Positions 1-64,000 of a DNA stretch of 64,000 bases are shown here, one piece after another (position 1 is the first letter of the stretch; each line of letters begins with the position of its first letter). The notes below the pieces were generated by a model. The model had not been told where the DNA came from and did no database searches. It saw nothing but the letters and a program-made list of their open reading frames with translations. Source of the stretch: Clostridia bacterium (GTDB lineage: Bacteria > Bacillota > Clostridia > Oscillospirales > Acutalibacteraceae); NCBI GenBank assembly GCA_017631795.1, contig JAGBSO010000016.1:62001-126000 (forward strand), given 5' to 3'. A program made the translations under genes and the position numbers.

Positions 1-1475
1 GCGAAAACTTCATGGAAGGCACAAAAGATTTCATTGATGAACCCGTTGAAGGTGCAAAATGGAATCTCGGTTATGCTCAGGCATCAATCGTTCCCGAAGA
101 TTTTGACGATGTCAAATACTACAAAGGCGGTTATGACCTCAACCTCAAGCTTACAGAAATGATCGACGACCTCAAAGTCCGTGTTGTCACTCTTAACGAC
201 GGCAGCGACAGAGGCACAACAGCTATCATCGCTATCGACTGTCTCGGTCTTGCAAACAGCGACGTAAGACTTATCAGAGCTGCTCTTGCTGATTACGCAG
301 AAGCAAACAACATCGTAAGTATCAACGTGTCTGCAACACACGTTCACAGCGGTATCGACACACAGGGTATCTACACAGACCTTTTCACAAAAATCATCAC
401 AAACCTTGCAGCAGCTATCACAAAGTCTGATAAACTTGCTCCCGCTATTGACAATGAATTCCGTCAGGTTATCATCGACAAATCAGTAGAATGCGTAAAG
501 AGTGCATTTGAAAGCATGACAGAAGGTACTCTCACATATGCAAAGACAAATGCTGCTGAATATGTACGTGACCGTACAGCTCCCGACATCATGATCGAAG
601 ATCTTTACAGATTCATGTTCACTCCCGATGACGGTTCAATGGGCACAATCATTTCAAACTACGGTGTGCATCCCGAATGTATCGGTTTCGGTACAAAAGT
701 AGGTACATCAGACTTTGTTTACTACACAGAAAAAATTGTTAACGAAGGCGGTTACAACTTCATGTTCCTTCAGGGTGCAGTCGGTACATACACAGAAGAT
801 ATGGGCGCATCAAGTGACGGTCTTGAACTCGACAGAGTTGAATCAACAATCCGTTACGGTGAAGAGCTCGGTTACATCCTTCTTGGTATGACAATGACAG
901 AAGACGAAAGACTTGCAACTCTTGTTGACGAAGAAAGAGAAGCTGTTGCAATTGATAACGAAAACTACACTCCCTGGTACACAAGAGAAACTGTAACAGA
1001 GAGAGAAGTAGCTCCCATGCTCAACGTTGCTCACAACGAATACCTTGCTTCAGTTGACAACGGTGTTTACGAACTCTTCGGCAAGCTTTCACTTGCTAAC
1101 AATACAATGGTAACAGACGCTGAAGATAACTACTATGCAGTTACAGAAGTAGGTTACATGGAACTCGGCGACATCAAGATTATCCTTTGTCCCGGTGAAA
1201 CATACGCAGAGCTTCTCAAGGGCGGCGAAAACATGGCTGACTTCCCCTATGCTCCCGCATATGAAATCCTCGGCACAGAAGATGTTATCGTTTGTGACCT
1301 TGTAAACGACGCTCTCGGTTACATCATGCCCGACAGTTTCTTCACATATGCAACAATCAGATATGAAGACGGCGGCATCACAATCGACAGCAGCTGGGGT
1401 CTTACATCACTCGGCGATCGTGCAGCATCAAACATCTACGGTGCTATCTACGAACTCATTGAAGAAGTACGATAA
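1..1475 (+). CDS. Neutral/alkaline ceramidase-like protein, 5' end outside window
   Basis: The reading frame is open from the first base, and residues before the first ATG at 12 (E-N-F) match the same place in the paralogues at 31331 and 36499, so the true start and signal peptide lie upstream of the window. The visible 490 residues carry the ceramidase-type metal-site signatures: THVHSG (about 335-352), a second His in GVHPE (about 664-678), PGET near 1192 and LGYIMP near 1315. The loop that in true ceramidases reads G-D-V-S-P-N is here QGAVGTYTED, so the usual catalytic serine context is missing. A metal-dependent amidase or hydrolase is likely; ceramide as substrate is unproven. It is probably secreted, like its paralogues, and is followed by a strong terminator. 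Confidence 0.75.
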   Translation, partial: ENFMEGTKDFIDEPVEGAKWNLGYAQASIVPEDFDDVKYYKGGYDLNLKLTEMIDDLKVRVVTLNDGSDRGTTAIIAIDCLGLANSDVRLIRAALADYAEANNIVSINVSATHVHSGIDTQGIYTDLFTKIITNLAAAITKSDKLAPAIDNEFRQVIIDKSVECVKSAFESMTEGTLTYAKTNAAEYVRDRTAPDIMIEDLYRFMFTPDDGSMGTIISNYGVHPECIGFGTKVGTSDFVYYTEKIVNEGGYNFMFLQGAVGTYTEDMGASSDGLELDRVESTIRYGEELGYILLGMTMTEDERLATLVDEEREAVAIDNENYTPWYTRETVTEREVAPMLNVAHNEYLASVDNGVYELFGKLSLANNTMVTDAEDNYYAVTEVGYMELGDIKIILCPGETYAELLKGGENMADFPYAPAYEILGTEDVIVCDLVNDALGYIMPDSFFTYATIRYEDGGITIDSSWGLTSLGDRAASNIYGAIYELIEEVR

Positions 1476-1492
1476 TAAAAGAAACTTTTACG

Positions 1493-1528
1493 GAAGACGG
1501 TGTATTTCATACACTGTCTTCTTTTTTT
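1493..1528 (+). terminator. Intrinsic terminator after the first ceramidase-like gene
   Basis: A 13-bp stem (1493-1505 with 1509-1521, one G-U pair, 3-nt loop) is followed by seven T residues. It separates the first gene from the MBOAT promoter at 1554. Confidence 0.85.
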
Positions 1529-1553
1529 ATTGAGACAGCCTTTTCTTTTTTTA

Positions 1554-1582
1554 TTGATTTCGACAAAAAGCTGTGTTATAAT
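1554..1582 (+). promoter_or_regulatory. Sigma-A-type promoter for the MBOAT/SGNH pair
   Basis: TTGATT at 1554-1559 and TATAAT at 1577-1582 are separated by 17 bp, with a TG extended -10 element just upstream. The site lies about 40 bp before the MBOAT start codon. Confidence 0.8.
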
Positions 1583-1623
1583 GTAATGTGACAAAGTAGT
1601 TACAGAATGTAAGGTTTTATATT

Positions 1624-3126
1624 ATGCAGTTTAATTCTATTCATTTTCTTATATTTTTCCCGGTAGTGCTTGCGGTGTATTTCTTTATACCGAAGAAGCT
1701 TCGCTATTTATGGCTTCTTGCTGCAAGCTACTATTTTTACATGAGCTGGAATGCAAAATATGCAGTTCTTATCGGTTTTTCAACCGTAGTGACATATCTG
1801 ACGGGAATACTGATTGAGCAGATATCCTTTGAAGAAGGAAAACTATGGCGCAGGCTGAAGAAATTCACGCTGTTCCTTGGCATCAGCACAAATCTTGCTC
1901 TGCTTTTCATGTTCAAATACCTCGATTTTGCAACAGATAACATCAATTCATTGCTCAGCAGTTTTGGCTTAAGTGTTATAGACCGGAAATTTGACCTGCT
2001 TTTGCCTGTTGGTATTTCATTTTACACTTTCCAGGCATTGGGATATGTTATCGATGTATACAGAAAAAATATTGACGCAGAATACAATCTTTTCAGATAT
2101 GCACTTTTCGTATCATTCTTCCCGCAGCTTGTGGCAGGCCCCATTGAGCGTTCGGAAAATCTTATAAAACAGCTCAACAATGCAGACAAAATCAATTTAT
2201 GGAACTATGAACGTATTGTAAAAGGCTTTATGATAATGATGTGGGGTTTCTTCATGAAAGTCGTTATCGCAGACAGAGCCGCAACAGTTGTAAACAATGT
2301 CTTTGATTATTACTACATGATGAATACATCGTCTCTTATAATGGGTGCTGTTTTCTTTGCAGTACAGATTTACTGTGACTTCGCAAGTTATTCAACCATC
2401 GCAATCGGTGCATCACAGATAATGGGATTCAATCTGATGGATAACTTCAACACACCTTATTTCGCAATGTCGATAAAAGAATTCTGGAGCAGATGGCACA
2501 TTTCACTTTCAACCTGGTTCAGGGATTATCTCTATATTCCCCTTGGCGGTAACAGAAAAGGAAAGTTCAGAAAATATCTCAATCAGATGATTGTTTTCCT
2601 TGTCAGCGGACTCTGGCACGGTGCAGACTGGACATTCATCATATGGGGCGGACTTCACGGAGCATATCAGATAATCGGTGACATAACAAAACCTGCAAAG
2701 AAAAAACTTGAAGAAAAGCTTAAAGTAAACACTCAGACAACATCATACAAACTCATAAAAGTTGCTATTACTTTCGCACTCACATGTTTTGCATGGATTT
2801 TCTTCAGAGCAGATTCAATTTCTATTGCACTCACCTATATTGACCGACTATTCACTTGTCCCGACCCGTGGGCACTCACAACAGGATTGCTTTACTCCAT
2901 CGGACTTGACCGACAGGAAATGAACATTCTTCTTATTTCCATCGGTGTACTTCTGTTTGTTGACATAATGAAACGCAAAAAAAATATCCGCATCGAAAAT
3001 ATTACAGACAATCAGAATTTCTGGGTAAGAGGTCTTGTTATTTTTGCTCTTATCTTTGCTGTAATTATTTTCGGCGCCTACGGTTACAGTTTCGATGCAC
3101 AGCAGTTTATTTATTTCCAATTCTAA
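1624..3126 (+). CDS. MBOAT-family membrane O-acyltransferase (AlgI/DltB-like)
   Basis: This 500-residue polytopic membrane protein belongs to the MBOAT family, which moves acyl groups (often acetyl) across the membrane onto extracellular polymers. The family signature is clear: FWSRWHISLSTWFRDYLYIP near the middle and SGLWHGADWTF with the invariant catalytic histidine at about residue 332. About ten hydrophobic segments are visible, and the length is usual for AlgI-type members. It lies 13 bp upstream of an SGNH-like membrane-anchored protein, the typical partner arrangement for acylation of cell-wall or exopolysaccharide (as in AlgI-AlgJ/X or DltB-DltD). No dltA or dltC is nearby, so D-alanylation of teichoic acid is unlikely; acetylation of a surface glycan is the better guess. 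The acceptor cannot be read from sequence. Confidence 0.88.
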   Translation: MQFNSIHFLIFFPVVLAVYFFIPKKLRYLWLLAASYYFYMSWNAKYAVLIGFSTVVTYLTGILIEQISFEEGKLWRRLKKFTLFLGISTNLALLFMFKYLDFATDNINSLLSSFGLSVIDRKFDLLLPVGISFYTFQALGYVIDVYRKNIDAEYNLFRYALFVSFFPQLVAGPIERSENLIKQLNNADKINLWNYERIVKGFMIMMWGFFMKVVIADRAATVVNNVFDYYYMMNTSSLIMGAVFFAVQIYCDFASYSTIAIGASQIMGFNLMDNFNTPYFAMSIKEFWSRWHISLSTWFRDYLYIPLGGNRKGKFRKYLNQMIVFLVSGLWHGADWTFIIWGGLHGAYQIIGDITKPAKKKLEEKLKVNTQTTSYKLIKVAITFALTCFAWIFFRADSISIALTYIDRLFTCPDPWALTTGLLYSIGLDRQEMNILLISIGVLLFVDIMKRKKNIRIENITDNQNFWVRGLVIFALIFAVIIFGAYGYSFDAQQFIYFQF

Positions 3127-3139
3127 GGTGACAGCAATA

Positions 3140-4615
3140 ATGAAAAAGAATGTTTTAAAAATCATATCATTCCTGCTGGCATTCGTGCTTACCTTTGCAG
3201 GAATAGTCAGCGTGCTTGATTTCAAATATCTTGACAGCATTTTCAAGGTTGATTCATTTTACGAACTTGAAGACAACACTGTTGATGTACTTGTTATAGG
3301 ATCAAGTCACGCATATCAAGGTATAAATACCGCAGTTTTATGGGATAAATTCGGAATCTCTGCATTTAACTTCTGCGGTGCTGCACAGCCTCTCTGGAAT
3401 ACATATTATTATCTTGAAGAAGCACTGAAAACCCAGACACCGAAAGCTATTATCTTTGATACTTACTACCTTCACATGGTTGATGATTACTCAGAGGAAA
3501 GTACCGCTATCAAAAATACATACGGTCTTAAATGGTCAAAGACTAAAAAGGACGCAATAAAAGCAAGTTTCAACGCAGAACTTTCAGGAAAGCAGTATTT
3601 TTTCAGCATCCTGCAATATCATTCAAGATATTCAGACCTTAATAAAGCAGATTTCTACCCCTATCAGGCAAACAAAGAGATGTATAAAAATCACAAAGGT
3701 TTTTACTGCTACTTCCAGAGTGATCCTGTTACTGAAAGAGATCTTTCCATGATCGATTATTACACTCCGTTCACAGAAAAAACAGATTATTATTACAGAA
3801 AGATTCTTGAACTTGCAAACAGCAAAAATATACCCATTATCCCTGTTGCAATTCCTTTCAACGCAGAAGCTTATCATCAGGGATACTTCAACACTGCAAA
3901 ATTTATTGCAGAAGAGGAATACGGAATAAAATTCTACAACTTCCTCACTGATTATAAAACAGCAGTCGGTCTTGACTACAATACTGATTTTGCAGACAAA
4001 CAGCATCTCAATCATCTGGGAAACACCAAGCTTACAACATTTATAGGAAATCTTATAAAAAATGAGTATAACATCCCCGACAGACGAGGTGATGAAAAAT
4101 TCTCATCATGGGAAGCAGATGCAGAAGTTTATTACAATCAGCTTGAAAACCATAAGGTTTCAAAGATAAATAATCTGATGGAGTATGCAAAATTTTTCAA
4201 AAACGACAGATATGTGATCGTAGTCACATCAACAATGCCTGATTACGAAAAACTTCCGCAAGCATCAAAATATTTATTACAGAAATTCGGAAATGCCGTC
4301 GGAATTTCCTCATCCGAACAGAAAAAAAGCGGAGTGTGGATTTTTGAAAACGGTGAAAAAACATACTATAATGACTGTTCATCAAAGAATTTCACAAAAG
4401 CAGTAAAGCTCGGCAAATACGGCGGAATTGAAATAAGATCAACAGAAATGATGAATGACGATGATACAACATTTTTTGTAACAAGCATCAATGCTAACAA
4501 AAAAGACAGCACAATCGCATCTTACGGATTGAACATTTTTGTTTACGACACATTAACCCAGTCAAAAGTCGATATGGCAGCTCTGAAATACGCTGACAGC
4601 TCATTTGCAAGATAA
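3140..4615 (+). CDS. Membrane-anchored SGNH-like protein, MBOAT partner
   Basis: Start chosen at the ATG at 3140, just after the MBOAT stop; upstream codons overlap the MBOAT gene. The 491-residue protein has an N-terminal hydrophobic helix (residues 5-26) followed by an extracytoplasmic SGNH-hydrolase-like domain: VIGSSHAYQG (Ser55/Ser56, block I) and DKQHLNHLG (Asp286 and His289, block V). This is the AlgX/AlgJ/DltD-type layout, in which the SGNH protein hands the acyl group delivered by the MBOAT protein to its acceptor. The region after about residue 320 has no recognised domain and may bind the polymer. The two genes form an operon ending at the stem-loop at 4619. Confidence 0.75.
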   Translation: MKKNVLKIISFLLAFVLTFAGIVSVLDFKYLDSIFKVDSFYELEDNTVDVLVIGSSHAYQGINTAVLWDKFGISAFNFCGAAQPLWNTYYYLEEALKTQTPKAIIFDTYYLHMVDDYSEESTAIKNTYGLKWSKTKKDAIKASFNAELSGKQYFFSILQYHSRYSDLNKADFYPYQANKEMYKNHKGFYCYFQSDPVTERDLSMIDYYTPFTEKTDYYYRKILELANSKNIPIIPVAIPFNAEAYHQGYFNTAKFIAEEEYGIKFYNFLTDYKTAVGLDYNTDFADKQHLNHLGNTKLTTFIGNLIKNEYNIPDRRGDEKFSSWEADAEVYYNQLENHKVSKINNLMEYAKFFKNDRYVIVVTSTMPDYEKLPQASKYLLQKFGNAVGISSSEQKKSGVWIFENGEKTYYNDCSSKNFTKAVKLGKYGGIEIRSTEMMNDDDTTFFVTSINANKKDSTIASYGLNIFVYDTLTQSKVDMAALKYADSSFAR

Positions 4616-4618
4616 AAC

Positions 4619-4649
4619 AAATCCCGAAGACTTCTCTTCGGGATTTTTA
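4619..4649. terminator. Bidirectional terminator between convergent genes
   Basis: A perfect 12-bp stem (4619-4630 with 4635-4646) has a 4-nt loop, with a T tract downstream and an A run upstream. It sits between the SGNH gene and the convergent kinase gene and can serve both. Confidence 0.85.
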
Positions 4650-4651
4650 TT

Positions 4652-5545
4652 TCAGTCTTTATAAAATTCTGCAATATAGTTTTCAACATCTGCTCTCGTG
4701 CCTCTGAAAGGTCCGGGAGTTTCCATTTTCAAGGAAACGGTAGCTGTTGCATAAAGCAGTGACTCCTCCATGCTGTGATTGAGTCTTTCATTGATATATG
4801 CTGCAAAAGTTGTGTCTCCCCTGCCTGTTCTGCCGCTTAAATTTCTTGACTTGATCGGACATGAACAGAATTTTTCACCGTCATATGCAATAACTTCTGT
4901 GTTATGCGTTATAACAACTTCTTTTGCACCCCAGGAATGAAGAAGTTTCGCAGCTTCGTATCTGTCCTCAAGTCCTGTGAGAATTTCTGCCTCAGCAGCA
5001 TCAGTTTTAAGATAATAAATATACGGAAGCATTTCCTTTTTGTCTTTCCAGTCTTCAAAATACATGCTGCCTCCGTCTTCAAGGTCAACATGGCGAAGGC
5101 ATGTCTGGACATCAACAGCAACTTTACCGCGCTCTGAAGCAGCCTTGATCATATCATTTGTAAAATCACCGTAAACAAGTCCTGCAAAATGGAAAATATC
5201 CGCAGTTACATCTTCAGGAATGTCTTCTGCTTCAAAGGATGTTCCGACAGATGTACATACACACTTTCTTCTCTCCTTATCGGGAGTAAAATAGCGGTTA
5301 TACATATTTGAAGAACTTTCACAGTCAATGCAAAGAATATTTTCTTCGGGAAGAGTGAATGCAGAAAGTCTTTCCTGATCAGGCTTAGCAACTTTTGTTA
5401 CGGCAAGAACATTGTGACCGAGTGCATAAGCAGATGCAGATGAAAAAATAACTGCACCACCGGGACTTCTTATTTCATTATCAAGATGATCAACATTTCT
5501 GTCCATAGTAATGTGACCGATTATAACAGATGAATAATGTTTCAT
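4652..5545 (-). CDS. PfkB-family carbohydrate kinase
   Basis: The start is the ATG at 5545 because AAAGGAGC lies 7-8 bases upstream on the minus strand; codons further upstream have no such site. The 297-residue protein resembles the PfkB/ribokinase family: an N-terminal glycine-rich segment (SPGGAVIFSSASAYALG) and a C-terminal anion-hole region, SGRTGRGDTTFAAYI, with the catalytic Asp in GRGD. The family phosphorylates sugars or nucleosides with ATP in the cytoplasm. The substrate is not evident. It has its own promoter and is not joined to the upstream oxidoreductase, which ends in a terminator, although a shared role in sugar or inositol metabolism is possible. Confidence 0.8.
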   Translation of the reverse strand: MKHYSSVIIGHITMDRNVDHLDNEIRSPGGAVIFSSASAYALGHNVLAVTKVAKPDQERLSAFTLPEENILCIDCESSSNMYNRYFTPDKERRKCVCTSVGTSFEAEDIPEDVTADIFHFAGLVYGDFTNDMIKAASERGKVAVDVQTCLRHVDLEDGGSMYFEDWKDKKEMLPYIYYLKTDAAEAEILTGLEDRYEAAKLLHSWGAKEVVITHNTEVIAYDGEKFCSCPIKSRNLSGRTGRGDTTFAAYINERLNHSMEESLLYATATVSLKMETPGPFRGTRADVENYIAEFYKD

Positions 5546-5575
5546 TTTTCTGCTCCTTTTGAACATTCTTCAATT

Positions 5576-5604
5576 ATTATACACCTTTTCTTGTTTTTAT
5601 ACAA
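5576..5604 (-). promoter_or_regulatory. Promoter for the PfkB kinase
   Basis: On the minus strand, TTGTAT (5604-5599) and TATAAT (5581-5576) are 17 bp apart, about 30 bp before the start codon. Confidence 0.8.
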
Positions 5605-5617
5605 GCATTTTCCGGCA

Positions 5618-5650
5618 TAAAAAAACTGCCGCAGAAAAATTCTGCAGCAG
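5618..5650 (-). terminator. Terminator after the Gfo/Idh/MocA gene
   Basis: On the minus strand a 10-bp stem (5650-5641 with 5635-5626, one G-U pair) and a 5-nt loop are followed by seven T residues. Confidence 0.8.
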
Positions 5651-5663
5651 CTGAAATTTTTTA

Positions 5664-6818
5664 TCAGATTTCGGGAATTTCTACTGTAACTTCTTTACCT
5701 TCTCTTGCTGAACGGACAATACCGTCAATAATAGCCTGATTGTAGATAATCTGGCTTGAAGGAACGGGTGCGGGAAGACCGTACTTGACAGCGTCAACAA
5801 ATGAACGGATCTTCTTGTCGAAGTTATCAACATCATTATCCTTTTCAGGAATAACTGTTTCAACCTTTTCGCCTGCAACATCGTGATAAATCTTGAGAGG
5901 ACCGCCGATTGAGCCGTTCCAGCACTCTGTTGAAGGAATACGGAGTGAACCCTTTGTACCCATGATGATTGTGTCACCCGGAGTATCGAGGTGCATATCC
6001 CATGCAATTCTGAAGTCGAGGATTATGCCGCCTTCAAGACGGATAAAACCTGCACCGAAATCATCAACGCTGAACTTTTCAGCATATTCGGGATGGCTGG
6101 GATATGTTGCAGGATTCTTGCCGAAGAAATCAGACATGTAGCCTGAAACTGTAAGGGGCTTGGGATAACCGACAGCATTGAGAACCATATCAAGTGAATA
6201 GCAACCGATATCTGCAAGAGCACCGATACCTGCTGTTTCATCTTCAATGAAAGATGTTCCGTAAGGTGTGGGAATACCCTTTCTTCTGCCGCCACCTGTC
6301 TGGATGTAATAAATCTGGCCGAGTTCGCCTGATTCAACAACCTTTTTAACCATCTTCATGTTTTCATCAAATCTGGGCTGGAAGCCGATTGAAAGAACCT
6401 TGCCGCTTGCCTTTTCTGCTCTGCAGATAGCAACAGCTTCTTCTGTTGTAACACACATAGGCTTTTCAAGAAGAACGTTTACGCCGTTTTCAAGAGCATA
6501 GATTGTACAGGGAGCATGCTGTCTGTTATATGTACAAACGCTGACTGCATCAATGTCTTTTTCATTATCGATAAGTTCACGGTCGCTGTTATAGATTCTT
6601 GCACCTTCAATGCCGTTATCCTTTGCGAACTTTTCTGCCTTACCGGGAACGATATCAGCAAGAGCCACGATTTCAACATCGGGACATCTCTTGTAACAAG
6701 CTGCATGAGCTTCTGCAATCCAACCTGTACCGATGATACCTACTTTAACTTTTTTGGAAGCATCGACCACCTGCTCCTCAGTGTCTGTTTTGAAACGGTC
6801 AAGAATATTGTCTGCCAT
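5664..6818 (-). CDS. Gfo/Idh/MocA-family NAD(P)-dependent oxidoreductase
   Basis: Start at the ATG at 6818, which has GGAGG 8 bases upstream; a longer frame to 6860 lacks a ribosome-binding site. The 384-residue protein shows the N-terminal Rossmann motif VGIIGTGWIAEAHA (residues about 25-38), the EKPM signature (EKP supplies the conserved catalytic Lys) and a C-terminal beta-sheet domain. Members oxidise or reduce sugars, inositols or sugar derivatives in the cytoplasm. The GGGRRKGIP segment also occurs, in similar form, in the second Gfo/Idh protein at 53757, so the two are likely distant paralogues. Substrate unknown. It is transcribed alone between a promoter at 6851 and a terminator at 5618. 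Confidence 0.85.
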   Translation of the reverse strand: MADNILDRFKTDTEEQVVDASKKVKVGIIGTGWIAEAHAACYKRCPDVEIVALADIVPGKAEKFAKDNGIEGARIYNSDRELIDNEKDIDAVSVCTYNRQHAPCTIYALENGVNVLLEKPMCVTTEEAVAICRAEKASGKVLSIGFQPRFDENMKMVKKVVESGELGQIYYIQTGGGRRKGIPTPYGTSFIEDETAGIGALADIGCYSLDMVLNAVGYPKPLTVSGYMSDFFGKNPATYPSHPEYAEKFSVDDFGAGFIRLEGGIILDFRIAWDMHLDTPGDTIIMGTKGSLRIPSTECWNGSIGGPLKIYHDVAGEKVETVIPEKDNDVDNFDKKIRSFVDAVKYGLPAPVPSSQIIYNQAIIDGIVRSAREGKEVTVEIPEI

Positions 6819-6850
6819 AATAAATACCTCCGCAGATATTATTTGTATGT

Positions 6851-6879
6851 ATATTAACATAATATAAAAGAAAATACAA
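6851..6879 (-). promoter_or_regulatory. Promoter for the Gfo/Idh/MocA gene
   Basis: On the minus strand TTGTAT (6879-6874) and TAATAT (6856-6851) are separated by 17 bp. Confidence 0.6.
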
Positions 6880-6902
6880 GCTTATTTTGAATATTATAAA
6901 CA

Positions 6903-6931
6903 AAAAAATCCCGCTTCATAAGAAACGGGAT
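6903..6931 (-). terminator. Terminator after the HtrA-like gene
   Basis: On the minus strand a 10-bp stem (6931-6922 with 6917-6908, one G-U pair) and a 4-nt loop are followed by seven T residues, ending the regulator-kinase-protease operon. Confidence 0.85.
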
Positions 6932-6946
6932 ATCTTATTATAATTA

Positions 6947-8635
6947 TCAATAGCCGAAGTAATCCTTATAATATTCAAACCAATCCTCATATTCATCGTT
7001 ACCGCTGAAAGGATTCTGCTGTGACTCACTGCTGTTTCCTGTTGATGAAGAAGAAGTGCCTCTGTCTTCAACAAGAGTAACCTGAATATTCTGCTGTGTC
7101 TGTGACCAGTCGTCTGTGTCGACTCTTACTATTGTGAGTGTAAGGCTGTCACCTGCTGACATATCTTCAATCATATCCGCAAGCATACCTGAATTAGTCA
7201 TTTCCTTACCGTTTACAGCAATAATCATATCACCGACCTTGACATCTTTATCTGCAAGATCACTGTCCTGACCGATTTCGGCAATAACGATAGTGCCTGA
7301 GGGCAATCCCTTCATCTGGACATACATCGCATATGTCTGACTGTAGCTTGAGGGTGTTGCATAAGAAATTCCGAGTTTTGCTCTGCCTGCGACATAACCG
7401 TTTGCGATAATTGAATTAAAAACTTCAATCATAACTGAAGAGGGCACTGAAAATCCCATGCCTTCGTATTCGGTTGAAGCAATTTTCATTGAGTTGATGC
7501 CGATAAGTTTGCCTTCACCGTTAACAAGAGCGCCACCTGAGTTACCGGGGTTGATTGCTGCTGTATGCTGGATACATTCCATCTCATAGCCTGTGCTTGA
7601 GCTTACAGGTCTGTCAATTGCAGAAACAATTCCGTTTGTGACTGAGCCGAAAAACTCTGAGCCGCCGGGATTGCCTACAGCATAGACAGTCTGCCCTACA
7701 ATAAGATCATCTGAAGATGCAATTTCTGCCTTTGCAAGTCCTGATGCTTCAATTCTGACAACTGCAAGATCGGTTCTTGTATCCATTCCCACAAGATCTG
7801 CAGGATATTCTGTTCCGTTTTCCAGAAGCACCGACAGCGAAACATTGCTGTGATCAACAACATGTGCACAAGTGACAATATAAGTAAATTTGCCGTCGTT
7901 GTCTTCTTTTATCACAACGCCCGAACCTTCGGTATAAATTGAATTTTTCTGATAAACAAGAATGCCTACATTATATTTTTTTGCTATATTTGCAACAGTT
8001 ACAGCCTCACCTGCTGAATCTGAGCTTTCAACAGCCTGAACTTCACCCACATTGCCTGTATTGATTTTGGTTGATGTTTCGTTTTCTGTAACAATTCCGT
8101 TGTCAGGATTCTGCACAGATGCGCTGCTGTTATTGCCGCCGCTGAAAATCACAACAATAAGAAGCACTGCAAGAACAACAACTACAGCAATCAATGCGAT
8201 AAAAACCTTCATGCCGGGATTGCGTTTTTTAGTTTTTTCATCTGACTGATCAGGCTCCTGCTGATATCCGTTACCGAACGGCTGATTGTACGGAGACTGA
8301 TTGTACTGAGGCTGATTATATTGATACTGATTGTACTGAGGCTGATTGTATGCGGGCTGATTATAATTACCCTGATTCTGCCATGCATACGGTGACTGAT
8401 TTACATAAGGCTGCTGATAATCTGTGTTCTGCTGCACAGTCTGCTGATTATTCTGATCAGCGTTATAAGAGTAATTATAATCATTTGTTACAGGAGTTGT
8501 TTCAGCAGTCTCCTCTGTGTTCACAGATGTATTATTTTCATTGCTGTTTTCGACAACTTCATTATCTGAACTTTCATTATTCAACGGCAGATTGTTTTCA
8601 GGTGTATTGTTACCGCTAAAAAATTCATTATCCAT
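6947..8635 (-). CDS. htrA: HtrA/DegP-like membrane-anchored serine protease with PDZ domain
   Basis: The 562-residue protein has an Asn/Gln-rich cytoplasmic N-terminus with tandem YNQP-type repeats (residues 91-119), one transmembrane helix (about 142-164), a trypsin-like domain with a complete catalytic triad (His258 in TCAHVV, Asp289 in TRTDLAV, Ser366 in PGNSGGAL), and a PDZ domain (about 420-505). A Ser/Asn-rich tail follows. HtrA proteases degrade or refold misfolded secreted proteins outside the membrane. The gene follows the sensor-kinase gene by 36 bp and has a good GGAGG site, so regulator, kinase and protease form one operon, like the CssRS-HtrA secretion-stress systems of Bacillus. 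That functional parallel is inference. Confidence 0.93.
   Translation of the reverse strand: MDNEFFSGNNTPENNLPLNNESSDNEVVENSNENNTSVNTEETAETTPVTNDYNYSYNADQNNQQTVQQNTDYQQPYVNQSPYAWQNQGNYNQPAYNQPQYNQYQYNQPQYNQSPYNQPFGNGYQQEPDQSDEKTKKRNPGMKVFIALIAVVVVLAVLLIVVIFSGGNNSSASVQNPDNGIVTENETSTKINTGNVGEVQAVESSDSAGEAVTVANIAKKYNVGILVYQKNSIYTEGSGVVIKEDNDGKFTYIVTCAHVVDHSNVSLSVLLENGTEYPADLVGMDTRTDLAVVRIEASGLAKAEIASSDDLIVGQTVYAVGNPGGSEFFGSVTNGIVSAIDRPVSSSTGYEMECIQHTAAINPGNSGGALVNGEGKLIGINSMKIASTEYEGMGFSVPSSVMIEVFNSIIANGYVAGRAKLGISYATPSSYSQTYAMYVQMKGLPSGTIVIAEIGQDSDLADKDVKVGDMIIAVNGKEMTNSGMLADMIEDMSAGDSLTLTIVRVDTDDWSQTQQNIQVTLVEDRGTSSSSTGNSSESQQNPFSGNDEYEDWFEYYKDYFGY
8279..8365 (-). repeat. Tandem YNQP-coding repeat inside htrA
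   Basis: Short in-frame repeats of about 18 bp encode six copies of YNQ followed by variable residues (protein residues 91-119), making a low-complexity cytoplasmic tail in front of the transmembrane helix. Confidence 0.7.
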
Positions 8636-8671
8636 TCTGTTTCCTCCGAATAAGTTAGATATTCATTTAAA

Positions 8672-10201
8672 TCAATCATCGCTGAAGATTGTTTTCAGCG
8701 ACACCGAAAACTGTGTGTACTTATTTTCAATATTACTGACAGAGATTTTTCCATCGTGAAGTTCAACGATATTTTTAACGATGAACAAACCGAGACCTGC
8801 ACTTTTTGCATCAAGCCCTCTTGATTTGTCACCTTTATAGAATCGTTCAAAGACATGGTCAAGATCTTCGTCTTTTATAACATTTCCGGTGTTTCTTATA
8901 CAAACGATAACATTATTTTCTTGAATATACATTGAAAGAATTATATCACCGCCGGGCTGAGTGAATTTAACTGCATTATCTATAAGATTGTAAAAGACCT
9001 GATTTATCATATCGGGATCAGCTTCAATATAAACCTTTGAAAGAGAATCAAGGCCTTCTACATTAATTTTCTTAATATTTATTTTCTGCTCAAATGCGAT
9101 AAAAATACTGACTATCTGACGGGTAAGATCAAACCGGGACGGATTTATTTTCAGTTCACCGGCCTCCATTTTTGACATATTGAGCATAGAAACAACAAGT
9201 CGTGAAAGTCTTTTAACTTCATCCGAAACAATCTGCAGATAATAATTGCTGTCATCACCCTTGATTGTTCCGTCAAGAATTCCGTCAATAAATCCGCCGA
9301 TGGTTGTCATCGGTGTTTTTAATTCGTGTGATACGTTTGCAACAAAATTTGCTCTTGAATTCTCAAGCTGTTCCAGACTTTCTGCCATTGAATTGATTTC
9401 TGCGGCAAGTTCATCAAATTCTCTTACAGAACTTCTTTCACGCACTTTTATACGGTGTGAAAAATCGCCCTTTGCATATTTTTTTGCTGCGTCACCCATG
9501 TCGCTTACAATTTTACCGAGATTATATGTCAACAGATAAACAACCAATCCCGTTATTATGATAAATCCGATTGCTACAAACGTATAGTCTCTTACAAAAG
9601 TCATTATATGACGTGCAATACCTGCTCTGTAATTCTGAGTGGCAAAAACGATAGCATCGGTTTCAGCTCCGAATTGCCGACGCGATACACATGCAGCAAT
9701 GAAATAGTCTTCATCAAAATATCCGCCGGGATTACCGATTGTTGCCATAATTCCGTCAGCGATGATACCGGTCACAATCTCACCGGGTATCTTCATTTCA
9801 GAATGCTCCTGACATGCTCTTCCGAAATTCTGAATATCATTAGCCTTTGCCAGATGTCCGCAGAATATAACGTTTCCCGACACATCAGCAATAAAAAAAT
9901 CTGCCTTTGATGCTTTTGACGCACTTTCAATGGCATAGCACAGCATTGAAAAAGCATTATCATCGGCAGAATTTTTTTGGATATAATCCTGATAGACCTG
10001 TGCTATATCCTGAGTGTAACTATACAGACCTTGTTTTTGTTCATCTTCCCACATACCGTTAAGAATAAACGGCATGACACTTCCTAAAACAATAAGACTG
10101 ACAATTTCGACAGATAAAAATATTATGATGTATCTTGTTAAAAGACTGACTCTTCTGCGACCTTTTTCTTTAGAGAAATGCATAAGATGTCGACCTTTCA
10201 T
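8672..10201 (-). CDS. Two-component sensor histidine kinase
   Basis: The ATG at 10201 overlaps the regulator's TGA stop (TGATG), suggesting coupled translation; an internal ATG at 10183 preceded by AAAGG is an alternative start. The 509-residue protein has two transmembrane helices (about 20-45 and 206-226) around an extracytoplasmic sensor region, a HAMP linker, a HisKA domain with phospho-acceptor His292 in NVSHELKTP, and a HATPase domain with NLIDNAVKF (N box) and SAGLGLFIVK (G2 box). It should autophosphorylate and pass phosphate to the regulator encoded just upstream. The signal is unknown; the co-operonic HtrA protease suggests envelope or secretion stress. Confidence 0.94.
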   Translation of the reverse strand: MKGRHLMHFSKEKGRRRVSLLTRYIIIFLSVEIVSLIVLGSVMPFILNGMWEDEQKQGLYSYTQDIAQVYQDYIQKNSADDNAFSMLCYAIESASKASKADFFIADVSGNVIFCGHLAKANDIQNFGRACQEHSEMKIPGEIVTGIIADGIMATIGNPGGYFDEDYFIAACVSRRQFGAETDAIVFATQNYRAGIARHIMTFVRDYTFVAIGFIIITGLVVYLLTYNLGKIVSDMGDAAKKYAKGDFSHRIKVRERSSVREFDELAAEINSMAESLEQLENSRANFVANVSHELKTPMTTIGGFIDGILDGTIKGDDSNYYLQIVSDEVKRLSRLVVSMLNMSKMEAGELKINPSRFDLTRQIVSIFIAFEQKINIKKINVEGLDSLSKVYIEADPDMINQVFYNLIDNAVKFTQPGGDIILSMYIQENNVIVCIRNTGNVIKDEDLDHVFERFYKGDKSRGLDAKSAGLGLFIVKNIVELHDGKISVSNIENKYTQFSVSLKTIFSDD

Positions 10202-10890
10202 CAATCTTTTGTTTCAAACTTATATCCGACACTCCAGACTGTTTTCAGATCCCATTTATCGGACACGCCTTCAAGTTTTTCACGAAGTCTTTTTACATGA
10301 ACGTCAACTGTTCTTGAGTCTCCGTAATAATCAAAGCCCCATACTTCATCAAGCAACTGATCTCTTGTGAAAACTCTGTTGGGATTGCTTGCGAGATGGA
10401 AAATAAGTTCAAGCTCTTTGGGAGGTGTATCAACATGAACTCCGCCTACCTTAAGCTCATAATTTGTAAGGTTGATTGAAAGATTGTCGTAATGAACTTC
10501 CTTTATCTGGTCTGCAACAGCAGAAACTGATCTTCTGAGAACAGCTTTTATACGTGCAAGAACTTCCTTTGTTTCAAAGGGTTTTACAACATAATCATCC
10601 GCACCAAGCTCAAGACCGAGAACTTTATCAAATGTTTCACCCTTAGCTGAAAGCATGACTATAGGCACATTTGATGTATTTCTGATCTTTCTGCAGACCT
10701 GCCAACCGTCGAGTCCGGGAAGCATAACATCAAGCAGAATGAGATCAGGCTTGATTTCAGCAAAAGCATTTACTGCATCAAGACCATCATTGATAATAAC
10801 GGTTTCGTATTTTTCTTTTTCAAGGTAAAGTCTGAGAAGTTTGCAAATGTTGACATCATCATCAACAATCATTATTGTTTCGTTTGCCAT
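10201..10890 (-). CDS. OmpR/PhoB-family response regulator
   Basis: Start at the ATG at 10890, preceded by a GGGAGAGG site; the longer frame to 10965 adds unrelated residues. The 229-residue protein has an N-terminal receiver domain with the acidic pocket (VDDD, residues 9-12), phospho-acceptor Asp54 in LLDVMLPGLDG, Ser/Thr and Lys (MLSAKG), and a C-terminal winged-helix domain with VFTRDQLLDEVWG and DSRTVDVHVKRLREKLE typical of OmpR-type DNA-binding proteins. It is the partner of the downstream kinase and probably controls this operon, including htrA. Confidence 0.95.
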   Translation of the reverse strand: MANETIMIVDDDVNICKLLRLYLEKEKYETVIINDGLDAVNAFAEIKPDLILLDVMLPGLDGWQVCRKIRNTSNVPIVMLSAKGETFDKVLGLELGADDYVVKPFETKEVLARIKAVLRRSVSAVADQIKEVHYDNLSINLTNYELKVGGVHVDTPPKELELIFHLASNPNRVFTRDQLLDEVWGFDYYGDSRTVDVHVKRLREKLEGVSDKWDLKTVWSVGYKFETKD

Positions 10891-10908
10891 TTTTATCCTC
10901 TCCCGTTT

Positions 10909-10938
10909 TATAAACAGTAAAAGTTTTTCCGTTATCAA
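10909..10938 (-). promoter_or_regulatory. Possible promoter for the regulator-kinase-htrA operon
   Basis: On the minus strand TTGATA (10938-10933) and TTTATA (10914-10909) are 18 bp apart. The match is moderate, and read-through from the gene at 12834 is also possible. Confidence 0.4.
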
Positions 10939-10974
10939 AAAAGGAATCACTTTTTTACCGTTCAATTTTTTAAT

Positions 10975-12834
10975 TTACTTTTTTTTCTGTTTATTGTTTT
11001 TTGCACCGAAAAACTTCATAAACAGTCCGAGACAAGCGCCGAATATAACTACCAGCGAAACCGAAAACAGAATAACACTGGTTGTATTGCTGAAGAGATC
11101 TGTAAACCAGTTACCGGTATCCGTAACAGGTGTTTCTGTCGGATATTTATTTCCATCATCAGGAAGAATAACGGTATCTGCCGGTTTCATATCAGGCATT
11201 CCGTTACCTGTGTTAAAACCGATGTTTCCGATGTTGAGATTACCGAAATCCATGCTCTGTGTTGAATTGCCTGACTGCCCGAAAGTATCAAGTCCGCCAA
11301 CACCACCGATATTTTCTGTGTTTACATTTGAATCATTATCTTTTGAATAGCCGAACAACTGAGAAAAAAATGCGCCTATGCCGAGAGAATTACCGTCAAA
11401 CTCAGGCAACAGAAGTGTGGTGATGCTGAGAATTCTCTGGGGAATTTCAAAAGGCACTTTGCTGATAATATCGGCAAAAGATGAATCCATACCCATATCG
11501 CCGAGAACTTTATCGACAAAATCTGTCATACTTCCGAATGCATCTGAAATTGTGCTGCCCTGAACAGATTCCTTTTTTCCCTGATATACATTCAGTTTAT
11601 ATGAAGATGATATTTTTGCACCGGTTTTATCTGTATATTCAACCGTTATTACCAGAGGAATCATCTCTGCTTCCTTGTCAATAGCAACGCTTACATAATA
11701 GTTTTCCCTGACATCGTTATCGTTGACAAACACATCAACCTTTGTGCCGTCCGATTCGCTTGTCACACCGATTGTCTGGGGATAAAGCCAGATTGTGTCA
11801 CGTTTGTAATTGAGCTGAACATCATATTCATATACGTCAGCGTAAAATTCGCCTTCTTCAAGATTGAAGTATGTTGTATTCTGACTCACAATATCAAATG
11901 CTGTTTCGTATGACACGGAATCTCTGACAGTAACGCCGTACTCCTTGCCTATAAGCTGCAGCAGATAGAATGCAAGGTTATCTTTCTTTACGGCTTTGTC
12001 AAATCCGTCAGGATCAATTGTGACTTCATAAATCCTGCACATGATCGCACAAAGATATTTATTCTTGATTTCCTCAAATGTTGCAGTTGAAGAGTCAATG
12101 GATATTCCCTGTGCTCTGATTGTCATTATTGCAATCAGTCTGTAAACTTCTTCTTCGGGAGTATCTGATGTGACATTGTATCCCGCACTGTAAAGCATAT
12201 ATTTGCCTGCTGCAAGAACATAATCCTTCAGGTCATTCACATCTGAATCCTTGTCAAATCTTATCACAAGATCAACATTCAGCCCCAGAGTCTGGGAAAT
12301 GTATGATGTAAAAGCCTGATAAAGACCTGTTCCTCTTTTTACAACAAAATCTTCATCTTTTGTTACGATTGTGAACAACGCTCTTGCGATAAGCTTTGTT
12401 TCCTGAGTATCTTCAGACGGGTAAACAATGCCCAGACTTTCAAGATACGCACGTATAAATTCATCAGAATAACTCTTATCGGTGCCGTTTGCAAAGCTCA
12501 TTGTAAGCTCAAGCATGTACAGATAAAGAACATTTGCCATATCCTCATCAAGAGTATATATCGCCTGATAAGATGCAACTTCTTCCTTGAATGTTTCTGC
12601 AGTTGCACTGTACGGATACTGCGCCTTTGCAACTATTGTATTTCGCTGAGAAAGACCGTCGACAGAAGACATATTTTCCTTTACTATCAGATCTTTCAGC
12701 CATGAGAGATTCGGTGAATCATACATATACTGTGTTTCTGCCATCACAAGCGCATACGCACTCAGACTGCACGACAGAACAGTAAACAGCATGACAACCG
12801 CCATAAAAACTGCTGTGAGTTTTCTAATTTTCAT
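10975..12834 (-). CDS. Secreted, C-terminally membrane-anchored protein of unknown function
   Basis: Start at the ATG at 12834 with GGAGG upstream. The 619-residue protein begins with a Sec-type signal peptide (residues 1-30, MKIRKLTAVFMAV and on) and ends with a single transmembrane helix followed by a short basic tail (KKFF...NNKQKKK), so most of it should be displayed outside the cell and held in the membrane. No sortase LPXTG motif is present. The central part is rich in charged and aromatic residues, with no recognised catalytic signature; a Gly/Asn-rich linker precedes the anchor. It lies 84 bp upstream of the two-component/HtrA genes on the same strand, which suggests an envelope role, possibly as a substrate or accessory of that module. 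Function unknown. Confidence 0.75.
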   Translation of the reverse strand: MKIRKLTAVFMAVVMLFTVLSCSLSAYALVMAETQYMYDSPNLSWLKDLIVKENMSSVDGLSQRNTIVAKAQYPYSATAETFKEEVASYQAIYTLDEDMANVLYLYMLELTMSFANGTDKSYSDEFIRAYLESLGIVYPSEDTQETKLIARALFTIVTKDEDFVVKRGTGLYQAFTSYISQTLGLNVDLVIRFDKDSDVNDLKDYVLAAGKYMLYSAGYNVTSDTPEEEVYRLIAIMTIRAQGISIDSSTATFEEIKNKYLCAIMCRIYEVTIDPDGFDKAVKKDNLAFYLLQLIGKEYGVTVRDSVSYETAFDIVSQNTTYFNLEEGEFYADVYEYDVQLNYKRDTIWLYPQTIGVTSESDGTKVDVFVNDNDVRENYYVSVAIDKEAEMIPLVITVEYTDKTGAKISSSYKLNVYQGKKESVQGSTISDAFGSMTDFVDKVLGDMGMDSSFADIISKVPFEIPQRILSITTLLLPEFDGNSLGIGAFFSQLFGYSKDNDSNVNTENIGGVGGLDTFGQSGNSTQSMDFGNLNIGNIGFNTGNGMPDMKPADTVILPDDGNKYPTETPVTDTGNWFTDLFSNTTSVILFSVSLVVIFGACLGLFMKFFGAKNNKQKKK

Positions 12835-12891
12835 TATTTTTCCTCCGGAATTTTCATCTTCCCGCATATATATTTATTCTTATACATAATA

Positions 12892-12920
12892 ATAATATAA
12901 TTTTTTTAATAAGATGTCAA
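12892..12920 (-). promoter_or_regulatory. Promoter for the membrane-anchored protein gene
   Basis: On the minus strand a perfect TTGACA (12920-12915) is followed after 17 bp by TATTAT (12897-12892). Confidence 0.82.
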
Positions 12921-12944
12921 GTGTCTGCCATATATTTATTAGTA

Positions 12945-12974
12945 TTGAAATCAGATAAAGTTTTGTGATATAAT
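12945..12974 (+). promoter_or_regulatory. Promoter for the CotH-family gene
   Basis: TTGAAA at 12945-12950 and TATAAT at 12969-12974 are separated by 18 bp, 25 bp upstream of the start codon. It diverges from the promoter at 12892. Confidence 0.75.
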
Positions 12975-12998
12975 GCAGAAAAGCAAAGGAGTGAAGTT

Positions 12999-15002
12999 AT
13001 GAAAAATAAAGTTAAATTTATTTTTTCTGCATTTGCAGTCATATTGCTTACTGTGTCTCTTTTTATAAGCGTTTCTGCAGCAGAGAATCAGATAACATCT
13101 TTCACCGTGAATGCAGAAAACGCAGAAACCGGTTCAGACCTCGGTGCTGTCGACTGGTATAAAGGTGCAGACGGAGTTTATTACATGTTTCTGCCCGCAA
13201 ACACAGACAAAAGCAACATCACAGTATGGTTTACGGCAGACGATGATGTCTTCTGCGGTGAAACAAAGCTCACAAGCGGAGAATCAACTTCTGTTTTTGC
13301 AAGCGGTGACACATTTGTGATCACTTGTGGTGAAACAGCCTATAATCTGAAATTTTTACAGTCAAGCAGCATCGGCTCCATCTATGTAAATACGGAATCC
13401 GGGAATATGAATGCTGTTCACGCCGACAAATCACATAAAGAACCGGGAAATATTCTCATTCTCAATAAAGACGGTGATGTACAGTATGACGGAGCACTTG
13501 ATTACATAAAAGGCAGAGGCAATTCTACATGGACTTTAGAGAAAAAGCCTTACAATATCAAGCTTGACAAAAAAGCGGATCTGTTTGAAATGGGCAAACA
13601 CAAAAGCTGGTGTCTTCTTGCTAACGCAAGCGACTGGTCAATGATAAAGAATCAGCTTGCATATGACCTTGCAAGCAAACTCGGCATTTACACAACTTCA
13701 GGCACTTTCCAGGTCAACCTTTATCTCAACGGAGAATATGCAGGCCTTTATCTGCTGACTGAAAAAGTGGATATCGGTGAAAACCGTGTGGATATCTATG
13801 ACCTTGAAGGTGAAACAGAAGAAGTAAACAACAAAGACCTTGATGAATACAAACTCGCAGGCAAACAGAATTCAAGAGAATTCGGTTCAATAAAATATGC
13901 AGACATTCCCAATAATCCCAAGGAAATCACAGGCGGATACCTGCTTGAGCTTGAAAAAATTTACCGCTATGTTGATGAAGCATCAGGTTTTATCACAAAC
14001 ATAGGACAGGCTGTTGTTGTAAAAACTCCCGAATATGCAAGTAAAGCACAGGTGGAATACATCAGCAGATACTATCAGGAGTTTGAAGATGCGCTCTATT
14101 CCGCAACAGGTTACAACTCAAAAGGCAAACATTATTCGGATTATATAGATGTTGATTCCCTTGCAAGAATGTATGTCATCTACGAATTCACATCAAACTT
14201 TGACGGATGCAGTTCAAGCTTCTATCTTTGGAAAGATGTTGACGGCAAACTCACTGCAGGTCCGTTGTGGGACTTTGACCTTTCACTCGGCCATATTCAG
14301 CCGAATGACCTTATAAATCATGTCGCAAACGTTGCTGACCCGAATCTGCTCTACGTTCAGACCTGTTTCATCGGCAACCATGCAGAAAACAAAAAAGCTC
14401 TGCTTGCACAGGCTTTCACTCACAGCGATTTCCAGGAAAAAGTCCAGCAGATATGGGCAGATGATTTTGAATCATATTATCCGTTTTTCTATGAAAACAT
14501 TGAGCTTTTCAAAGATGAAATACAGTCTTCCGCTGTAATGAACTCAATAAGATGGAACACATACGGTACAACAAATACTGCAGAAATCATCGGACATTAC
14601 GGCAGACAGGTTGATGTCATCACAAACTTTGTGAATGCAAGACATCCTTTCCTTCAGAATGTATTTTCAAAAGATACTTATTTCGTCAAATATGATATCG
14701 GCAAATACGGTAAAGCTCTTGTACATGACACAACAATCTACAATGCAGGAGACACGGCAACAGTGCTTTCTGCACCCGCATCAACATCAACAAGCAGAAT
14801 GTTCATAGGCTGGTCAACAAATCCCGACGGCACAGGTGATGTTTATGTTGCAGGCAGCGAAATAACAGTTTCAGAAAACATCACACTTTATGCACAGTGG
14901 GAAAAGAAAGACGCTGTAAAATCCGTAATTCAGAATTTCTTTAATAAGATTGCGGAATTCTTTAATCAGGTCATTGAATTTTTCACACAGTTATTCAAGT
15001 AA
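12999..15002 (+). CDS. Secreted CotH-kinase-family protein with InlB-type repeat
   Basis: The ATG at 12999 follows AAGGAG. The 667-residue protein has a signal peptide (residues 1-28), then a CotH domain: GRGNSTWTLEKKPYNIKLDKK, KSWCLLANASDWSMIKN, YLNGEYAGLYLLTEKVD and PLWDFDLSLG, motifs shared with CotH proteins that phosphorylate secreted proteins in spores. Near the C-terminus is one InlB/Listeria-Bacteroides-type repeat (FIGWSTNPDGTG ... ITLYAQW), a small cell-surface fold. The last 25 residues form a strongly amphipathic Phe-rich helix ending in LFK. The protein is probably extracellular and surface-associated. In gut Clostridia, CotH proteins are often not spore-related, so a coat role should not be assumed. 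Confidence 0.85.
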   Translation: MKNKVKFIFSAFAVILLTVSLFISVSAAENQITSFTVNAENAETGSDLGAVDWYKGADGVYYMFLPANTDKSNITVWFTADDDVFCGETKLTSGESTSVFASGDTFVITCGETAYNLKFLQSSSIGSIYVNTESGNMNAVHADKSHKEPGNILILNKDGDVQYDGALDYIKGRGNSTWTLEKKPYNIKLDKKADLFEMGKHKSWCLLANASDWSMIKNQLAYDLASKLGIYTTSGTFQVNLYLNGEYAGLYLLTEKVDIGENRVDIYDLEGETEEVNNKDLDEYKLAGKQNSREFGSIKYADIPNNPKEITGGYLLELEKIYRYVDEASGFITNIGQAVVVKTPEYASKAQVEYISRYYQEFEDALYSATGYNSKGKHYSDYIDVDSLARMYVIYEFTSNFDGCSSSFYLWKDVDGKLTAGPLWDFDLSLGHIQPNDLINHVANVADPNLLYVQTCFIGNHAENKKALLAQAFTHSDFQEKVQQIWADDFESYYPFFYENIELFKDEIQSSAVMNSIRWNTYGTTNTAEIIGHYGRQVDVITNFVNARHPFLQNVFSKDTYFVKYDIGKYGKALVHDTTIYNAGDTATVLSAPASTSTSRMFIGWSTNPDGTGDVYVAGSEITVSENITLYAQWEKKDAVKSVIQNFFNKIAEFFNQVIEFFTQLFK

Positions 15003-15007
15003 AAAAC

Positions 15008-15035
15008 AAAGAGCAGGATTACCTGCTCTTTTTTT
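15008..15035. terminator. Bidirectional terminator after the CotH gene
   Basis: A perfect 10-bp stem (15008-15017 with 15022-15031) with a 4-nt loop is followed by a T tract. It lies between convergent genes. Confidence 0.85.
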
Positions 15036-15915
15036 ATATATCAGTCCTTACAAGTTTTCCGTCAAGAATCGAAAACTCCATACAATCGTCAAGATTACCG
15101 TTGTTATCACGGATTGTTGTTTTATCCGAAACAGCAATCGTCTTATAATCGTTTGAAGTAAGCGTTACCACAACGCTGTCACACTCACAATTCCAGACTT
15201 CACTGAAAGAATAATTGACAATCATGGGATTCTGTGCTGTTTCCGTCTCATCATCTGCGGTCACTTCAACTCCGAAACACATATTGTCACCTTTGAAAAA
15301 CGTGATTTCCGCAACACGGACGTTATCTGTATGGCCGTCTGTGGAAATAATCACACTTGCGATGTCTTCAAATTCTGCCGCTTCAACACTGACGACCTCA
15401 CTACTTACGGTATCTGCTGTAGCGTTTGAAAAGATAAAGAATCCTGTTGCAATAAGCACTGCAAAAATCAATACAGGCACAGCAATCACCAATGCAAGAA
15501 CAACTCTGAGCCCTTTGTCTTTTTTCTGTTTCACAGGCTTTTCCAGTTTCATATATTCAGGCACAGGATTGGAACAATTAGGACAAAGATTCCAGTCATA
15601 AGCCAACGGATGCAGACATTTCGGGCATGTCTGTTTTAACGGATACGCACATTCCGGACAGACCAGAAATTCATTCATAACTTTTTTTCCGCATTTCGGA
15701 CAGCAATTTGCACCGTTTTCATTTCTGAGAATAAGATAAATGATCAATCCGATAAAACCGGGTATAAAAATTGTCACTGCAGTCCACAGCACTGCATTCA
15801 TTCCTCTGTGTGTTGCGTCTTTATATACGTAAATTCCCGTTGCAACAGGAATTGCAATACATATAATTGCCAACGCAATAAACATAATCAAAAAACCGAA
15901 ACCTACAGCTTCCAT
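15034..15915 (-). CDS. Zinc-ribbon membrane protein, last gene of the ECF sigma operon
   Basis: The 293-residue protein starts 10 bases after an AAGGAG site. It has two N-terminal hydrophobic segments (residues 5-30 and 38-62), then a string of CxxC pairs (CPKCGKK, CPECAYP, CPKCLHP, CPNCSNP) forming two double zinc ribbons, a third transmembrane helix (about 133-157), and an extracytoplasmic C-terminal domain rich in Val, Thr and acidic residues. It is a clear paralogue of the next gene upstream; both share the phrase GFIGLIIYLI before the zinc ribbons. Role unknown. Its position in a sigma-factor operon suggests signal sensing or envelope maintenance. Confidence 0.75.
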   Translation of the reverse strand: MEAVGFGFLIMFIALAIICIAIPVATGIYVYKDATHRGMNAVLWTAVTIFIPGFIGLIIYLILRNENGANCCPKCGKKVMNEFLVCPECAYPLKQTCPKCLHPLAYDWNLCPNCSNPVPEYMKLEKPVKQKKDKGLRVVLALVIAVPVLIFAVLIATGFFIFSNATADTVSSEVVSVEAAEFEDIASVIISTDGHTDNVRVAEITFFKGDNMCFGVEVTADDETETAQNPMIVNYSFSEVWNCECDSVVVTLTSNDYKTIAVSDKTTIRDNNGNLDDCMEFSILDGKLVRTDI

Positions 15916-15933
15916 AATTCAACACTCCTTTTA

Positions 15934-16908
15934 TCAAAAAGTAACAATCTCTTCTGTTATATCTTCCGTAATAACTTCAGGTACTGAATCTGAATTTATT
16001 TCTGTTTCAGTTTCAGTTGCTGTTTCTGTTGCAGAATATTCAACATCTGCAACTTCAAGAATTTCATAATCTGTTGTTTCACCGTTTGTGATAATTGTCA
16101 CATCCACAGCACGGTCACAGTAAAATTCAAAATATGAAAGTCCCGTGCCGTTTTCAGTTGCCTGATCATAATATGAAATTTCAACATGCGTACCGTTCAG
16201 AACAGAATCTTCCGCATCATACATTCCGTCATTTCTGTATACGATCAGACTTGTAGTAACGTCACTGATACCGTATATTTCTTCAACTTCTTTCAGAGCA
16301 TAAACGCCTTCACCCTTTTTGTCACAGTCCGAAATCCATTTATCTATATCAATTTCGGAACAATACACTTCTTCAGGCGAAACATGTGTTGCATAGAAAG
16401 ATTCAACATGCACATCCTCTGCGGAAAAAATCAGTATTCCTGCAATAATAAGCAGACAAAGAAAAACAGGAATAAGAATAACAAGCAGAAGAATACGTTT
16501 CATGCCTTTATCTTTCTGAGGTTTTGCAATCTTTTTCAGTTTCATGTCTTCGGGAATTTCATTCGCACATGTGGGACATACATTCCAGTTACGCTCCACA
16601 GTTCTTCCGCAGGTCGGACAAACTCTGCTCTTTAACGAAAAACCGCATCCGGGACAGACAGAAAAGTTTTCACTGATGTTTTTTCCGCACTTGGGACAAT
16701 TAAGAACACAATGCTCTGATCTTACAATCAGATAGATAATAAGTCCTATGAATCCCGGTGCAAAAACAGCAAGTAATGTCCACAGGATACCGTTCATGTT
16801 TCTTTTTTTTGCATCATCGTAAACATACAGACCGATTGCAACAGGCAGAATAACCGATAAAATTGCAATTGTTATTATTATCGTTATAAGAATCACGCTT
16901 GTTATCAT
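15934..16908 (-). CDS. Zinc-ribbon membrane protein, paralogue of the downstream gene
   Basis: The 324-residue protein begins with an ATG that overlaps the stop of the 97-residue gene (ATGA). It has N-terminal membrane segments (about 3-28 and 37-63), two double zinc ribbons (CPKCGKN, CPGCGFS, CPTCGRT, CPTCANE), a further transmembrane helix (about 141-165), and an extracytoplasmic C-terminal domain ending in a Glu/Thr-rich tail. Compared with its paralogue, the membrane and zinc parts are well conserved while the outer domains differ, as expected if the outside part recognises different ligands. It may act with the 97-residue protein in controlling the sigma factor; this is inference from gene order. 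Confidence 0.75.
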   Translation of the reverse strand: MITSVILITIIITIAILSVILPVAIGLYVYDDAKKRNMNGILWTLLAVFAPGFIGLIIYLIVRSEHCVLNCPKCGKNISENFSVCPGCGFSLKSRVCPTCGRTVERNWNVCPTCANEIPEDMKLKKIAKPQKDKGMKRILLLVILIPVFLCLLIIAGILIFSAEDVHVESFYATHVSPEEVYCSEIDIDKWISDCDKKGEGVYALKEVEEIYGISDVTTSLIVYRNDGMYDAEDSVLNGTHVEISYYDQATENGTGLSYFEFYCDRAVDVTIITNGETTDYEILEVADVEYSATETATETETEINSDSVPEVITEDITEEIVTF

Positions 16909-17198
16909 AATATATCACTCCTTAAAGAATCAGTTTTGCCTTTATAATAAAATAACACCGATATAATTCCGTTACCCACAACAGAAATACAGGTTGCAAC
17001 AACGAGAAGAATTGCGAATATAACAGAATCTTTTATTACAAGAAAAGCAAGCAATATCATTGCAATAACAATTATAACAGATGCAATACGAAGCAATGTA
17101 ATCTGTTTTTTCATTTCTCTGCGTTCAAGCTCTTTCTGAAGTTTATATTCTGTAACAACAGGTGGCTGAAACTGTTCAAAGTCATAAACCGTATTCAT
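16905..17198 (-). CDS. Small membrane protein, candidate anti-sigma partner
   Basis: The 97-residue protein overlaps the sigma-factor gene by 17 bp and has an AGGAGG site inside the end of that gene. It has a charged cytoplasmic N-terminus (about 40 residues, EKELERREMKK-like) and two transmembrane helices (about 40-60 and 64-88). Genes in this position, directly after and overlapping an ECF sigma gene, usually encode the membrane anti-sigma factor. The zinc-binding anti-sigma motif HxxxCxxC is absent, so if it has that role it belongs to another class. No other function can be read from the sequence. Confidence 0.7.
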   Translation of the reverse strand: MNTVYDFEQFQPPVVTEYKLQKELERREMKKQITLLRIASVIIVIAMILLAFLVIKDSVIFAILLVVATCISVVGNGIISVLFYYKGKTDSLRSDIL

Positions 17199-17676
17199 CC
17201 CGAAGTACCTCCTTTAATATTTTTTTCGCTTTGTTAAGTCTTGATTTTACCGTACCGACGGGAATTCCCAGAGCTTCTGCTGTCCGTTTTTCCCCAAGAT
17301 CATTGAAATAAAACAGAATCACGGTCATTCTCAGTTTTTTGTCAAGAGAATCAACAGCTTCACGGATTTCTTTGTTTTTCCGTTCATCATCGCTTACAGC
17401 TACATTCATAAGCACGCTGTCTTTTTCTGCTGTTGTTGCAAACGAGTCAAAAACCGGACTGCGTTTTTTCCGTCTTGCCATATCCCTGTATGTATTGACG
17501 GCAATTTTTGTAATCCATGGTTCAAAAGGCTTGTCGGTATTGTATGAATCCAGTTTTTTCATAGCTTTGAGCCATGTTTCCTGATACAGGTCGTCCGCAT
17601 CAGGCACAGAAGCACACAACGTCATACAAAGACCGTAAAGTCTTTTTCCGTATTGTTCAATATAGTAATTTATCAA
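17182..17676 (-). CDS. ECF-family RNA polymerase sigma factor
   Basis: The 164-residue protein starts at a TTG codon (17676-17674) placed 8 bases after AGGAGG; no better ATG exists, and an upstream shift would lose the ribosome site. Region 2 is visible as DADDLYQETWLKAMKKLDSY with the WITKIAVNTYRDMARRKKR recognition helix, and region 4 as LDKKLRMTVILFYFNDLGEKRTAEALGIPVGTVKSRLNKAKKIL. This is the compact sigma2-sigma4 layout of extracytoplasmic-function sigma factors. An ECF-type promoter lies just upstream (TGAACC, 16 bp, CGTA), consistent with autoregulation. The three genes downstream all encode membrane proteins, probably its control apparatus or regulon. Confidence 0.93.
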   Translation of the reverse strand: MINYYIEQYGKRLYGLCMTLCASVPDADDLYQETWLKAMKKLDSYNTDKPFEPWITKIAVNTYRDMARRKKRSPVFDSFATTAEKDSVLMNVAVSDDERKNKEIREAVDSLDKKLRMTVILFYFNDLGEKRTAEALGIPVGTVKSRLNKAKKILKEVLRDEYGL

Positions 17677-17702
17677 CGCCTGTGCCTCCTTTCACTTACA
17701 TA

Positions 17703-17728
17703 TACGACGAAAATCAACAAAAGGTTCA
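17703..17728 (-). promoter_or_regulatory. ECF-sigma-type promoter, likely autoregulatory
   Basis: On the minus strand TGAACC (17728-17723) and CGTA (17706-17703) are separated by 16 bp, matching the pattern known for sigma-W-like promoters of Bacillus (TGAAAC, 16 bp, CGTA). It lies 26 bp before the TTG start of the sigma gene. Confidence 0.7.
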
Positions 17729-17729
17729 C

Positions 17730-17758
17730 TTGACCTGCATTTTTTTTTATGCTAGTAT
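17730..17758 (+). promoter_or_regulatory. Possible promoter for rpe
   Basis: TTGACC (17730-17735), 17 bp, then TAGTAT (17753-17758) with a TG extension. A better TATAAT at 17756-17761 would need a 20-bp spacer. The site diverges from, and nearly abuts, the ECF-type promoter. Confidence 0.5.
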
Positions 17759-17807
17759 AATTATATAAGAATTTTATCCTATTTTCAACACGAAAGGATA
17801 CACAGAT

Positions 17808-18452
17808 ATGCTTATTTCACCATCAATTCTCGCAAGTGATTTCTCAAGACTTGCAGAAGAAGTAAAATCCATAGAAAATGCAGGTGCAGACCTTGTTCAT
17901 ATAGATGTCATGGACGGAATGTTCGTTCCGAATATCACTCTTGGTGCTCCTGTTGTCAGTTGCCTTAAAGGCAAGACTTCACTTCCCTTTGATGTTCATC
18001 TTATGATTGAAGAACCCGTAAGATATATAGATGATTTTGCAAAAGCAGGCGCAGACATCATCACATTCCACATTGAAGCTGCAAAAGATGTGAAAGCAAC
18101 CATTGAAAAAATAAAAGAAGCAGGCTGCAAACCTGCAATTTCAATAAAACCCGACACCCCTGCCGATGTTGTTTTTCCTTATATTGATGAGCTTTACATG
18201 GTGCTTGTCATGACTGTTGAACCGGGATTCGGCGGTCAGTCTTTTATGAGAGAGACAATGCCTAAGGTCAGAGCAATCCGTGATGAAGCAACAAAACGCG
18301 GTCTTGACCTGAGAATTCAGGTAGACGGCGGTATTGACGACAAAACAGTCACAGAAGCCACTTCAAACGGTGCTGATGTGCTTGTTGCCGGAAGTTATGT
18401 ATTCAAAGCGGCTGACAGAAAAGCGGCAATCGAAAAATTAAGAAATTCATAA
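17808..18452 (+). CDS. rpe: Ribulose-phosphate 3-epimerase
   Basis: The 214-residue cytoplasmic enzyme interconverts D-ribulose 5-phosphate and D-xylulose 5-phosphate in the pentose phosphate pathway. It is a full-length (beta/alpha)8 protein with the family signatures: SPSILASDFSRL at the N-terminus, VHIDVMDGMFVPN with catalytic Asp and metal-ligand His, FDVHLMIE, VEPGFGGQSF and the C-terminal phosphate-binding VDGGI and VAGSYVFK. GAAAGGA upstream supports the start. It is followed after 59 bp by the TIR-domain gene on the same strand, with no terminator visible between. Confidence 0.97.
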   Translation: MLISPSILASDFSRLAEEVKSIENAGADLVHIDVMDGMFVPNITLGAPVVSCLKGKTSLPFDVHLMIEEPVRYIDDFAKAGADIITFHIEAAKDVKATIEKIKEAGCKPAISIKPDTPADVVFPYIDELYMVLVMTVEPGFGGQSFMRETMPKVRAIRDEATKRGLDLRIQVDGGIDDKTVTEATSNGADVLVAGSYVFKAADRKAAIEKLRNS

Positions 18453-18511
18453 AAAATGCTGTCTGATATGCAATACTACAGCAAAAAAGTGTTTCCACGG
18501 AGATTAACAAT

Positions 18512-21004
18512 ATGGATCAAAGAATTTTTATCAGTCATTCAAGTAAGGATTCTGAAATTGCAACGACAATATGCAATGCCCTTGAAAGCAACGGAATGAA
18601 ATGCTGGATTGCCCCCAGAGATATTCCATACGGAATGGAATGGGCAGGCGAAATTTCAAAAGCAATCGCAAATTCCTGTGCTTTTCTTTTTCTTTCAAGC
18701 GGTAATTCAAATTCATCCTCTCAGGTCAGTCGTGAAATTCAGCTTGCAATTGAAAATCAGGTACCTATAATTCCCATAAAACTTGACGGTACTGAATACA
18801 GTGATACAAATAAATACTATCTTGCAACAATCCACTGCATGTTTCAATATGACGCTTCAATGATAGCGAAACTTGTAAATGATATTTCAAAAGCTATTCC
18901 TGAAAACAATGAAGACGAAACAGTAAAAAAAACAAAAAAAGAAAAAAAGGTCACAAAAAAATCAAATCCTAAACTCAAACTCATCCTCTGCAGTGCATGG
19001 CTCTGGATCTGCACTGTTGTTGCAGCTTATGTATTATTCTTTTCTGATTGCGGTATTGCTGCATCTGTAATTACAATTATTGCGGCAGCTGCTGCAGGAT
19101 TTGTTCCTTTACTGCTGATAAGACATAAATCAATAAAAAGTTTTATGATCAACAAAAAAACAGCAAACATCATTTCCGCAATTGCATTGATTATAACAAT
19201 CGGTCTTTCTGTCGGCATGGCAGCGCTGGATAATTATCTGTGGACAACAGATCTGGAATACAAATACCGCATCACTCTCACTGCTCCCGAAAATATGTCT
19301 GTTTCCGAATTCAAAACAGCATATGAAATCATAGAATCAAGAATGGATATTCTTGCAGACGGACAGAAATACAAAATAAAAAATAACGGCGATGAAATCG
19401 AGCTGATTGTTCCCTTTGAACTGTTCGGTGAACTTACAGCTACGGATATGCTCAAATGTTACATTTCAAGAGCTGCAAAAATTTATCTTACAACAAATAA
19501 TATAGTCAACTTCACTGCTGATCCTACAGTCGTTGAGGTTACACCTGAAGACATTGAATCAATACAGATTCTTAAGGGAAAAATTCCGGGAGAGCCTGAA
19601 GTTACCGAAAAACATGTTCTTGATCCTGAAAATTATGAATACATAGAAGTCGTTCTCAGGCAGGACTTCATCAAAGCAAATAAAACTACCATTGACGGAT
19701 TCGCAGACAAAATTGTTTTCGCACAGGATAAGGTTGAAATCCCTGACGGATACTATTATTATGAAACTTTCAAAGGTGAAAAAGAAGGCGTTTTCTATCT
19801 TCTCAACGACGACAGACTTCCCACACTGAATGAACTTCTTATCAACAATATGACAACCGAACATCCTGCAAAAAGTCTGCTTGTAACAATTGACGGTGCT
19901 GCAGATTGGGAAAATTCCGCAGAAGGTACAGTTTTCGGCGAACTGCAGAAAAACTATCAGGAAATAAAGGGAGACACAGTCTGTATCAGCTACCGCGGTT
20001 CAACATCAGATTCCACAACTGAAGGAGAATGGCACGATACTGTTTCATCCCTGAAAAAGCGACTTGATGCTTTCAACGAGCCGTATGCTCTGGGATACGG
20101 AATAAATGATCCCTATCTCATCGTTGTAAAAATATCCCCCGAAAAGCTCAACACAGATATTCTCTCGTTAATCTGTTCATCAGGTCTTACCATGCAGGCA
20201 GGATATGCAAAAAAATCCGTTCCGGTCACATACAACGGAGAAAAATGCGTAGAACTTGCAGATAAAGACGGTGTTTCTGCGCTCAGAATCACACCGCCTG
20301 ACAACAATGAGAAAAAACTTTTTGAAAATCTTTATAACACAGCAAAAAATACAGAAAACGACAATATATATCTTGTATGCAAAAGCACAGAAATGACTGT
20401 TCTCAGCGCAAAAGCTGAATCACCCGAAAGTTTTGTGTTCACTTGTCCTGAAGGTCAGGAAGCAGACAGCAGCAGGTTGCCCGCACTTGCACTTGCGATA
20501 TATGAAAACAAAACCGCAGTAAGACTCTCTCTTGAAACATACAGTTTCAGCGATCATGACATGGAATTTGATGATAATGTTCTGATCAGTGAAGAAACAA
20601 GATCAGCAATTGAGCAGAAATACCCGGTAAAATTCATAGCTGTGGAAGGCGGAAATCTGAAGATAAGTTTTGACTTCACAATTGATGAAAAACTTCCTCA
20701 GAATATAATCAACGCTTCAAAAGATATCTATAATCTTGTCGATTTTGAAAACAGTATGTTTTCCACAGTTTCTCTTTATTTTATCAGCGAACAAGGCGAT
20801 GAAAGATGCAGAGTCTTTTTCGATAAACACATTGAAGAAATATTCTCAGCCGATGATACAGATGTCGGATATCCGTACATCCACGGAATTTTCCGGGGCG
20901 GAAGAATTGAAAGAGATCATCAGACATTCCTTGATCTTATTGCTGAGGATGAATTCTTCTGTGAACTTAACCATTATGATGAAAGATTCCTCTTCTTCGA
21001 CTGA
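18512..21004 (+). CDS. Membrane TIR-domain protein with SecD-like extracytoplasmic region
   Basis: The 830-residue protein starts with a TIR_2-type domain (residues 1-130: FISHSSKDSEIA, CWIAPRDIPYG, FLFLSS, then Glu75 in SREIQLAI at the place of the NAD-hydrolase glutamate). A Lys-rich linker (137-155) is followed by three hydrophobic helices (about 156-177, 183-203, 218-238) and about 590 residues that should lie outside the cell. Two stretches of that region (about 265-325 and 505-560) look like the P1 head of the protein-export subunit SecD: a helix with ESRMD or KKRLD, a Gly, then a short beta hairpin ending in a Pro. That similarity is from eye only. No Thoeris partner gene is adjacent. 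The layout resembles a receptor with an inside TIR effector; ligand and function are unknown. Confidence 0.75.
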   Translation: MDQRIFISHSSKDSEIATTICNALESNGMKCWIAPRDIPYGMEWAGEISKAIANSCAFLFLSSGNSNSSSQVSREIQLAIENQVPIIPIKLDGTEYSDTNKYYLATIHCMFQYDASMIAKLVNDISKAIPENNEDETVKKTKKEKKVTKKSNPKLKLILCSAWLWICTVVAAYVLFFSDCGIAASVITIIAAAAAGFVPLLLIRHKSIKSFMINKKTANIISAIALIITIGLSVGMAALDNYLWTTDLEYKYRITLTAPENMSVSEFKTAYEIIESRMDILADGQKYKIKNNGDEIELIVPFELFGELTATDMLKCYISRAAKIYLTTNNIVNFTADPTVVEVTPEDIESIQILKGKIPGEPEVTEKHVLDPENYEYIEVVLRQDFIKANKTTIDGFADKIVFAQDKVEIPDGYYYYETFKGEKEGVFYLLNDDRLPTLNELLINNMTTEHPAKSLLVTIDGAADWENSAEGTVFGELQKNYQEIKGDTVCISYRGSTSDSTTEGEWHDTVSSLKKRLDAFNEPYALGYGINDPYLIVVKISPEKLNTDILSLICSSGLTMQAGYAKKSVPVTYNGEKCVELADKDGVSALRITPPDNNEKKLFENLYNTAKNTENDNIYLVCKSTEMTVLSAKAESPESFVFTCPEGQEADSSRLPALALAIYENKTAVRLSLETYSFSDHDMEFDDNVLISEETRSAIEQKYPVKFIAVEGGNLKISFDFTIDEKLPQNIINASKDIYNLVDFENSMFSTVSLYFISEQGDERCRVFFDKHIEEIFSADDTDVGYPYIHGIFRGGRIERDHQTFLDLIAEDEFFCELNHYDERFLFFD

Positions 21005-21035
21005 TAATCATCGATCATATAACATTCAGATAAAG

Positions 21036-21083
21036 CAAGAACGTGTCACTCTCGCAATGATGAGTGACACGTTCTTGTGTTTA
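21036..21083 (+). terminator. Long stem-loop after the TIR gene
   Basis: A perfect 16-bp stem (21036-21051 with 21062-21077) and 10-nt loop lie between the convergent TIR and M23 genes. Only a weak T-rich stretch follows, but the stability and position suit a (possibly bidirectional) terminator. Confidence 0.6.
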
Positions 21084-21115
21084 TTCAGAAAGGAGCTAAA
21101 AAAAAGATGATTTAC

Positions 21116-22033
21116 TTATTTTGAATATGTGTAGTTAATCAGGTTGCTGTCATAATGTCCGTCAATCAATACAGCGCCTGATTTCCATGCACAATCTACA
21201 GATGCCGGAGCTTTTGTGCTTACAACAAGCTCAAAATGAAGATGAGGGCCTGTGCTTTTACCTGTATTGCCTGATTTTGCAATAACCTGTCCTTTAGATA
21301 CAGTCTGGCCGACTTTTACCGAATAAGAACTGAGATGCTGATATACTGATGTAAGATCAATATCATCATGGTAAATTACAACATACTTACCTCTGGCTGT
21401 ATTGGTATTGTTACTTACAAACTTTACGACACCGCCATAAGTTGCAAGAACTGCTGAACCTGTAGGAATTCCGATGTCAATTCCTTTGTGCTGTGCCTTC
21501 TCGCCTGAAATGGGGTCATTTCTGTTTCCAAGAGAGCTTGTGACGTTCTTATAACCGGAAACGCTTGATGAAACAGGCCAACAAAGATTGTATTTTGCAG
21601 TCTTTGCAGATGATGCAACAAGGCTGTTCTTTTTATTATCTCCAAGTACGCTTTTCATTTTCTTGATAGTTGCAGGGCCGAAAGATCCGTCTGCTGTAAG
21701 ACCTGCTGCTTTCTGGAATGCAGTAGTTGCTGTCTTACTTGCAGGACCAAAACTGCCGTCAACATCAAGATATGATGTTTTAAGACCTTCATTGGCAATA
21801 CAGTTATTAAGAGCTGCCTGCATCCATCTGATTTCGTCTTTGGTTGTGCTGCCTGACTTTACAACTGCAGAGCCACTCCAATAAGCATAGTCTCCCGAAT
21901 CTTCAGGTGCATTATAACTTTTATAATTTGTTGTGTTGTTGGCCGCTGAAGCAACCATTCCGATTGTGCTTGCAGTAAACACTGAAATAAGTGCCAGAGC
22001 AATTGACATAACTTTGATGATTTTCTTTTTCAT
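21116..22033 (-). CDS. Secreted M23 metallopeptidase with peptidoglycan-binding domain
   Basis: The 305-residue protein has a signal peptide (residues 1-31), a peptidoglycan-binding type 1 domain (about 60-130: IRWMQAALNNC, VDGSFGPAS, AFQKAAGL, DGSFGPATIKKM), and an M23/LysM-type endopeptidase domain (about 155-300) with zinc ligands in HKGIDIG and HLHFEL. Such enzymes cut the peptide cross-links of peptidoglycan outside the cell, for growth, division or autolysis. GGGGAT precedes the start. The gene has a possible promoter at 22115 and an 80-nt leader with a small stem-loop. Confidence 0.95.
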   Translation of the reverse strand: MKKKIIKVMSIALALISVFTASTIGMVASAANNTTNYKSYNAPEDSGDYAYWSGSAVVKSGSTTKDEIRWMQAALNNCIANEGLKTSYLDVDGSFGPASKTATTAFQKAAGLTADGSFGPATIKKMKSVLGDNKKNSLVASSAKTAKYNLCWPVSSSVSGYKNVTSSLGNRNDPISGEKAQHKGIDIGIPTGSAVLATYGGVVKFVSNNTNTARGKYVVIYHDDIDLTSVYQHLSSYSVKVGQTVSKGQVIAKSGNTGKSTGPHLHFELVVSTKAPASVDCAWKSGAVLIDGHYDSNLINYTYSK

Positions 22034-22060
22034 AACAATAGATCCCCTTTGTTAATATTT

Positions 22061-22110
22061 TTTGTCTCCGGATTTTTTCATCGGCTAATCGCCTTTATTT
22101 CCTTCGATGG
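22061..22110 (-). other. 5' leader of the M23 gene with a small stem-loop
   Basis: Read on the minus strand, CATCG and CGATG can pair around a nested GGC-GATTA-GCC hairpin, followed by an unpaired A run and TCCGGAGAC. I could not match it to the c-di-AMP (ydaO) riboswitch that often precedes such genes, nor to another named class. It may simply be a leader hairpin. Confidence 0.3.
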
Positions 22111-22114
22111 CATT

Positions 22115-22143
22115 ACTATAACACACAACAAACCGGCTGTGGA
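22115..22143 (-). promoter_or_regulatory. Possible promoter for the M23 gene
   Basis: On the minus strand TATAGT (22120-22115) has a TG extension; the -35 match TCCACA (22143-22138) with a 17-bp spacer is moderate. Confidence 0.5.
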
Positions 22144-22169
22144 AAAGTCATTTTTCATGGCTGATTGAT

Positions 22170-22208
22170 AAAAAAAGAATGAGTCCGTAACAGAACGGAA
22201 CTCATTCT
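22170..22208 (-). terminator. Terminator after the GPH transporter gene
   Basis: On the minus strand a 13-bp stem with one bulged T (22208-22195 with 22188-22176) and a 6-nt loop is followed by six or more T residues. Confidence 0.8.
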
Positions 22209-22234
22209 CTGATTGTAAGATATTCAGTTTATAT

Positions 22235-23839
22235 TTACTCAATATTCATCTGTTCTTTTGCTGCATTTTCAAGAGCTTCAGCATCGCCGCTTGATGCAGC
22301 AACAGATATTCTGCTTCGTCTTTCAAGAAGCTCTGCATACATACGCTCTTTTTTCTTGTTGTCAAGATCATAGAACAGCATGGGGATAATTCCCAGAGAG
22401 CCTGTAAGTGCGGGAATAATTGTAAACATCGCAAAAAGGAAGAATTTGACTTTGTCTGTCTGCTCTGTACCTTTTCTGAAAGCATCAGCTTCATAACCGA
22501 TTATCTTTTTGAGTGCAGTTGTAACGACAACGCTTGTGTTTGATGAAACCTTTGCTGCGATTCCCTTTGCAACAGAAGCCATTGCCTCTGTACGGTAACC
22601 GTTTTTCCATTCGCAATAGTCCATAGCTTCGTTGTACATTTCTGTACCGATAACTGATTTAAGCCCGAAGAACAATGTCCAGATAATCTCCCACAGAGCC
22701 ATCGCAATACCCATGGGCACAACTTTCTGATACATACCGCCGGAATAATCCTTTTTCATGCCGATACATCCGAAAAGGAAAACGGGAATATACAGAATGT
22801 TACCGATTTCTTTAGCAAGTATGTACAACAGACGGCTGGAGAATCTTTCTCGCATCCAGGGTACCCAGGAATAACTCGCAGGGCTTATAGGTGCGGCAGG
22901 AATACCTGCAACAAGCGTCATTGATGAGAAATGAAGAACATCGGTGTAGTAATCGTCCTGACTGCCCTTTATTGCAAATCCGCTAAGGAAGTCCGAAAGA
23001 GTAATCAGCAACAACGGTTTGTTCATCACAACGGATTTTACCGATTGAATTATGCTCGGAGATTTTACCGACTGCATAACTCTTTCTTTTGAGTTATAGA
23101 AGAACCAGAAAGATGCAATGCTGGATGCTGCTGTTGTAAACACACCCATGCCGACAAACAGGTTTGTGTAAGCTTTTGAAAGCTTTTTGGCATCATTGAG
23201 ATAGACACCTCTGAGCACGTCAATAAGAATTGTGACAGCCTGCTCGGGAAGTTTTTCACCAAGGAAGCCTGATGCAAAGTTCGCCATGGTGATAAGACGT
23301 GTTCTGTCCGTAGGATGCGGGGTTATCGTCGACATAAGACCTGTTCGTGAAATGGTCTGGAATGTGGTGATACCCTCACGTGCAACAGTCAGAAGAAGAT
23401 AGAAAGCAAATTTCAGTATATCTGTCTGGGCTGTACCTGCAAAAAGATACGGCATGAGCCAGTATAACATTGTCAGCGCACAACCGGGGAATGCAAGAAA
23501 CATAAGATAAGGTCTGAATTTACCCCAGCGTGTTCTTGTTTTATCAACAACCGCACCGAAGAAAATATCATTCACAACGTCCCATATACTGTTTATGAAA
23601 TTGGTTGCAGTCTGAAGTCCCAGGTCGATACCTACAATACTTGTTATAAATCGTGTTGAAAAAATATTTATGTTGAAACTCTGCGCTGCATCCCAAACAA
23701 CAAAACCGAACGTCTCTTTTTTACCGACATAACGGCGGCTCTGCATTTTTACGGAACTTTCCTGCTCTGCCTGTTGCTGAGCCTGACGCAGTTTGTCAAA
23801 AGCTTCCGCATTTGACTTGGGATTCTTATCCTTAGCCAT
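22235..23839 (-). CDS. MFS transporter of the GPH (glycoside-pentoside-hexuronide) type
   Basis: The ATG at 23839 is chosen because it is 6 bases from AGGAGG, whereas the upstream ATG at 23845 abuts that site. The 534-residue protein has an N-terminal polar stretch, then about twelve transmembrane segments, with GAVVDKTRTRWGKFRPYL in the second loop, which is the hallmark of GPH cation symporters (RTRWGKFRPYLL). It likely brings a glycoside or oligosaccharide into the cell with a cation. It forms an operon with the GNAT gene 32 bp upstream and is divergent from the GlcNAc-related operon starting at 24572, so it may import the substrate of that pathway. Substrate is inference. Confidence 0.88.
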   Translation of the reverse strand: MAKDKNPKSNAEAFDKLRQAQQQAEQESSVKMQSRRYVGKKETFGFVVWDAAQSFNINIFSTRFITSIVGIDLGLQTATNFINSIWDVVNDIFFGAVVDKTRTRWGKFRPYLMFLAFPGCALTMLYWLMPYLFAGTAQTDILKFAFYLLLTVAREGITTFQTISRTGLMSTITPHPTDRTRLITMANFASGFLGEKLPEQAVTILIDVLRGVYLNDAKKLSKAYTNLFVGMGVFTTAASSIASFWFFYNSKERVMQSVKSPSIIQSVKSVVMNKPLLLITLSDFLSGFAIKGSQDDYYTDVLHFSSMTLVAGIPAAPISPASYSWVPWMRERFSSRLLYILAKEIGNILYIPVFLFGCIGMKKDYSGGMYQKVVPMGIAMALWEIIWTLFFGLKSVIGTEMYNEAMDYCEWKNGYRTEAMASVAKGIAAKVSSNTSVVVTTALKKIIGYEADAFRKGTEQTDKVKFFLFAMFTIIPALTGSLGIIPMLFYDLDNKKKERMYAELLERRSRISVAASSGDAEALENAAKEQMNIE

Positions 23840-23871
23840 AAGCATCCTCCTTGATTATTTATTTTCAGTTA

Positions 23872-24423
23872 TCACAGTTTCATTGCGAAAGCAACATCTG
23901 TGTCATAGATTTCAAGCTGTTCAAATCCGTATTTTTTATAAAAACTGCCTGCGTTGTGATTTTCCGTACCTGCTGTAAGCATAACACCTTTTACGCCCTT
24001 TGAACGCAGATGGTCAAACAGTGCTGTAAGAAGTTTTCCTCCCCAACCCTGTCGATGATAATCGGGAAGAATATCAATATGCATATGAGCAGGATATTCT
24101 GCCTTGTATTTATTCTGAAGAATTGTTGAATCCTGCGCCCACTTGTATCTTTCTTCACCAAGATGTTCATTAAGGGGCAGATAGTCCTTATCAAAAATTT
24201 CTTTATAGCTGTCGTAATCTTCCGCACAGAATATGTATCCCACAGCTCTTCCGTCATCATCGACAACAAAACAATTTTCAGGCTCGTGTTCAAGATAATA
24301 ATCACAGAATGTGTGAAGAATGAACTCGCTGACTACGGGACCGTAATCTTCACCTGTGCTGTTGAGACAGACAAATCTGACATTATCGAAGTCTTTTGCT
24401 TCATATTTTCTGACACTAATCAT
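23872..24423 (-). CDS. GNAT-family N-acetyltransferase
   Basis: Start at the ATG at 24423 preceded by AGAGG; the longer frame begins with a spurious hydrophobic stretch from the AT-rich spacer. The 183-residue protein has the GNAT core: VGYIFCAED in beta-4, AHMHIDILPDYHRQGWGGKLLTAL with the acetyl-CoA pyrophosphate-binding loop (Q/R-x-x-G-x-G), and the C-terminal NHNAGSFYKKYGFEQL. It resembles acetyltransferases annotated near sugar catabolism genes, which may acetylate amino sugars, but the substrate cannot be told. It precedes the GPH transporter in the same operon. Confidence 0.85.
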   Translation of the reverse strand: MISVRKYEAKDFDNVRFVCLNSTGEDYGPVVSEFILHTFCDYYLEHEPENCFVVDDDGRAVGYIFCAEDYDSYKEIFDKDYLPLNEHLGEERYKWAQDSTILQNKYKAEYPAHMHIDILPDYHRQGWGGKLLTALFDHLRSKGVKGVMLTAGTENHNAGSFYKKYGFEQLEIYDTDVAFAMKL

Positions 24424-24457
24424 TGCATTTACCTCTTCCGGAAACAATATCACTAAT

Positions 24458-24486
24458 ATGATATAAAAAAAAATTACAAAAATCAA
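24458..24486 (-). promoter_or_regulatory. Promoter for the GNAT-transporter operon
   Basis: On the minus strand TTGATT (24486-24481) and TATCAT (24463-24458) are separated by 17 bp. It diverges from the promoter at 24517. Confidence 0.65.
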
Positions 24487-24516
24487 TATTTTTATATTAA
24501 ATTTACAAAATCATAA

Positions 24517-24545
24517 TTGAAATATAACAAACAATTATGTATAAT
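24517..24545 (+). promoter_or_regulatory. Promoter for the ceramidase-like/GlcNAc operon
   Basis: TTGAAA (24517-24522) and TATAAT (24540-24545) are 17 bp apart. The expected transcript start near 24552 leaves only about 5 nt before the ATG at 24557, which favours the GTG at 24572 as start. Confidence 0.8.
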
Positions 24546-24571
24546 CCTTATTAAGAATGGGGGTTTTCACT

Positions 24572-26041
24572 GTGAATACTGATAAAATCATCAGAAATTC
24601 AATCGGCAGGCTTTCAGAAATCATTATTTCGTGTATGCCTCAGAGTTATTTCACCGATGCAAAAACTGCAAACAGATACATGCTTACGGGTGATAAAAAA
24701 TTCTCAGACAAAAAAGGGGAATTTTTTACATGCGGTTTCGGCAAAAAAGTGCTCACTCCCGATGATGTTACAAAAGACAGATACTTTATTGCAGGATATG
24801 ATTCAAACAACCCTGCAACAGGTGTGCTTGACGATATGTACGCACGAGCTGTTTATCTTGATGATAACACAGGCTCAGGCGGTGTTATCATGTGTGCTGT
24901 TGATGCAGTGGGTCTCAGCCGTAAAGATGTCAATATCATAAGAAAAAAAGTTATAGAAAGCGGAAAAATCCCCGGTCTCAAATCAATCAACATCTGTGCC
25001 ACCCATTCACACTCCGCAATAGACACGCAAGGGTTATGGGGTGAAAAAATCTATAAATGCGGCAGAAATGAAAATTTCATGAATCGTCTGCACACTCTTA
25101 CCGCTCAGGCAATAATTGAAGCGTACGAAAACAGAGCAGACGGAAAACTTTTCTATTCGGTCAGAAAAACAGAAGACCTGCAGTTTGACTGCCGTACTCC
25201 CGATACTTATGACAGCAATCTTACAAAAATCCGTTTTGAATCCTTCGACGGTAAAAAGCAGATATGTATGATAAATTTTGCTTCTCATGCAGAGCTTCTC
25301 GGCAGTGAAACAAAAAAGATAAGCGCAGATTTCCCTGCATACATGATAAAGGAAATCGAATCTGCCAACGAAAACTGCGATGCTGTTTTTTATAACGGTG
25401 CCATCGGCGGTATGATTTCCGCAAAAGAAATCAAAAAGGTATACGGAAACAAAATTGACTGCGAAAAATACACCATGGATTTCGGAAAAACACTCGGTGA
25501 AATTGTAAATTCCATGACGGAAGAAACAGAATTGCCCGTATCAATCAATGTGAAATCCGTACCCGTCAGCCTGAGTGCTTCAAATTTCGTGCTTATTCTT
25601 GCAAGACTTCTCAAAGTTCTCAACAACGAAATTTCTCGCAACAGAAAGCGTAAAGAAGCTTACATATATACCGAAGTCGGTTATCTTGAACTGGGTGATT
25701 CAGATATAGGCATGTTTCTTATCCCCGGTGAACTTTTCCCCGAACTTTTCACAGGTGAATTCCTTTCAGAAAATGAATCTGCAAACGGAACAAAGGCTGA
25801 ATATAATATTCTCAAAAATCAGGGAAATGCAAAGCATAAATTTGTTGTGGGACTTTGCAATGATGAACTCGGCTATATAATCCCCGACAACGATTTCTTC
25901 CTGAATGAACGCATTCCCTATATTGACCCCACAAAAGACAGATTTGACAGAAATCACTACGAAGAAACAAATTCAACGGGACCTGATACTGCCCGTACAA
26001 TTCTTAAAAATATGGACAGCCTTATAAGAGGTGTGAAATAA
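24572..26041 (+). CDS. Cytoplasmic ceramidase-like hydrolase, first gene of GlcNAc-type operon
   Basis: Start at GTG 24572, 7 bases after GGGGGT and 20 bases after the predicted transcript start; an in-frame ATG at 24557 is possible. The 489-residue protein has no signal peptide, unlike its three paralogues. It keeps the metal-site signatures of the neutral ceramidase fold: CATHSHSAIDTQG, FASHAELLG, PGELFPELFTGE and LGYIIPDND. The loop bearing the nucleophilic serine in ceramidases is replaced by YNGAIGGMIS. Being cytoplasmic and translationally coupled (TAATG) to an N-acetylglucosamine-kinase-like gene, it more likely cleaves an amide or ester of an imported amino-sugar compound than a membrane sphingolipid; this is inference. 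Confidence 0.72.
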   Translation: MNTDKIIRNSIGRLSEIIISCMPQSYFTDAKTANRYMLTGDKKFSDKKGEFFTCGFGKKVLTPDDVTKDRYFIAGYDSNNPATGVLDDMYARAVYLDDNTGSGGVIMCAVDAVGLSRKDVNIIRKKVIESGKIPGLKSINICATHSHSAIDTQGLWGEKIYKCGRNENFMNRLHTLTAQAIIEAYENRADGKLFYSVRKTEDLQFDCRTPDTYDSNLTKIRFESFDGKKQICMINFASHAELLGSETKKISADFPAYMIKEIESANENCDAVFYNGAIGGMISAKEIKKVYGNKIDCEKYTMDFGKTLGEIVNSMTEETELPVSINVKSVPVSLSASNFVLILARLLKVLNNEISRNRKRKEAYIYTEVGYLELGDSDIGMFLIPGELFPELFTGEFLSENESANGTKAEYNILKNQGNAKHKFVVGLCNDELGYIIPDNDFFLNERIPYIDPTKDRFDRNHYEETNSTGPDTARTILKNMDSLIRGVK

Positions 26042-26922
26042 TGTATTATCTCGGTATTGACGGCGGCGGTACAAAAACCGTTGCTGCCGTGTCTGATGAA
26101 AACGGCAATATTGTGCTGAAAAAAACAGGCAGAACAATAAATTTCTATTCAGTCGGAATGGATACTGCAAGACTAAATCTTGAAGCACTCATAAACGACA
26201 TCGGCATAGCTCAGTTTGACGCAGCATTTATCGGATGCTCTGCCCTTGACTGTGAAGCTGATGAAGAGCTTACTGCAAAACTCTGCAACGGAATCATAAA
26301 TGCAAAAAAAATCAGAATGCACAGCGATGTATATATCGCACTTAAATCAGTCACCGCTGAAAAATGCCCTTGCGTTGCAATCTGCGGTACAGGCTCAATT
26401 GCGGCAGGTGAAGATGAAGACGGAAATATCCATGTAACAGGCGGTTGGGGACATATTTTAGGCGATGAAGGCTCAGCTTATTCAATTGCGCTGACAGCAC
26501 TCAAATCCTGTTGCACCCTGAGTGATAAAGATGAAAAAACACGTCTTCTTGATTCTGCAAATGAATTTTTCGGAGTGGATGATTTCAGAAAAGCCATCGA
26601 CATCATCTATTCTCCCGACATGACAAAAGACAGACTTGCCCGTTTTGCTTCGGTTGTGGGGTATCTTGCCGACGAAGGCGATGAAACTGCACAATCCGTT
26701 ATGATACATGAATCCATACGTTTTGCTGCCCCTGTACACTACCTTCTGCAGAAAGTAAAAAATTGCGATATTCTCGGTCTTTACGGCGGTGTTTTTTTGC
26801 ACAACAGAATTTTCAGGGAACGATTCTGTGAGCTTATAAGCAACGGACACCCTGACCTTACAATAAAGCTTATTGATACACCGCCCGAAGAAACTGCGGC
26901 AACACTTGCGAGGAATCTTTAA
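26041..26922 (+). CDS. BadF/BadG-type ATPase, probable N-acetylglucosamine kinase
   Basis: The ATG overlaps the previous stop by one base (TAATG). The 293-residue protein has the actin-like ATPase motifs of the eukaryotic-type GlcNAc kinase family: YYLGIDGGGTKT (phosphate-1), AICGTGSIAAG (phosphate-2) and GGWGHILGDEGSAYSIA. It should phosphorylate GlcNAc or a similar amino sugar with ATP in the cytoplasm. The neighbouring GH84 enzyme, which releases terminal N-acetylglucosamine, supports GlcNAc as the substrate. Confidence 0.88.
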   Translation: MYYLGIDGGGTKTVAAVSDENGNIVLKKTGRTINFYSVGMDTARLNLEALINDIGIAQFDAAFIGCSALDCEADEELTAKLCNGIINAKKIRMHSDVYIALKSVTAEKCPCVAICGTGSIAAGEDEDGNIHVTGGWGHILGDEGSAYSIALTALKSCCTLSDKDEKTRLLDSANEFFGVDDFRKAIDIIYSPDMTKDRLARFASVVGYLADEGDETAQSVMIHESIRFAAPVHYLLQKVKNCDILGLYGGVFLHNRIFRERFCELISNGHPDLTIKLIDTPPEETAATLARNL

Positions 26923-27659
26923 TGAAAAAATATCTTGAATACATAGAAAACGTAAAAACAATAATAGAAAAAATATCTGCAGACGGTGCAGAAAGCATTG
27001 AAAAAGCTGCAGAGCTTTTTGCATCCACACTCATTCAGGGCAGACGCATATATCTTTTCGGCACAGGTCATTCACATATGCTCGCAGAAGAGCTGTTTTA
27101 CAGAGCTGGCGGTCTTGTGAATATTCAGCCCGTGCTTATTCCCGAATTGATGCTTCATATTTCCGCATCAGAAAGCACGGTTGCAGAGCGTGAAGAAGGC
27201 ATTGCAGAAAAAATCTTCACAGAATATGCAATGAAAGAAAACGACACCGTTGTTATCATTTCAAATTCAGGCAGAAACGGTGTTATTGTTGACATGGCTC
27301 TGCTGTGCAAAGAAAAAGGTCTCAATGTGATAGCTCTTACAAACATTGAGCATACTTTTTCAAGTGCATCAAGACACAAAAGCGGAAAAAGACTCTGCGA
27401 GATTGCAGACACAGTGCTTGATAACGGTGGCTGTGTGGGTGATGCATGCATAGAAATCGACGATATAGAAGGCAGAATCTGCCCAACATCAACCGTCTGC
27501 GGTGCACTCATACTCAATGCGGTTGTTGCAGAAGCTGTTAATATCTGCGCAAAACAAGGTTTTCATCCCGACCATTTCGCAAGTTCAAATATTGACGGCG
27601 GTGATGAAATAAACAACCTGTTCGTAGAAAAATACAAAAAGGAGATAAAACACCTGTGA
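26922..27659 (+). CDS. SIS-domain protein, UPF0309 type
   Basis: The 245-residue protein overlaps the kinase gene by one base. It is a sugar-isomerase (SIS) domain protein with GTGHSHMLAEELFYRAGG, ISNSGRNGV and SRHKSGKRL, the set seen in the UPF0309 family. SIS proteins bind phosphosugars and act as isomerases, etherases or regulators. Here it follows a GlcNAc-type kinase, so it probably acts on the phosphorylated amino sugar. Whether it isomerises, deaminates or senses it is not known; classical NagA/NagB are not in this window. Confidence 0.85.
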   Translation: MKKYLEYIENVKTIIEKISADGAESIEKAAELFASTLIQGRRIYLFGTGHSHMLAEELFYRAGGLVNIQPVLIPELMLHISASESTVAEREEGIAEKIFTEYAMKENDTVVIISNSGRNGVIVDMALLCKEKGLNVIALTNIEHTFSSASRHKSGKRLCEIADTVLDNGGCVGDACIEIDDIEGRICPTSTVCGALILNAVVAEAVNICAKQGFHPDHFASSNIDGGDEINNLFVEKYKKEIKHL

Positions 27660-29296
27660 TTTACCCTGTACCTCAGAAAAATAATCTGTGCGGAGCATCG
27701 GTCAGCATTTCATCGGTAAAAATCTGCGGTGAATTCAGACCTCTTGCTGAAAAAATACTCACGGAATACGGTATCTGCTGTGACGGTGATTTTCCCGTTG
27801 AAATAAAAGTTTGTGACAGCAGAAAAACAACATATATCGAAGAGCTTGCAAGGCTCAGCAACGAAAAATATTTCATCACAGCTGACGAAAACTCAGTAAC
27901 AATCGAAGCTTCATGCCGCAAAGGTGTTTTCCGTGCAGTACATACACTTGCAAAACTGATAAAAAAAGATGAACTCAGGACAGGCACTCTCGAAGACTAT
28001 CCCATGTTCACAAGAAGAGGATATATCGAAGGTTTTTACGGACCTACATGGAAGCAGGAAAAACGTCTTTCCGTCATGAAACTTATGGCGGCAAACGGAA
28101 TGAACTGTTTTTACTATGCACCGAAGGATGACGAATACCACAGAGCAAAGTGGCGTGATGTCTACCCCGAAAAAGAACTTTCAGAGCTAAAAATTCTTTT
28201 TGACACAGCGGCAGAAAATGAACTTGAAGTCTGCTGGTGCTTAGGCCCCGGACTTACATACAGATACACCGGTGAATCTGATTTTGATGCACTTATCGCA
28301 AAGTACATGAATGTGTATTCAATCGGTGTCAGAAATTTCGGTCTGTTGCTTGATGACATCCCCTCCGATTTCCAGTATGACGAAGATTCAGCAGCTTATG
28401 ACAGCATTGTTGATGCCCACATTGCTCTTATAAACAGAGTTTTCGATGCACTCAGAGCAATCGATTCATCAATAACTCTCACAGTATGCCCCACTCAGTA
28501 TTTCGGCGAATGTGATGATTATTACATAAGCAAATTCGGCAAAGGTCTGCCGCAGGAAATAAAGATTTTCTGGACAGGAAGAGAAATCTGCTCCACTTTC
28601 CTTACCTGCCGTGAAGCAGATGATTTCACCGCAGCAACAGGTCACAAACCCCTTTACTGGGACAATTACCCCGTCAACGATGCAGAAATGTTCCACGAAA
28701 TGCATCTCGGACCCGTAAAAGGCAGAGACAAGGAGCTTTTCAGACACAGTGAAGGTCTTATTTCAAACGTTATGGAATATGCCGAATGTTCAAAAATCCC
28801 ACTTATGACAATTGCCGATTATCTCTGGAATCCCGCTGCGTATGACTGCGACAAATCCCTTGAAAATGCTCAGAGTGAAATTCTGGGAGAAAATGCTGAG
28901 ATTTTCAAATACATCGCAGACCATCTGTGTGTTTCCTGCGTTTCACGTTACGGCTCGGCACTTATGAGCGAAATACTCTCACATCTGAGTTTTCTTATGG
29001 CAACGGGTGAAACAGAAAAAGCTGTTGCGGAATTCAGAGAATACAATGCAAAAATGCGTGAATGTCTTTCAGTCGTCAGCGACACATCAGTTGAACTTTT
29101 TGCAGAAATCAGCAAATGGGTCAGAAAATTCTCCATGTGCTGCGATGTGCTTGATGCAATTCTTGCAGTGTGGGAAAACAACACTCCCGACAACAAAGCA
29201 AATCTTGCAGTGATGATTGACAGATATAATCAGGATGCTGTTGTGCTTGCAGGTTTCTGCCTGAGAGAAACTGCAGAAAAAACTCTTGAAATGTAA
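27656..29296 (+). CDS. GH84-family beta-N-acetylglucosaminidase, no signal peptide
   Basis: Start at GTG 27656 overlapping the previous TGA (GTGA), with AAGGAG 12 bases upstream. The 546-residue enzyme has the GH84 catalytic domain: RRGYIEGFYGPTW, MNCFYYAPKDDEYHRAKWRD and FGLLLDDIPSDF with the catalytic aspartate pair (Asp233-Asp234), then YWDNYPVND. GH84 enzymes use the N-acetyl group as nucleophile to release terminal beta-GlcNAc, as in O-GlcNAcase and hyaluronidase-type enzymes. There is no signal peptide, so it acts on an imported substrate. The C-terminal helical part is of the type seen in other bacterial members. Confidence 0.94.
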   Translation: MIYPVPQKNNLCGASVSISSVKICGEFRPLAEKILTEYGICCDGDFPVEIKVCDSRKTTYIEELARLSNEKYFITADENSVTIEASCRKGVFRAVHTLAKLIKKDELRTGTLEDYPMFTRRGYIEGFYGPTWKQEKRLSVMKLMAANGMNCFYYAPKDDEYHRAKWRDVYPEKELSELKILFDTAAENELEVCWCLGPGLTYRYTGESDFDALIAKYMNVYSIGVRNFGLLLDDIPSDFQYDEDSAAYDSIVDAHIALINRVFDALRAIDSSITLTVCPTQYFGECDDYYISKFGKGLPQEIKIFWTGREICSTFLTCREADDFTAATGHKPLYWDNYPVNDAEMFHEMHLGPVKGRDKELFRHSEGLISNVMEYAECSKIPLMTIADYLWNPAAYDCDKSLENAQSEILGENAEIFKYIADHLCVSCVSRYGSALMSEILSHLSFLMATGETEKAVAEFREYNAKMRECLSVVSDTSVELFAEISKWVRKFSMCCDVLDAILAVWENNTPDNKANLAVMIDRYNQDAVVLAGFCLRETAEKTLEM

Positions 29297-29344
29297 ACAA
29301 AATTATGTTAAAAAGTAAATATAAACAGAAAAGGTGGTTTTATC

Positions 29345-31156
29345 ATGAAAAAATTTATTTCATGCCTTCTTGCACTCACTCTCGTGTTTACAATGTTCAC
29401 CATCTGTGCATCAGCTCAGACAAAAGCTGAATGCAACGGTGACTGTGACACATGTCCTTCAATTGTCGTACCCGGTATAGGTCAGTCAAACGTATGGGCG
29501 CTTGACGAAAACGGCGACTATCTTCTTGATGACGACGGAAACAAAATAATGTGTTTCCCTGCTGTTATTGATGTAGGTTCAATCGTTTCAAAGGCTCTTG
29601 TTCCCGCTCTTGTAACTCTTTTCACACAGAAAGATGCAGGTCTTTCAGATGCACTCTGCGATGTTGTCCGTGACGTATTTGCAGTAAACATGTGCGACGA
29701 AAACGGTAAGAATACAGGCAATTTCGAAGTTGAAAAATATCTCTATTCCGTTGCAGAATGTTCAGAATATGAAAAGAAGCAGATCTACAACAACATTCCC
29801 CTTCAGGATTATGCAGAACTGGCAGGCGAAGACCATCTCTACTACTTCGCATACAATTCATTCGGCAACAACTATGACATCGTTACAGAACTTTACAACT
29901 ACATCCAGATGGTAAAGGCAGAAACAGGTCATGACAAGGTAAACATCGTACCCATCAGCATGGGCGGTTCAATTGCAAACGGTCTGTTTGAATACTATCC
30001 CCAGGTTATGAATGACCTTGACAAAGTTGTTTACATCGTTCCCGCACTCAACGGTTCAACAATCGTAGGCGACCTTTACACAAAGAACCTTGCATTCTTC
30101 GATACAGATTTCCTTTACAACGGTTTCCTTGAAGCACTCATGGACGAAGAAGAAGCAAGAATGATTGAAGTTATTGCAAGAATTCTGCCCGACGAAGTTC
30201 TCACAACAGCACTCAGAAAGGCTGCAGACTGCATCGTTGAAGAAGTTGCATCAAACATCACAATGCTCTGGGGTCTTTGTCCCAAGGAATATTACCCCGA
30301 AGCTTCTGCGGCACTTCTCGCTTCAAAACCCGAAATAAAGCGCCAGACAGATATGTTCTATCAGGCTCAGCTCAATTCAGACAAGAACATCCAGACTCTT
30401 GTTGACATGGGCGTTGAAGTTTTCAATATCGTAGATTACGATGTAGCAATGTACCTTGTAGGTAACTCATGGAACAACGACAATGCAGACGGTGTTATCC
30501 ATCTTTCATCAACAGCTATGGGTGTACACAGTGCGATTGTAGGCGAAACTCTCGGTGACGATTATGTTCAGGCAAACACAAGCGTAAACTGTTCAGATCC
30601 CTCACACAACCACATCTCACCTGACAACGTTGTTGACGCTTCAACAGGTCTTCTTCCCGACCATACATTCTATTTTGATGCACAGGGTCACGAACAGACA
30701 GCAAGAAATGATGCTATCATTTCACTTGCAACAGTTCTTCTTGCAACAGACGATGTCAAGGATGTTTACTCAACACCCGACTATCCTCAGTTCAACGCAA
30801 AAAGAGACCCTCGTGCTCTTGTAAACACATATATCCCCGAAGCAAAGGCTGTTGACGCATCAGCTCTGAGTGCAGAAGATGCAGCAGAACTTGCAGCAGC
30901 TATTGAAGAAGCAGAAGCTTTCGTAAACAGCACAGCTTGTTATGAAGGTCAGCAGAAAGAAGTTGAAGACAGACTCATAAACATTCTTGTGAAGATCGGT
31001 GTGAGAGAACCCAAAGTTGAAGAAGAACCCTCAACACTCTTCACAGAAGTCAGCCTCTGGCTCTATGACAACTACGGAACAGACGGTATCTTTGAAGTTC
31101 CCGGACTTATCGCAAAAGTTATCGGCATGCTTATAAAAGGTCTTCTGTTCAAATAA
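29345..31156 (+). CDS. Secreted alpha/beta-hydrolase, lipase-like
   Basis: The ATG follows AAAGGTGG. The 603-residue protein has a signal peptide (residues 1-24), a CNGDCDTCPSIVVPGIGQSN segment resembling the oxyanion loop of lipases, and a nucleophile elbow VPISMGGS with Ser205 (Pro instead of Gly at the first motif place). A candidate catalytic His lies in PDHTFYF or GHEQTA in the second half. The C-terminal 100 residues form helices, the last (GLIAKVIGMLIKGLLFK) strongly amphipathic and possibly membrane-binding. It follows the GH84 gene by 48 bp with no promoter seen between, so it is probably in the same operon. Esterase or lipase action is likely; substrate unknown. Confidence 0.72.
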   Translation: MKKFISCLLALTLVFTMFTICASAQTKAECNGDCDTCPSIVVPGIGQSNVWALDENGDYLLDDDGNKIMCFPAVIDVGSIVSKALVPALVTLFTQKDAGLSDALCDVVRDVFAVNMCDENGKNTGNFEVEKYLYSVAECSEYEKKQIYNNIPLQDYAELAGEDHLYYFAYNSFGNNYDIVTELYNYIQMVKAETGHDKVNIVPISMGGSIANGLFEYYPQVMNDLDKVVYIVPALNGSTIVGDLYTKNLAFFDTDFLYNGFLEALMDEEEARMIEVIARILPDEVLTTALRKAADCIVEEVASNITMLWGLCPKEYYPEASAALLASKPEIKRQTDMFYQAQLNSDKNIQTLVDMGVEVFNIVDYDVAMYLVGNSWNNDNADGVIHLSSTAMGVHSAIVGETLGDDYVQANTSVNCSDPSHNHISPDNVVDASTGLLPDHTFYFDAQGHEQTARNDAIISLATVLLATDDVKDVYSTPDYPQFNAKRDPRALVNTYIPEAKAVDASALSAEDAAELAAAIEEAEAFVNSTACYEGQQKEVEDRLINILVKIGVREPKVEEEPSTLFTEVSLWLYDNYGTDGIFEVPGLIAKVIGMLIKGLLFK

Positions 31157-31169
31157 AACATAACTAAGG

Positions 31170-31209
31170 ATAATGGATGCATCTTTCAGATGTGTCCATT
31201 ATTTTTTTT
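31170..31209 (+). terminator. Terminator ending the ceramidase-like/GlcNAc/lipase operon
   Basis: A 14-bp stem with two G-U pairs (31170-31183 with 31189-31202) and a 5-nt loop is followed by eight T residues. Confidence 0.85.
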
Positions 31210-31265
31210 AAATCTGAAAATCAATTGTTAATAATGTGTTATTTTTAACTTAATATATTTACTTT

Positions 31266-31294
31266 TTGAGCAATTAATGTTAAAATTATACAAT
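31266..31294 (+). promoter_or_regulatory. Promoter for the ceramidase-like/GH38 operon
   Basis: TTGAGC (31266-31271) and TACAAT (31289-31294) are separated by 17 bp, about 37 bp before the start codon. Confidence 0.7.
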
Positions 31295-31330
31295 AAAATA
31301 ATATATATTTTAAGAAAGAGGTTTCTTATT

Positions 31331-33163
31331 ATGAAAAAGCATATATTTGCTGTTATTTCTTTTGTTTTATGTTTCTGTCTGCTTATACCTCCCGTATTTG
31401 CAGTTGCAGAAGAATCAAACGACTATGAATCAGTCACAGAATTTGTAACTGAAGTGCAGGAAGAGGATGTTATATATGAACAGACTCCCTCAAATGCCTT
31501 TTTTACAAAATTTCTTAACAAACTGAGCAATTTTTTCATCAATGATTTCTTAGGAAAATTCCTGAGCAAAATCATTCCCGATTCAATTGCGGTCAAAGAC
31601 TTTGAAAGCTTCAACCTTGATGAATACGGCAATTTCTATGAAGGCAACGAAACTTTTATAGATGAGCCTCAGGGTGATAAGGTATGGAGTCTCGGTTTCG
31701 GTAAAGCTTCCGTGCTTCCCGAAGATTTCAATGAAAAACAGTATGCAAAAGGTGCATATCTTCCTTATGTTTTCGGCAACGCAATGTATAAAGACGATGA
31801 CGGTAATGATGAAAACCTTATGGCAAGAGCAATCGTTATGAATGACGGTTCAGGCAGAGGTAATGTTGTGTTTATTTCAGTTGATGCAATGGGTCTTGCA
31901 AATGCAGACGTAAGACTTATCCGTGAAGGTCTCAAAGAGATTGCTGAAGAATATAACATTGTCAGCATCAACGTTTCATGCACACATATCCACACAGGTA
32001 TTGACTCTCAGGGTGTATGGACAGATCCCCTCGGTTGTATAATCAAAAACTCTTTAAGCAGTTTCACAGGCGAAATCAAATACGGTGTTGAACGTTCATT
32101 TATCGAATCTCTTGTATCAGGTTCAAAAGAAGCTGTTGAAGAAGCACTTGCAGATATGGAAACAGGCGACCTTTATTATTCAGTTGCAGATGCTGAAGAA
32201 TATGTTCATGACAGAACAGCTCCCATATCACTTGACAAAAATCTTTACAAGCTTGAATTTGTACCTTTCAGTGCAGAAGCAACACCCACAATCATTGCAA
32301 CTTTAGGTGTTCATCCCGAATCTTCAAGCTATGACTGGTCAAACGGTGAAAACGGAAAACTCTTTGACGACAAATTCACAGCCGACTTCATCTGGTACAC
32401 AGAAAAGCTTCTCAATTCCGCAGGCTATAACTTCATTTTTATTCAGGGTAATGTTTCCACAGTCACATCATCAAGACACATGACAGGTGACGGTATTGAT
32501 CAGACAGCTCATTACTCCGCAGTCCGTTACGGTTATGAAATCGGTTATATCCTTCTCGGCATGAGCAAGACTCAGGAAGAGAGAATTGCAATCAATGAAG
32601 CAACAGGCGACAAGATGGGCATTGCTCAGTATAACGGCGGTGAAGAATATACAGTATGGTATGAAGATCTTCCTGTTGTTGAAGCAGTCAAGGTAGAACC
32701 TGTTCTCAATATCAGACTCAGCCAGTTCACAGTAAAAATCGAAAACAACATCATCGCACTTCTCGGCAAGACATCTGTTGCTGACAACCTTGTTCTCAAG
32801 GATGATGCAGGCAATTATTACACAGTTTCAGAAGTCGGATATCTTGAAATCGGCGATGAAATGAAAGTATACATGAGCCCCGGTGAAACATTCGGCGAAC
32901 TTCTTTTCGGCGGAGACGGTGCAAAAGGTTTTGAACTCAGCCCCATAAGAGAATACACAGGTGAAGATATCATCATCATGGACCTTATGAACGATGCGGC
33001 AGGTTATGTTGCAAACCCCGAAAATTATGTTCTTGCAGGTCTTCAGTACAACGAAAACTCAGGTGCGAATGACAGCGATACATGGTGTCTTATCTCTTAC
33101 GGTGAAAATGCTGCAACAACATTCATCGGCAACTTCTATAAAATTTTTGACAGCGTAAAATAA
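31331..33163 (+). CDS. Secreted ceramidase-like protein
   Basis: Start at the ATG at 31331 with AGAGG upstream; earlier codons lie in the promoter-leader region. The 610-residue protein has a signal peptide (about residues 1-24), a Phe-rich amphipathic stretch (FFTKFLNKLSNFFINDFLGK, about residues 55-75), then the ceramidase-fold domain with SCTHIHTGIDSQG, GVHPESSS, SPGETFGELLFGG and AGYVANPEN. The serine loop of true ceramidases is replaced by QGNVSTVTSS. It is most similar to the truncated gene at the start of the window. It heads an operon with alpha-mannosidase (21 bp gap) and a further paralogue (14 bp gap). Confidence 0.78.
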   Translation: MKKHIFAVISFVLCFCLLIPPVFAVAEESNDYESVTEFVTEVQEEDVIYEQTPSNAFFTKFLNKLSNFFINDFLGKFLSKIIPDSIAVKDFESFNLDEYGNFYEGNETFIDEPQGDKVWSLGFGKASVLPEDFNEKQYAKGAYLPYVFGNAMYKDDDGNDENLMARAIVMNDGSGRGNVVFISVDAMGLANADVRLIREGLKEIAEEYNIVSINVSCTHIHTGIDSQGVWTDPLGCIIKNSLSSFTGEIKYGVERSFIESLVSGSKEAVEEALADMETGDLYYSVADAEEYVHDRTAPISLDKNLYKLEFVPFSAEATPTIIATLGVHPESSSYDWSNGENGKLFDDKFTADFIWYTEKLLNSAGYNFIFIQGNVSTVTSSRHMTGDGIDQTAHYSAVRYGYEIGYILLGMSKTQEERIAINEATGDKMGIAQYNGGEEYTVWYEDLPVVEAVKVEPVLNIRLSQFTVKIENNIIALLGKTSVADNLVLKDDAGNYYTVSEVGYLEIGDEMKVYMSPGETFGELLFGGDGAKGFELSPIREYTGEDIIIMDLMNDAAGYVANPENYVLAGLQYNENSGANDSDTWCLISYGENAATTFIGNFYKIFDSVK

Positions 33164-33184
33164 AATCAAACAGGGGTATCTGCT

Positions 33185-36100
33185 ATGGCAGACAAAAAGA
33201 AAATCTATACCGCTGCAACTGCTCATCTCGACACTTCATGGCTCTGGAAACTTGAACAGACCATTGATGAATATATTCCCGATACACTCAGAAGAAACTT
33301 TGAATTCTTTGAAAAATATCCTGAATATAAATTCAATTTCGAAGGCAGTTACAGATATGAACTCATAAAAGAGTACTATCCCGAAGAATTTGAAAAAATA
33401 AAAAAATATGTTGCAGAGGGCAGATGGAATCCCTGCGGAGCCTGTTATGAAAACGGCGATGTGAATATTCCGTCTCCCGAAGCTCTTACAAGAAATATCC
33501 TTTACGGAAACGGTTTTTTCAGAAAAGAATTCGGCGTGGAGTCAAACGATATTTTCCTGCCGGACTGTTTCGGCTTCGGAAAGGCTCTTCCCACAGTTGC
33601 GGCTCACTCAGGACTCAAAGGTTTTTCCACAGGAAAACTGTTCTGGGGTTGCTCAGTACCCATTCCGTTTGATAACGGAAGATGGGTCGGTGCAGACGGC
33701 AACGGAATCTGGGCATCGCTCATGCCGTTTTCATACACAACGGTTTTCGGCGGTCTGAAAAAATCAAAAAGAGTGCTTGAAAAACTTGAAAAAAGCAAAA
33801 AGGATGATTTACCTCAGGTGACACTTGCTTATCACGGAATCGGTGACAGAGGCGGTGCACCGCACAAATCATCAGTAAAGAATGTTATAAAAACACAGCG
33901 CAGCAATAAAGAAAACGATACGGAAGTTTATTCGGCATCAACTCAGGAATATTTTGAAATGCTTGATCATCTGCCCGAAGATGTAAAAAGCAGAATGCCC
34001 GTTTATGACGGTGAGTTTCTTCTTACAGCACACGGTGCAGGCAGTTACACATCCAGAAATGTGACAAAAAGATGGAACAGACGAAGCGAACTTCTTGCAG
34101 ATGCTGCAGAAAGATTCTGTTCAGCAGCTTTCGCAAACGGTTTTGCACAGTATCCGTCATACGGACTTGACAAAGCATGGAAAAACGTGATTGCACATCA
34201 TTTTCATGATGACATCACAGGTACATCATTCGAAGAATGTTACATAAGAAGCCACAACGATTACATTCAGGCAATGAATACATTTTCTGCAGAATACACT
34301 GCTGCATGTAAATCAATTTCAGAAAATCTTGATACTTCTTTTGTACAGGGTATTCCGGTTGTTGTTTCAAATCCGTTGCAGACAGCATCTTCACGGAAAG
34401 AAGCAGTCAGTGTTACGGTAAACAGCGGAAGTTTTTACTTCACAGTACACGACAAAGACGGTAACGAAATGCCGTCACAGTCAAAAAAAGTGTCTGATGA
34501 CAAATCTGAAATCACATTCATAGCTTCGGTCGGGTCATGCGGTCTTGCGGTTTATGATGTGAGAGAATCAGATACTCCGTCATCTCTTGCAACAGAGCTT
34601 TCAACAGACGGAAGTTCAATCGAAAACAAATATCTTCTCGTAAAAACAGACGCAAACGGTGACATCTGCAGTATTTATGACAAAACTCTCGGCAAAGAGC
34701 TTCTGAAAAGTCCCGTAAGACTTGCAGTGCTTAACAATACACACAGTTTTGACTGGCCCGCATGGGAGATAAAATATGATGACCTGTGTGAAAAACCGTA
34801 TATGTATGCAGCAAAACCCGAAATCAGAATACATGATAACGGCAGTGCTCTCTGCTCACTTGAAATAACAAAAACTGCAGGAAAATCAACTTTCAGACAG
34901 ATTGTTTCACTGCATGCAGAAAGCCGTTTTGTTTCCGTTTATAACGAAACAGACTGGCGTGAAGAAGCTTCGCTTCTCAAAGCTGAATTCCCGCTGAATG
35001 TGAAAAACAACTCAGCAAATTATGACACGGGAATCGGCTTTGTGAAAAGAAATACAAACACAGAAAAGCTCTGTGAAGTGCCGTCTCAGAAATGGGCAGA
35101 CATCACAGATGAAAACGGTGAATACGGCGTTTCTGTTTTCAGCGATTCAAGGCAGGGTTGGGATAAACCCGATGAATCCACACTAAGATTGACAGTTGCG
35201 CATACACCGCTTGCAAATTACCGCTGGGAATGTTCACAGCATGTTATGGATATGGGGCTCAACCGTTATTCATTTGCTGTTATGGGTCACAAATCCGACC
35301 CGACAGACATCACAGCTTATGCAGATTCATTCTGTCAGCCCATGCACACATTCATAACAGATAAGCATACGGGCATACTCGGCAGAGAATATTCATTTGT
35401 CAGTCTCAGCAACGACAATGTAAGAATTACGGCAGTCAAAAAATCTCAGGAATCCGATTGTATCATTTTCCGTGTTGCAGAGTGCTCAGGATGTGATACC
35501 AATGGAATTGAAGCAAAATTTGCATTACCTGTTGTAAAAGCATTCGAAATCAGCGGTGATGAAAAAGAAAAAGCTCCTGTTTCTTTCTCGGACAATTCGG
35601 TATTCTTTGATATAAAGCATAATGAAATCAGAAGTTTTGCTGTTGTGTTTGAAAAAAAGGAAAGAAAATCAACTGATATTCAGCTGAGTCTCCCCTTCAA
35701 TGCAAAGGGCATAACAACTGATAAAAATTATCACACATCATCACTTAAAAACGGCATTTCACTTCCGAGTGAGATTCTGCCTAAAAAATTCAGCTTTGCA
35801 GGACTTGAATATTCATTCTCTCAGGATGAAAACAACTGCACCGTGTGTGACGGAAGTGAAATTCATGTGCCTGACGGATACAAAAGTGTTCATCTTCTGC
35901 TGACATCACTCGGCGGTGACAAGGATGTGTCATTCAGAAACGGCAACACCATTGTGAATGTAACCGTGCCTGATTGCCATGAAGCACTCGGTCACTGGGA
36001 TATGATGCAGCAAAGAAAAACGGGTTATATAAAAACCGTGCCGCAGGCGCTGACTCTTACTCACACCCACAGCAAAAAAGGCAATATCACGGCAAAACAG

Positions 36101-36484
36101 CTTTACCTGTTTCATGCTCAGATAAATGCTGACAGTGAGAGTATCATCCTTCCTGATGATAAAGATATTGTGATTTTTGCAGCAGTTGCAACCAAACATG
36201 ATGTTCCGTTTATAAAGGGTGACAGTCATTTCGACTTACTTGAAAAAAGAGAGTTTGACTATGAGTTTTCTGATTATGCCGAAAAACTCATGACACAAAA
36301 CAAAGCGGAAAGACTGCTTGATCATATTTTGGACAGGACTTTCACAATTAATGTGAAAGCAGGCGAATTTTACAATAAATATGCACTCAACGAAGTGTAT
36401 TATATATTGCGTAACCTCAGCAACAAAAAGAATTACAAAAAAAATGTAAACATTATTACGGGCAACCGTAAAACAAAACCATAA
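33185..36484 (+). CDS. GH38-family alpha-mannosidase
   Basis: The 1099-residue protein has the GH38 catalytic domain at the N-terminus: AHLDTSWLW with zinc ligands His14 and Asp16, and FLPDCFGFG with the predicted nucleophile Asp127. A three-helix bundle (about 280-370, including HHFHDDITGTSF with a further zinc ligand) and a C-terminal beta-sandwich of about 600 residues follow, as usual for the family. It removes alpha-linked mannose from N-glycan-like or other mannosides. No signal peptide is seen, so it acts in the cytoplasm, between two genes for secreted ceramidase-like proteins; the imported substrate may carry mannose. Confidence 0.93.
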   Translation: MADKKKIYTAATAHLDTSWLWKLEQTIDEYIPDTLRRNFEFFEKYPEYKFNFEGSYRYELIKEYYPEEFEKIKKYVAEGRWNPCGACYENGDVNIPSPEALTRNILYGNGFFRKEFGVESNDIFLPDCFGFGKALPTVAAHSGLKGFSTGKLFWGCSVPIPFDNGRWVGADGNGIWASLMPFSYTTVFGGLKKSKRVLEKLEKSKKDDLPQVTLAYHGIGDRGGAPHKSSVKNVIKTQRSNKENDTEVYSASTQEYFEMLDHLPEDVKSRMPVYDGEFLLTAHGAGSYTSRNVTKRWNRRSELLADAAERFCSAAFANGFAQYPSYGLDKAWKNVIAHHFHDDITGTSFEECYIRSHNDYIQAMNTFSAEYTAACKSISENLDTSFVQGIPVVVSNPLQTASSRKEAVSVTVNSGSFYFTVHDKDGNEMPSQSKKVSDDKSEITFIASVGSCGLAVYDVRESDTPSSLATELSTDGSSIENKYLLVKTDANGDICSIYDKTLGKELLKSPVRLAVLNNTHSFDWPAWEIKYDDLCEKPYMYAAKPEIRIHDNGSALCSLEITKTAGKSTFRQIVSLHAESRFVSVYNETDWREEASLLKAEFPLNVKNNSANYDTGIGFVKRNTNTEKLCEVPSQKWADITDENGEYGVSVFSDSRQGWDKPDESTLRLTVAHTPLANYRWECSQHVMDMGLNRYSFAVMGHKSDPTDITAYADSFCQPMHTFITDKHTGILGREYSFVSLSNDNVRITAVKKSQESDCIIFRVAECSGCDTNGIEAKFALPVVKAFEISGDEKEKAPVSFSDNSVFFDIKHNEIRSFAVVFEKKERKSTDIQLSLPFNAKGITTDKNYHTSSLKNGISLPSEILPKKFSFAGLEYSFSQDENNCTVCDGSEIHVPDGYKSVHLLLTSLGGDKDVSFRNGNTIVNVTVPDCHEALGHWDMMQQRKTGYIKTVPQALTLTHTHSKKGNITAKQLYLFHAQINADSESIILPDDKDIVIFAAVATKHDVPFIKGDSHFDLLEKREFDYEFSDYAEKLMTQNKAERLLDHILDRTFTINVKAGEFYNKYALNEVYYILRNLSNKKNYKKNVNIITGNRKTKP

Positions 36485-36498
36485 GGAGAGTGTTCCTG

Positions 36499-38262
36499 AT
36501 GAAAAAGAACATGAAAAAAATCATTTCCCTTATACTGACAATTGCTGTACTTGTTACAGGCTCAACAGTATTTGTAAGCGCAGACGACGGTGAAGCTGCT
36601 GATAACAGCGCACTCATTTCCGTCACAAATGTGGCAAACGGATTCCTTGAAATCGTTTTCGAGAGATTCGGCTCATTATTCCCCAACGATTTTATTTCCG
36701 TAGAAGAATACTACGCAGGTGAAAGCGAAAACTTCTATGAAGGAAATGAAGTTTTTCTTGATGCACCTGCACAGGATGCAAAATGGTATCTCGGTTTCGG
36801 CAAAGCAAGTATTGTTCCCGAAAACCTTATAAAGGGTGAAAAGTCATACTACACAGGCGGTTATTTCACACAGGTGGTTGACGGTGTGTTTGATGATCAG
36901 GGTGTAAATGCAGTTGCTATGAATGACAACTCAGGCAGAGGCACAGTTATCATGGCTGCCGTTGACGGTGTCGGTGTTACAAATGCAGATGTCCGTGCTA
37001 TCCGTGCAGAAGCAGAGCGTAAAATCAGCGAACAGGGTGTTGACAGCGATATCGTTGCAATCAACATCAACAGCACTCATGCGCACACTGTTATTGACAC
37101 TCAGGGCTTCGGTCTTAAAGATCTTCTTCTCGGAATTGTAAGAAATATTGCTTCACGCTTTACTCCTTATGTTGAAGCAGGCAGAAGCATTGATTCCGAA
37201 TTCTATGATTATATGATTGACGGTGCTTCAGATGCAATTGCAGAAGCTTACATGAACATGGAATCAGGTGAGCTTTACTACTTTGAAACAGCAGGTATCG
37301 GCAGAAGTGAAAGAAACGGCAATTATCCTGATGATGAATACGATTATCTCTATAACAAGAGATACAATCTTGAAGGTTATCAGCATGTTATCGCATGTTT
37401 CAAATTCGTGCCTGACAATGCACAGTCAGCTCCCACAGTATTTGCAAATCTCGGCGGTCATCCCACAACAATCAACAGAGCAACAAAACTTCTCTCTGCT
37501 GACTACCCCCATTATATCGAAACAAAGATTAACGAAGCAGGTATGAACTTCATGTTTATCCAGGGTGCACAGTCTCCCATTTCCGTAAGTGCAGGTAATG
37601 TAAAAACAGAAGAAATTCTTGCAGAAGTTGAAGCTGAAATCGCAGAAGATGCACGTATTGAAGACTATGCTCAGCCCAAGAAACTCGGTTATGAATTTGC
37701 AAGACTTATTGTTGAAGCACAGGATAATGCAACAAAAGTAGCACCCGTACTCAACGTAAAAATGGCAGAAGTTACCGTACCTCTTGAATTCGGTCTTCTT
37801 GAACTCGGTGCTGTTTCAGGACTTCTTGGCATGACAACTGTTACAGATGCATCTGCTCCCTCAGGTTATTCTGTAATTTCAGAAGTAGGCTATATTGAAC
37901 TCGGTTCAGACATCGCTGTTGTAACTGTTCCCGGTGAACTTGTTCCTCAGCTTGTTTACGGAAATGTTGTTGATAAAACTCAATCTTATCTCGGCACAGA
38001 CTGGGAATATGAAGCAACTGCATCTGTTATCGGCGAAGACAAGACTGTTCTTGTAATGGGTCTTTGCAACGATGCTATCGGTTATATCGTGCCTGATAAC
38101 GATTATGCACCCTTTATCGCAGATACAATCTGGAACAACGATTTCGGTGTAAGTCTTTTCGGTGAGTATCACAGCCATTATGAAGAAATGCTCTCAACAG
38201 GCAGCAGAGCAGGTTCAACCATAATAGGCGCACTCAATGAGCTTGTAAAAGACAGCAAATAA
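36499..38262 (+). CDS. Secreted ceramidase-like protein
   Basis: The ATG at 36499 is 10 bases from AAGGAG; an in-frame GTG at 36490 is nearer and less likely. The 587-residue protein has a signal peptide (about residues 1-29), a short hydrophobic-aromatic helix, then the ceramidase-like domain: NSTHAHTVIDTQG, NLGGHPTTINR, VPGELVPQLVYG and IGYIVPDND. The region matching the ceramidase serine loop reads QGAQSPISVS. It follows the alpha-mannosidase by 14 bp and ends in the stem-loop at 38301. Function as for its paralogues: a metal-dependent amidase or hydrolase on an unknown acylated substrate. Confidence 0.78.
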   Translation: MKKNMKKIISLILTIAVLVTGSTVFVSADDGEAADNSALISVTNVANGFLEIVFERFGSLFPNDFISVEEYYAGESENFYEGNEVFLDAPAQDAKWYLGFGKASIVPENLIKGEKSYYTGGYFTQVVDGVFDDQGVNAVAMNDNSGRGTVIMAAVDGVGVTNADVRAIRAEAERKISEQGVDSDIVAININSTHAHTVIDTQGFGLKDLLLGIVRNIASRFTPYVEAGRSIDSEFYDYMIDGASDAIAEAYMNMESGELYYFETAGIGRSERNGNYPDDEYDYLYNKRYNLEGYQHVIACFKFVPDNAQSAPTVFANLGGHPTTINRATKLLSADYPHYIETKINEAGMNFMFIQGAQSPISVSAGNVKTEEILAEVEAEIAEDARIEDYAQPKKLGYEFARLIVEAQDNATKVAPVLNVKMAEVTVPLEFGLLELGAVSGLLGMTTVTDASAPSGYSVISEVGYIELGSDIAVVTVPGELVPQLVYGNVVDKTQSYLGTDWEYEATASVIGEDKTVLVMGLCNDAIGYIVPDNDYAPFIADTIWNNDFGVSLFGEYHSHYEEMLSTGSRAGSTIIGALNELVKDSK

Positions 38263-38273
38263 ACTGAATTGAC

Positions 38274-38341
38274 TTCTGCAGTGCAGTCTGCAGAAAAACA
38301 AAATCTCCCATGGTATATTTCAGGTCACGGGAGATTTTTTA
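38274..38341 (+). terminator. Tandem stem-loops ending in a terminator
   Basis: An 8-bp hairpin (38274-38281 with 38288-38295) is followed by a 9-bp stem (38301-38309 with 38329-38337) and a T tract to 38341. The next ribosome site lies directly behind, so the GNAT gene may depend on read-through or on an unseen promoter. Confidence 0.7.
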
Positions 38342-38354
38342 TAAGGAGAACAGT

Positions 38355-39515
38355 ATGGAAGTAAGACTTATTAAACCGGAAGAAGCTGTGGCTTATCTTA
38401 AAATATCTGCTGCATCGTTTATCTGGAAATTTGATAAAGAAGTGGATAAAGAAGTGGAAATTCCCGTTCTCGGTGCATTTCACGAAGGCAGACTTATTGC
38501 CGGTGTTGAACTGTTTGATTTCAAGTGCAACTACTGCGGAAATCTGCTGAACACTCTTGTTCTCAGCGGAGTCTGCAGTCAGCCCGAATACAGAGGAATG
38601 GGAGCAATAAGAGCGATATTTGATGATGTCGGTGAAAAAGCTGTTCAGAATGATATAACGGTAGGCTTTCTTTCACCATTTTCAATATCCTATTATGAAA
38701 AATTCGGTTTTGCAAACCTTAACCGCACTTTTGTTATCAAAGTGCCTTTTGCAAACATGAAGCACATTCCCCATAGTAACGATGTGGAGCTTTTTACGGG
38801 TGAACAGCTTGAAGAAATATGCGAGCTTCATAACAAATGTGTTTTCAGAGAAAATCTTATGACTCTCAGAGAAGACAAAAAGCATTTCTGCACAACACCC
38901 CTTGAAGAAGCCGATTACACTTACATTCACCGCGATTCACAGGGTGTGGCAGACGGATATATGCGTTTCAGGGTCAACCGTCCGAATGATGTTCTCGTTG
39001 AAGAATTATTTGTTCTCAATCCTGATGCGCTTTATTCACTTGTCGGTTTTCTGCGTAATTATGACGGAATAACAAAGTTTATCCGTGTCAAAAAACAGTA
39101 TCAGGGATCGCCTTTTGCATGTCTTGCAGACAGAATCACCGAAACAGTTTATGAATATGATAACGGTGCGGCAGGCAGAATCTATAATCTGAAAAAACTG
39201 CTTGAAAATAATGCGTATCCTGAGGAATACGGCAGATTCAGCATATTAAGTCTTGATAATCTTGAGCAGAATAAAGGCATATTTGATGTTGAATATCAGC
39301 ACGGAAAAGCAACTGTCACAAAAAGAAATGAAGGCGACTATGATATTTCACTCACAGCACCTGCTGCCGCAAGACTTCTTCTTGCAGGTGAAGGTCACAC
39401 AGCACAGACAGCTGTTTATATAAACGGTGCCGAGCTTAAAAACAGTGCAGACGACTTTTTCAGAGCATTTCCGCATCGACCCACCCGTTTTACAGACAGT
39501 TGCTGGTCGATATAA
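38355..39515 (+). CDS. Eis-like GNAT-family acetyltransferase
   Basis: Start at the ATG at 38355 with AAGGAG upstream. The 386-residue protein has an N-terminal GNAT domain (GVCSQPEYRGMGAIRAI acetyl-CoA loop and SYYEKFGF), a second GNAT-like fold in the middle and a C-terminal SCP2-like domain, the three-part layout of Eis (enhanced intracellular survival) acetyltransferases. Eis acetylates many amines. A specific role here is not evident; a DUF4838 gene follows at 18 bp. Confidence 0.83.
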   Translation: MEVRLIKPEEAVAYLKISAASFIWKFDKEVDKEVEIPVLGAFHEGRLIAGVELFDFKCNYCGNLLNTLVLSGVCSQPEYRGMGAIRAIFDDVGEKAVQNDITVGFLSPFSISYYEKFGFANLNRTFVIKVPFANMKHIPHSNDVELFTGEQLEEICELHNKCVFRENLMTLREDKKHFCTTPLEEADYTYIHRDSQGVADGYMRFRVNRPNDVLVEELFVLNPDALYSLVGFLRNYDGITKFIRVKKQYQGSPFACLADRITETVYEYDNGAAGRIYNLKKLLENNAYPEEYGRFSILSLDNLEQNKGIFDVEYQHGKATVTKRNEGDYDISLTAPAAARLLLAGEGHTAQTAVYINGAELKNSADDFFRAFPHRPTRFTDSCWSI

Positions 39516-39533
39516 AACAAAGGAGCTGACAGT

Positions 39534-41456
39534 ATGAAAACTGCAAAAAAAATTTTCAGTATCATAATGGCAACGGTAATCATTATGAGCATGTCTGTTG
39601 TCAGTTTTGCCGCATCAGGTGAATTTGATGTGACAAAGGCTGTTATTGTGACACCGACAGATGCAACAATTACAGAAGATTATGCCGCTGAAAGACTTAA
39701 ATTTTACCTTGATAAAATCACAGGCGGAGACATTCAGATTATTACGGAAGACAAAAAAGCTTCTTATGAAATTTCAGTAGGTGCAACTGACCGTGACGAC
39801 ACTGATTTTTCATCTGCTGCAGACGGCAGTTACATCATAACTTCAACCGAAGATACAGTCATCATAAACGGTGCGGGAAATAAAGGTACAATAAATGGTG
39901 TTTATGCGTTTCTTGAGAAATACTGCGGATGTCATTGGTATGAGGCGGAAGTTATCGTCATTCCCGAAAATGAAAATCTTACCGTGCCGTCTGATATAAA
40001 CGAAACATACACTCCTTTCTTTGAATATACCGAAACCGACACAAGAAGCTCATGGGACCCCGAATTTTCTGTTGCAAACGGTCTTACGGGCGGTATATAC
40101 AAAGATCTTTCTGCTGAGCAGGGACATGCGGTTGAATATATCGGAAGATCAAGTCACACACTGATTAATTATTTTTGTCAGCCCGATAAATATTTTGCAG
40201 AGCATCCCGAATACTATGCACTCAGAGGCAAAACCAGACAGCCTAAACAGCTTTGCCTTACAAACGAAGATGTTATTGATATTGTAACAGAAGAAGCTCT
40301 TGAATTGCTCAGAGAAAAGCATAATCCCGAAGCTTCTGTACAGATTCTTTCAATCACTCAGGATGACAACGAAGAATACTGTGAATGCGAAAACTGTAAG
40401 GCAGTTGACAATGCAAACGGATCTCATTCGGGAACAATGCTCACATTTGTGAATGAAATCGCAGGAAGAATCAAAGCAACAGGCTTGTATGACAATATCG
40501 CATTTGATACATTTGCATATCAGTACACAAGAAAAGCACCTTCTCAGGTTATTCCCCGTGATGATGTAATTATCCGTCTGTGTTCAATTGAATGCTGTTT
40601 CGGACATACTCTTGATGACCCGAAATGCAAGGACAACGCAGAATTCATGGATGACCTTCGTGAATGGAGCAATCTCTGTGACAGACTTTATATCTGGAAT
40701 TACAATCTCAACTGTGATGAAAGTATAAATATTTATGCCAACTTCGGAACACTTCAGAGAAACACTCAGATTTTCTATGAGCATAATGTAAAAGGTATCT
40801 ATCAGCAGGGTGTTTTCTATATTGCTGAGAGTGACGGCGAATTTGCAGAAATGAAGACATATCTTCTCTCAAAGCTTATGCAGAATCCTTATCTTGATTA
40901 TGAACAGGAAATGCTCGGCTACCTTACAGGTGTTTACGGTCCCGGCGGTGTGTATCTGAAAGAATTTATCGACATCGTAACAAAGCATGCTGTTACCAGT
41001 ATAAGGCATCTTTACATCGAGGAAGATTCACGTTTCTCACTTCTGGGAATAATGCCCTGGGAAGTTGAACGCTGCAATGAGCTGTGGAAAATGGCAAAGG
41101 CAGAGGCTGAAAACGAAACTCAGCTCAACCGTATTGAACGTTCAGAGCTTTGCTGGCGCTACTGGAAATGCTCAACAATGAACTCCGAATTTTCAAGACT
41201 TCAGCATCCTTATCTGTGGATGAAAGCAAACAAAGAGCTTTATAACGACTTTGTGAAATTCGGCGTCACAAAAATGGGTGAAAGACAGAAACATGAACTG
41301 TCAGACAACGACCTGAGACATTATACAAGAAGAATCTACACATGGATAACTCTTTATGATGAACCCATATGGGATGCACTCAATCCCGTGGGAATCGCAA
41401 TATTCGAACTGTTTGAAAAGCTTTATTTCATGACATCACACAGTGTGAATTCATAA
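39534..41456 (+). CDS. Secreted DUF4838 protein, glycoside-hydrolase-like
   Basis: The ATG follows AAAGGAGC. The 640-residue protein has a signal peptide (about residues 1-24), an N-terminal glycosidase-associated alpha/beta domain (about 30-140, typical of GH20/GH67-type proteins, with YAFLEKYCGCHWYE), and the DUF4838 region (about 200-480), recognised by SITQDDNEEYCECENCKAVDN and SGTMLTFVNEIAG. DUF4838 proteins are widespread in polysaccharide and glycan degraders and are thought to be glycoside hydrolases, but the activity is not firmly known. No terminator with a T tract follows; a 9-bp hairpin lies at 41485-41517. Confidence 0.85.
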   Translation: MKTAKKIFSIIMATVIIMSMSVVSFAASGEFDVTKAVIVTPTDATITEDYAAERLKFYLDKITGGDIQIITEDKKASYEISVGATDRDDTDFSSAADGSYIITSTEDTVIINGAGNKGTINGVYAFLEKYCGCHWYEAEVIVIPENENLTVPSDINETYTPFFEYTETDTRSSWDPEFSVANGLTGGIYKDLSAEQGHAVEYIGRSSHTLINYFCQPDKYFAEHPEYYALRGKTRQPKQLCLTNEDVIDIVTEEALELLREKHNPEASVQILSITQDDNEEYCECENCKAVDNANGSHSGTMLTFVNEIAGRIKATGLYDNIAFDTFAYQYTRKAPSQVIPRDDVIIRLCSIECCFGHTLDDPKCKDNAEFMDDLREWSNLCDRLYIWNYNLNCDESINIYANFGTLQRNTQIFYEHNVKGIYQQGVFYIAESDGEFAEMKTYLLSKLMQNPYLDYEQEMLGYLTGVYGPGGVYLKEFIDIVTKHAVTSIRHLYIEEDSRFSLLGIMPWEVERCNELWKMAKAEAENETQLNRIERSELCWRYWKCSTMNSEFSRLQHPYLWMKANKELYNDFVKFGVTKMGERQKHELSDNDLRHYTRRIYTWITLYDEPIWDALNPVGIAIFELFEKLYFMTSHSVNS

Positions 41457-41484
41457 AAGAGTTTCCAAAGAATACGTAAACAGA

Positions 41485-41517
41485 AATTCAGGGCTTGATT
41501 TATTCAGACCCTGAATT
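41485..41517 (+). terminator. Possible hairpin terminator after the DUF4838 gene
   Basis: A perfect 9-bp stem (41485-41493 with 41509-41517) has a 15-nt loop, but no T tract follows. It may slow or end transcription before the aro promoter. Confidence 0.4.
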
Positions 41518-41547
41518 CAACCAAATTTATAAAAATCAATTTTTCTC

Positions 41548-41576
41548 TTGACTTTTTAATTTAAGAGGCATATAAT
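41548..41576 (+). promoter_or_regulatory. Promoter of the phe-aro operon
   Basis: TTGACT (41548-41553) and a perfect TATAAT (41571-41576) are exactly 17 bp apart. The transcript should begin near 41583, leaving about 25 nt before the leader-peptide start. Confidence 0.88.
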
Positions 41577-41607
41577 TGAGGCAAATTTGGTTTCGAAGGT
41601 AATGAAT

Positions 41608-41715
41608 ATGAACTTAGCTCTTATCAGCGCAAGTGAATTTTTCTTTAGCTTTAGCGTAGTCTTTTTCTTTGGCTATGCTTATTTTGCGTTGAAAAAATTA
41701 CAAGTGAGAGCTTAA
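41608..41715 (+). CDS. Phe-rich leader peptide of the pheA-aro attenuator
   Basis: This 35-codon frame is too short to be found by length alone. ATG 41608 lies 7 bases from GAAGGT (41595-41600); an in-frame ATG at 41602 sits too close to that site. The peptide contains eight Phe (codons at 41638, 41641, 41644, 41650, 41662, 41665, 41668 and 41683) and two Tyr, with runs EFFFSF and VVFFFGYAYF. Its last codons (41695-41709) are part of the antiterminator stem. A ribosome that stalls on Phe codons leaves that segment free; one that reaches the stop at 41713 covers it. This is the layout of the enterobacterial pheA leader (pheL) control, here in a Gram-positive setting. Confidence 0.9.
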   Translation: MNLALISASEFFFSFSVVFFFGYAYFALKKLQVRA

Positions 41716-41789
41716 AATTTTTTAAAATTTGTTAAAATTTTGATTTGTACATCTCACTTGTAATTTCAGCAAGTGAGATTTTTTATTTT
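41695..41789 (+). promoter_or_regulatory. Transcription attenuator: antiterminator and terminator stems before pheA
   Basis: Segment 41695-41709 pairs perfectly over 15 bp with 41752-41766 (antiterminator). The same downstream segment (41751-41760) instead pairs over 10 bp with 41770-41779, forming a terminator with a 9-nt loop and a T-rich tail (41779-41789). The two structures exclude each other, and the upstream arm lies at the end of the leader peptide. Plentiful Phe-tRNA lets the ribosome mask the arm and favours the terminator; scarcity favours read-through into pheA. The mechanism is known for enterobacterial amino-acid operons; its working here is inferred from the sequence. Confidence 0.9.
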
Positions 41790-41805
41790 GAAAGGAAGTC
41801 CCGTT

Positions 41806-42894
41806 ATGTCAGACAAATTGAATGAAGCAAGAGAAATCATAAACAGAGTGGATGCTCAGATGGCAGAACTTTTTGTTCAGAGAATGAAAGCTGCCGAAAT
41901 GGTTTTTGAACACAAAAAAGAATACGGACTTCCGATTTTTGATGCGGCAAGAGAAGAAGCTGTTATTGAAAAAAATACCGCACTTATAGAAGAAGAGATT
42001 TACAAAGGATATTATTTTGAATATATAAAACATCTTATGGATGTTTCAAAAGAATATCAGTACCGTCTGCAGAACGGGCTCAAAGTTGCATACAGCGGAG
42101 TTCCCGGTGCATTTGCTCACATCGCAGCAGGAAAAATCTTCCCCGACAGCGACAGAATTTCCCACAGGGATTTCAAAGCAGCTTACAATGCTGTTGTGAA
42201 CGGTGAAGCAAATGTTGCAGTGCTTCCCATTGAAAACAGCTATGCAGGTGAAGTCGGTAAGACAATTGACCTTATCTTCACAGGCAGTCTTTTCATCAAC
42301 GGAATCTATGAGCTTGAAATTCATCAGAATCTGCTCGGCATTCAGGGTTCAACAGTCGATGACATCAGAAAAATCATAAGCCATCCGCAGGCACTCAGCC
42401 AGTGTCATGATTATATAAAACTCCGCGGTTTTGAAGTTGAAGAAGCAAACAATACAGCAATCGCAGCAAAAACAATTGCAGAACTTAATGATAAATCTCT
42501 CGGTGCTATTGCAAGTGCCGAAACCGCAAAGCTTTACGGTCTTAAAGTCCTTGAAGCCGATATCCATACAAGCGGAGAAAACACAACCCGTTTTGCCGTG
42601 CTTTCAAAAGTCAGAGCTGCTGCACCTTCTCTCACAAGCTCCGTGCTTATGTTTACCGTCAAAAACGAAGCAGGTTCACTTGCAAATGCAATCAGCATCA
42701 TCGGTAAATACGGCTACAATATGACTGCGCTCAGAAGCAGACCGCTCAGAAAACATTCATGGCAGTATTATTTCTATATAGAAATTGACGGCACAACAGA
42801 CACCGAAGACGGCAGAAAAATGATTGCAGAGCTGAACGATGTCTGCGATAAGCTTAAAGTTGCAGGAACTTTTGCACCGCACAGCGAAATATAG
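41806..42894 (+). CDS. pheA: Bifunctional chorismate mutase/prephenate dehydratase
   Basis: Start at ATG 41806 with AAAGGAAG upstream. The 362-residue enzyme converts chorismate to prephenate and then phenylpyruvate. An AroQ-type chorismate mutase domain fills residues 1-85 (INRVDAQMAELFVQRMKAAE, with Arg and Lys active-site residues), the prephenate dehydratase domain residues 88-265 (VAYSGVPGAFAHIAA, VLPIENSYAGEV, and the catalytic TTRF), and an ACT regulatory domain the C-terminus (EAGSLANAI ... ALRSRP, where Phe binds in relatives). This is the first structural gene of the shikimate operon and is probably feedback inhibited by Phe as well as attenuated by it. Confidence 0.97.
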   Translation: MSDKLNEAREIINRVDAQMAELFVQRMKAAEMVFEHKKEYGLPIFDAAREEAVIEKNTALIEEEIYKGYYFEYIKHLMDVSKEYQYRLQNGLKVAYSGVPGAFAHIAAGKIFPDSDRISHRDFKAAYNAVVNGEANVAVLPIENSYAGEVGKTIDLIFTGSLFINGIYELEIHQNLLGIQGSTVDDIRKIISHPQALSQCHDYIKLRGFEVEEANNTAIAAKTIAELNDKSLGAIASAETAKLYGLKVLEADIHTSGENTTRFAVLSKVRAAAPSLTSSVLMFTVKNEAGSLANAISIIGKYGYNMTALRSRPLRKHSWQYYFYIEIDGTTDTEDGRKMIAELNDVCDKLKVAGTFAPHSEI

Positions 42895-42904
42895 GAGTTT
42901 ATTT

Positions 42905-43912
42905 ATGAATATACATCTTGATTTAAAAGAAAACAGTTATGATATTATAGTTGAAAGAGGAATTCTTGCAAAAGCAGGAGAACATCTGAATCTTGACAGA
43001 CGTGTGCTTGTTGTAACTGACTCGGGAGTGCCTGAAATTTATGCAAAAACACTTGCGGCACAGTGCAAAACCCCTGTTATCTGCACGGTTGAAACAGGCG
43101 AAGCATCAAAAAGCCTTGAAACATTTTCAGAACTTCTCCGTCTGATGCTTGAAAACTCATTTTCAAGAAAAGACTGCGTTGTTGCAGTCGGCGGTGGTGT
43201 TGTGGGTGACCTTTCGGGTTTTGCGGCATCGGCATACATGAGAGGTGTTGATTTTTACAATATCCCCACAACTCTTCTTTCACAGATAGATTCATCCATA
43301 GGCGGAAAAACAGCCGTGAATTTCGGCGGAATAAAAAATATCGTGGGTGCATTCTATCAGCCGAAAAAGGTTCTTATAGACCCTGAACTTCTTGAAACAC
43401 TTCCCGAAAGACAGATTTCAAACGGTCTTGCAGAAGCCGTTAAAATGGCTCTGACTTCAGACGAAGAACTTTTTGAGATTTTTGAAAAAAAAGATATAAA
43501 CAAAAATATTGACGAAATAATCATACGTTCGCTGAACATCAAAAAGAGTGTGGTTGAGCAGGACGAAAAAGAATCGGGTCTGAGAAAAATCCTGAATTTC
43601 GGACACACAATCGGCCACGGAATTGAAGGCAGCGTGAATATGGAAGAACTTTATCACGGTGAATGCGTGGCTCTGGGAATCATTCCCATGTGTGATGAAA
43701 AAATCAGACCGAGAGTTATTGATGTGCTGAAAAAATGCAATCTTTATAATCTTATTGATTTTGACTGGGATAAAATCAGCAAGGTCATGTTCCACGATAA
43801 AAAAGCTGACGGTGACTCTGTTTCTGTAACAACAGTCAGCGAAATCGGAAAATTTGAAATCAGAACAATGAAATGCAGTCAGGTCATTGACATGGCAAAA
43901 ACTTGTCTGTGA
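42905..43912 (+). CDS. aroB: 3-dehydroquinate synthase
   Basis: Start at ATG 42905 after AGGAG, 10 bp from pheA. The 335-residue NAD- and metal-dependent enzyme turns DAHP into 3-dehydroquinate, the second shikimate step. Family motifs are VAVGGGVVGDLSGFAAS, IPTTLLSQIDSSIGGKTAVN, the metal ligands Glu (in NGLAEAVK) and His (GHTIGHGIEG and YHGECVALG). It is somewhat shorter at the C-terminus than E. coli AroB. Co-transcribed with the other aro genes. Confidence 0.97.
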   Translation: MNIHLDLKENSYDIIVERGILAKAGEHLNLDRRVLVVTDSGVPEIYAKTLAAQCKTPVICTVETGEASKSLETFSELLRLMLENSFSRKDCVVAVGGGVVGDLSGFAASAYMRGVDFYNIPTTLLSQIDSSIGGKTAVNFGGIKNIVGAFYQPKKVLIDPELLETLPERQISNGLAEAVKMALTSDEELFEIFEKKDINKNIDEIIIRSLNIKKSVVEQDEKESGLRKILNFGHTIGHGIEGSVNMEELYHGECVALGIIPMCDEKIRPRVIDVLKKCNLYNLIDFDWDKISKVMFHDKKADGDSVSVTTVSEIGKFEIRTMKCSQVIDMAKTCL

Positions 43913-43922
43913 GGGTGATGAA

Positions 43923-45017
43923 ATGAAAAATACATTCGGAAACAGCGTTGCTGTGACTCTTTTCGGTGAAAGCCACGGTGAATATATCGGTGCTGTCATA
44001 GACGGTCTTGCACCGGGAATTGAAATAAAAAGAGAATATATTGAGCATATGCTTTTTCTCAGACGCCCTGACGGAAAAATTTCCACACCCAGAAAAGAAA
44101 AAGATGAATTCAGAATTGTCAGCGGTATGATAAACGGCAAGACAACAGGAACACCCCTGACAATTCTCATACCTAATGAAAATGTGAACAGCTCCGATTA
44201 TGCTGAGCTTAAAACAGTTGCACGACCTGCCCATGCAGATTACACCGCACAGTGCAAATATCACGGCTATCAGGATTCAAGAGGCGGAGGACATTTCAGC
44301 GGAAGAATCACCGCAGCACTTGTTGCAGCAGGTGCAATCTGCAAATCTGCACTTGAAGCAAAAGGCATTTTCATCGGCACTCATGTGAAAAAATGTGCAG
44401 GGATTCAGGACAGAGATTTTAGTGATTATACTGCTGATATCACAGCTCTTGGTGAAAAGACCTTTGCTGTGCTGGACAGCAACTGCGAAGAACCCATGAA
44501 AAACAGCATCCTTGAAGCTGCGTCAGAGGGTGACAGCGTGGGCGGTGTGCTTGAAACTGCAATTATCGGAATTCCCGCAGGTGTCGGTGAGCCTTGGTTT
44601 GATTCAGCCGAAAGCATGCTTTCACACATGATGTTTTCAATTCCTGCAGTCAAGGGAATTGAATTCGGTGCAGGTTTCGGCATTGCAGACATGAAAGGAA
44701 GCACAGCCAACGATTCTCTGCGTATGAAAGACGGAAAAATTGTAACGGAAACCAACAATAACGGCGGTATAAACGGCGGAATCACAAACGGAATGCCCGT
44801 TATTTTCCGCACAGCAATAAAGCCTACTCCCACCATTTTCAAAGCTCAGGATACAGTTGATTTCATGAGTCTGACAGATGCTCTTATCGAGCCTAAAGGC
44901 AGACATGACCCTGCAATTGTCCACAGAGCAAGAGTTGTGCAGGATGCGGCTGCTGCAATCGTTATCTGCGATATGCTCAGCATGAGATTCGGCACAGATT
45001 GGTTGTGTGAATCATGA
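43923..45017 (+). CDS. aroC: Chorismate synthase
   Basis: Start at ATG 43923. The 364-residue FMN-dependent enzyme makes chorismate from EPSP. Diagnostic stretches are FGESHGEYIGAVIDGLAPG at the N-terminus, RPAHADYTAQCKY, SRGGGHFSGRITAALVAAGA, and GRHDPAIVHRARVV near the end. Its last bases overlap the start of the aroE-aroK fusion (ATGA). Confidence 0.97.
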   Translation: MKNTFGNSVAVTLFGESHGEYIGAVIDGLAPGIEIKREYIEHMLFLRRPDGKISTPRKEKDEFRIVSGMINGKTTGTPLTILIPNENVNSSDYAELKTVARPAHADYTAQCKYHGYQDSRGGGHFSGRITAALVAAGAICKSALEAKGIFIGTHVKKCAGIQDRDFSDYTADITALGEKTFAVLDSNCEEPMKNSILEAASEGDSVGGVLETAIIGIPAGVGEPWFDSAESMLSHMMFSIPAVKGIEFGAGFGIADMKGSTANDSLRMKDGKIVTETNNNGGINGGITNGMPVIFRTAIKPTPTIFKAQDTVDFMSLTDALIEPKGRHDPAIVHRARVVQDAAAAIVICDMLSMRFGTDWLCES

Positions 45018-46261
45018 AAAAGTACGGTTGCATAGGCAAAAAACTCACTCACAGTTTTTCAAAAGAAATCCATGCAAAACTTGCAGATTATGAATATGAA
45101 CTCATCGAGCTGAGTGAAGATGAAATTGCTGATTTTTTCAGTAAAAAAGATTTCAGCGCAATAAATGTCACAATTCCTTATAAGCAGACTGTTATCCCTT
45201 ATCTTGATTCCATGAGCGATGTTGCAAAGCGAATCGGTGCTGTCAACACTATCGTCAACAAAGACGGCAGACTTTACGGCTACAATACCGATTACTACGG
45301 AATGAAAGCTCTTATTGAAAAAAACGGAATTGATATAAACGGCAGAAAAGTGCTTATTCTCGGCACAGGAGGTACAAGCAAAACTGCACGTGTGCTCACA
45401 GCAGATATGGGTGCTTCCGAAGTGCTGACAGTCAGCAGAAGCAAAAGTGAAAATCACATAACATACGAAGAAGCAGTAAATGAGCATTCCGATGCTCAGG
45501 TTATAATAAACACAACTCCCGCGGGAATGTATCCCGACTGCGAATCACAGCCGATTGATTTTTCACTTTTTGAGAAACTTGAAGGCGTTGTCGATGCTGT
45601 GTATAACCCGCTTTGCACAAATCTTGTTATGAATGCAAAGGAAAAAGGCATAAAAGCAGATTGCGGACTTTACATGCTCGTAATGCAGGCTGTTGTTGCA
45701 GTGGAAAAATTCATTGATACGCAAATTCCGAAAGCTGCCGCAGAGGGTGTTTTCAGTGAAATTTATGCATCAAAGGAAAACATCATCCTGACAGGTATGC
45801 CCGGAAGCGGAAAAAGCACAGTGGGCAGACTTCTTGAAATTGACGGATTCGGTTTTGTTGACACGGATGAAGAAATTGTCAAACGATGCGGATGTGAGAT
45901 AAAAGACCTTATCAGCGAAAAAGGCGAAAAATATTTCCGCGACATTGAAACGGAAGTTATAAAAGATGTTTCTTCAGAAGGCTGTCAGATAATTTCCACA
46001 GGCGGCGGTGCTGTGCTTCGTCAGGAAAACGTGAAAGCCCTGAAACGAAACGGAAAAATCTTCTTTATCAATGCAGATTTTACAAGACTTTGTCCCACAG
46101 ATGACAGACCGCTTTCAGACACAGCGGACAAACTGAAAAAACTGTATAACGAAAGAATTGATATTTATAAAGCAACTGCAGATGTTGTTGTGCCCGATAT
46201 GGCAACACCTGAAGAGGAAGCAGAATATATTATAAAAACAAGAAAAGAGATGATTTTGTGA
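45014..46261 (+). CDS. Shikimate dehydrogenase-shikimate kinase fusion
   Basis: The ATG overlaps the aroC stop by four bases. The 415-residue protein joins two normally separate enzymes. Residues 1-250 are shikimate dehydrogenase (AroE): GKKLTHSFSKEIHAKL, NVTIPYKQT with the catalytic Lys, GYNTDYYG, and LGTGGTSKTARV for NADP. Residues 252-415 are shikimate kinase (AroK): GMPGSGKSTVGR (P-loop), VDTDEEI, FRDIETEV, STGGGAV and RPLS. It therefore reduces 3-dehydroshikimate and phosphorylates the product, covering two consecutive steps. Such fusions occur in some Clostridia and other anaerobes. Confidence 0.96.
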   Translation: MKKYGCIGKKLTHSFSKEIHAKLADYEYELIELSEDEIADFFSKKDFSAINVTIPYKQTVIPYLDSMSDVAKRIGAVNTIVNKDGRLYGYNTDYYGMKALIEKNGIDINGRKVLILGTGGTSKTARVLTADMGASEVLTVSRSKSENHITYEEAVNEHSDAQVIINTTPAGMYPDCESQPIDFSLFEKLEGVVDAVYNPLCTNLVMNAKEKGIKADCGLYMLVMQAVVAVEKFIDTQIPKAAAEGVFSEIYASKENIILTGMPGSGKSTVGRLLEIDGFGFVDTDEEIVKRCGCEIKDLISEKGEKYFRDIETEVIKDVSSEGCQIISTGGGAVLRQENVKALKRNGKIFFINADFTRLCPTDDRPLSDTADKLKKLYNERIDIYKATADVVVPDMATPEEEAEYIIKTRKEMIL

Positions 46262-46686
46262 AAATTCTTGTTATAAACGGACCGAATATAAATATGCTCG
46301 GCATAAGAGAGCCTGAGCATTACGGAAAAGAGACATATTCAGACCTTACGGCAAAAATTCAGAATCATTGCGATGCAAAAAACATAGATGTTAAGATTTA
46401 TCAGTCAAATCACGAGGGTGACCTTGTGGATGAAATCCAGAAAGCATACGGCAATGCAGACGGAATTGTCATAAATCCCGGTGCATACACCCACACAAGC
46501 ATTGCTATTCTTGATGCTGTAAAATCCGTAAACATTCCGACTGTTGAAGTGCATATTTCAAAGGTTGAAGAAAGAGAAGATTTCAGACAGATAAGTTATA
46601 TCCGTCTTGCATGTGTAAAGACAATCACAGGTCACGGCACAGACGGTTATCTTGAAGCAATTGATTATCTGACAGAAGGTAAATGA
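46258..46686 (+). CDS. aroQ: Type II 3-dehydroquinate dehydratase
   Basis: The start is GTG at 46258, overlapping the fusion's TGA (GTGA). The 142-residue cytoplasmic enzyme removes water from 3-dehydroquinate. It is the small type II enzyme: INGPNINMLGIREPEHYG at the N-terminus with the catalytic Tyr of the lid nearby, QSNHEGDLVDEI, INPGAYTHTSIAILDA and VEVHISKVEEREDFR. Length is normal for the family, which forms dodecamers. Confidence 0.97.
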   Translation: MKILVINGPNINMLGIREPEHYGKETYSDLTAKIQNHCDAKNIDVKIYQSNHEGDLVDEIQKAYGNADGIVINPGAYTHTSIAILDAVKSVNIPTVEVHISKVEEREDFRQISYIRLACVKTITGHGTDGYLEAIDYLTEGK

Positions 46687-46687
46687 C

Positions 46688-47893
46688 ATGAAAGCGATTT
46701 TTAGTCCTTGCAGTTTGCAGGGAAATATAAATGCACCGCCGTCAAAAAGCATGGCACACAGATATCTTATCGGTGCTGCATTGTCGGGTGCAGAATGTGC
46801 AATTTCAGGTATTCAGTACAGCGAAGACATTCTCGCAACAATTGATTGTCTTAAAGTTCTCGGAGCTGAAATCAGCACAAAAAACGACACCGTTATCATA
46901 AATCCCGAAAACTTTATGAAAACGGATTTTCAGGTGCTTCATTGCAGAGAAAGCGGAAGCACACTGAGGTTTTTCATACCCCTTGCACTGTGTACAGGCA
47001 AAGAAATCACATTGCAGGGCAGTGAAAGACTCTTTGAAAGACCCCTTGATATCTATGAAAAACTGTGTGCGGAAAATGGTTTTGAATTCAGAAAAAATGC
47101 AGATTCCGTCACACTTTGCGGAAATCTTAAAAGCGGAGAATATGAAATCAACGGCAGTATAAGCAGTCAGTTTATCACAGGTCTTATTTTTGCACTTGTG
47201 TATCTGAATGAAGACGCTTCTGTTAAAATCATTCCGCCATTTGAAAGCAGGTCTTATATAAATCTCACACTGTCAGCGCTGAAATCATTCGGAGCAGATG
47301 CTGAATTCACCGATGAATACACCGTTTCAGTCAGAAAATCGGCACTTCATCCCTTTTCAGGCTCGGTTGAAGGTGATTATTCAAATGCAGCATTCCTTGA
47401 TGCATTCAATTACATCGGCTCAGATGTGAAAATCGGCAATCTGAAAGCAGACAGCCTTCAGGGAGACAAGGTTTATAAGGCTTTTTTTGAAGAAATTGCA
47501 GATGGTACACCCACTCTTGATATTTCAGATTGTCCAGACCTAGGACCTGTACTCATAGCTCTTGCATCACTTAAAAACGGTGCTGTGCTTACAGGCACAG
47601 ACCGATTGAAGATAAAGGAAAGTGACCGCGGACAGGTAATGCACGAAGAGCTCGGAAAACTCGGCGGCGGACTGATTTTCGGTGACAACTCTATAACCGT
47701 CCCGAAGCTTGAAAATGTGAAAAACACCACAGTTCTTGACGGACATAACGACCACCGTATTGTTATGGCAATATCGCTGATTCTTTCGGTTTACGGTGGT
47801 GAAATCGACGGCGCAGAAGCTGTTAGAAAAAGTTATCCCTCATTTTTTGAGGATATAAAAAAGTCAGGAGCAAAAGTAACGGTTATTTTATAA
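46688..47893 (+). CDS. aroA: EPSP synthase (3-phosphoshikimate 1-carboxyvinyltransferase)
   Basis: The ATG lies one base after the aroQ stop. The 401-residue enzyme joins PEP to shikimate 3-phosphate. Motifs: PPSKSMAHRYLIGAAL (N-terminal Lys and Ser), CRESGSTLRFFIPL, SSQFITGLIFA, GDYSNAAFLDAF, LKIKESDRG and DGHNDHRIVMA. The LCTGKE segment replaces the LxGNAGT loop near the glyphosate site, so the glyphosate class cannot be assigned by eye. Slightly shorter than E. coli AroA. Confidence 0.96.
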   Translation: MKAIFSPCSLQGNINAPPSKSMAHRYLIGAALSGAECAISGIQYSEDILATIDCLKVLGAEISTKNDTVIINPENFMKTDFQVLHCRESGSTLRFFIPLALCTGKEITLQGSERLFERPLDIYEKLCAENGFEFRKNADSVTLCGNLKSGEYEINGSISSQFITGLIFALVYLNEDASVKIIPPFESRSYINLTLSALKSFGADAEFTDEYTVSVRKSALHPFSGSVEGDYSNAAFLDAFNYIGSDVKIGNLKADSLQGDKVYKAFFEEIADGTPTLDISDCPDLGPVLIALASLKNGAVLTGTDRLKIKESDRGQVMHEELGKLGGGLIFGDNSITVPKLENVKNTTVLDGHNDHRIVMAISLILSVYGGEIDGAEAVRKSYPSFFEDIKKSGAKVTVIL

Positions 47894-47919
47894 TCAATAC
47901 TTATCGGAGGCAAATTACA

Positions 47920-48948
47920 ATGAACATGAATTTCAAAAGAAAATTACCCATTCCCATGGAAATAAAGGCTCAGTATCCCGTAACAGCAGAGCTTGAAGCT
48001 CTTAAAGCAAAGCGTGATGCACAGATAAAAGCAGTTTTTGAAGGCAAAGATGATAAGTTTATTCTGATAATCGGACCTTGTTCTGCAGACCACGACGACA
48101 GCGTGATTGATTACATTTCAAGACTGAGAACTGTTCAGGATAAAGTTTCAGACAAAATCCTTATCATCCCCAGAATTTACACAAACAAACCCCGTACAAC
48201 AGGTGACGGATATAAGGGGATGCTTCATCAACCTGACCCCAACAAAGCAGAAGATGTGCTTGCAGGTGTTGTTGCAATCAGAAGTCTTCATATCAGAGCA
48301 ATGCAGGAAACAGGTTTCACTTGTGCTGATGAAATGCTTTACCCCGAAAATTACAGATACCTTAACGACGTGCTTTCATACGTTGCAGTCGGTGCAAGAT
48401 CAGTTGAAAATCAGAAACACCGTCTGACTGCAAGCGGACTTGATATCCCCGTAGGTATGAAAAACCCCACAGCAGGTGATATTTCAGTCATGATGAACTC
48501 AATCACTGCTGCACAGCATTCACACACATTCATTTACAGAGGCTGGGAAGTTGAAAGTCAGGGTAACCCCCTTGCCCATGCAATTCTCAGAGGTTATGTC
48601 AACAAACACGGTCAGTCAATGCCAAACTACCATTACGAAGATCTTATTCATCTTGCAGAAACATACGAAAAATCAGGTCTTGCAAATCCTGCTGTTATCA
48701 TCGACACAAACCATGCAAACTCAGGCAAAAAGTGGATGGAGCAGCCCAGAATCGCTAAGGAAATTCTTCAGTCATGCCGTAATTGCACAGATGTGAAGAA
48801 AATCGTGAAAGGTCTTATGATTGAGAGTTACATTGAAGACGGTGCTCAGAAACCCGAAGAATGTGTCTACGGCAAATCAATCACAGACCCTTGTCTCGGC
48901 TGGGAAAAAACAGAAAGACTCATTCTTGATCTTGCAGAAATTCTCTGA
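47920..48948 (+). CDS. 3-deoxy-7-phosphoheptulonate (DAHP) synthase, type I-alpha
   Basis: CGGAGG precedes the ATG. The 342-residue enzyme condenses PEP with erythrose 4-phosphate, the committing step of the pathway. It is of the AroFGH type: LIIGPCSADHDDS, IPRIYTNKPRTTGDGYKGM, ADEMLYPENYRY, GARSVENQKHR, GMKNPTAGD, HTFIYRG, and the metal-binding DTNHANSGKKW. Placing it last in the operon, behind the attenuator, would put pathway entry and exit under one Phe-linked control. Feedback specificity cannot be read by eye. Confidence 0.96.
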   Translation: MNMNFKRKLPIPMEIKAQYPVTAELEALKAKRDAQIKAVFEGKDDKFILIIGPCSADHDDSVIDYISRLRTVQDKVSDKILIIPRIYTNKPRTTGDGYKGMLHQPDPNKAEDVLAGVVAIRSLHIRAMQETGFTCADEMLYPENYRYLNDVLSYVAVGARSVENQKHRLTASGLDIPVGMKNPTAGDISVMMNSITAAQHSHTFIYRGWEVESQGNPLAHAILRGYVNKHGQSMPNYHYEDLIHLAETYEKSGLANPAVIIDTNHANSGKKWMEQPRIAKEILQSCRNCTDVKKIVKGLMIESYIEDGAQKPEECVYGKSITDPCLGWEKTERLILDLAEIL

Positions 48949-48963
48949 TAAGGAGCGTTAAAA

Positions 48964-49428
48964 ATGATACGATTCGCAAAAGAAAAAGACATTCCGAAAA
49001 TGGGCGATCTTTTGTCACAGGTTGACCTTGTTCATCACAACGGTAGACCCGACATTTTCAAAATAGGAAAAAAATATTCAGATTCAGAATTGAAAGAACT
49101 GCTCAGAGACAGTCAGCGACCGATTCTCGTTTCCGTCGATGAAAATGACGATGTTATGGGATATTGCTTCTGTATTTATCAGCAGCACACAGACAATTCA
49201 GTGCTCACAGATATAAAAACTCTGTACATTGATGATCTTTGCGTTGATGAAAATCTCCGTGGAAAACACATCGGAAAAGAACTGTATGAAGCAGCAGTCA
49301 GACTTGCAAAAGATAACGGATGCTATAATCTCACACTCAATGTGTGGAGCTGCAATCAGTCTGCAATGAAATTTTATGAAGCTCAGGGTCTGCTTCCTCA
49401 GAAAATTTGCATGGAAAAGATATTATAA
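48964..49428 (+). CDS. GNAT-family N-acetyltransferase
   Basis: The 154-residue protein begins 15 bp after the DAHP synthase stop, with AAGGAG in the gap. It shows the GNAT fold: VDENDDVMGYCFCIYQQ, LYIDDLCVDENLRGKHIGKELYEAA with the acetyl-CoA loop (R-G-K-x-x-G-K) and NVWSCNQSAMKFYEAQGL. It is the last gene before the terminator at 49434. No link to aromatic synthesis is known; substrate unknown. Confidence 0.85.
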   Translation: MIRFAKEKDIPKMGDLLSQVDLVHHNGRPDIFKIGKKYSDSELKELLRDSQRPILVSVDENDDVMGYCFCIYQQHTDNSVLTDIKTLYIDDLCVDENLRGKHIGKELYEAAVRLAKDNGCYNLTLNVWSCNQSAMKFYEAQGLLPQKICMEKIL

Positions 49429-49433
49429 AACTA

Positions 49434-49463
49434 AAAGCTCTCAAAATTTTTGAGGGCTTTTTT
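49434..49463 (+). terminator. Terminator of the phe-aro operon
   Basis: A 12-bp stem with one G-U pair (49434-49445 with 49449-49460) and 3-nt loop runs into a T tract. Confidence 0.8.
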
Positions 49464-49486
49464 CTTTTCAGAATATCTTTAAAATA

Positions 49487-49515
49487 TTGTTTATGTCATA
49501 TTTTTATGTTATCAT
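49487..49515 (+). promoter_or_regulatory. Promoter for the SGNH esterase gene
   Basis: TTGTTT (49487-49492), 17 bp, TATCAT (49510-49515) with a TG extension. The -35 match is moderate. Confidence 0.6.
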
Positions 49516-49537
49516 AAAAGAAAAACGGAGCCTTGAA

Positions 49538-50293
49538 ATGAAAAAATCAATAAAAATAATAATTTCGGTTTTTGTTGTAATAGTTTTATGTGCAGGAGGT
49601 TATGTTGCAGATATGTTCGGAATTTTTGCAAAGGGCAACAGCAGCGAATACAGCATAAAAAATACAGCTGAAATAACAGACAGTCCTCTCAACGGAAAAA
49701 CAGGAATCTTTCTCGGAAGCTCCGTTACATACGGTTACGGCTCAGAAGGTGTAAGTTTTGTTGATTTTCTTGAGAAATCAGACGGTCTGAATACCGTCAA
49801 AGAAGCCGTTTCAGGCACAACTCTTGCTGATGTCAAAACAAATTCATATGTCGCAAGAATGAAAACTATCGATAAAGATATAAAAGCTGACTTTTTCATG
49901 TGTCAGCTTTCAACAAACGATGCAACGAAAAATCTGCCACTCGGTCAGATTTCAGACAGTTTCAACATTGATGATTTTGACACTCAGACCATCACGGGTG
50001 CAACAGAATACATCATCGCATATGCAAAAGAAACATGGAAGTGCCCCGTGATTTTCTACACACAGACACGCTATGACAGCGATGCTTACGCAAAAATGGT
50101 TGAAATGATAATTGAGCTTGAGAAAAAATGGGATATCACCGTTATTGATTTCTGGAATAACGAAAAAATAAACAATGTCACCGATGATGAAAAATCACTT
50201 TATCTCGTTGACAATATCCATCCCACAAAAGCAGGATATAAAATCTGGTGGTTACCTGAAATTCAGGAAACACTTTATGATATTGTAAAATAA
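49538..50293 (+). CDS. Membrane-anchored SGNH/GDSL-type esterase
   Basis: Start at ATG 49538 with CGGAG upstream. The 251-residue protein has an N-terminal membrane helix (residues 4-25, uncleaved anchor or signal peptide) and an SGNH hydrolase domain: GIFLGSSVTYGYG (block I with the nucleophilic Ser), SGTTLAD (block II Gly), QLSTNDATKN (block III Asn) and LVDNIHPTKAGYK (block V Asp and His). The full SGNH set is present, so it should be an active extracellular esterase, perhaps on acetylated carbohydrate. It may be linked to the peptide deformylase gene 23 bp downstream. Confidence 0.87.
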   Translation: MKKSIKIIISVFVVIVLCAGGYVADMFGIFAKGNSSEYSIKNTAEITDSPLNGKTGIFLGSSVTYGYGSEGVSFVDFLEKSDGLNTVKEAVSGTTLADVKTNSYVARMKTIDKDIKADFFMCQLSTNDATKNLPLGQISDSFNIDDFDTQTITGATEYIIAYAKETWKCPVIFYTQTRYDSDAYAKMVEMIIELEKKWDITVIDFWNNEKINNVTDDEKSLYLVDNIHPTKAGYKIWWLPEIQETLYDIVK

Positions 50294-50316
50294 ATCTTAC
50301 GGAATGAGAGATTGTT

Positions 50317-50730
50317 ATGATTAAAGAATTGATACATGACCCGATTTTTCTCAGCATGAAATCGGAAACTGCAAAAAAAGATGATATCGGGGTGGCAGAT
50401 GACCTGCTCGAAACTCTTACCGCACACAAAAACAGTTGTGTCGGTATGGCTGCAAACATGATAGGTGCAAGAAAACGCATAATTGCCTTTGATAATGAAG
50501 GCACATATATGGTTATGTTCAACCCTGAAATTATAAAAAAATCCGACCCTTACGAAACAGAAGAAAGCTGTCTTTCTCTGCTTGGCGGACCCAGAAAATG
50601 CCGACGTTACAAATCAATAAAAGTACAGTGGCAGACAGCCGACATGCAGACACGCATCAGAACTTTCAAAGGCTTCCCTGCTCAGATAATCCAGCACGAA
50701 ATTGACCATTGCAACGGAGTTCTGATCTGA
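50317..50730 (+). CDS. Peptide-deformylase-like metalloprotein
   Basis: The 137-residue protein has the metal-binding HEIDH (QHEIDHCNG) and the motif II cysteine in ESCLSLLGG, but motif I, normally GxGLAAxQ, reads CVGMAANM with Met in place of the conserved Gln. It thus keeps all three metal ligands while altering the Gln that stabilises the transition state. Peptide deformylase removes formyl groups from nascent proteins. This may be a divergent deformylase with low or altered activity; I recall similar second copies in other Clostridia, which should be checked. A main def gene is expected elsewhere in the genome. Confidence 0.8.
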   Translation: MIKELIHDPIFLSMKSETAKKDDIGVADDLLETLTAHKNSCVGMAANMIGARKRIIAFDNEGTYMVMFNPEIIKKSDPYETEESCLSLLGGPRKCRRYKSIKVQWQTADMQTRIRTFKGFPAQIIQHEIDHCNGVLI

Positions 50731-50800
50731 TAACTTCAAATCCTGTGATATAAATTCAGCAAAGGTGTAAAAACAGTCCGTTTTGTTCCCATAGCAACTT

Positions 50801-50827
50801 CCGGAGTAAAAAATTTCCGGCTTTTTA
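50801..50827 (+). terminator. Weak terminator after the deformylase-like gene
   Basis: A short 5-bp GC-rich stem (50801-50805 with 50816-50820) is followed by five T residues. Support is limited. Confidence 0.35.
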
Positions 50828-50849
50828 ATTTCGAATTGGAATAAAACTG

Positions 50850-50879
50850 TTGATTTTTCGGAATTATATGTGTTACACT
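50850..50879 (+). promoter_or_regulatory. Promoter for the GH39-like gene
   Basis: TTGATT (50850-50855) and TACACT (50874-50879) are 18 bp apart, with a TG extended -10 element. Confidence 0.6.
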
Positions 50880-50908
50880 CAGATTAACAGAAATCCGGAG
50901 GCGATTTT

Positions 50909-52276
50909 ATGAGAAAAAAAATCATCATTGCTGTTGCGTCAGTTCTTGCTGTTGCAATTCTTGTTTCTGTTCTGATTTTCAGCCCCAAGGCTATCAGAAT
51001 TGATTTTGACAATGCAGTCGGTGAAATGAAACCTGTTCACAACATCGGCAGAATGTCCGAATATGAGCTTGACAGCGAGATGAACAGCTTTTACACCAAG
51101 GCAAACATGACTTCATGCAGAACACATGACATCAACCAGACTGATATCCACAGAATTTTCCCCGATTTTTCAAAGGATGTTAATGACGAGAGTGCATATA
51201 ACTTTGAAGAAAGCGACAAGGTTCTTGCAGCTATTGTGGATGCGGGTATGGAGCCGTTTTTCCGTTTCGGCATCAGCTGGAGCGATCCCGAAAAATCACG
51301 CGAACACCTTCAGCCTCCTGCAGACTATGACAAATGGGCACAGATCTGCGAACACATCATTCTCCACTACAATGAAGGCTGGGCAGACGGTTTTAATTAC
51401 GATATTGAGTATTGGGAAATCTATAACGAGCCTGACTGTCAGCCTGTACCTGAAAACAGCAATTTCTGGCAGGGCACTCCCGAAGAATTCTACCGTCTTT
51501 ATGATGTTACGGCGCAGTATCTCAAATCAAAATTCCCCGATCTGAAAATCGGCGGTTACGGTTCATGCGGTTTCTATGCGCTGACAAAGACAAATGCCGT
51601 AAACACAGGTTCAAGCCCCGAAAATCAGTATTTCATCACATTCTTTGAAGACTTCCTTGCTTATGCAAAAGAGCATAACTCACCCATGGATTTCTTCACA
51701 TGGCACAGCTACACCACCACATGGAAAAATCAGCAGTACATAGGCTATGTAAGAGAAAAACTTGCTGATGCAGGTTACGGTGACACGGAAATCATCGTTG
51801 ACGAGTGGAATTTCAATCCCATGGAAAACGATAAAATAGACCGCAGATACGGTGCAAATCAGACTTCCATGCTCATCATGTTCCAGAATGAAGGTCTTGA
51901 TATGGCACACTATTACTGTGCAAACTACTGGCCAGAATCTGTTCACGCAGGTATGTTTGTGGGCGAAATGACACCTTCTTCCGCATACTACGGTTTTTGG
52001 GCATTCGGTCAGATGTATGCACTGGGCAGTCAGGCAGAAATCAAGAACAAGAGTCTTCCCCTTGACCTTCATGCAGTTGCTGCAACAGGCGAAGACGGTC
52101 AGGCACTTCTCATTTCCAATATTTCAGAGAAGCATGACCGCAGACTGAAAATAGATGCAGGTGAATACACCGTTGACAAATGCATGACAGTCAACGAAAA
52201 CTGCGAATGGGTCGAAATTGAACTTCCGACCAAAATCGAAAGCGGACAGATGCTTTACATCACATTCAAAAAGTAA
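50909..52276 (+). CDS. GH39-like glycoside hydrolase, secreted or membrane-anchored
   Basis: CGGAGG precedes the ATG. The 455-residue protein has an N-terminal hydrophobic helix (residues 5-25) and a (beta/alpha)8 glycosidase domain of clan GH-A, most like GH39: FRFGISWSDPEK, YWEIYNEPDC with the predicted acid/base Glu, FTWHSYTT, and IIVDEWNF with the predicted nucleophile Glu. Family members act as beta-xylosidases, alpha-iduronidases or related exo-enzymes. The C-terminal beta-sandwich (residues about 390-455) is usual. It probably trims oligosaccharides at the cell surface. The substrate is undetermined. Confidence 0.82.
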   Translation: MRKKIIIAVASVLAVAILVSVLIFSPKAIRIDFDNAVGEMKPVHNIGRMSEYELDSEMNSFYTKANMTSCRTHDINQTDIHRIFPDFSKDVNDESAYNFEESDKVLAAIVDAGMEPFFRFGISWSDPEKSREHLQPPADYDKWAQICEHIILHYNEGWADGFNYDIEYWEIYNEPDCQPVPENSNFWQGTPEEFYRLYDVTAQYLKSKFPDLKIGGYGSCGFYALTKTNAVNTGSSPENQYFITFFEDFLAYAKEHNSPMDFFTWHSYTTTWKNQQYIGYVREKLADAGYGDTEIIVDEWNFNPMENDKIDRRYGANQTSMLIMFQNEGLDMAHYYCANYWPESVHAGMFVGEMTPSSAYYGFWAFGQMYALGSQAEIKNKSLPLDLHAVAATGEDGQALLISNISEKHDRRLKIDAGEYTVDKCMTVNENCEWVEIELPTKIESGQMLYITFKK

Positions 52277-52286
52277 GTTATGATAA

Positions 52287-52316
52287 AAAGACCTCCTTTT
52301 CATAAGGAGGTCTTTT
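52287..52316. terminator. Bidirectional terminator between convergent genes
   Basis: A perfect 12-bp stem (52287-52298 with 52304-52315) with a 5-nt loop and T tract lies between the GH39-like gene and the convergent FAD oxidoreductase. Confidence 0.85.
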
Positions 52317-52317
52317 G

Positions 52318-53577
52318 TTATATACCTATAATTTCACGTATCTGCGCTGCCGTTACATCAGTCAACGGGATGTTTTTTTTCACACTGATTGCTGCCGCTG
52401 TGCCTGCAGCTTCTCCTATTCCGACGCAGATGGGCATTACCCTGAAATTTGAATGAGCCATGTGTGTGCCTGAGATATTTCTTCCGCAAAGGAGAAGATT
52501 TTCCTTGACTTCGGGAAGCAGACAACCGTAGGGAATTGTGTAGCCTTTTTTCTGTTTGAAATGCTTCTGCTCACCTGTTTTGTCAAGACCTGCACCTGTT
52601 ATGTTATGCACGTCAAAATTGAAATAGGCATCCTTTACAACATAGTCATCAAACACTCTTGCTTCACGGATATCGTTTTCATTAAGAGTATATTTACCCT
52701 TGAAATGTCTCGTTTCACGGATCCCCATAAGTGATGCTGAGCTGATGATGTAGCAGTTTTCATAACCCGGTACAAATCTTCTGAGATATTTCACGATATC
52801 ATCCATCTGTCTTCTGCAGGTGAGTGTTGCACGTGTAAGATCATCGGCATCAGTGCCGTCAATATTGATTGCATTTGTCATGTTGCAGGTCACAACACCG
52901 GGAAGAGTTGATTCATATGTGAGAATATGCCCTGCCGGATAAGGGATATGCTCTTTTGCAAGTTGCTGAAGCTCACCGTCGGGAGTTTCATAAGTTGACT
53001 CAAATGAGCCTAAAAATACAGCTCTGTCATAATCCACACCGCCGACTTTGAACATCAGTGTTGCAGGCTGCATTTTGTTGTCGCTTTCTCTGCCAAGAAT
53101 ATACTCAGCTCCCGATTTTGCGGCAATATCACCGTCACCTGTTGCATCAATCGTCACCTTTGCATAAATATCCGTTTTGCCCGATTTATTGATAACCGTT
53201 GCACCGAGGACTTTGTCACCGTCGCAGATTGCATCTTCCGCAAAAGTGTAAAGCTTAATATGACAACCGACCTCGCAAAGCATTTCAAGATAAAGTGTTT
53301 TCAGCTTTTCGGGGTCAATAAGATTTGTTATTCTGTTTCTGAATTCACCTTCATTGAGTGCCGATGAGCGTCTGAGAATTTCGTAATAAAGCGGACTTGC
53401 ACAGCTGCCTGTCCAATGGCTCATAAGTCCTGCTGTTGAAATTCCGCCGATATCACCGCATTGCTCAACAATAACAACATCTGCGCCGTTTTTTGCCGCA
53501 GTATATGCCGCTGCAAATCCTGACGGACCGCTGCCGAGCACAAGCACATCGGTATGAATCACTGTTTTTTCTGTCAT
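52318..53577 (-). CDS. FAD-dependent oxidoreductase (FAD_oxidored family)
   Basis: GAGGTGG precedes the ATG. The 419-residue protein has an N-terminal FAD-binding Rossmann fold: DVLVLGSGPSGFAAAYTAAKNGADVVIVEQ, then GGISTAGLMSHW, TIDATGDGDIAAKSGA, and LLCGRNISGTHMAHSNFRVMPICVGIGEAAGTAAAI near the C-terminus. These features match the family seen in bacterial carbohydrate-degradation loci. The substrate is not known. It is transcribed divergently from the Gfo/Idh-AKR pair. Confidence 0.88.
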   Translation of the reverse strand: MTEKTVIHTDVLVLGSGPSGFAAAYTAAKNGADVVIVEQCGDIGGISTAGLMSHWTGSCASPLYYEILRRSSALNEGEFRNRITNLIDPEKLKTLYLEMLCEVGCHIKLYTFAEDAICDGDKVLGATVINKSGKTDIYAKVTIDATGDGDIAAKSGAEYILGRESDNKMQPATLMFKVGGVDYDRAVFLGSFESTYETPDGELQQLAKEHIPYPAGHILTYESTLPGVVTCNMTNAINIDGTDADDLTRATLTCRRQMDDIVKYLRRFVPGYENCYIISSASLMGIRETRHFKGKYTLNENDIREARVFDDYVVKDAYFNFDVHNITGAGLDKTGEQKHFKQKKGYTIPYGCLLPEVKENLLLCGRNISGTHMAHSNFRVMPICVGIGEAAGTAAAISVKKNIPLTDVTAAQIREIIGI

Positions 53578-53609
53578 TTCGAAGCCACCTCGGAAATGTT
53601 CTTTTTCTG

Positions 53610-53638
53610 ATTATATAATACACTCTTTTTTTTGGCAA
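53610..53638 (-). promoter_or_regulatory. Promoter for the FAD oxidoreductase
   Basis: On the minus strand TTGCCA (53638-53633) and a perfect TATAAT (53615-53610) are 17 bp apart. Confidence 0.8.
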
Positions 53639-53678
53639 GGGTACATAATAAATTTGAACACATTTTTTATCTTGTCTA

Positions 53679-53706
53679 TTTACTTTTTCTTCCTTTTTGG
53701 TATAAT
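53679..53706 (+). promoter_or_regulatory. Promoter for the Gfo/Idh-AKR operon
   Basis: TTTACT (53679-53684) and a perfect TATAAT (53701-53706) are 16 bp apart. Confidence 0.65.
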
Positions 53707-53756
53707 GAAAACAGGTACAGGGTTTACCTTATTTTTTACCGCAGGAGGAAATAAAA

Positions 53757-54818
53757 ATGTCAAAATTAAGAATTGCGCTTATCGGTAACGGCGGAATCTG
53801 CCGCGGATGCCATGTCCCCCATTATTTTGAAGACGACAGAGTTGATGTTGTCGCATTCTGTGATATCATTGAAGAAAGAGCTGTTGAGCTCAGAGATAAA
53901 TATTTTCCCGAAGCTGCTGTATATACAGACTACAAAGAGCTTCTCAAAGACGAAACAATTGATGCTGTTGACATCTGCACACCCAACTATCTTCACTCAA
54001 TAATTGCAGTTGATGCATTCAAAGCAGGCAAACACGTATTATGCGAAAAACCCGATGCGGTTGACGTGACAGAAGTTCTTAAAATGAAGAATGCCTCAGA
54101 AGAAGCAGGCAAAGTTCTTATGGTTATGAGAAACAACCGTTTTGCAACAGCATCACAGTATGCAAAGAAGTTTGTTGAAGACGGCAGAATGGGTGAAATC
54201 TACTGCGGTCGCTGCGGATGGCAGAGAAGAAGAGGCATCCCCGGCAAAGGCGGATGGTTCACAACAAAAGAACAGTCAGGCGGCGGACCTCTTATCGACC
54301 TGGGTGTTCACATGATTGACCTTGCAATATGGCTTATGGGTAACCCCACTCCCGTTGCTGTCAGCGCAAATACATACACAAAATTTGCAGATAACGACAC
54401 AAGCGACTCCGTAAACTCAAAATTCGGCGATGCAAAAGCAGAAGGCACATTTGACGTTGAAGACCTTGCAATGGGTATGATCCGTTTCGACAACGGTGCA
54501 GTGCTTCAGATAGAATTCAGCTGGGCATCAAACATCAAGCAGGAAACCCGCTATGTTGAACTCCGCGGAACAAAAGCAGGTCTTAAATGGGACGAAAATG
54601 AAGTTGAATTCTTCACAGAAGATGCAGGTCAGCTTCTTGATATCATCCCCAAGGGCAAAATGGAAACAGACGGCCACAAATACAACATCAGGAACTTCAT
54701 TGATGTTCTCACAGAAGGTGCAGAACCTGTTTTCAAGCCTTCTCAGGGTGTTGATATGATAAAAATTCTCTGCGCAATTTACGAATCAGCAGAAAAAGGC
54801 AGAGAAGTTATTCTTTAA
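53757..54818 (+). CDS. Gfo/Idh/MocA-family oxidoreductase
   Basis: AGGAGG precedes the ATG. The 353-residue protein has the N-terminal NAD(P) fold (LRIALIGNGGICRGCHVPHYF), the CEKP motif with the catalytic Lys (about residue 98), and GGGPLIDLGVHMIDLAIWLMG with the His typical of the family. It is transcribed with the aldo/keto reductase 29 bp downstream, so the pair may interconvert a polyol, sugar or inositol derivative. It differs from the Gfo/Idh protein at 5664 in length and in the C-terminal part. Confidence 0.88.
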   Translation: MSKLRIALIGNGGICRGCHVPHYFEDDRVDVVAFCDIIEERAVELRDKYFPEAAVYTDYKELLKDETIDAVDICTPNYLHSIIAVDAFKAGKHVLCEKPDAVDVTEVLKMKNASEEAGKVLMVMRNNRFATASQYAKKFVEDGRMGEIYCGRCGWQRRRGIPGKGGWFTTKEQSGGGPLIDLGVHMIDLAIWLMGNPTPVAVSANTYTKFADNDTSDSVNSKFGDAKAEGTFDVEDLAMGMIRFDNGAVLQIEFSWASNIKQETRYVELRGTKAGLKWDENEVEFFTEDAGQLLDIIPKGKMETDGHKYNIRNFIDVLTEGAEPVFKPSQGVDMIKILCAIYESAEKGREVIL

Positions 54819-54847
54819 CTGACTTAATTTCAAGGAGAACTTAAAAA

Positions 54848-55711
54848 ATGAATAAACTCACAGATACATTCTCTCTTTCCAACGGCGTAGAAGTTCCTTG
54901 CGTCGGTTACGGTACTTATCTCACTCCCAACGGTGAAGTCGCAAAAAATTCCGTTATGCTGGCTCTTGAAGCAGGTTACCGCCATATTGACACAGCATTT
55001 GCATACGGTAACGAAACTGCTGTCGGTGAAGGCATAAAAGCATCAGGTATCAGCAGAGATAAGATATTTATAACCACAAAACACTGGGTCACCATGAGAG
55101 GATATGAAAAAGCATCGGAAGCAATTGACATTTCCCTTAAAAACCTGGGCGTTGACTATCTTGACCTTTATCTTATCCATTGGCCTTGTGTGGAAAAGGT
55201 ATCACCCGAATGGAAAGAAATAAACGCATCAACTTGGAAAGCATTTGAAGAAGCATATAAAAACGGAAAAATCCGTGCGATAGGTGTTTCCAATTTCCAG
55301 AAAAAGCACTATGATGCACTGGCAGAACGCTGTGAAATATTACCCATGGTAAACCAGATTGAGTTCCATCCCGGCTATACTCAGCCTGAAACAGTTGCAT
55401 ATTCTCAGGAAAAAGGAATGCTTGTTCAGTCATTCAGTCCTCTCGGTTGCGGTGCTGTTCTCGGTGATGAAACACTTGCTGCAATTGCAAAGAAATACAA
55501 CAAGAGTGTAGCTCAGATATGTCTGAGATTTGTTCTGCAGTCAGGTCTTAATGTGCTTACAAAATCTGTAACACCTGAAAGAATCATTGAAAATACAAAA
55601 ATATTCGATTTTGAACTCACCGCTGAAGACATGGCAGTTATTTCTGCAATGCCTGAACTCGGTTTTACAGGCTGGCTTCCTGAAAATGCCCCCGCAGACG
55701 CAATTGTTTAA
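54848..55711 (+). CDS. Aldo/keto reductase
   Basis: AAGGAG lies before the ATG. The 287-residue NADPH-dependent enzyme has the full AKR set: VPCVGYGTYL, AYRHIDTAFAYGNE-like segment with catalytic Asp and Tyr, ITTKHW (Lys), LDLYLIHWPC (His), IRAIGVSNFQKKHY, and the C-terminal LTKSVTPERIIENTKIFDF cofactor site. The sequence is of the AKR5-like bacterial group (2,5-diketogluconate reductase relatives). It reduces aldehydes or ketones; its substrate may be the product of the Gfo/Idh enzyme. Confidence 0.9.
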   Translation: MNKLTDTFSLSNGVEVPCVGYGTYLTPNGEVAKNSVMLALEAGYRHIDTAFAYGNETAVGEGIKASGISRDKIFITTKHWVTMRGYEKASEAIDISLKNLGVDYLDLYLIHWPCVEKVSPEWKEINASTWKAFEEAYKNGKIRAIGVSNFQKKHYDALAERCEILPMVNQIEFHPGYTQPETVAYSQEKGMLVQSFSPLGCGAVLGDETLAAIAKKYNKSVAQICLRFVLQSGLNVLTKSVTPERIIENTKIFDFELTAEDMAVISAMPELGFTGWLPENAPADAIV

Positions 55712-55722
55712 TAAAAAATATT

Positions 55723-55760
55723 TCACCCTCTGTTCAGCCATAAACAGAGGGTGATTTTTT
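55723..55760. terminator. Terminator between the AKR and coaBC genes
   Basis: A perfect 12-bp stem (55723-55734 with 55743-55754) with an 8-nt loop is followed by six T residues; it serves the convergent genes. Confidence 0.85.
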
Positions 55761-55766
55761 ATAAAC

Positions 55767-56960
55767 TTATTTTCCTGTTTCAAAGATTTCTGTCAGAATT
55801 CTGTGTGCTGCTTCGGATTTTGAGAGTAAGGGAAGCTCTGTTTCACTGTCTTTTTTTATCAGGGTTATAATGTTTGTATCAGTACCGAATCCTGCACCTT
55901 GTGTTCTGAGTGAATTTGCACAGATCATATCGCAATTCTTCTTTTCAAGCTTCTTTCTTGAATTTTCAAGAACATTGTCTGTTTCCATTGAAAAACCGCA
56001 GATAAACTGCCCGTCCTTTTTATTCTCACCCAGGTAAGCCAGAATATCTTTTGTGCGTTTGAGGGCGACAGACATATCACTGTCACTCTTTTTTATCTTT
56101 CCGTCTGCAACTGTGACAGGTGTATAGTCTGCGACTGCTGCTGCTTTGATGATACAGTCGTATGAATGCATATTTTCGGTTACTGCATTGAACATATCTT
56201 CTGCTGATTTCACACTGATTGTTTCCACAAACATCGGCAACGGCACATCAGTATGAGCAGCCACGAGAGTTACTTCTGCACCTCTGTGCATTGCAGCCTT
56301 TGCAAGAGCCACACCCATTTTACCGCTTGAATGATTTGTGATAAAACGCACAGGGTCAATGCTTTCTCTTGTTGCACCTGCAGTTATGAGAATTTTTTTA
56401 CCTGCAAGATCTTTTTCAAAAGCAATTTCTTTAAGGATATATTCAAGAAGTACTTCTTCATCGGGCATTCTGCCGTCACCCATATCACCGTTTGCAAGCA
56501 TTCCGTTATCGGGTGCTATTATCTCATAACCGAATTTTCTGAGTTTTTCTATATTATCCTTAACAATGGGATTATGAAACATATTATGATTCATTGCAGG
56601 AGATATGATTTTTTTGCAAGGACAAGCCATTACTGTGGTAGTGAGCATATCATCTGCCAGTCCGTTTGCGATTTTACCGATAACATTTGCCGATGCGGGA
56701 GCAACAAGCACAACATCAGCTCTTTTTGCAAGAGCAACATGCTCCACACTGAACTCAAAATTTCGGTCAAATGTATCAATAAGACACTTTTCACCGGTAA
56801 GAGATTCAAACGTTATGGGATTGATAAAGTTTGTTGCATTCTGAGTCATAAGTACACTGACATTGCAATGAAGTTTTTTCAGCATTCTTGCAAGATTTGC
56901 GATTTTGTATGCAGCAATACTGCCTGTAACAGCAAGAACAACGGTTTTTCCTTTAAGCAT
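55767..56960 (-). CDS. coaBC: Bifunctional phosphopantothenoylcysteine decarboxylase/synthetase
   Basis: The 397-residue protein makes 4'-phosphopantetheine from phosphopantothenate and cysteine in CoA synthesis. The N-terminal FMN decarboxylase domain (CoaC, about 1-185) has VTGSIAAYK, the catalytic His in VEHVALAKRAD, and PAMNHNM. The C-terminal CTP-using synthetase (CoaB, about 190-397) has TAGATRESIDPVRFITNHSSGKMG, AAVADYTP and KIKK. Odd point: the CoaC substrate-clamp motif, normally ACGDxGxGRM, reads ANGDMGDGRM, so the cysteine needed in E. coli is Asn here. Either another residue stands in or the decarboxylase works differently. Confidence 0.94.
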   Translation of the reverse strand: MLKGKTVVLAVTGSIAAYKIANLARMLKKLHCNVSVLMTQNATNFINPITFESLTGEKCLIDTFDRNFEFSVEHVALAKRADVVLVAPASANVIGKIANGLADDMLTTTVMACPCKKIISPAMNHNMFHNPIVKDNIEKLRKFGYEIIAPDNGMLANGDMGDGRMPDEEVLLEYILKEIAFEKDLAGKKILITAGATRESIDPVRFITNHSSGKMGVALAKAAMHRGAEVTLVAAHTDVPLPMFVETISVKSAEDMFNAVTENMHSYDCIIKAAAVADYTPVTVADGKIKKSDSDMSVALKRTKDILAYLGENKKDGQFICGFSMETDNVLENSRKKLEKKNCDMICANSLRTQGAGFGTDTNIITLIKKDSETELPLLSKSEAAHRILTEIFETGK

Positions 56961-57001
56961 AATATCAATCCTTTATAAAAAACATTCTGATTTATGTTGA
57001 C

Positions 57002-57030
57002 AGTATAACACAAATTTTAGAAAAAAGATA
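57002..57030 (-). promoter_or_regulatory. Possible promoter for coaBC
   Basis: On the minus strand TATACT (57007-57002) has a TG extension, but the -35 region (TATCTT, 57030-57025) is weak. Confidence 0.45.
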
Positions 57031-57059
57031 TATACATCGCAAAAAAAATGTGATATACT
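57031..57059 (+). promoter_or_regulatory. Possible promoter for panT-coaX
   Basis: TATACA (57031-57036), 17 bp, TATACT (57054-57059). The -10 match is good, the -35 moderate. It diverges from the possible coaBC promoter. Confidence 0.45.
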
Positions 57060-57113
57060 GAAAATGTATTGTATCTCTTTATGAGAATAATAACACTTTC
57101 AGGAGGTCTAATC

Positions 57114-57719
57114 ATGAAAAAGTCTAATGAAAAAGTAGTTAAACTTGTATTGACCGCATTATTTACTGCTATAATGATTATCATGTCTACAACTCCGCTC
57201 GGGTATCTCAACATCGGCCCACTTGCTATCACTCTCAACGTAATTCCCCTCGGAATTGCAGCGATTTCACTCGGCCCTGTAGGCGGTTCAGTCATTGGAG
57301 CAGTTTTCGGAATCACAAGTTTTCTGCAATGCATCGGCATCGGCGGTGTTAGTGCAATGGGAACAGTCCTGTTTCAGATAAGTCCTGTTCTTGCATTTAT
57401 CCAACGCTTTGTTCCCAGGGTCCTTGACGGACTCATTATCGGTCTGCTTCATAAATATTTCGTTAAAAAAGCAGGCAACAAAATTTCTTGTTTTATTACA
57501 GGTTTTCTTGCAGCATTTATCAACACAGCACTGTTTATCACTTCGCTGTTCCTGTGCTTCGGCAACACAGAATACATACAGGAACTCGTCGGTGGCAGAA
57601 ACATTATTATTTTCATCTGCTCTTTTGTAGGAATAAATGCAGTTTTTGAAATGATTGCAAGTACAATTGTGACAGGCTCCATCGGTTCAGCGCTTTACAA
57701 AGCAAAGGTAGTAAAATAA
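57114..57719 (+). CDS. ECF transporter S component, probable pantothenate uptake
   Basis: Start at ATG 57114 with AGGAGG upstream. The 201-residue protein has about six transmembrane helices and the look of an ECF S component: LTALFTAIMIIMS near the N-terminus (AxxxA-like helix 1 contact with the energising module), then FGITSFLQCIG. S components bind a vitamin and share a common EcfAAT module encoded elsewhere. The flanking coaBC and coaX genes strongly suggest pantothenate, as in PanT; substrate is inference from context. Confidence 0.82.
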   Translation: MKKSNEKVVKLVLTALFTAIMIIMSTTPLGYLNIGPLAITLNVIPLGIAAISLGPVGGSVIGAVFGITSFLQCIGIGGVSAMGTVLFQISPVLAFIQRFVPRVLDGLIIGLLHKYFVKKAGNKISCFITGFLAAFINTALFITSLFLCFGNTEYIQELVGGRNIIIFICSFVGINAVFEMIASTIVTGSIGSALYKAKVVK

Positions 57720-57728
57720 GGTGATATT

Positions 57729-58493
57729 ATGATTCTTGCAATAGATATAGGAAACACAAATATAGTTATCGGATGTTGTGACAACGACAAAATTATTTTC
57801 CGTGAAAGACTTTCAACAAACCATACAGCCACAGTTCTTGAATATGTGGTAAAAATCAAAACAGCTTTTGAGATGAACTCCATACAAAAAGAAGACATCA
57901 CAGGCTCTATAATCTCTTCGGTTGTTCCTGCAGTTACAAACACAGTAAAAACTGCAGTTGAAAAATATCTCAGTATTACACCTCTTATCATCGGCCCCGG
58001 CATAAAAACAGGTCTGAGCATAATGATTGATAACCCCAGTCAGCTGGGTTCTGACCTTGTTGTTGATGCAGTGGCAGGTATAAGTGAATACCCCGTACCG
58101 CTTATCATTATCGATATGGGCACTGCAACAACAGTTTCCGTTATCGATGAAAAAAAGCAGTATATCGGCGGTATGATCATTCCCGGACTTGCAGTTTCAC
58201 ACGATGCACTCATCAGCAGAACTTCACAGCTTTCAAAAATAGCTTTTGAAAAACCGAAAAAAGTTATCGGCAGCAACACTGTTGACTGCATAAAAAGCGG
58301 ACTGCTTTACGGTAATGCAGGTACTCTTGACGGACTTATTGACCGCATCAATGAAGAACTGAACGAAAACTGCACAGTTGTTGCAACAGGCGGACTTTCC
58401 ACCGTCATTGCACCGCTTTGCAAACACGAAATCATAATAGATGAGGATCTGCTTCTGAAAGGTCTTATGAAGATCTACGAAAAAAATAACTGA
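57729..58493 (+). CDS. coaX: Type III pantothenate kinase
   Basis: The 254-residue enzyme phosphorylates pantothenate in the first CoA step. It belongs to the CoaX type of the actin-like ATPase superfamily: LAIDIGNTNIVIG (phosphate-1), GPGIKTGL, NPSQLGSDLVVDAVAG (motif with the catalytic Asp), DMGTATTVSVID (phosphate-2) and GGMIIPG. It follows the S component by 9 bp and so pairs import with trapping. Type III enzymes are not inhibited by CoA and need a monovalent cation. Confidence 0.96.
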   Translation: MILAIDIGNTNIVIGCCDNDKIIFRERLSTNHTATVLEYVVKIKTAFEMNSIQKEDITGSIISSVVPAVTNTVKTAVEKYLSITPLIIGPGIKTGLSIMIDNPSQLGSDLVVDAVAGISEYPVPLIIIDMGTATTVSVIDEKKQYIGGMIIPGLAVSHDALISRTSQLSKIAFEKPKKVIGSNTVDCIKSGLLYGNAGTLDGLIDRINEELNENCTVVATGGLSTVIAPLCKHEIIIDEDLLLKGLMKIYEKNN

Positions 58494-58520
58494 CAGATCC
58501 GAAAATCAATAAATATCTGC

Positions 58521-58560
58521 AAAACGGGATTCGAATATTTATGAATCCCGTTTTTTATAC
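58521..58560 (+). terminator. Terminator after coaX
   Basis: A perfect 12-bp stem (58521-58532 with 58543-58554) with a 10-nt loop is followed by a T tract. Confidence 0.85.
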
Positions 58561-58580
58561 TGTTCAGTCTCTTGTTGCGA

Positions 58581-58609
58581 TTGAAAAAATAAAAAGTTTA
58601 TGCTATATT
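58581..58609 (+). promoter_or_regulatory. Promoter for the glycyl-radical enzyme pair
   Basis: TTGAAA (58581-58586) and TATATT (58604-58609) are 17 bp apart, with a TG extended -10 element. Confidence 0.78.
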
Positions 58610-58669
58610 GTAATAAGAATAAATCAGATCTGTTTTAATTGATCAATTGAAAGAAGTCAGCAAAAAAGT

Positions 58670-59569
58670 ATGAAAAAAGGAATTATATTCAACATCCAGA
58701 AATTCTGTCTGCATGATGGTGACGGTATCCGCACGTGTGTATTTCTTAAAGGCTGCCCGTTAAGATGTGTATGGTGTCATAACCCTGAAAGCATCGAAAA
58801 AGAAATCAGCCTTTCTTTTGATAAGACAAAATGTTCTTTATGCGGGAGATGCACAGGAATCTGCACTGCCCGTGATGTAAAGAACTCAGTTCTGACAACA
58901 GACAGCAAAACTTGTGTCAGATGCGGCAAATGCGTTGATGTCTGCCTTAATGATGCAAATGAAATTATCGGAACAGAAAAAACAGCGTCTGAAATACTCG
59001 ATGAAGTTATGAAAGATAAAATGTTTTATGATACATCAGGCGGAGGTCTGACCGTTACCGGTGGAGAACCTTCATATCAGGCTGATTTCACCCTTGAACT
59101 TCTGGGTCTTGCAAAAAATTCAGGCATTTCAATTGCTGTTGAAACATGCGGCGCAGGTACACTTGACTTCTATGAATCTGCAGCAGACCTCGGAACAACT
59201 TTCCTGTACGACATCAAATGTATTGACCCTGTTCTTCACCGCAAACTCACAGGCTCAGACAATTCGCATATTATGGAAAATCTGCAGTATCTCATGGACA
59301 GAAATGCAGATATAATTATCAGAATTCCACTGATTCCCGGTTGCAATGACAGCGACAAAGACATTTCTCTTCTGGCGGAATTTCTCAATAAAAACACAGG
59401 CCGATACAGATATGCGGAAATCATGCCGTATCACAATCTCGGTACGGGAAAATCAGAAAAACTCGGAAAAACCCCGCAATACATTCACGAAAATGCAGGT
59501 GAAGCCGAAATATCACGATGGTGTGATCTGTTCAGACAGCACAAAACAGAAATAAGAGTATCTGAATAA
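58670..59569 (+). CDS. Glycyl-radical enzyme activating protein (radical SAM)
   Basis: The 299-residue activase has the radical-SAM CxxxCxxC (Cys29, Cys33, Cys36 in GCPLRCVWC) that binds the SAM-cleaving iron-sulfur cluster. Between residues about 55 and 92 it has two ferredoxin-like sets (CSLCGRCTGIC and CVRCGKCVDVC), as in activases of choline trimethylamine-lyase, diol dehydratase and similar enzymes, and unlike the short PFL activase. The SGGGLTVTGGEP motif is present. It installs the glycyl radical on the enzyme encoded 13 bp downstream. Confidence 0.95.
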   Translation: MKKGIIFNIQKFCLHDGDGIRTCVFLKGCPLRCVWCHNPESIEKEISLSFDKTKCSLCGRCTGICTARDVKNSVLTTDSKTCVRCGKCVDVCLNDANEIIGTEKTASEILDEVMKDKMFYDTSGGGLTVTGGEPSYQADFTLELLGLAKNSGISIAVETCGAGTLDFYESAADLGTTFLYDIKCIDPVLHRKLTGSDNSHIMENLQYLMDRNADIIIRIPLIPGCNDSDKDISLLAEFLNKNTGRYRYAEIMPYHNLGTGKSEKLGKTPQYIHENAGEAEISRWCDLFRQHKTEIRVSE

Positions 59570-59582
59570 AGAGGTTTTATTT

Positions 59583-61748
59583 ATGACAAGTTTAGCTCAC
59601 ATTGACCCGTTTCTGCACGGATATTTTACAGATGAAACGCTTGAACACGGCGAAAGAATCGGTCTTGCGCTGCTCCATGCGGCAAAAAATCTCAGAATAA
59701 AATTTTCACGCAGATTACTTCCCGAAACAAATTTTGAAGCTGAATACGGCACATCAGGCTACTCCCCTTCCGAAGGATTCTGGTTTTCCGAAGACAACAT
59801 CATAAAACTTGCAGAAAAATTTCCCGAGCACAGTCAGACACTCAGCTACTGGTTGCAGGAATTGAAAATATTCAGAAGCTCTTCGCAACTTCTCAATTGC
59901 AAAACCACCGAAACACTGAATATTTCAGGTGCTCATTGGGGTGGCGGCTGGGGCGGTCATTCAAATCCTGATTACGGAAGAATAATAAATTTCGGCACTG
60001 ATAATATACGCAGAATAATTGAAGCCAACCGTGAAAAATACCCCACTGAAGCATGGTTTTACAATTCCTGCGCACATACTCTTGATGCTCTGGATATTTT
60101 CGGCGAAAGATACCGTGAAGCAGCACTCATAAATGCAGCAGCATGCGAAAACGCAGACGACAAATCATTTTATCTGAGAATGGCAGAAGCATTTGCAACC
60201 GTGCCGAAAAATCCTGCTTATGATTTCATGTCGGCAATGTGTTCATTCATGCTCATTTTTGCCCTTGACGGAAGTGATTCTCCGGGGCGTTTTGACCAGT
60301 ATATGTATTCTGCTTATTTAAAAACTGAAAATAAAGCGGAAGTTACTGACCTGCTTGACAGATTATGGGATTATTTCCATGACCATCGCTCATGGAATCT
60401 GTGCATTTCAGGCAGTGATGAAAATTACAACGATGAAACCAACGAGCTTACATACGAAATTCTGGCAATGGTAAGAAAAAAATGCTATCAGACACCGAAT
60501 CTTACATGCCGTATTCACAGAAACACTCCCGATAAGCTCTGGAATGAAATTGCAGACACACTTGCAGCAGGCACAGGTCTTCCCGCGCTTTACAACGATG
60601 ATGTTGTCTGTACAGCGCTTGAAAAAATCGGAATTCCTCCCGCAGACAGCCATGATTACTGCATGAACGGCTGCAATCAGATTGATATTCTCGGAAAAAG
60701 TCACATGGGGCTTGAAGACGGTGAAGTTATTTTCACAAAGTGTCTTGAATTCACACTTCACAACGGTACAGATGCCATGACAGGTGAAAAAATTTCTGCA
60801 GAAACAGGCAATCCTGAGACATTTGCCACCTACGAAAGATTTGAAAAGGCTTTTGTTCAGCAGCTTGAATATATTACCTATAACGCCTGCCACAGTGCAA
60901 ACACCTATCAACAACTCCGCGGCATATATGAGCCCCATCCCCTGCGTTCATGCCTTATTGAGGGTTGTCTTGAAAAAGGCCGTGATTACAGAAACGGCGG
61001 ACCGCTTTACAATCACGGACAGATTCTGGCAGAAGGTATTGCTGACACAGGTGACAGCCTTTATGCTGTTAAAAAACTTGTTTACGATGAAAAGAAGTAC
61101 ACAATGAAAGAGCTTATTGATGCGCTGAATGCAGATTTTGAAGGCTATGAACAGCTTCATCATGATTTCAGAAACTGTGAAAAATTCGGCAATGACATTG
61201 AAGAAACAGACAGGATAACTGCCCGCATACTCAATCATTTCCTGACATTTCTCAAGCGTAACAACACATACAGAGGCGGAATTTTCACGGGCGGATGCAG
61301 CACATTCAACCGTGCTGCGGGATACGGCCAGAAAACAGCGGCACTTCCCAACGGAAAATCAAAAGGTGAACCGCTTCTTGCAGACAGTATTGCAGCTACA
61401 CCGGGGCGTGACACAAACGGTCCCACCGCACAGATGAAATCCGTTCTCAGATTCAACCACACAGATGCCTGCAGCGGATTTGTATTCCAGAATAAATTTG
61501 AGAAAAAACTGTTCGGCAGTGCTAAAGGCAAAGCGTCTTTCATCAGTCTTGCAAAAGCATATTTTGCAAACGGCGGACAGCAATACACCGTTACTGTTGT
61601 TTCACCGGATGATCTGATTGATGCAAAAGAACATCCCGAAAATCACCGCAATCTTATTGTCCGTGTGGGCGGATACAGTGACTATTTTGTTTCTCTGAGT
61701 GACGAGCTTCAGAACAACATTATTGAAAGAACATTTCTCGGCATCTGA
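59583..61748 (+). CDS. Glycyl-radical enzyme of unassigned class
   Basis: GAGG precedes the ATG. The 721-residue protein is a PFL-like glycyl-radical enzyme, shorter than the usual 780-850. The C-terminal radical motif is RVGGYSDYF with the radical Gly at residue 697. The thiyl Cys is in the loop CMNGCNQ (Cys364): the next residues are Asn-Gln where the dehydratase classes (CutC, diol, hydroxyproline) have GCVE, and the adjacent-Cys pair of PFL is absent. A Trp- and Gly-rich segment near residue 115-130 (HWGGGWGGHSNPDYGRI) is the typical H-x-x-P-D-Y region. It should do radical chemistry in anoxic conditions, but the substrate is unknown and may be new. Confidence 0.93.
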   Translation: MTSLAHIDPFLHGYFTDETLEHGERIGLALLHAAKNLRIKFSRRLLPETNFEAEYGTSGYSPSEGFWFSEDNIIKLAEKFPEHSQTLSYWLQELKIFRSSSQLLNCKTTETLNISGAHWGGGWGGHSNPDYGRIINFGTDNIRRIIEANREKYPTEAWFYNSCAHTLDALDIFGERYREAALINAAACENADDKSFYLRMAEAFATVPKNPAYDFMSAMCSFMLIFALDGSDSPGRFDQYMYSAYLKTENKAEVTDLLDRLWDYFHDHRSWNLCISGSDENYNDETNELTYEILAMVRKKCYQTPNLTCRIHRNTPDKLWNEIADTLAAGTGLPALYNDDVVCTALEKIGIPPADSHDYCMNGCNQIDILGKSHMGLEDGEVIFTKCLEFTLHNGTDAMTGEKISAETGNPETFATYERFEKAFVQQLEYITYNACHSANTYQQLRGIYEPHPLRSCLIEGCLEKGRDYRNGGPLYNHGQILAEGIADTGDSLYAVKKLVYDEKKYTMKELIDALNADFEGYEQLHHDFRNCEKFGNDIEETDRITARILNHFLTFLKRNNTYRGGIFTGGCSTFNRAAGYGQKTAALPNGKSKGEPLLADSIAATPGRDTNGPTAQMKSVLRFNHTDACSGFVFQNKFEKKLFGSAKGKASFISLAKAYFANGGQQYTVTVVSPDDLIDAKEHPENHRNLIVRVGGYSDYFVSLSDELQNNIIERTFLGI

Positions 61749-61762
61749 TTTATAAAAAACAC

Positions 61763-61797
61763 AAAACCACTTCAGCTGATGAAGTGGTTTTTTTATC
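61763..61797. terminator. Terminator after the glycyl-radical enzyme
   Basis: A perfect 12-bp stem (61763-61774 with 61780-61791) with a 5-nt loop and T tract lies between convergent genes. Confidence 0.85.
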
Positions 61798-61807
61798 AGA
61801 TTGTGAT

Positions 61808-62110
61808 TCAGCGGTTGTATCTGCGACCTGCATAAATCAGCATAATAATTCCTGCTGCAAAACCTGCTGCAAATGCGATAAAACTCCACAGCGATTCCGT
61901 AATCCCCATAATAATTGCCGTTACCAGCATACCGATTCCCATAAGCAGAACACCGACTCCCGACAATGTACAAAAAGGCTTTTTATCGTCTTCGGACACT
62001 TTATCATAATGATAATCATGCAATAAAGTTATCTTTTCTTTTTTCCATATCACCCAGCCGATAACAACAAACATAACACCGACAATACCAATGATTATTG
62101 AGCCGATCAT
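61808..62110 (-). CDS. Small membrane protein, DUF3784-like
   Basis: The 100-residue protein has three hydrophobic segments (about 2-22, 48-68 and 72-93) and a short polar loop ITLLHDYHYDKVSEDDKK after the first, the layout of the DUF3784 membrane family common in Clostridia. Function is unknown. It has its own promoter and a convergent terminator. Confidence 0.7.
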   Translation of the reverse strand: MIGSIIIGIVGVMFVVIGWVIWKKEKITLLHDYHYDKVSEDDKKPFCTLSGVGVLLMGIGMLVTAIIMGITESLWSFIAFAAGFAAGIIMLIYAGRRYNR

Positions 62111-62136
62111 TTTAATTCACCCCTGTTATCAATTTC

Positions 62137-62165
62137 ATAATAGCATACAGAGTCAGCTTTTTCAA
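62137..62165 (-). promoter_or_regulatory. Promoter for the DUF3784-like gene
   Basis: On the minus strand TTGAAA (62165-62160) and TATTAT (62142-62137) are 17 bp apart, with a TG extension. Confidence 0.75.
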
Positions 62166-62180
62166 TACATTCTGCAAATG

Positions 62181-62206
62181 CAAAATGACCCCTTTTACGG
62201 AGTCAT
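62181..62206 (-). terminator. Possible terminator after the 291-residue gene
   Basis: On the minus strand an 8-bp stem with one G-U pair (62206-62199 with 62192-62185) and 6-nt loop is followed by a short T run. Confidence 0.55.
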
Positions 62207-62257
62207 TTCGCAATACATAGAAAGGAAAAAAATGAAAAATAAAAATCTTTATTAAAA

Positions 62258-63133
62258 TCAATATTGTATTCCGCGGACAACATATCTGCTGTCAACAACA
62301 TCGAAAAATGCCAATGTGAATGTTTCGAAATCCACAAACACACCTGACGCATCAAGAAAACATTCGGTGGGAAGCTCATCGAGAACAGAATTTATTTCAT
62401 CAATAAAATCATACACTTTATCAAGCGGTGTATACCACTGTATATAACCGAGACCGAGATGACCTTCTTCTTCCCACTGCTCTCTGCAAAAACTCAGCTG
62501 ATAATCATCTGCTATATGTTTTTCAATAACAGCTTTGATTTTATCTGCATGATACGGATAACCTTCAGTATCAAAATCAATACTCATATGCAGATCTTCA
62601 CCCATCAGAAAATCTTTGTAAGCAAAAGAATTATCGATAACTTCTGCATTTTCAAACAGCTTATACTGTCCGTCTTCATTAATTTTTGCAAAAGAATATT
62701 CTCCTGAACTTCTGTGATATATCATATTTTTGTACACAAAGTTCTTCTCTTCTGATTTCTGAAGAATCGAAAGCATTCCGCAATAAAAAGTTACATCATT
62801 AGACATTGCGATTTCAATTTCATCAGATATATCAGCAACAATATCACCTGTTGAACCGTCTTTATTCATATCAATGACGTATTTTTCCGCTGTTTCCAGC
62901 TTAAGTACTGCATTTCTGAGCTCTGCAAGGTCTGAAGAATCACAGATTTCAGAATCATTTATAACAATTTTCAGTTCCAAAACATATTCTTCACCTGCGG
63001 CATCATATATAGCCTTTCTTTTGATGCAGTCCAGCAGATAAAACTGTATAAGCTTTGTTATTTCAGAATTTTCAAACGGCTTATTCACCTTAAGATATTC
63101 GTGAATCTGGTTTGATGATAAAAAATAAAACAT
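62258..63133 (-). CDS. Hypothetical protein, 291 residues, no recognised family
   Basis: AAGGAG lies 9 bases before the ATG. The protein is acidic, has no signal peptide or membrane helix, and appears to be a cytoplasmic alpha/beta protein. No catalytic motif is recognised. It might be of a type seen near ADP-ribosylglycohydrolases or in defence or immunity contexts, but nothing in the sequence proves that. It is divergent from the ADP-ribosylglycohydrolase gene at 63470. Confidence 0.7.
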   Translation of the reverse strand: MFYFLSSNQIHEYLKVNKPFENSEITKLIQFYLLDCIKRKAIYDAAGEEYVLELKIVINDSEICDSSDLAELRNAVLKLETAEKYVIDMNKDGSTGDIVADISDEIEIAMSNDVTFYCGMLSILQKSEEKNFVYKNMIYHRSSGEYSFAKINEDGQYKLFENAEVIDNSFAYKDFLMGEDLHMSIDFDTEGYPYHADKIKAVIEKHIADDYQLSFCREQWEEEGHLGLGYIQWYTPLDKVYDFIDEINSVLDELPTECFLDASGVFVDFETFTLAFFDVVDSRYVVRGIQY

Positions 63134-63176
63134 CTACATTTGACTCCTTGTCAGTTTATTGTCTGCCGGCATCTGT

Positions 63177-63206
63177 ATTATACAACAGTGAAAACAGCAA
63201 TTGCAA
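63177..63206 (-). promoter_or_regulatory. Promoter for the 291-residue hypothetical
   Basis: On the minus strand TTGCAA (63206-63201) and TATAAT (63182-63177) are 18 bp apart. Confidence 0.7.
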
Positions 63207-63402
63207 CACCTTATTTGTGACGTACAAAACGCCGTTTTTTGCTCAAAAAAGCACGCAATACAGCCATTTTTTGTTGTTTTTTCTTTGTTTTCGAGAAACT
63301 GTAAAATTTTAAATTTTTTCGCCTTTTTTACTGTTTTTGACTCCTATTCTCTGTCTGATACTGCAATTTCAGTGCCCGGAAGATAAAAAATGCTTAAATA
63401 TA

Positions 63403-63431
63403 TTGAGAAAATTCTTTAACTTTGTTATACT
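63403..63431 (+). promoter_or_regulatory. Promoter for the ADP-ribosylglycohydrolase gene
   Basis: TTGAGA (63403-63408) and TATACT (63426-63431) are 17 bp apart, with a TG extended -10 element. Confidence 0.78.
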
Positions 63432-63469
63432 GATTTTATTAAAATAATGATTGAAAAGGAATTATTGTT

Positions 63470-64000
63470 ATGTTAGGTGCGATTATCGGTGACATTGTAG
63501 GTTCCAGATTTGAGTGGCACAATATCAAAACAAAAGATTTTGATTTATTTACCCCCGGATGCCATCCTACCGATGACAGCATTATGTCTCTTGCTGTTGC
63601 AAAAGCTATCCTTGTATCAAAAAATATCAGCAATCTCAGCGAAAATGCAGTTTTTTATATGCAGTTATTAGGAAATAAATATCCCTATGCAGGTTATGGC
63701 GGAAAATTTGCTTACTGGCTTACTGACAGAAATCCTAAGCCATATAACAGCTGGGGCAATGGAGCTGCAATGCGTGTAAGCGCTTGTGGTTTTGCTGCAA
63801 CGTCTCTTGATGAAGCAAAGTCTTTATCAAAACTTGTAACAGAAGTTACACACAACCATCCTGAAGGAATAAAAGGTGCCGAAGCTACTGCTGTTGCGAT
63901 TTATATGGCAAAAAGCGGCAACAGCTTACCTGAAATTCAGGATTACATAAACAATAATTATTATAAAATTGACTTTAAGCTTGATGAAATCCGTGATGAA
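63470..64000 (+). CDS. ADP-ribosylglycohydrolase family protein, 3' end outside window
   Basis: The ATG at 63470 follows AAAAGGAA. The 177 visible residues are the N-terminal half of an ADP-ribosylglycohydrolase (DraG/ARH-like) protein: MLGAIIGDIVGSRFEW, the metal-binding TDDS (in CHPTDDSIMSLAVAKA), SWGNGAAMRVSACGFAA and THNHPEGIKGAEATAVAI. The family removes ADP-ribose from proteins or small molecules with the help of two Mg ions. The C-terminal DxD/T metal motif must lie beyond the window. Its substrate is unknown. Confidence 0.93.
   Translation, partial: MLGAIIGDIVGSRFEWHNIKTKDFDLFTPGCHPTDDSIMSLAVAKAILVSKNISNLSENAVFYMQLLGNKYPYAGYGGKFAYWLTDRNPKPYNSWGNGAAMRVSACGFAATSLDEAKSLSKLVTEVTHNHPEGIKGAEATAVAIYMAKSGNSLPEIQDYINNNYYKIDFKLDEIRDE

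Follow-up and report, generated by a model that had tools for sequence, protein, structure and literature searches.

A conserved Phe/Tyr leader, very probably a ribosome-mediated attenuator, ahead of a pheA-aro operon in Clostridia

The analysed stretch of 64,000 nucleotides from the genome of an uncultured gut Clostridia bacterium, referred to here as the window, harbors a cluster of aromatic biosynthesis genes on its forward strand. The first of these, pheA (41806-42894, start codon ATG at 41806), encodes a chorismate mutase-prephenate dehydratase and is followed by aroB (42905-43912), aroC (43923-45017), an aroE-aroK fusion (45014-46261), aroQ for a type II dehydroquinase (46258-46686), aroA (46688-47893) and the DAHP synthase gene aroF (47920-48948). 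The pheA product is a clear match that stays below the NCBIfam equivalog cut-off, and the products of aroE-aroK and aroA also fall below this cut-off; none of the three has a better match. The order of pheA and the aro genes is as claimed in an earlier sequence-only reading of the locus, and the stretch from pheA to aroF probably represents a whole shikimate-Phe operon. Since the aroF product is the sole PF00793 protein found in the genome, a switch ahead of this operon should set the entry into the shikimate pathway.

Upstream of pheA, on the same strand, a sigma-70-type promoter (TTGACT-17-TATAAT, 41548-41576) matches the consensus at 11 of 12 positions. It precedes a Shine-Dalgarno-like ribosome-binding site, GAAGG (41595-41599), which is located 8 nt ahead of an ATG at 41608, and a leader peptide ORF of 35 codons (41608-41715) including eight Phe and two Tyr codons, with the translation MNLALISASEFFFSFSVVFFFGYAYFALKKLQVRA up to its stop. 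Within this leader, 3′ of the last aromatic codon, segment 2 (41695-41709) is the exact reverse complement of segment 3 (41752-41766), so that both can form a perfect antiterminator of 15 bp. The alternative partner of segment 3, via 41751-41760, is segment 4 (41770-41779); this 10-bp helix and the subsequent TTTTT of the U tract constitute an intrinsic terminator (41751-41785). Hence, a mutually exclusive antiterminator and intrinsic terminator are found ahead of the first structural gene. Promoter, leader, ribosome site and these two pairings agree base for base with the sequence-only reading, which had missed two further ones. Segment 1 (41630-41643, CAAGUGAAUUUUUC; family form CAAGUAAAUAUUUC) pairs with 41691-41704 in a helix 1:2, and a hairpin inside the leader (41653-41679, AGCGUAGUC / GGCUAUGCU; family form AGCGUAGYC/GGCUAUGCU) is seen in the MFE fold, with the F-F-F codons (F-Y-F in the family) in its loop.

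The Phe fraction of the leader alone is unexceptional. Among 788 mechanical ORFs of 20-60 codons, some few are equally F-rich, and Phe richness was rejected as sole evidence since several chance ORFs in the window reach it as well. Inverted repeats of at least 15 bp with a spacing of at most 60 nt occur just twice in the 64-kb window. Shuffling the local region 300 times or the window five times produced no such repeat. The other perfect repeat of this kind is located at 21036-21077 (CAAGAACGTGTCACTC, loop of about 10 nt). Folding of the leader region is 3.8 SD better than that of its shuffles, and the only terminator-like site in the segment examined, with 0.2 expected, lies at the leader region.

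A PheA scan of 84,980 species genomes yielded 80 loci. The sequence-only reading had named homologous upstream regions lacking the Phe-rich frame as evidence against itself and had proposed a search of relatives for conserved Phe codons and covarying stems. A leader of the same family is present upstream of pheA in 20 fetched loci and in the same-genus genome G322, i.e. in 21 other genomes (22 sequences with the window), and both the conserved codons and the covarying stems were found. In the leader consensus, MNLALxNASKYFFxFSVAFYFGYAYFAxKKLLVRA, the aromatic positions are kept: the aromatic columns of the control stretch hold F or Y in 195 of 200 cells, with eight F/Y swaps, and the other positions are changed in 34 of 160 (Fisher p=7e-9 for F/Y retention versus non-aromatic change, with cells counted without correction for relatedness). 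Insertions and deletions in the leader are single whole codons (L015, L017, L062, L020), and the linker 3′ of the leader varies freely, with a minor-base frequency of 0.32 versus about 0.08 in codons 8-34. Almost all relatives have the TTGAC and TATAAT-like boxes in the corresponding position, L024 being an exception. With eight Phe and two Tyr codons out of 35 in the window, and with frame and F/Y positions conserved in 22 genomes, the ORF has the features of a short leader rich in end-product codons, and this conservation together with the ribosome-binding site suggests that it is translated. Third codon positions of the leader are conserved, too; because RNA pairing constrains them, the substitution bias between codon positions was set aside as a proof of translation.

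Four pairings are conserved in the family, namely 1:2, the in-leader hairpin, the antiterminator 2:3 and the terminator 3:4. Across the 22 sequences, helix 1:2 (CAAGUAAAUAUUUC with GAAAAAGUUACUUG) is paired in 94.7% of cells and is weak in the window itself (-2.4 kcal/mol). The in-leader hairpin is 97.5% paired, including three pairs with both sides changed (AU to CG/GC, CG to UA). The terminator helix (CCUCACUUG with CAAGUGAGG, followed by U), for which the terminator scan counted 11 pairs, is 99.0% paired. Taken together, these three pairings are formed in 96.8% of 659 cells with seven pairs changed on both sides; none of 500 shuffles attains any of the five covariation measures, and slid controls are 34-50% paired. 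The antiterminator (GUUAC..GUGAG with CUCAC..GUAAC in the family) is 98.2% paired and contains two pairs with double changes, a result reached by 10 of 500 shuffles. In the window it is fully paired, with AA where most relatives have UU opposite UU. In a first alignment of 20 sequences, which did not include the in-leader hairpin, covariation was not clearly above shuffles; it became so once two more diverged sequences and this hairpin were included. As frame, aromatic codons and all pairings are kept in 21 other genomes, chance is excluded on the basis of sequence conservation.

The leader label clusters on the pheA tree, requiring 5 changes versus 19.6 when shuffled, and one well-supported clade of 13, with the window among them, is uniform for it. 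In a sample of 300 genomes of the family, just seven matched the RNA model, which makes the element patchy; four of these matches score below 50 bits, and one of the four (L095) is not a leader. Very similar PheA/aro loci were also observed in MAGs labelled Treponema bryantii, Eggerthellaceae and Erysipelothrix (L080, L076 and L038), which reflect either lateral transfer or mis-binned contigs.

The response of the RNA to translation was modelled by folding with the ribosome footprint masked and with the transcript extending up to the terminator loop, i.e. before segment 4. In the window, the probability of 2:3 is 0.98-1.00 for a ribosome on any of the F/Y codons and 0.00 for all positions between K30 and the stop; the RNA folding suggested by the sequence-only reading thus shows a switch just past the last aromatic codon. 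With segment 4 present, the terminator probability is about 1.0 from L28 onward. A ribosome stalled at the control codons accordingly frees segment 2 in the model and a ribosome at the stop masks it, a geometry that is less clean in some relatives: at some F/Y codons, several of them have 1:2 or other folds as competitors of the antiterminator. When segment 4 was included, equilibrium folding of three relatives gave preference to the terminator for most placements of the ribosome, which implies that the switch must be kinetic there. As sole test of switching, equilibrium folding of this kind is uninformative for the relatives, and the transcript before segment 4 was folded instead. With a ribosome placed early in the leader, the antiterminator already prevails in the modelled fold of the window, and the specificity of the sensor hence depends on that of stalling. 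Partial read-through is predicted for the window without a ribosome because 1:2 is weak.

Conserved leader, segments, terminator and covariation support the ribosome-mediated attenuation proposed from the sequence, and we consider it very probable that the locus is a transcription attenuator with the classical anatomy. RNA polymerase would start near 41583, after which a ribosome would begin the leader. The in-leader hairpin at 41653-41679 is a candidate RNA polymerase pause hairpin and may let the ribosome keep up. With plentiful charged tRNA-Phe (in relatives also tRNA-Tyr), the ribosome would translate the aromatic codons without delay, reach the stop at 41713 and cover segment 2, so that 3:4 pairs and transcription ends ahead of pheA. 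When Phe is short, it would stall at an F/Y codon (41638-41685), leaving segment 2 free to capture segment 3 ahead of the synthesis of segment 4, and the polymerase would read into pheA-aroB-aroC-aroEK-aroQ-aroA-aroF. As the modelled ribosome switches the fold just past the last aromatic codon, stalling for charged tRNA-Phe would translate into read-through and smooth translation into termination. Both termination in the cell and the sensing of charged tRNA are what we infer from this arrangement.

Different mechanisms could make use of the same elements. The conserved peptide SFSVAFYFGYAYFA might act like TnaC, which responds to Trp, and itself arrest the ribosome when free Phe or Tyr is present in the exit tunnel, and the conservation of the non-aromatic residues S, V, A, G, K, L and V in the leader would fit such a role. 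However, RNA constraint accounts for these residues, given that third codon positions are kept and that the codons for S-V and G-Y-A lie in the arms of the covarying in-leader hairpin. In addition, F and Y interchange at several positions (eight swaps), and induction by free Phe would be backwards for a biosynthetic operon, which leaves sensing through the nascent peptide very unlikely. Slightly less likely still is an incidental ORF in an RNA where an RNA-binding protein or a small-molecule riboswitch selects 2:3 versus 3:4. The strong nucleotide conservation in codons 8-34 and the conservation of several helices are compatible with this, but the conserved start and frame, single-codon indels and retention of F/Y codons speak against it, the aromatic codons stop just ahead of the folding switch point, and an unrelated RNA with a Phe/Tyr-rich ORF, described below, also precedes related aroF-pheA operons. 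Just as improbable is a terminator that only ends leftover upstream transcription or fixes a low expression level without any control by amino acids: leaderless terminator-like sites do occur before pheA in some relatives such as L026, yet the conserved promoter just upstream of the leader and the strictly complementary antiterminator kept within it are at odds with such a function. Control of pheA by a tRNA-binding T-box, the usual solution in Bacillota, is the least credible of all and is refuted for the leader locus by the scans, despite a T-box right before pheA in L036 and T-boxes elsewhere in the window genome, as no Rfam 15 family, T-box included, matches at gathering or relaxed thresholds, and neither a match to the T-box covariance model (RF00230) with its GGUGGNACC antiterminator bulge nor a GGUGG(N)ACC motif was found here.

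Returning to the attenuator, its codons indicate what it may sense. The sequence-only reading spoke of a Phe leader, which holds for the window with its eight Phe codons; across the family, Phe plus Tyr codons are the rule. Most relatives have about four Tyr codons in the leader and tyrA in the operon (pheA-tyrA-aroF, or tyrA before aroF), and therefore the ancestral sensor probably reads both Phe and Tyr. Tyr codons are fewest in the leader of the window, in which two sites that are Tyr in the consensus are occupied by Phe. No PF02153 protein (prephenate dehydrogenase, tyrA) was found in the window genome G000, which is 97.6% complete, and this domain is present in seven of seven same-genus genomes tested; judged by its gene content, the organism is a probable Tyr auxotroph. 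The proposal that Phe supply gates chorismate does not extend to Tyr in this genome, as a prephenate dehydrogenase is not detectable, and is retained for Phe and other uses through the sole PF00793 DAHP synthase found. Two of the four consensus Tyr codons are kept in the window, compared with 70 of 76 in tyrA-positive relatives (p=0.048). Two further tyrA-negative genomes have retained three (L024) and all four (L079, a genome of 1.2 Mb that is perhaps incomplete) of these codons (pooled p=0.10), so that a dependence of the leader codons on the pathway content is only suggestive.

The sequence-only reading had remarked that T-boxes are the more frequent choice in Gram-positive bacteria. In the window genome the two are not exclusive and coexist: besides the leader, the T-box model matches at nine other places, including pheST (specifier UUC), trpS and trpB (UGG) and leuA (CUC), the specifiers for Phe, Trp and Leu being read from alignments. 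Moreover, L036 carries a T-box (8680-8928) directly ahead of pheA at 9001, and its PheA falls among leader-type relatives, which suggests an exchange between leader and T-box. In L026, the 300 nt ahead of pheA have lost the leader ORF and retain the terminator-like CCTCGCTTG...CAAGTGAGG; some 2 kb upstream, a T-box motif precedes an ACT-domain gene. Four other same-genus genomes (L106-L109) possess a different operon, tyrA-aroB-aroA-aroC-pheA-aroEK, which is 28-47% identical and has no comparable leader. The operon of the window may therefore have been exchanged laterally together with its leader. Upstream of tyrA, these four genomes have an AT-rich repeat, TTCATTGCTTTAAAGTGTTGACATxxTxAAGAA, that overlaps with the -35 box, possibly as the binding site of a repressor.

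Another Phe/Tyr leader, MxNKFYFYYFxKGCPSxV, unrelated to that of the window, was detected at about 38 loci (L019, L022, L027 and about 35 more) upstream of aroF or pheA, nearly all with the order aroF-pheA. It has its own conserved set of GGGCUGCCCG, CGGACAGUCCGC and a terminator, and Rfam gave no match to it in L049 or L070. In other genera of the same family as the window organism, more distant leaders such as MTVSCAKKNYFFYFTLSFFFSWGFFAAKKYAVS lie ahead of a type I-beta DAHP synthase gene and aro genes (L092, 1501-1666; L093; L094, 1357-1521); their segment sequences differ, the layout is the same, and one contains a Trp codon.

The clade thus offers a natural experiment in the exchange of tRNA sensors, with leader and T-boxes side by side in one genome and a T-box in the place of the leader in L036. 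Bacillota have been classed at the phylum level as organisms with runaway, i.e. uncoupled, transcription (PMC13323073), in which case a ribosome lagging behind might not arrive in time; this counts against an attenuator. Conversely, a working ribosome-mediated attenuator would qualify the phylum-level class (PMC13323073), and since in classical attenuation the ribosome has to follow the polymerase closely, the conservation of the leader makes the runaway classification directly testable. We tentatively propose, as a possibility that is rather less than even, that aromatic leader attenuators are a standing class in gut Clostridia that works despite this classification, that the in-leader hairpin pauses the polymerase to give local coupling, and that the loss of tyrA went along with Tyr-to-Phe changes in the leader.

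The mechanism as such is already known. In the pheA leader of enterobacteria (Rfam Phe_leader, RF01859), a Phe-rich leader and mutually exclusive hairpins precede a terminator before pheA, and the Clostridia leader has all of these features in common with it. It differs by its 35-codon peptide, the Tyr codons of the family, the extra conserved hairpin inside the ORF and the six further aro ORFs downstream, including that of DAHP synthase; RF01859 has no match at the locus at the gathering threshold or at E values up to 10. As far as we found, a Phe/Tyr leader family in Clostridia is undescribed in the open-access literature, where no report of a Phe or Tyr leader before pheA or aro genes in this class was found. 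By description, it can be likened to the leader with Phe-Tyr-Phe codons of aroF, one of two DAHP synthase genes in the gram-positive Corynebacterium glutamicum (Actinomycetota) (PMC4046766), which fronts aroF, whereas the Clostridia leader fronts an aro operon beginning with pheA. Also by description, it is set apart from the uORFC-13-1 motif, in which a predicted promoter, a uORF with at least one Phe codon and a terminator lie upstream of aroF instead of pheA; Phe attenuation was proposed for this motif, reported with 24 examples only from Acholeplasma and environmental sequences (PMC8632094). The His leader of hisS/hisZ in bacilli (PMC2965389) and the Leu-rich ilv-leu attenuator of Staphylococcus aureus (PMC5794164) are likened by description as well: they represent ribosome-mediated attenuation alongside T-boxes, as here, for other amino acids and in Bacilli. 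Finally, the T-boxes of the window genome sense tRNA charging, too, and the one of pheST (UUC) shares the physiological input of the leader; unlike the leader, they bind tRNA directly and without translation.
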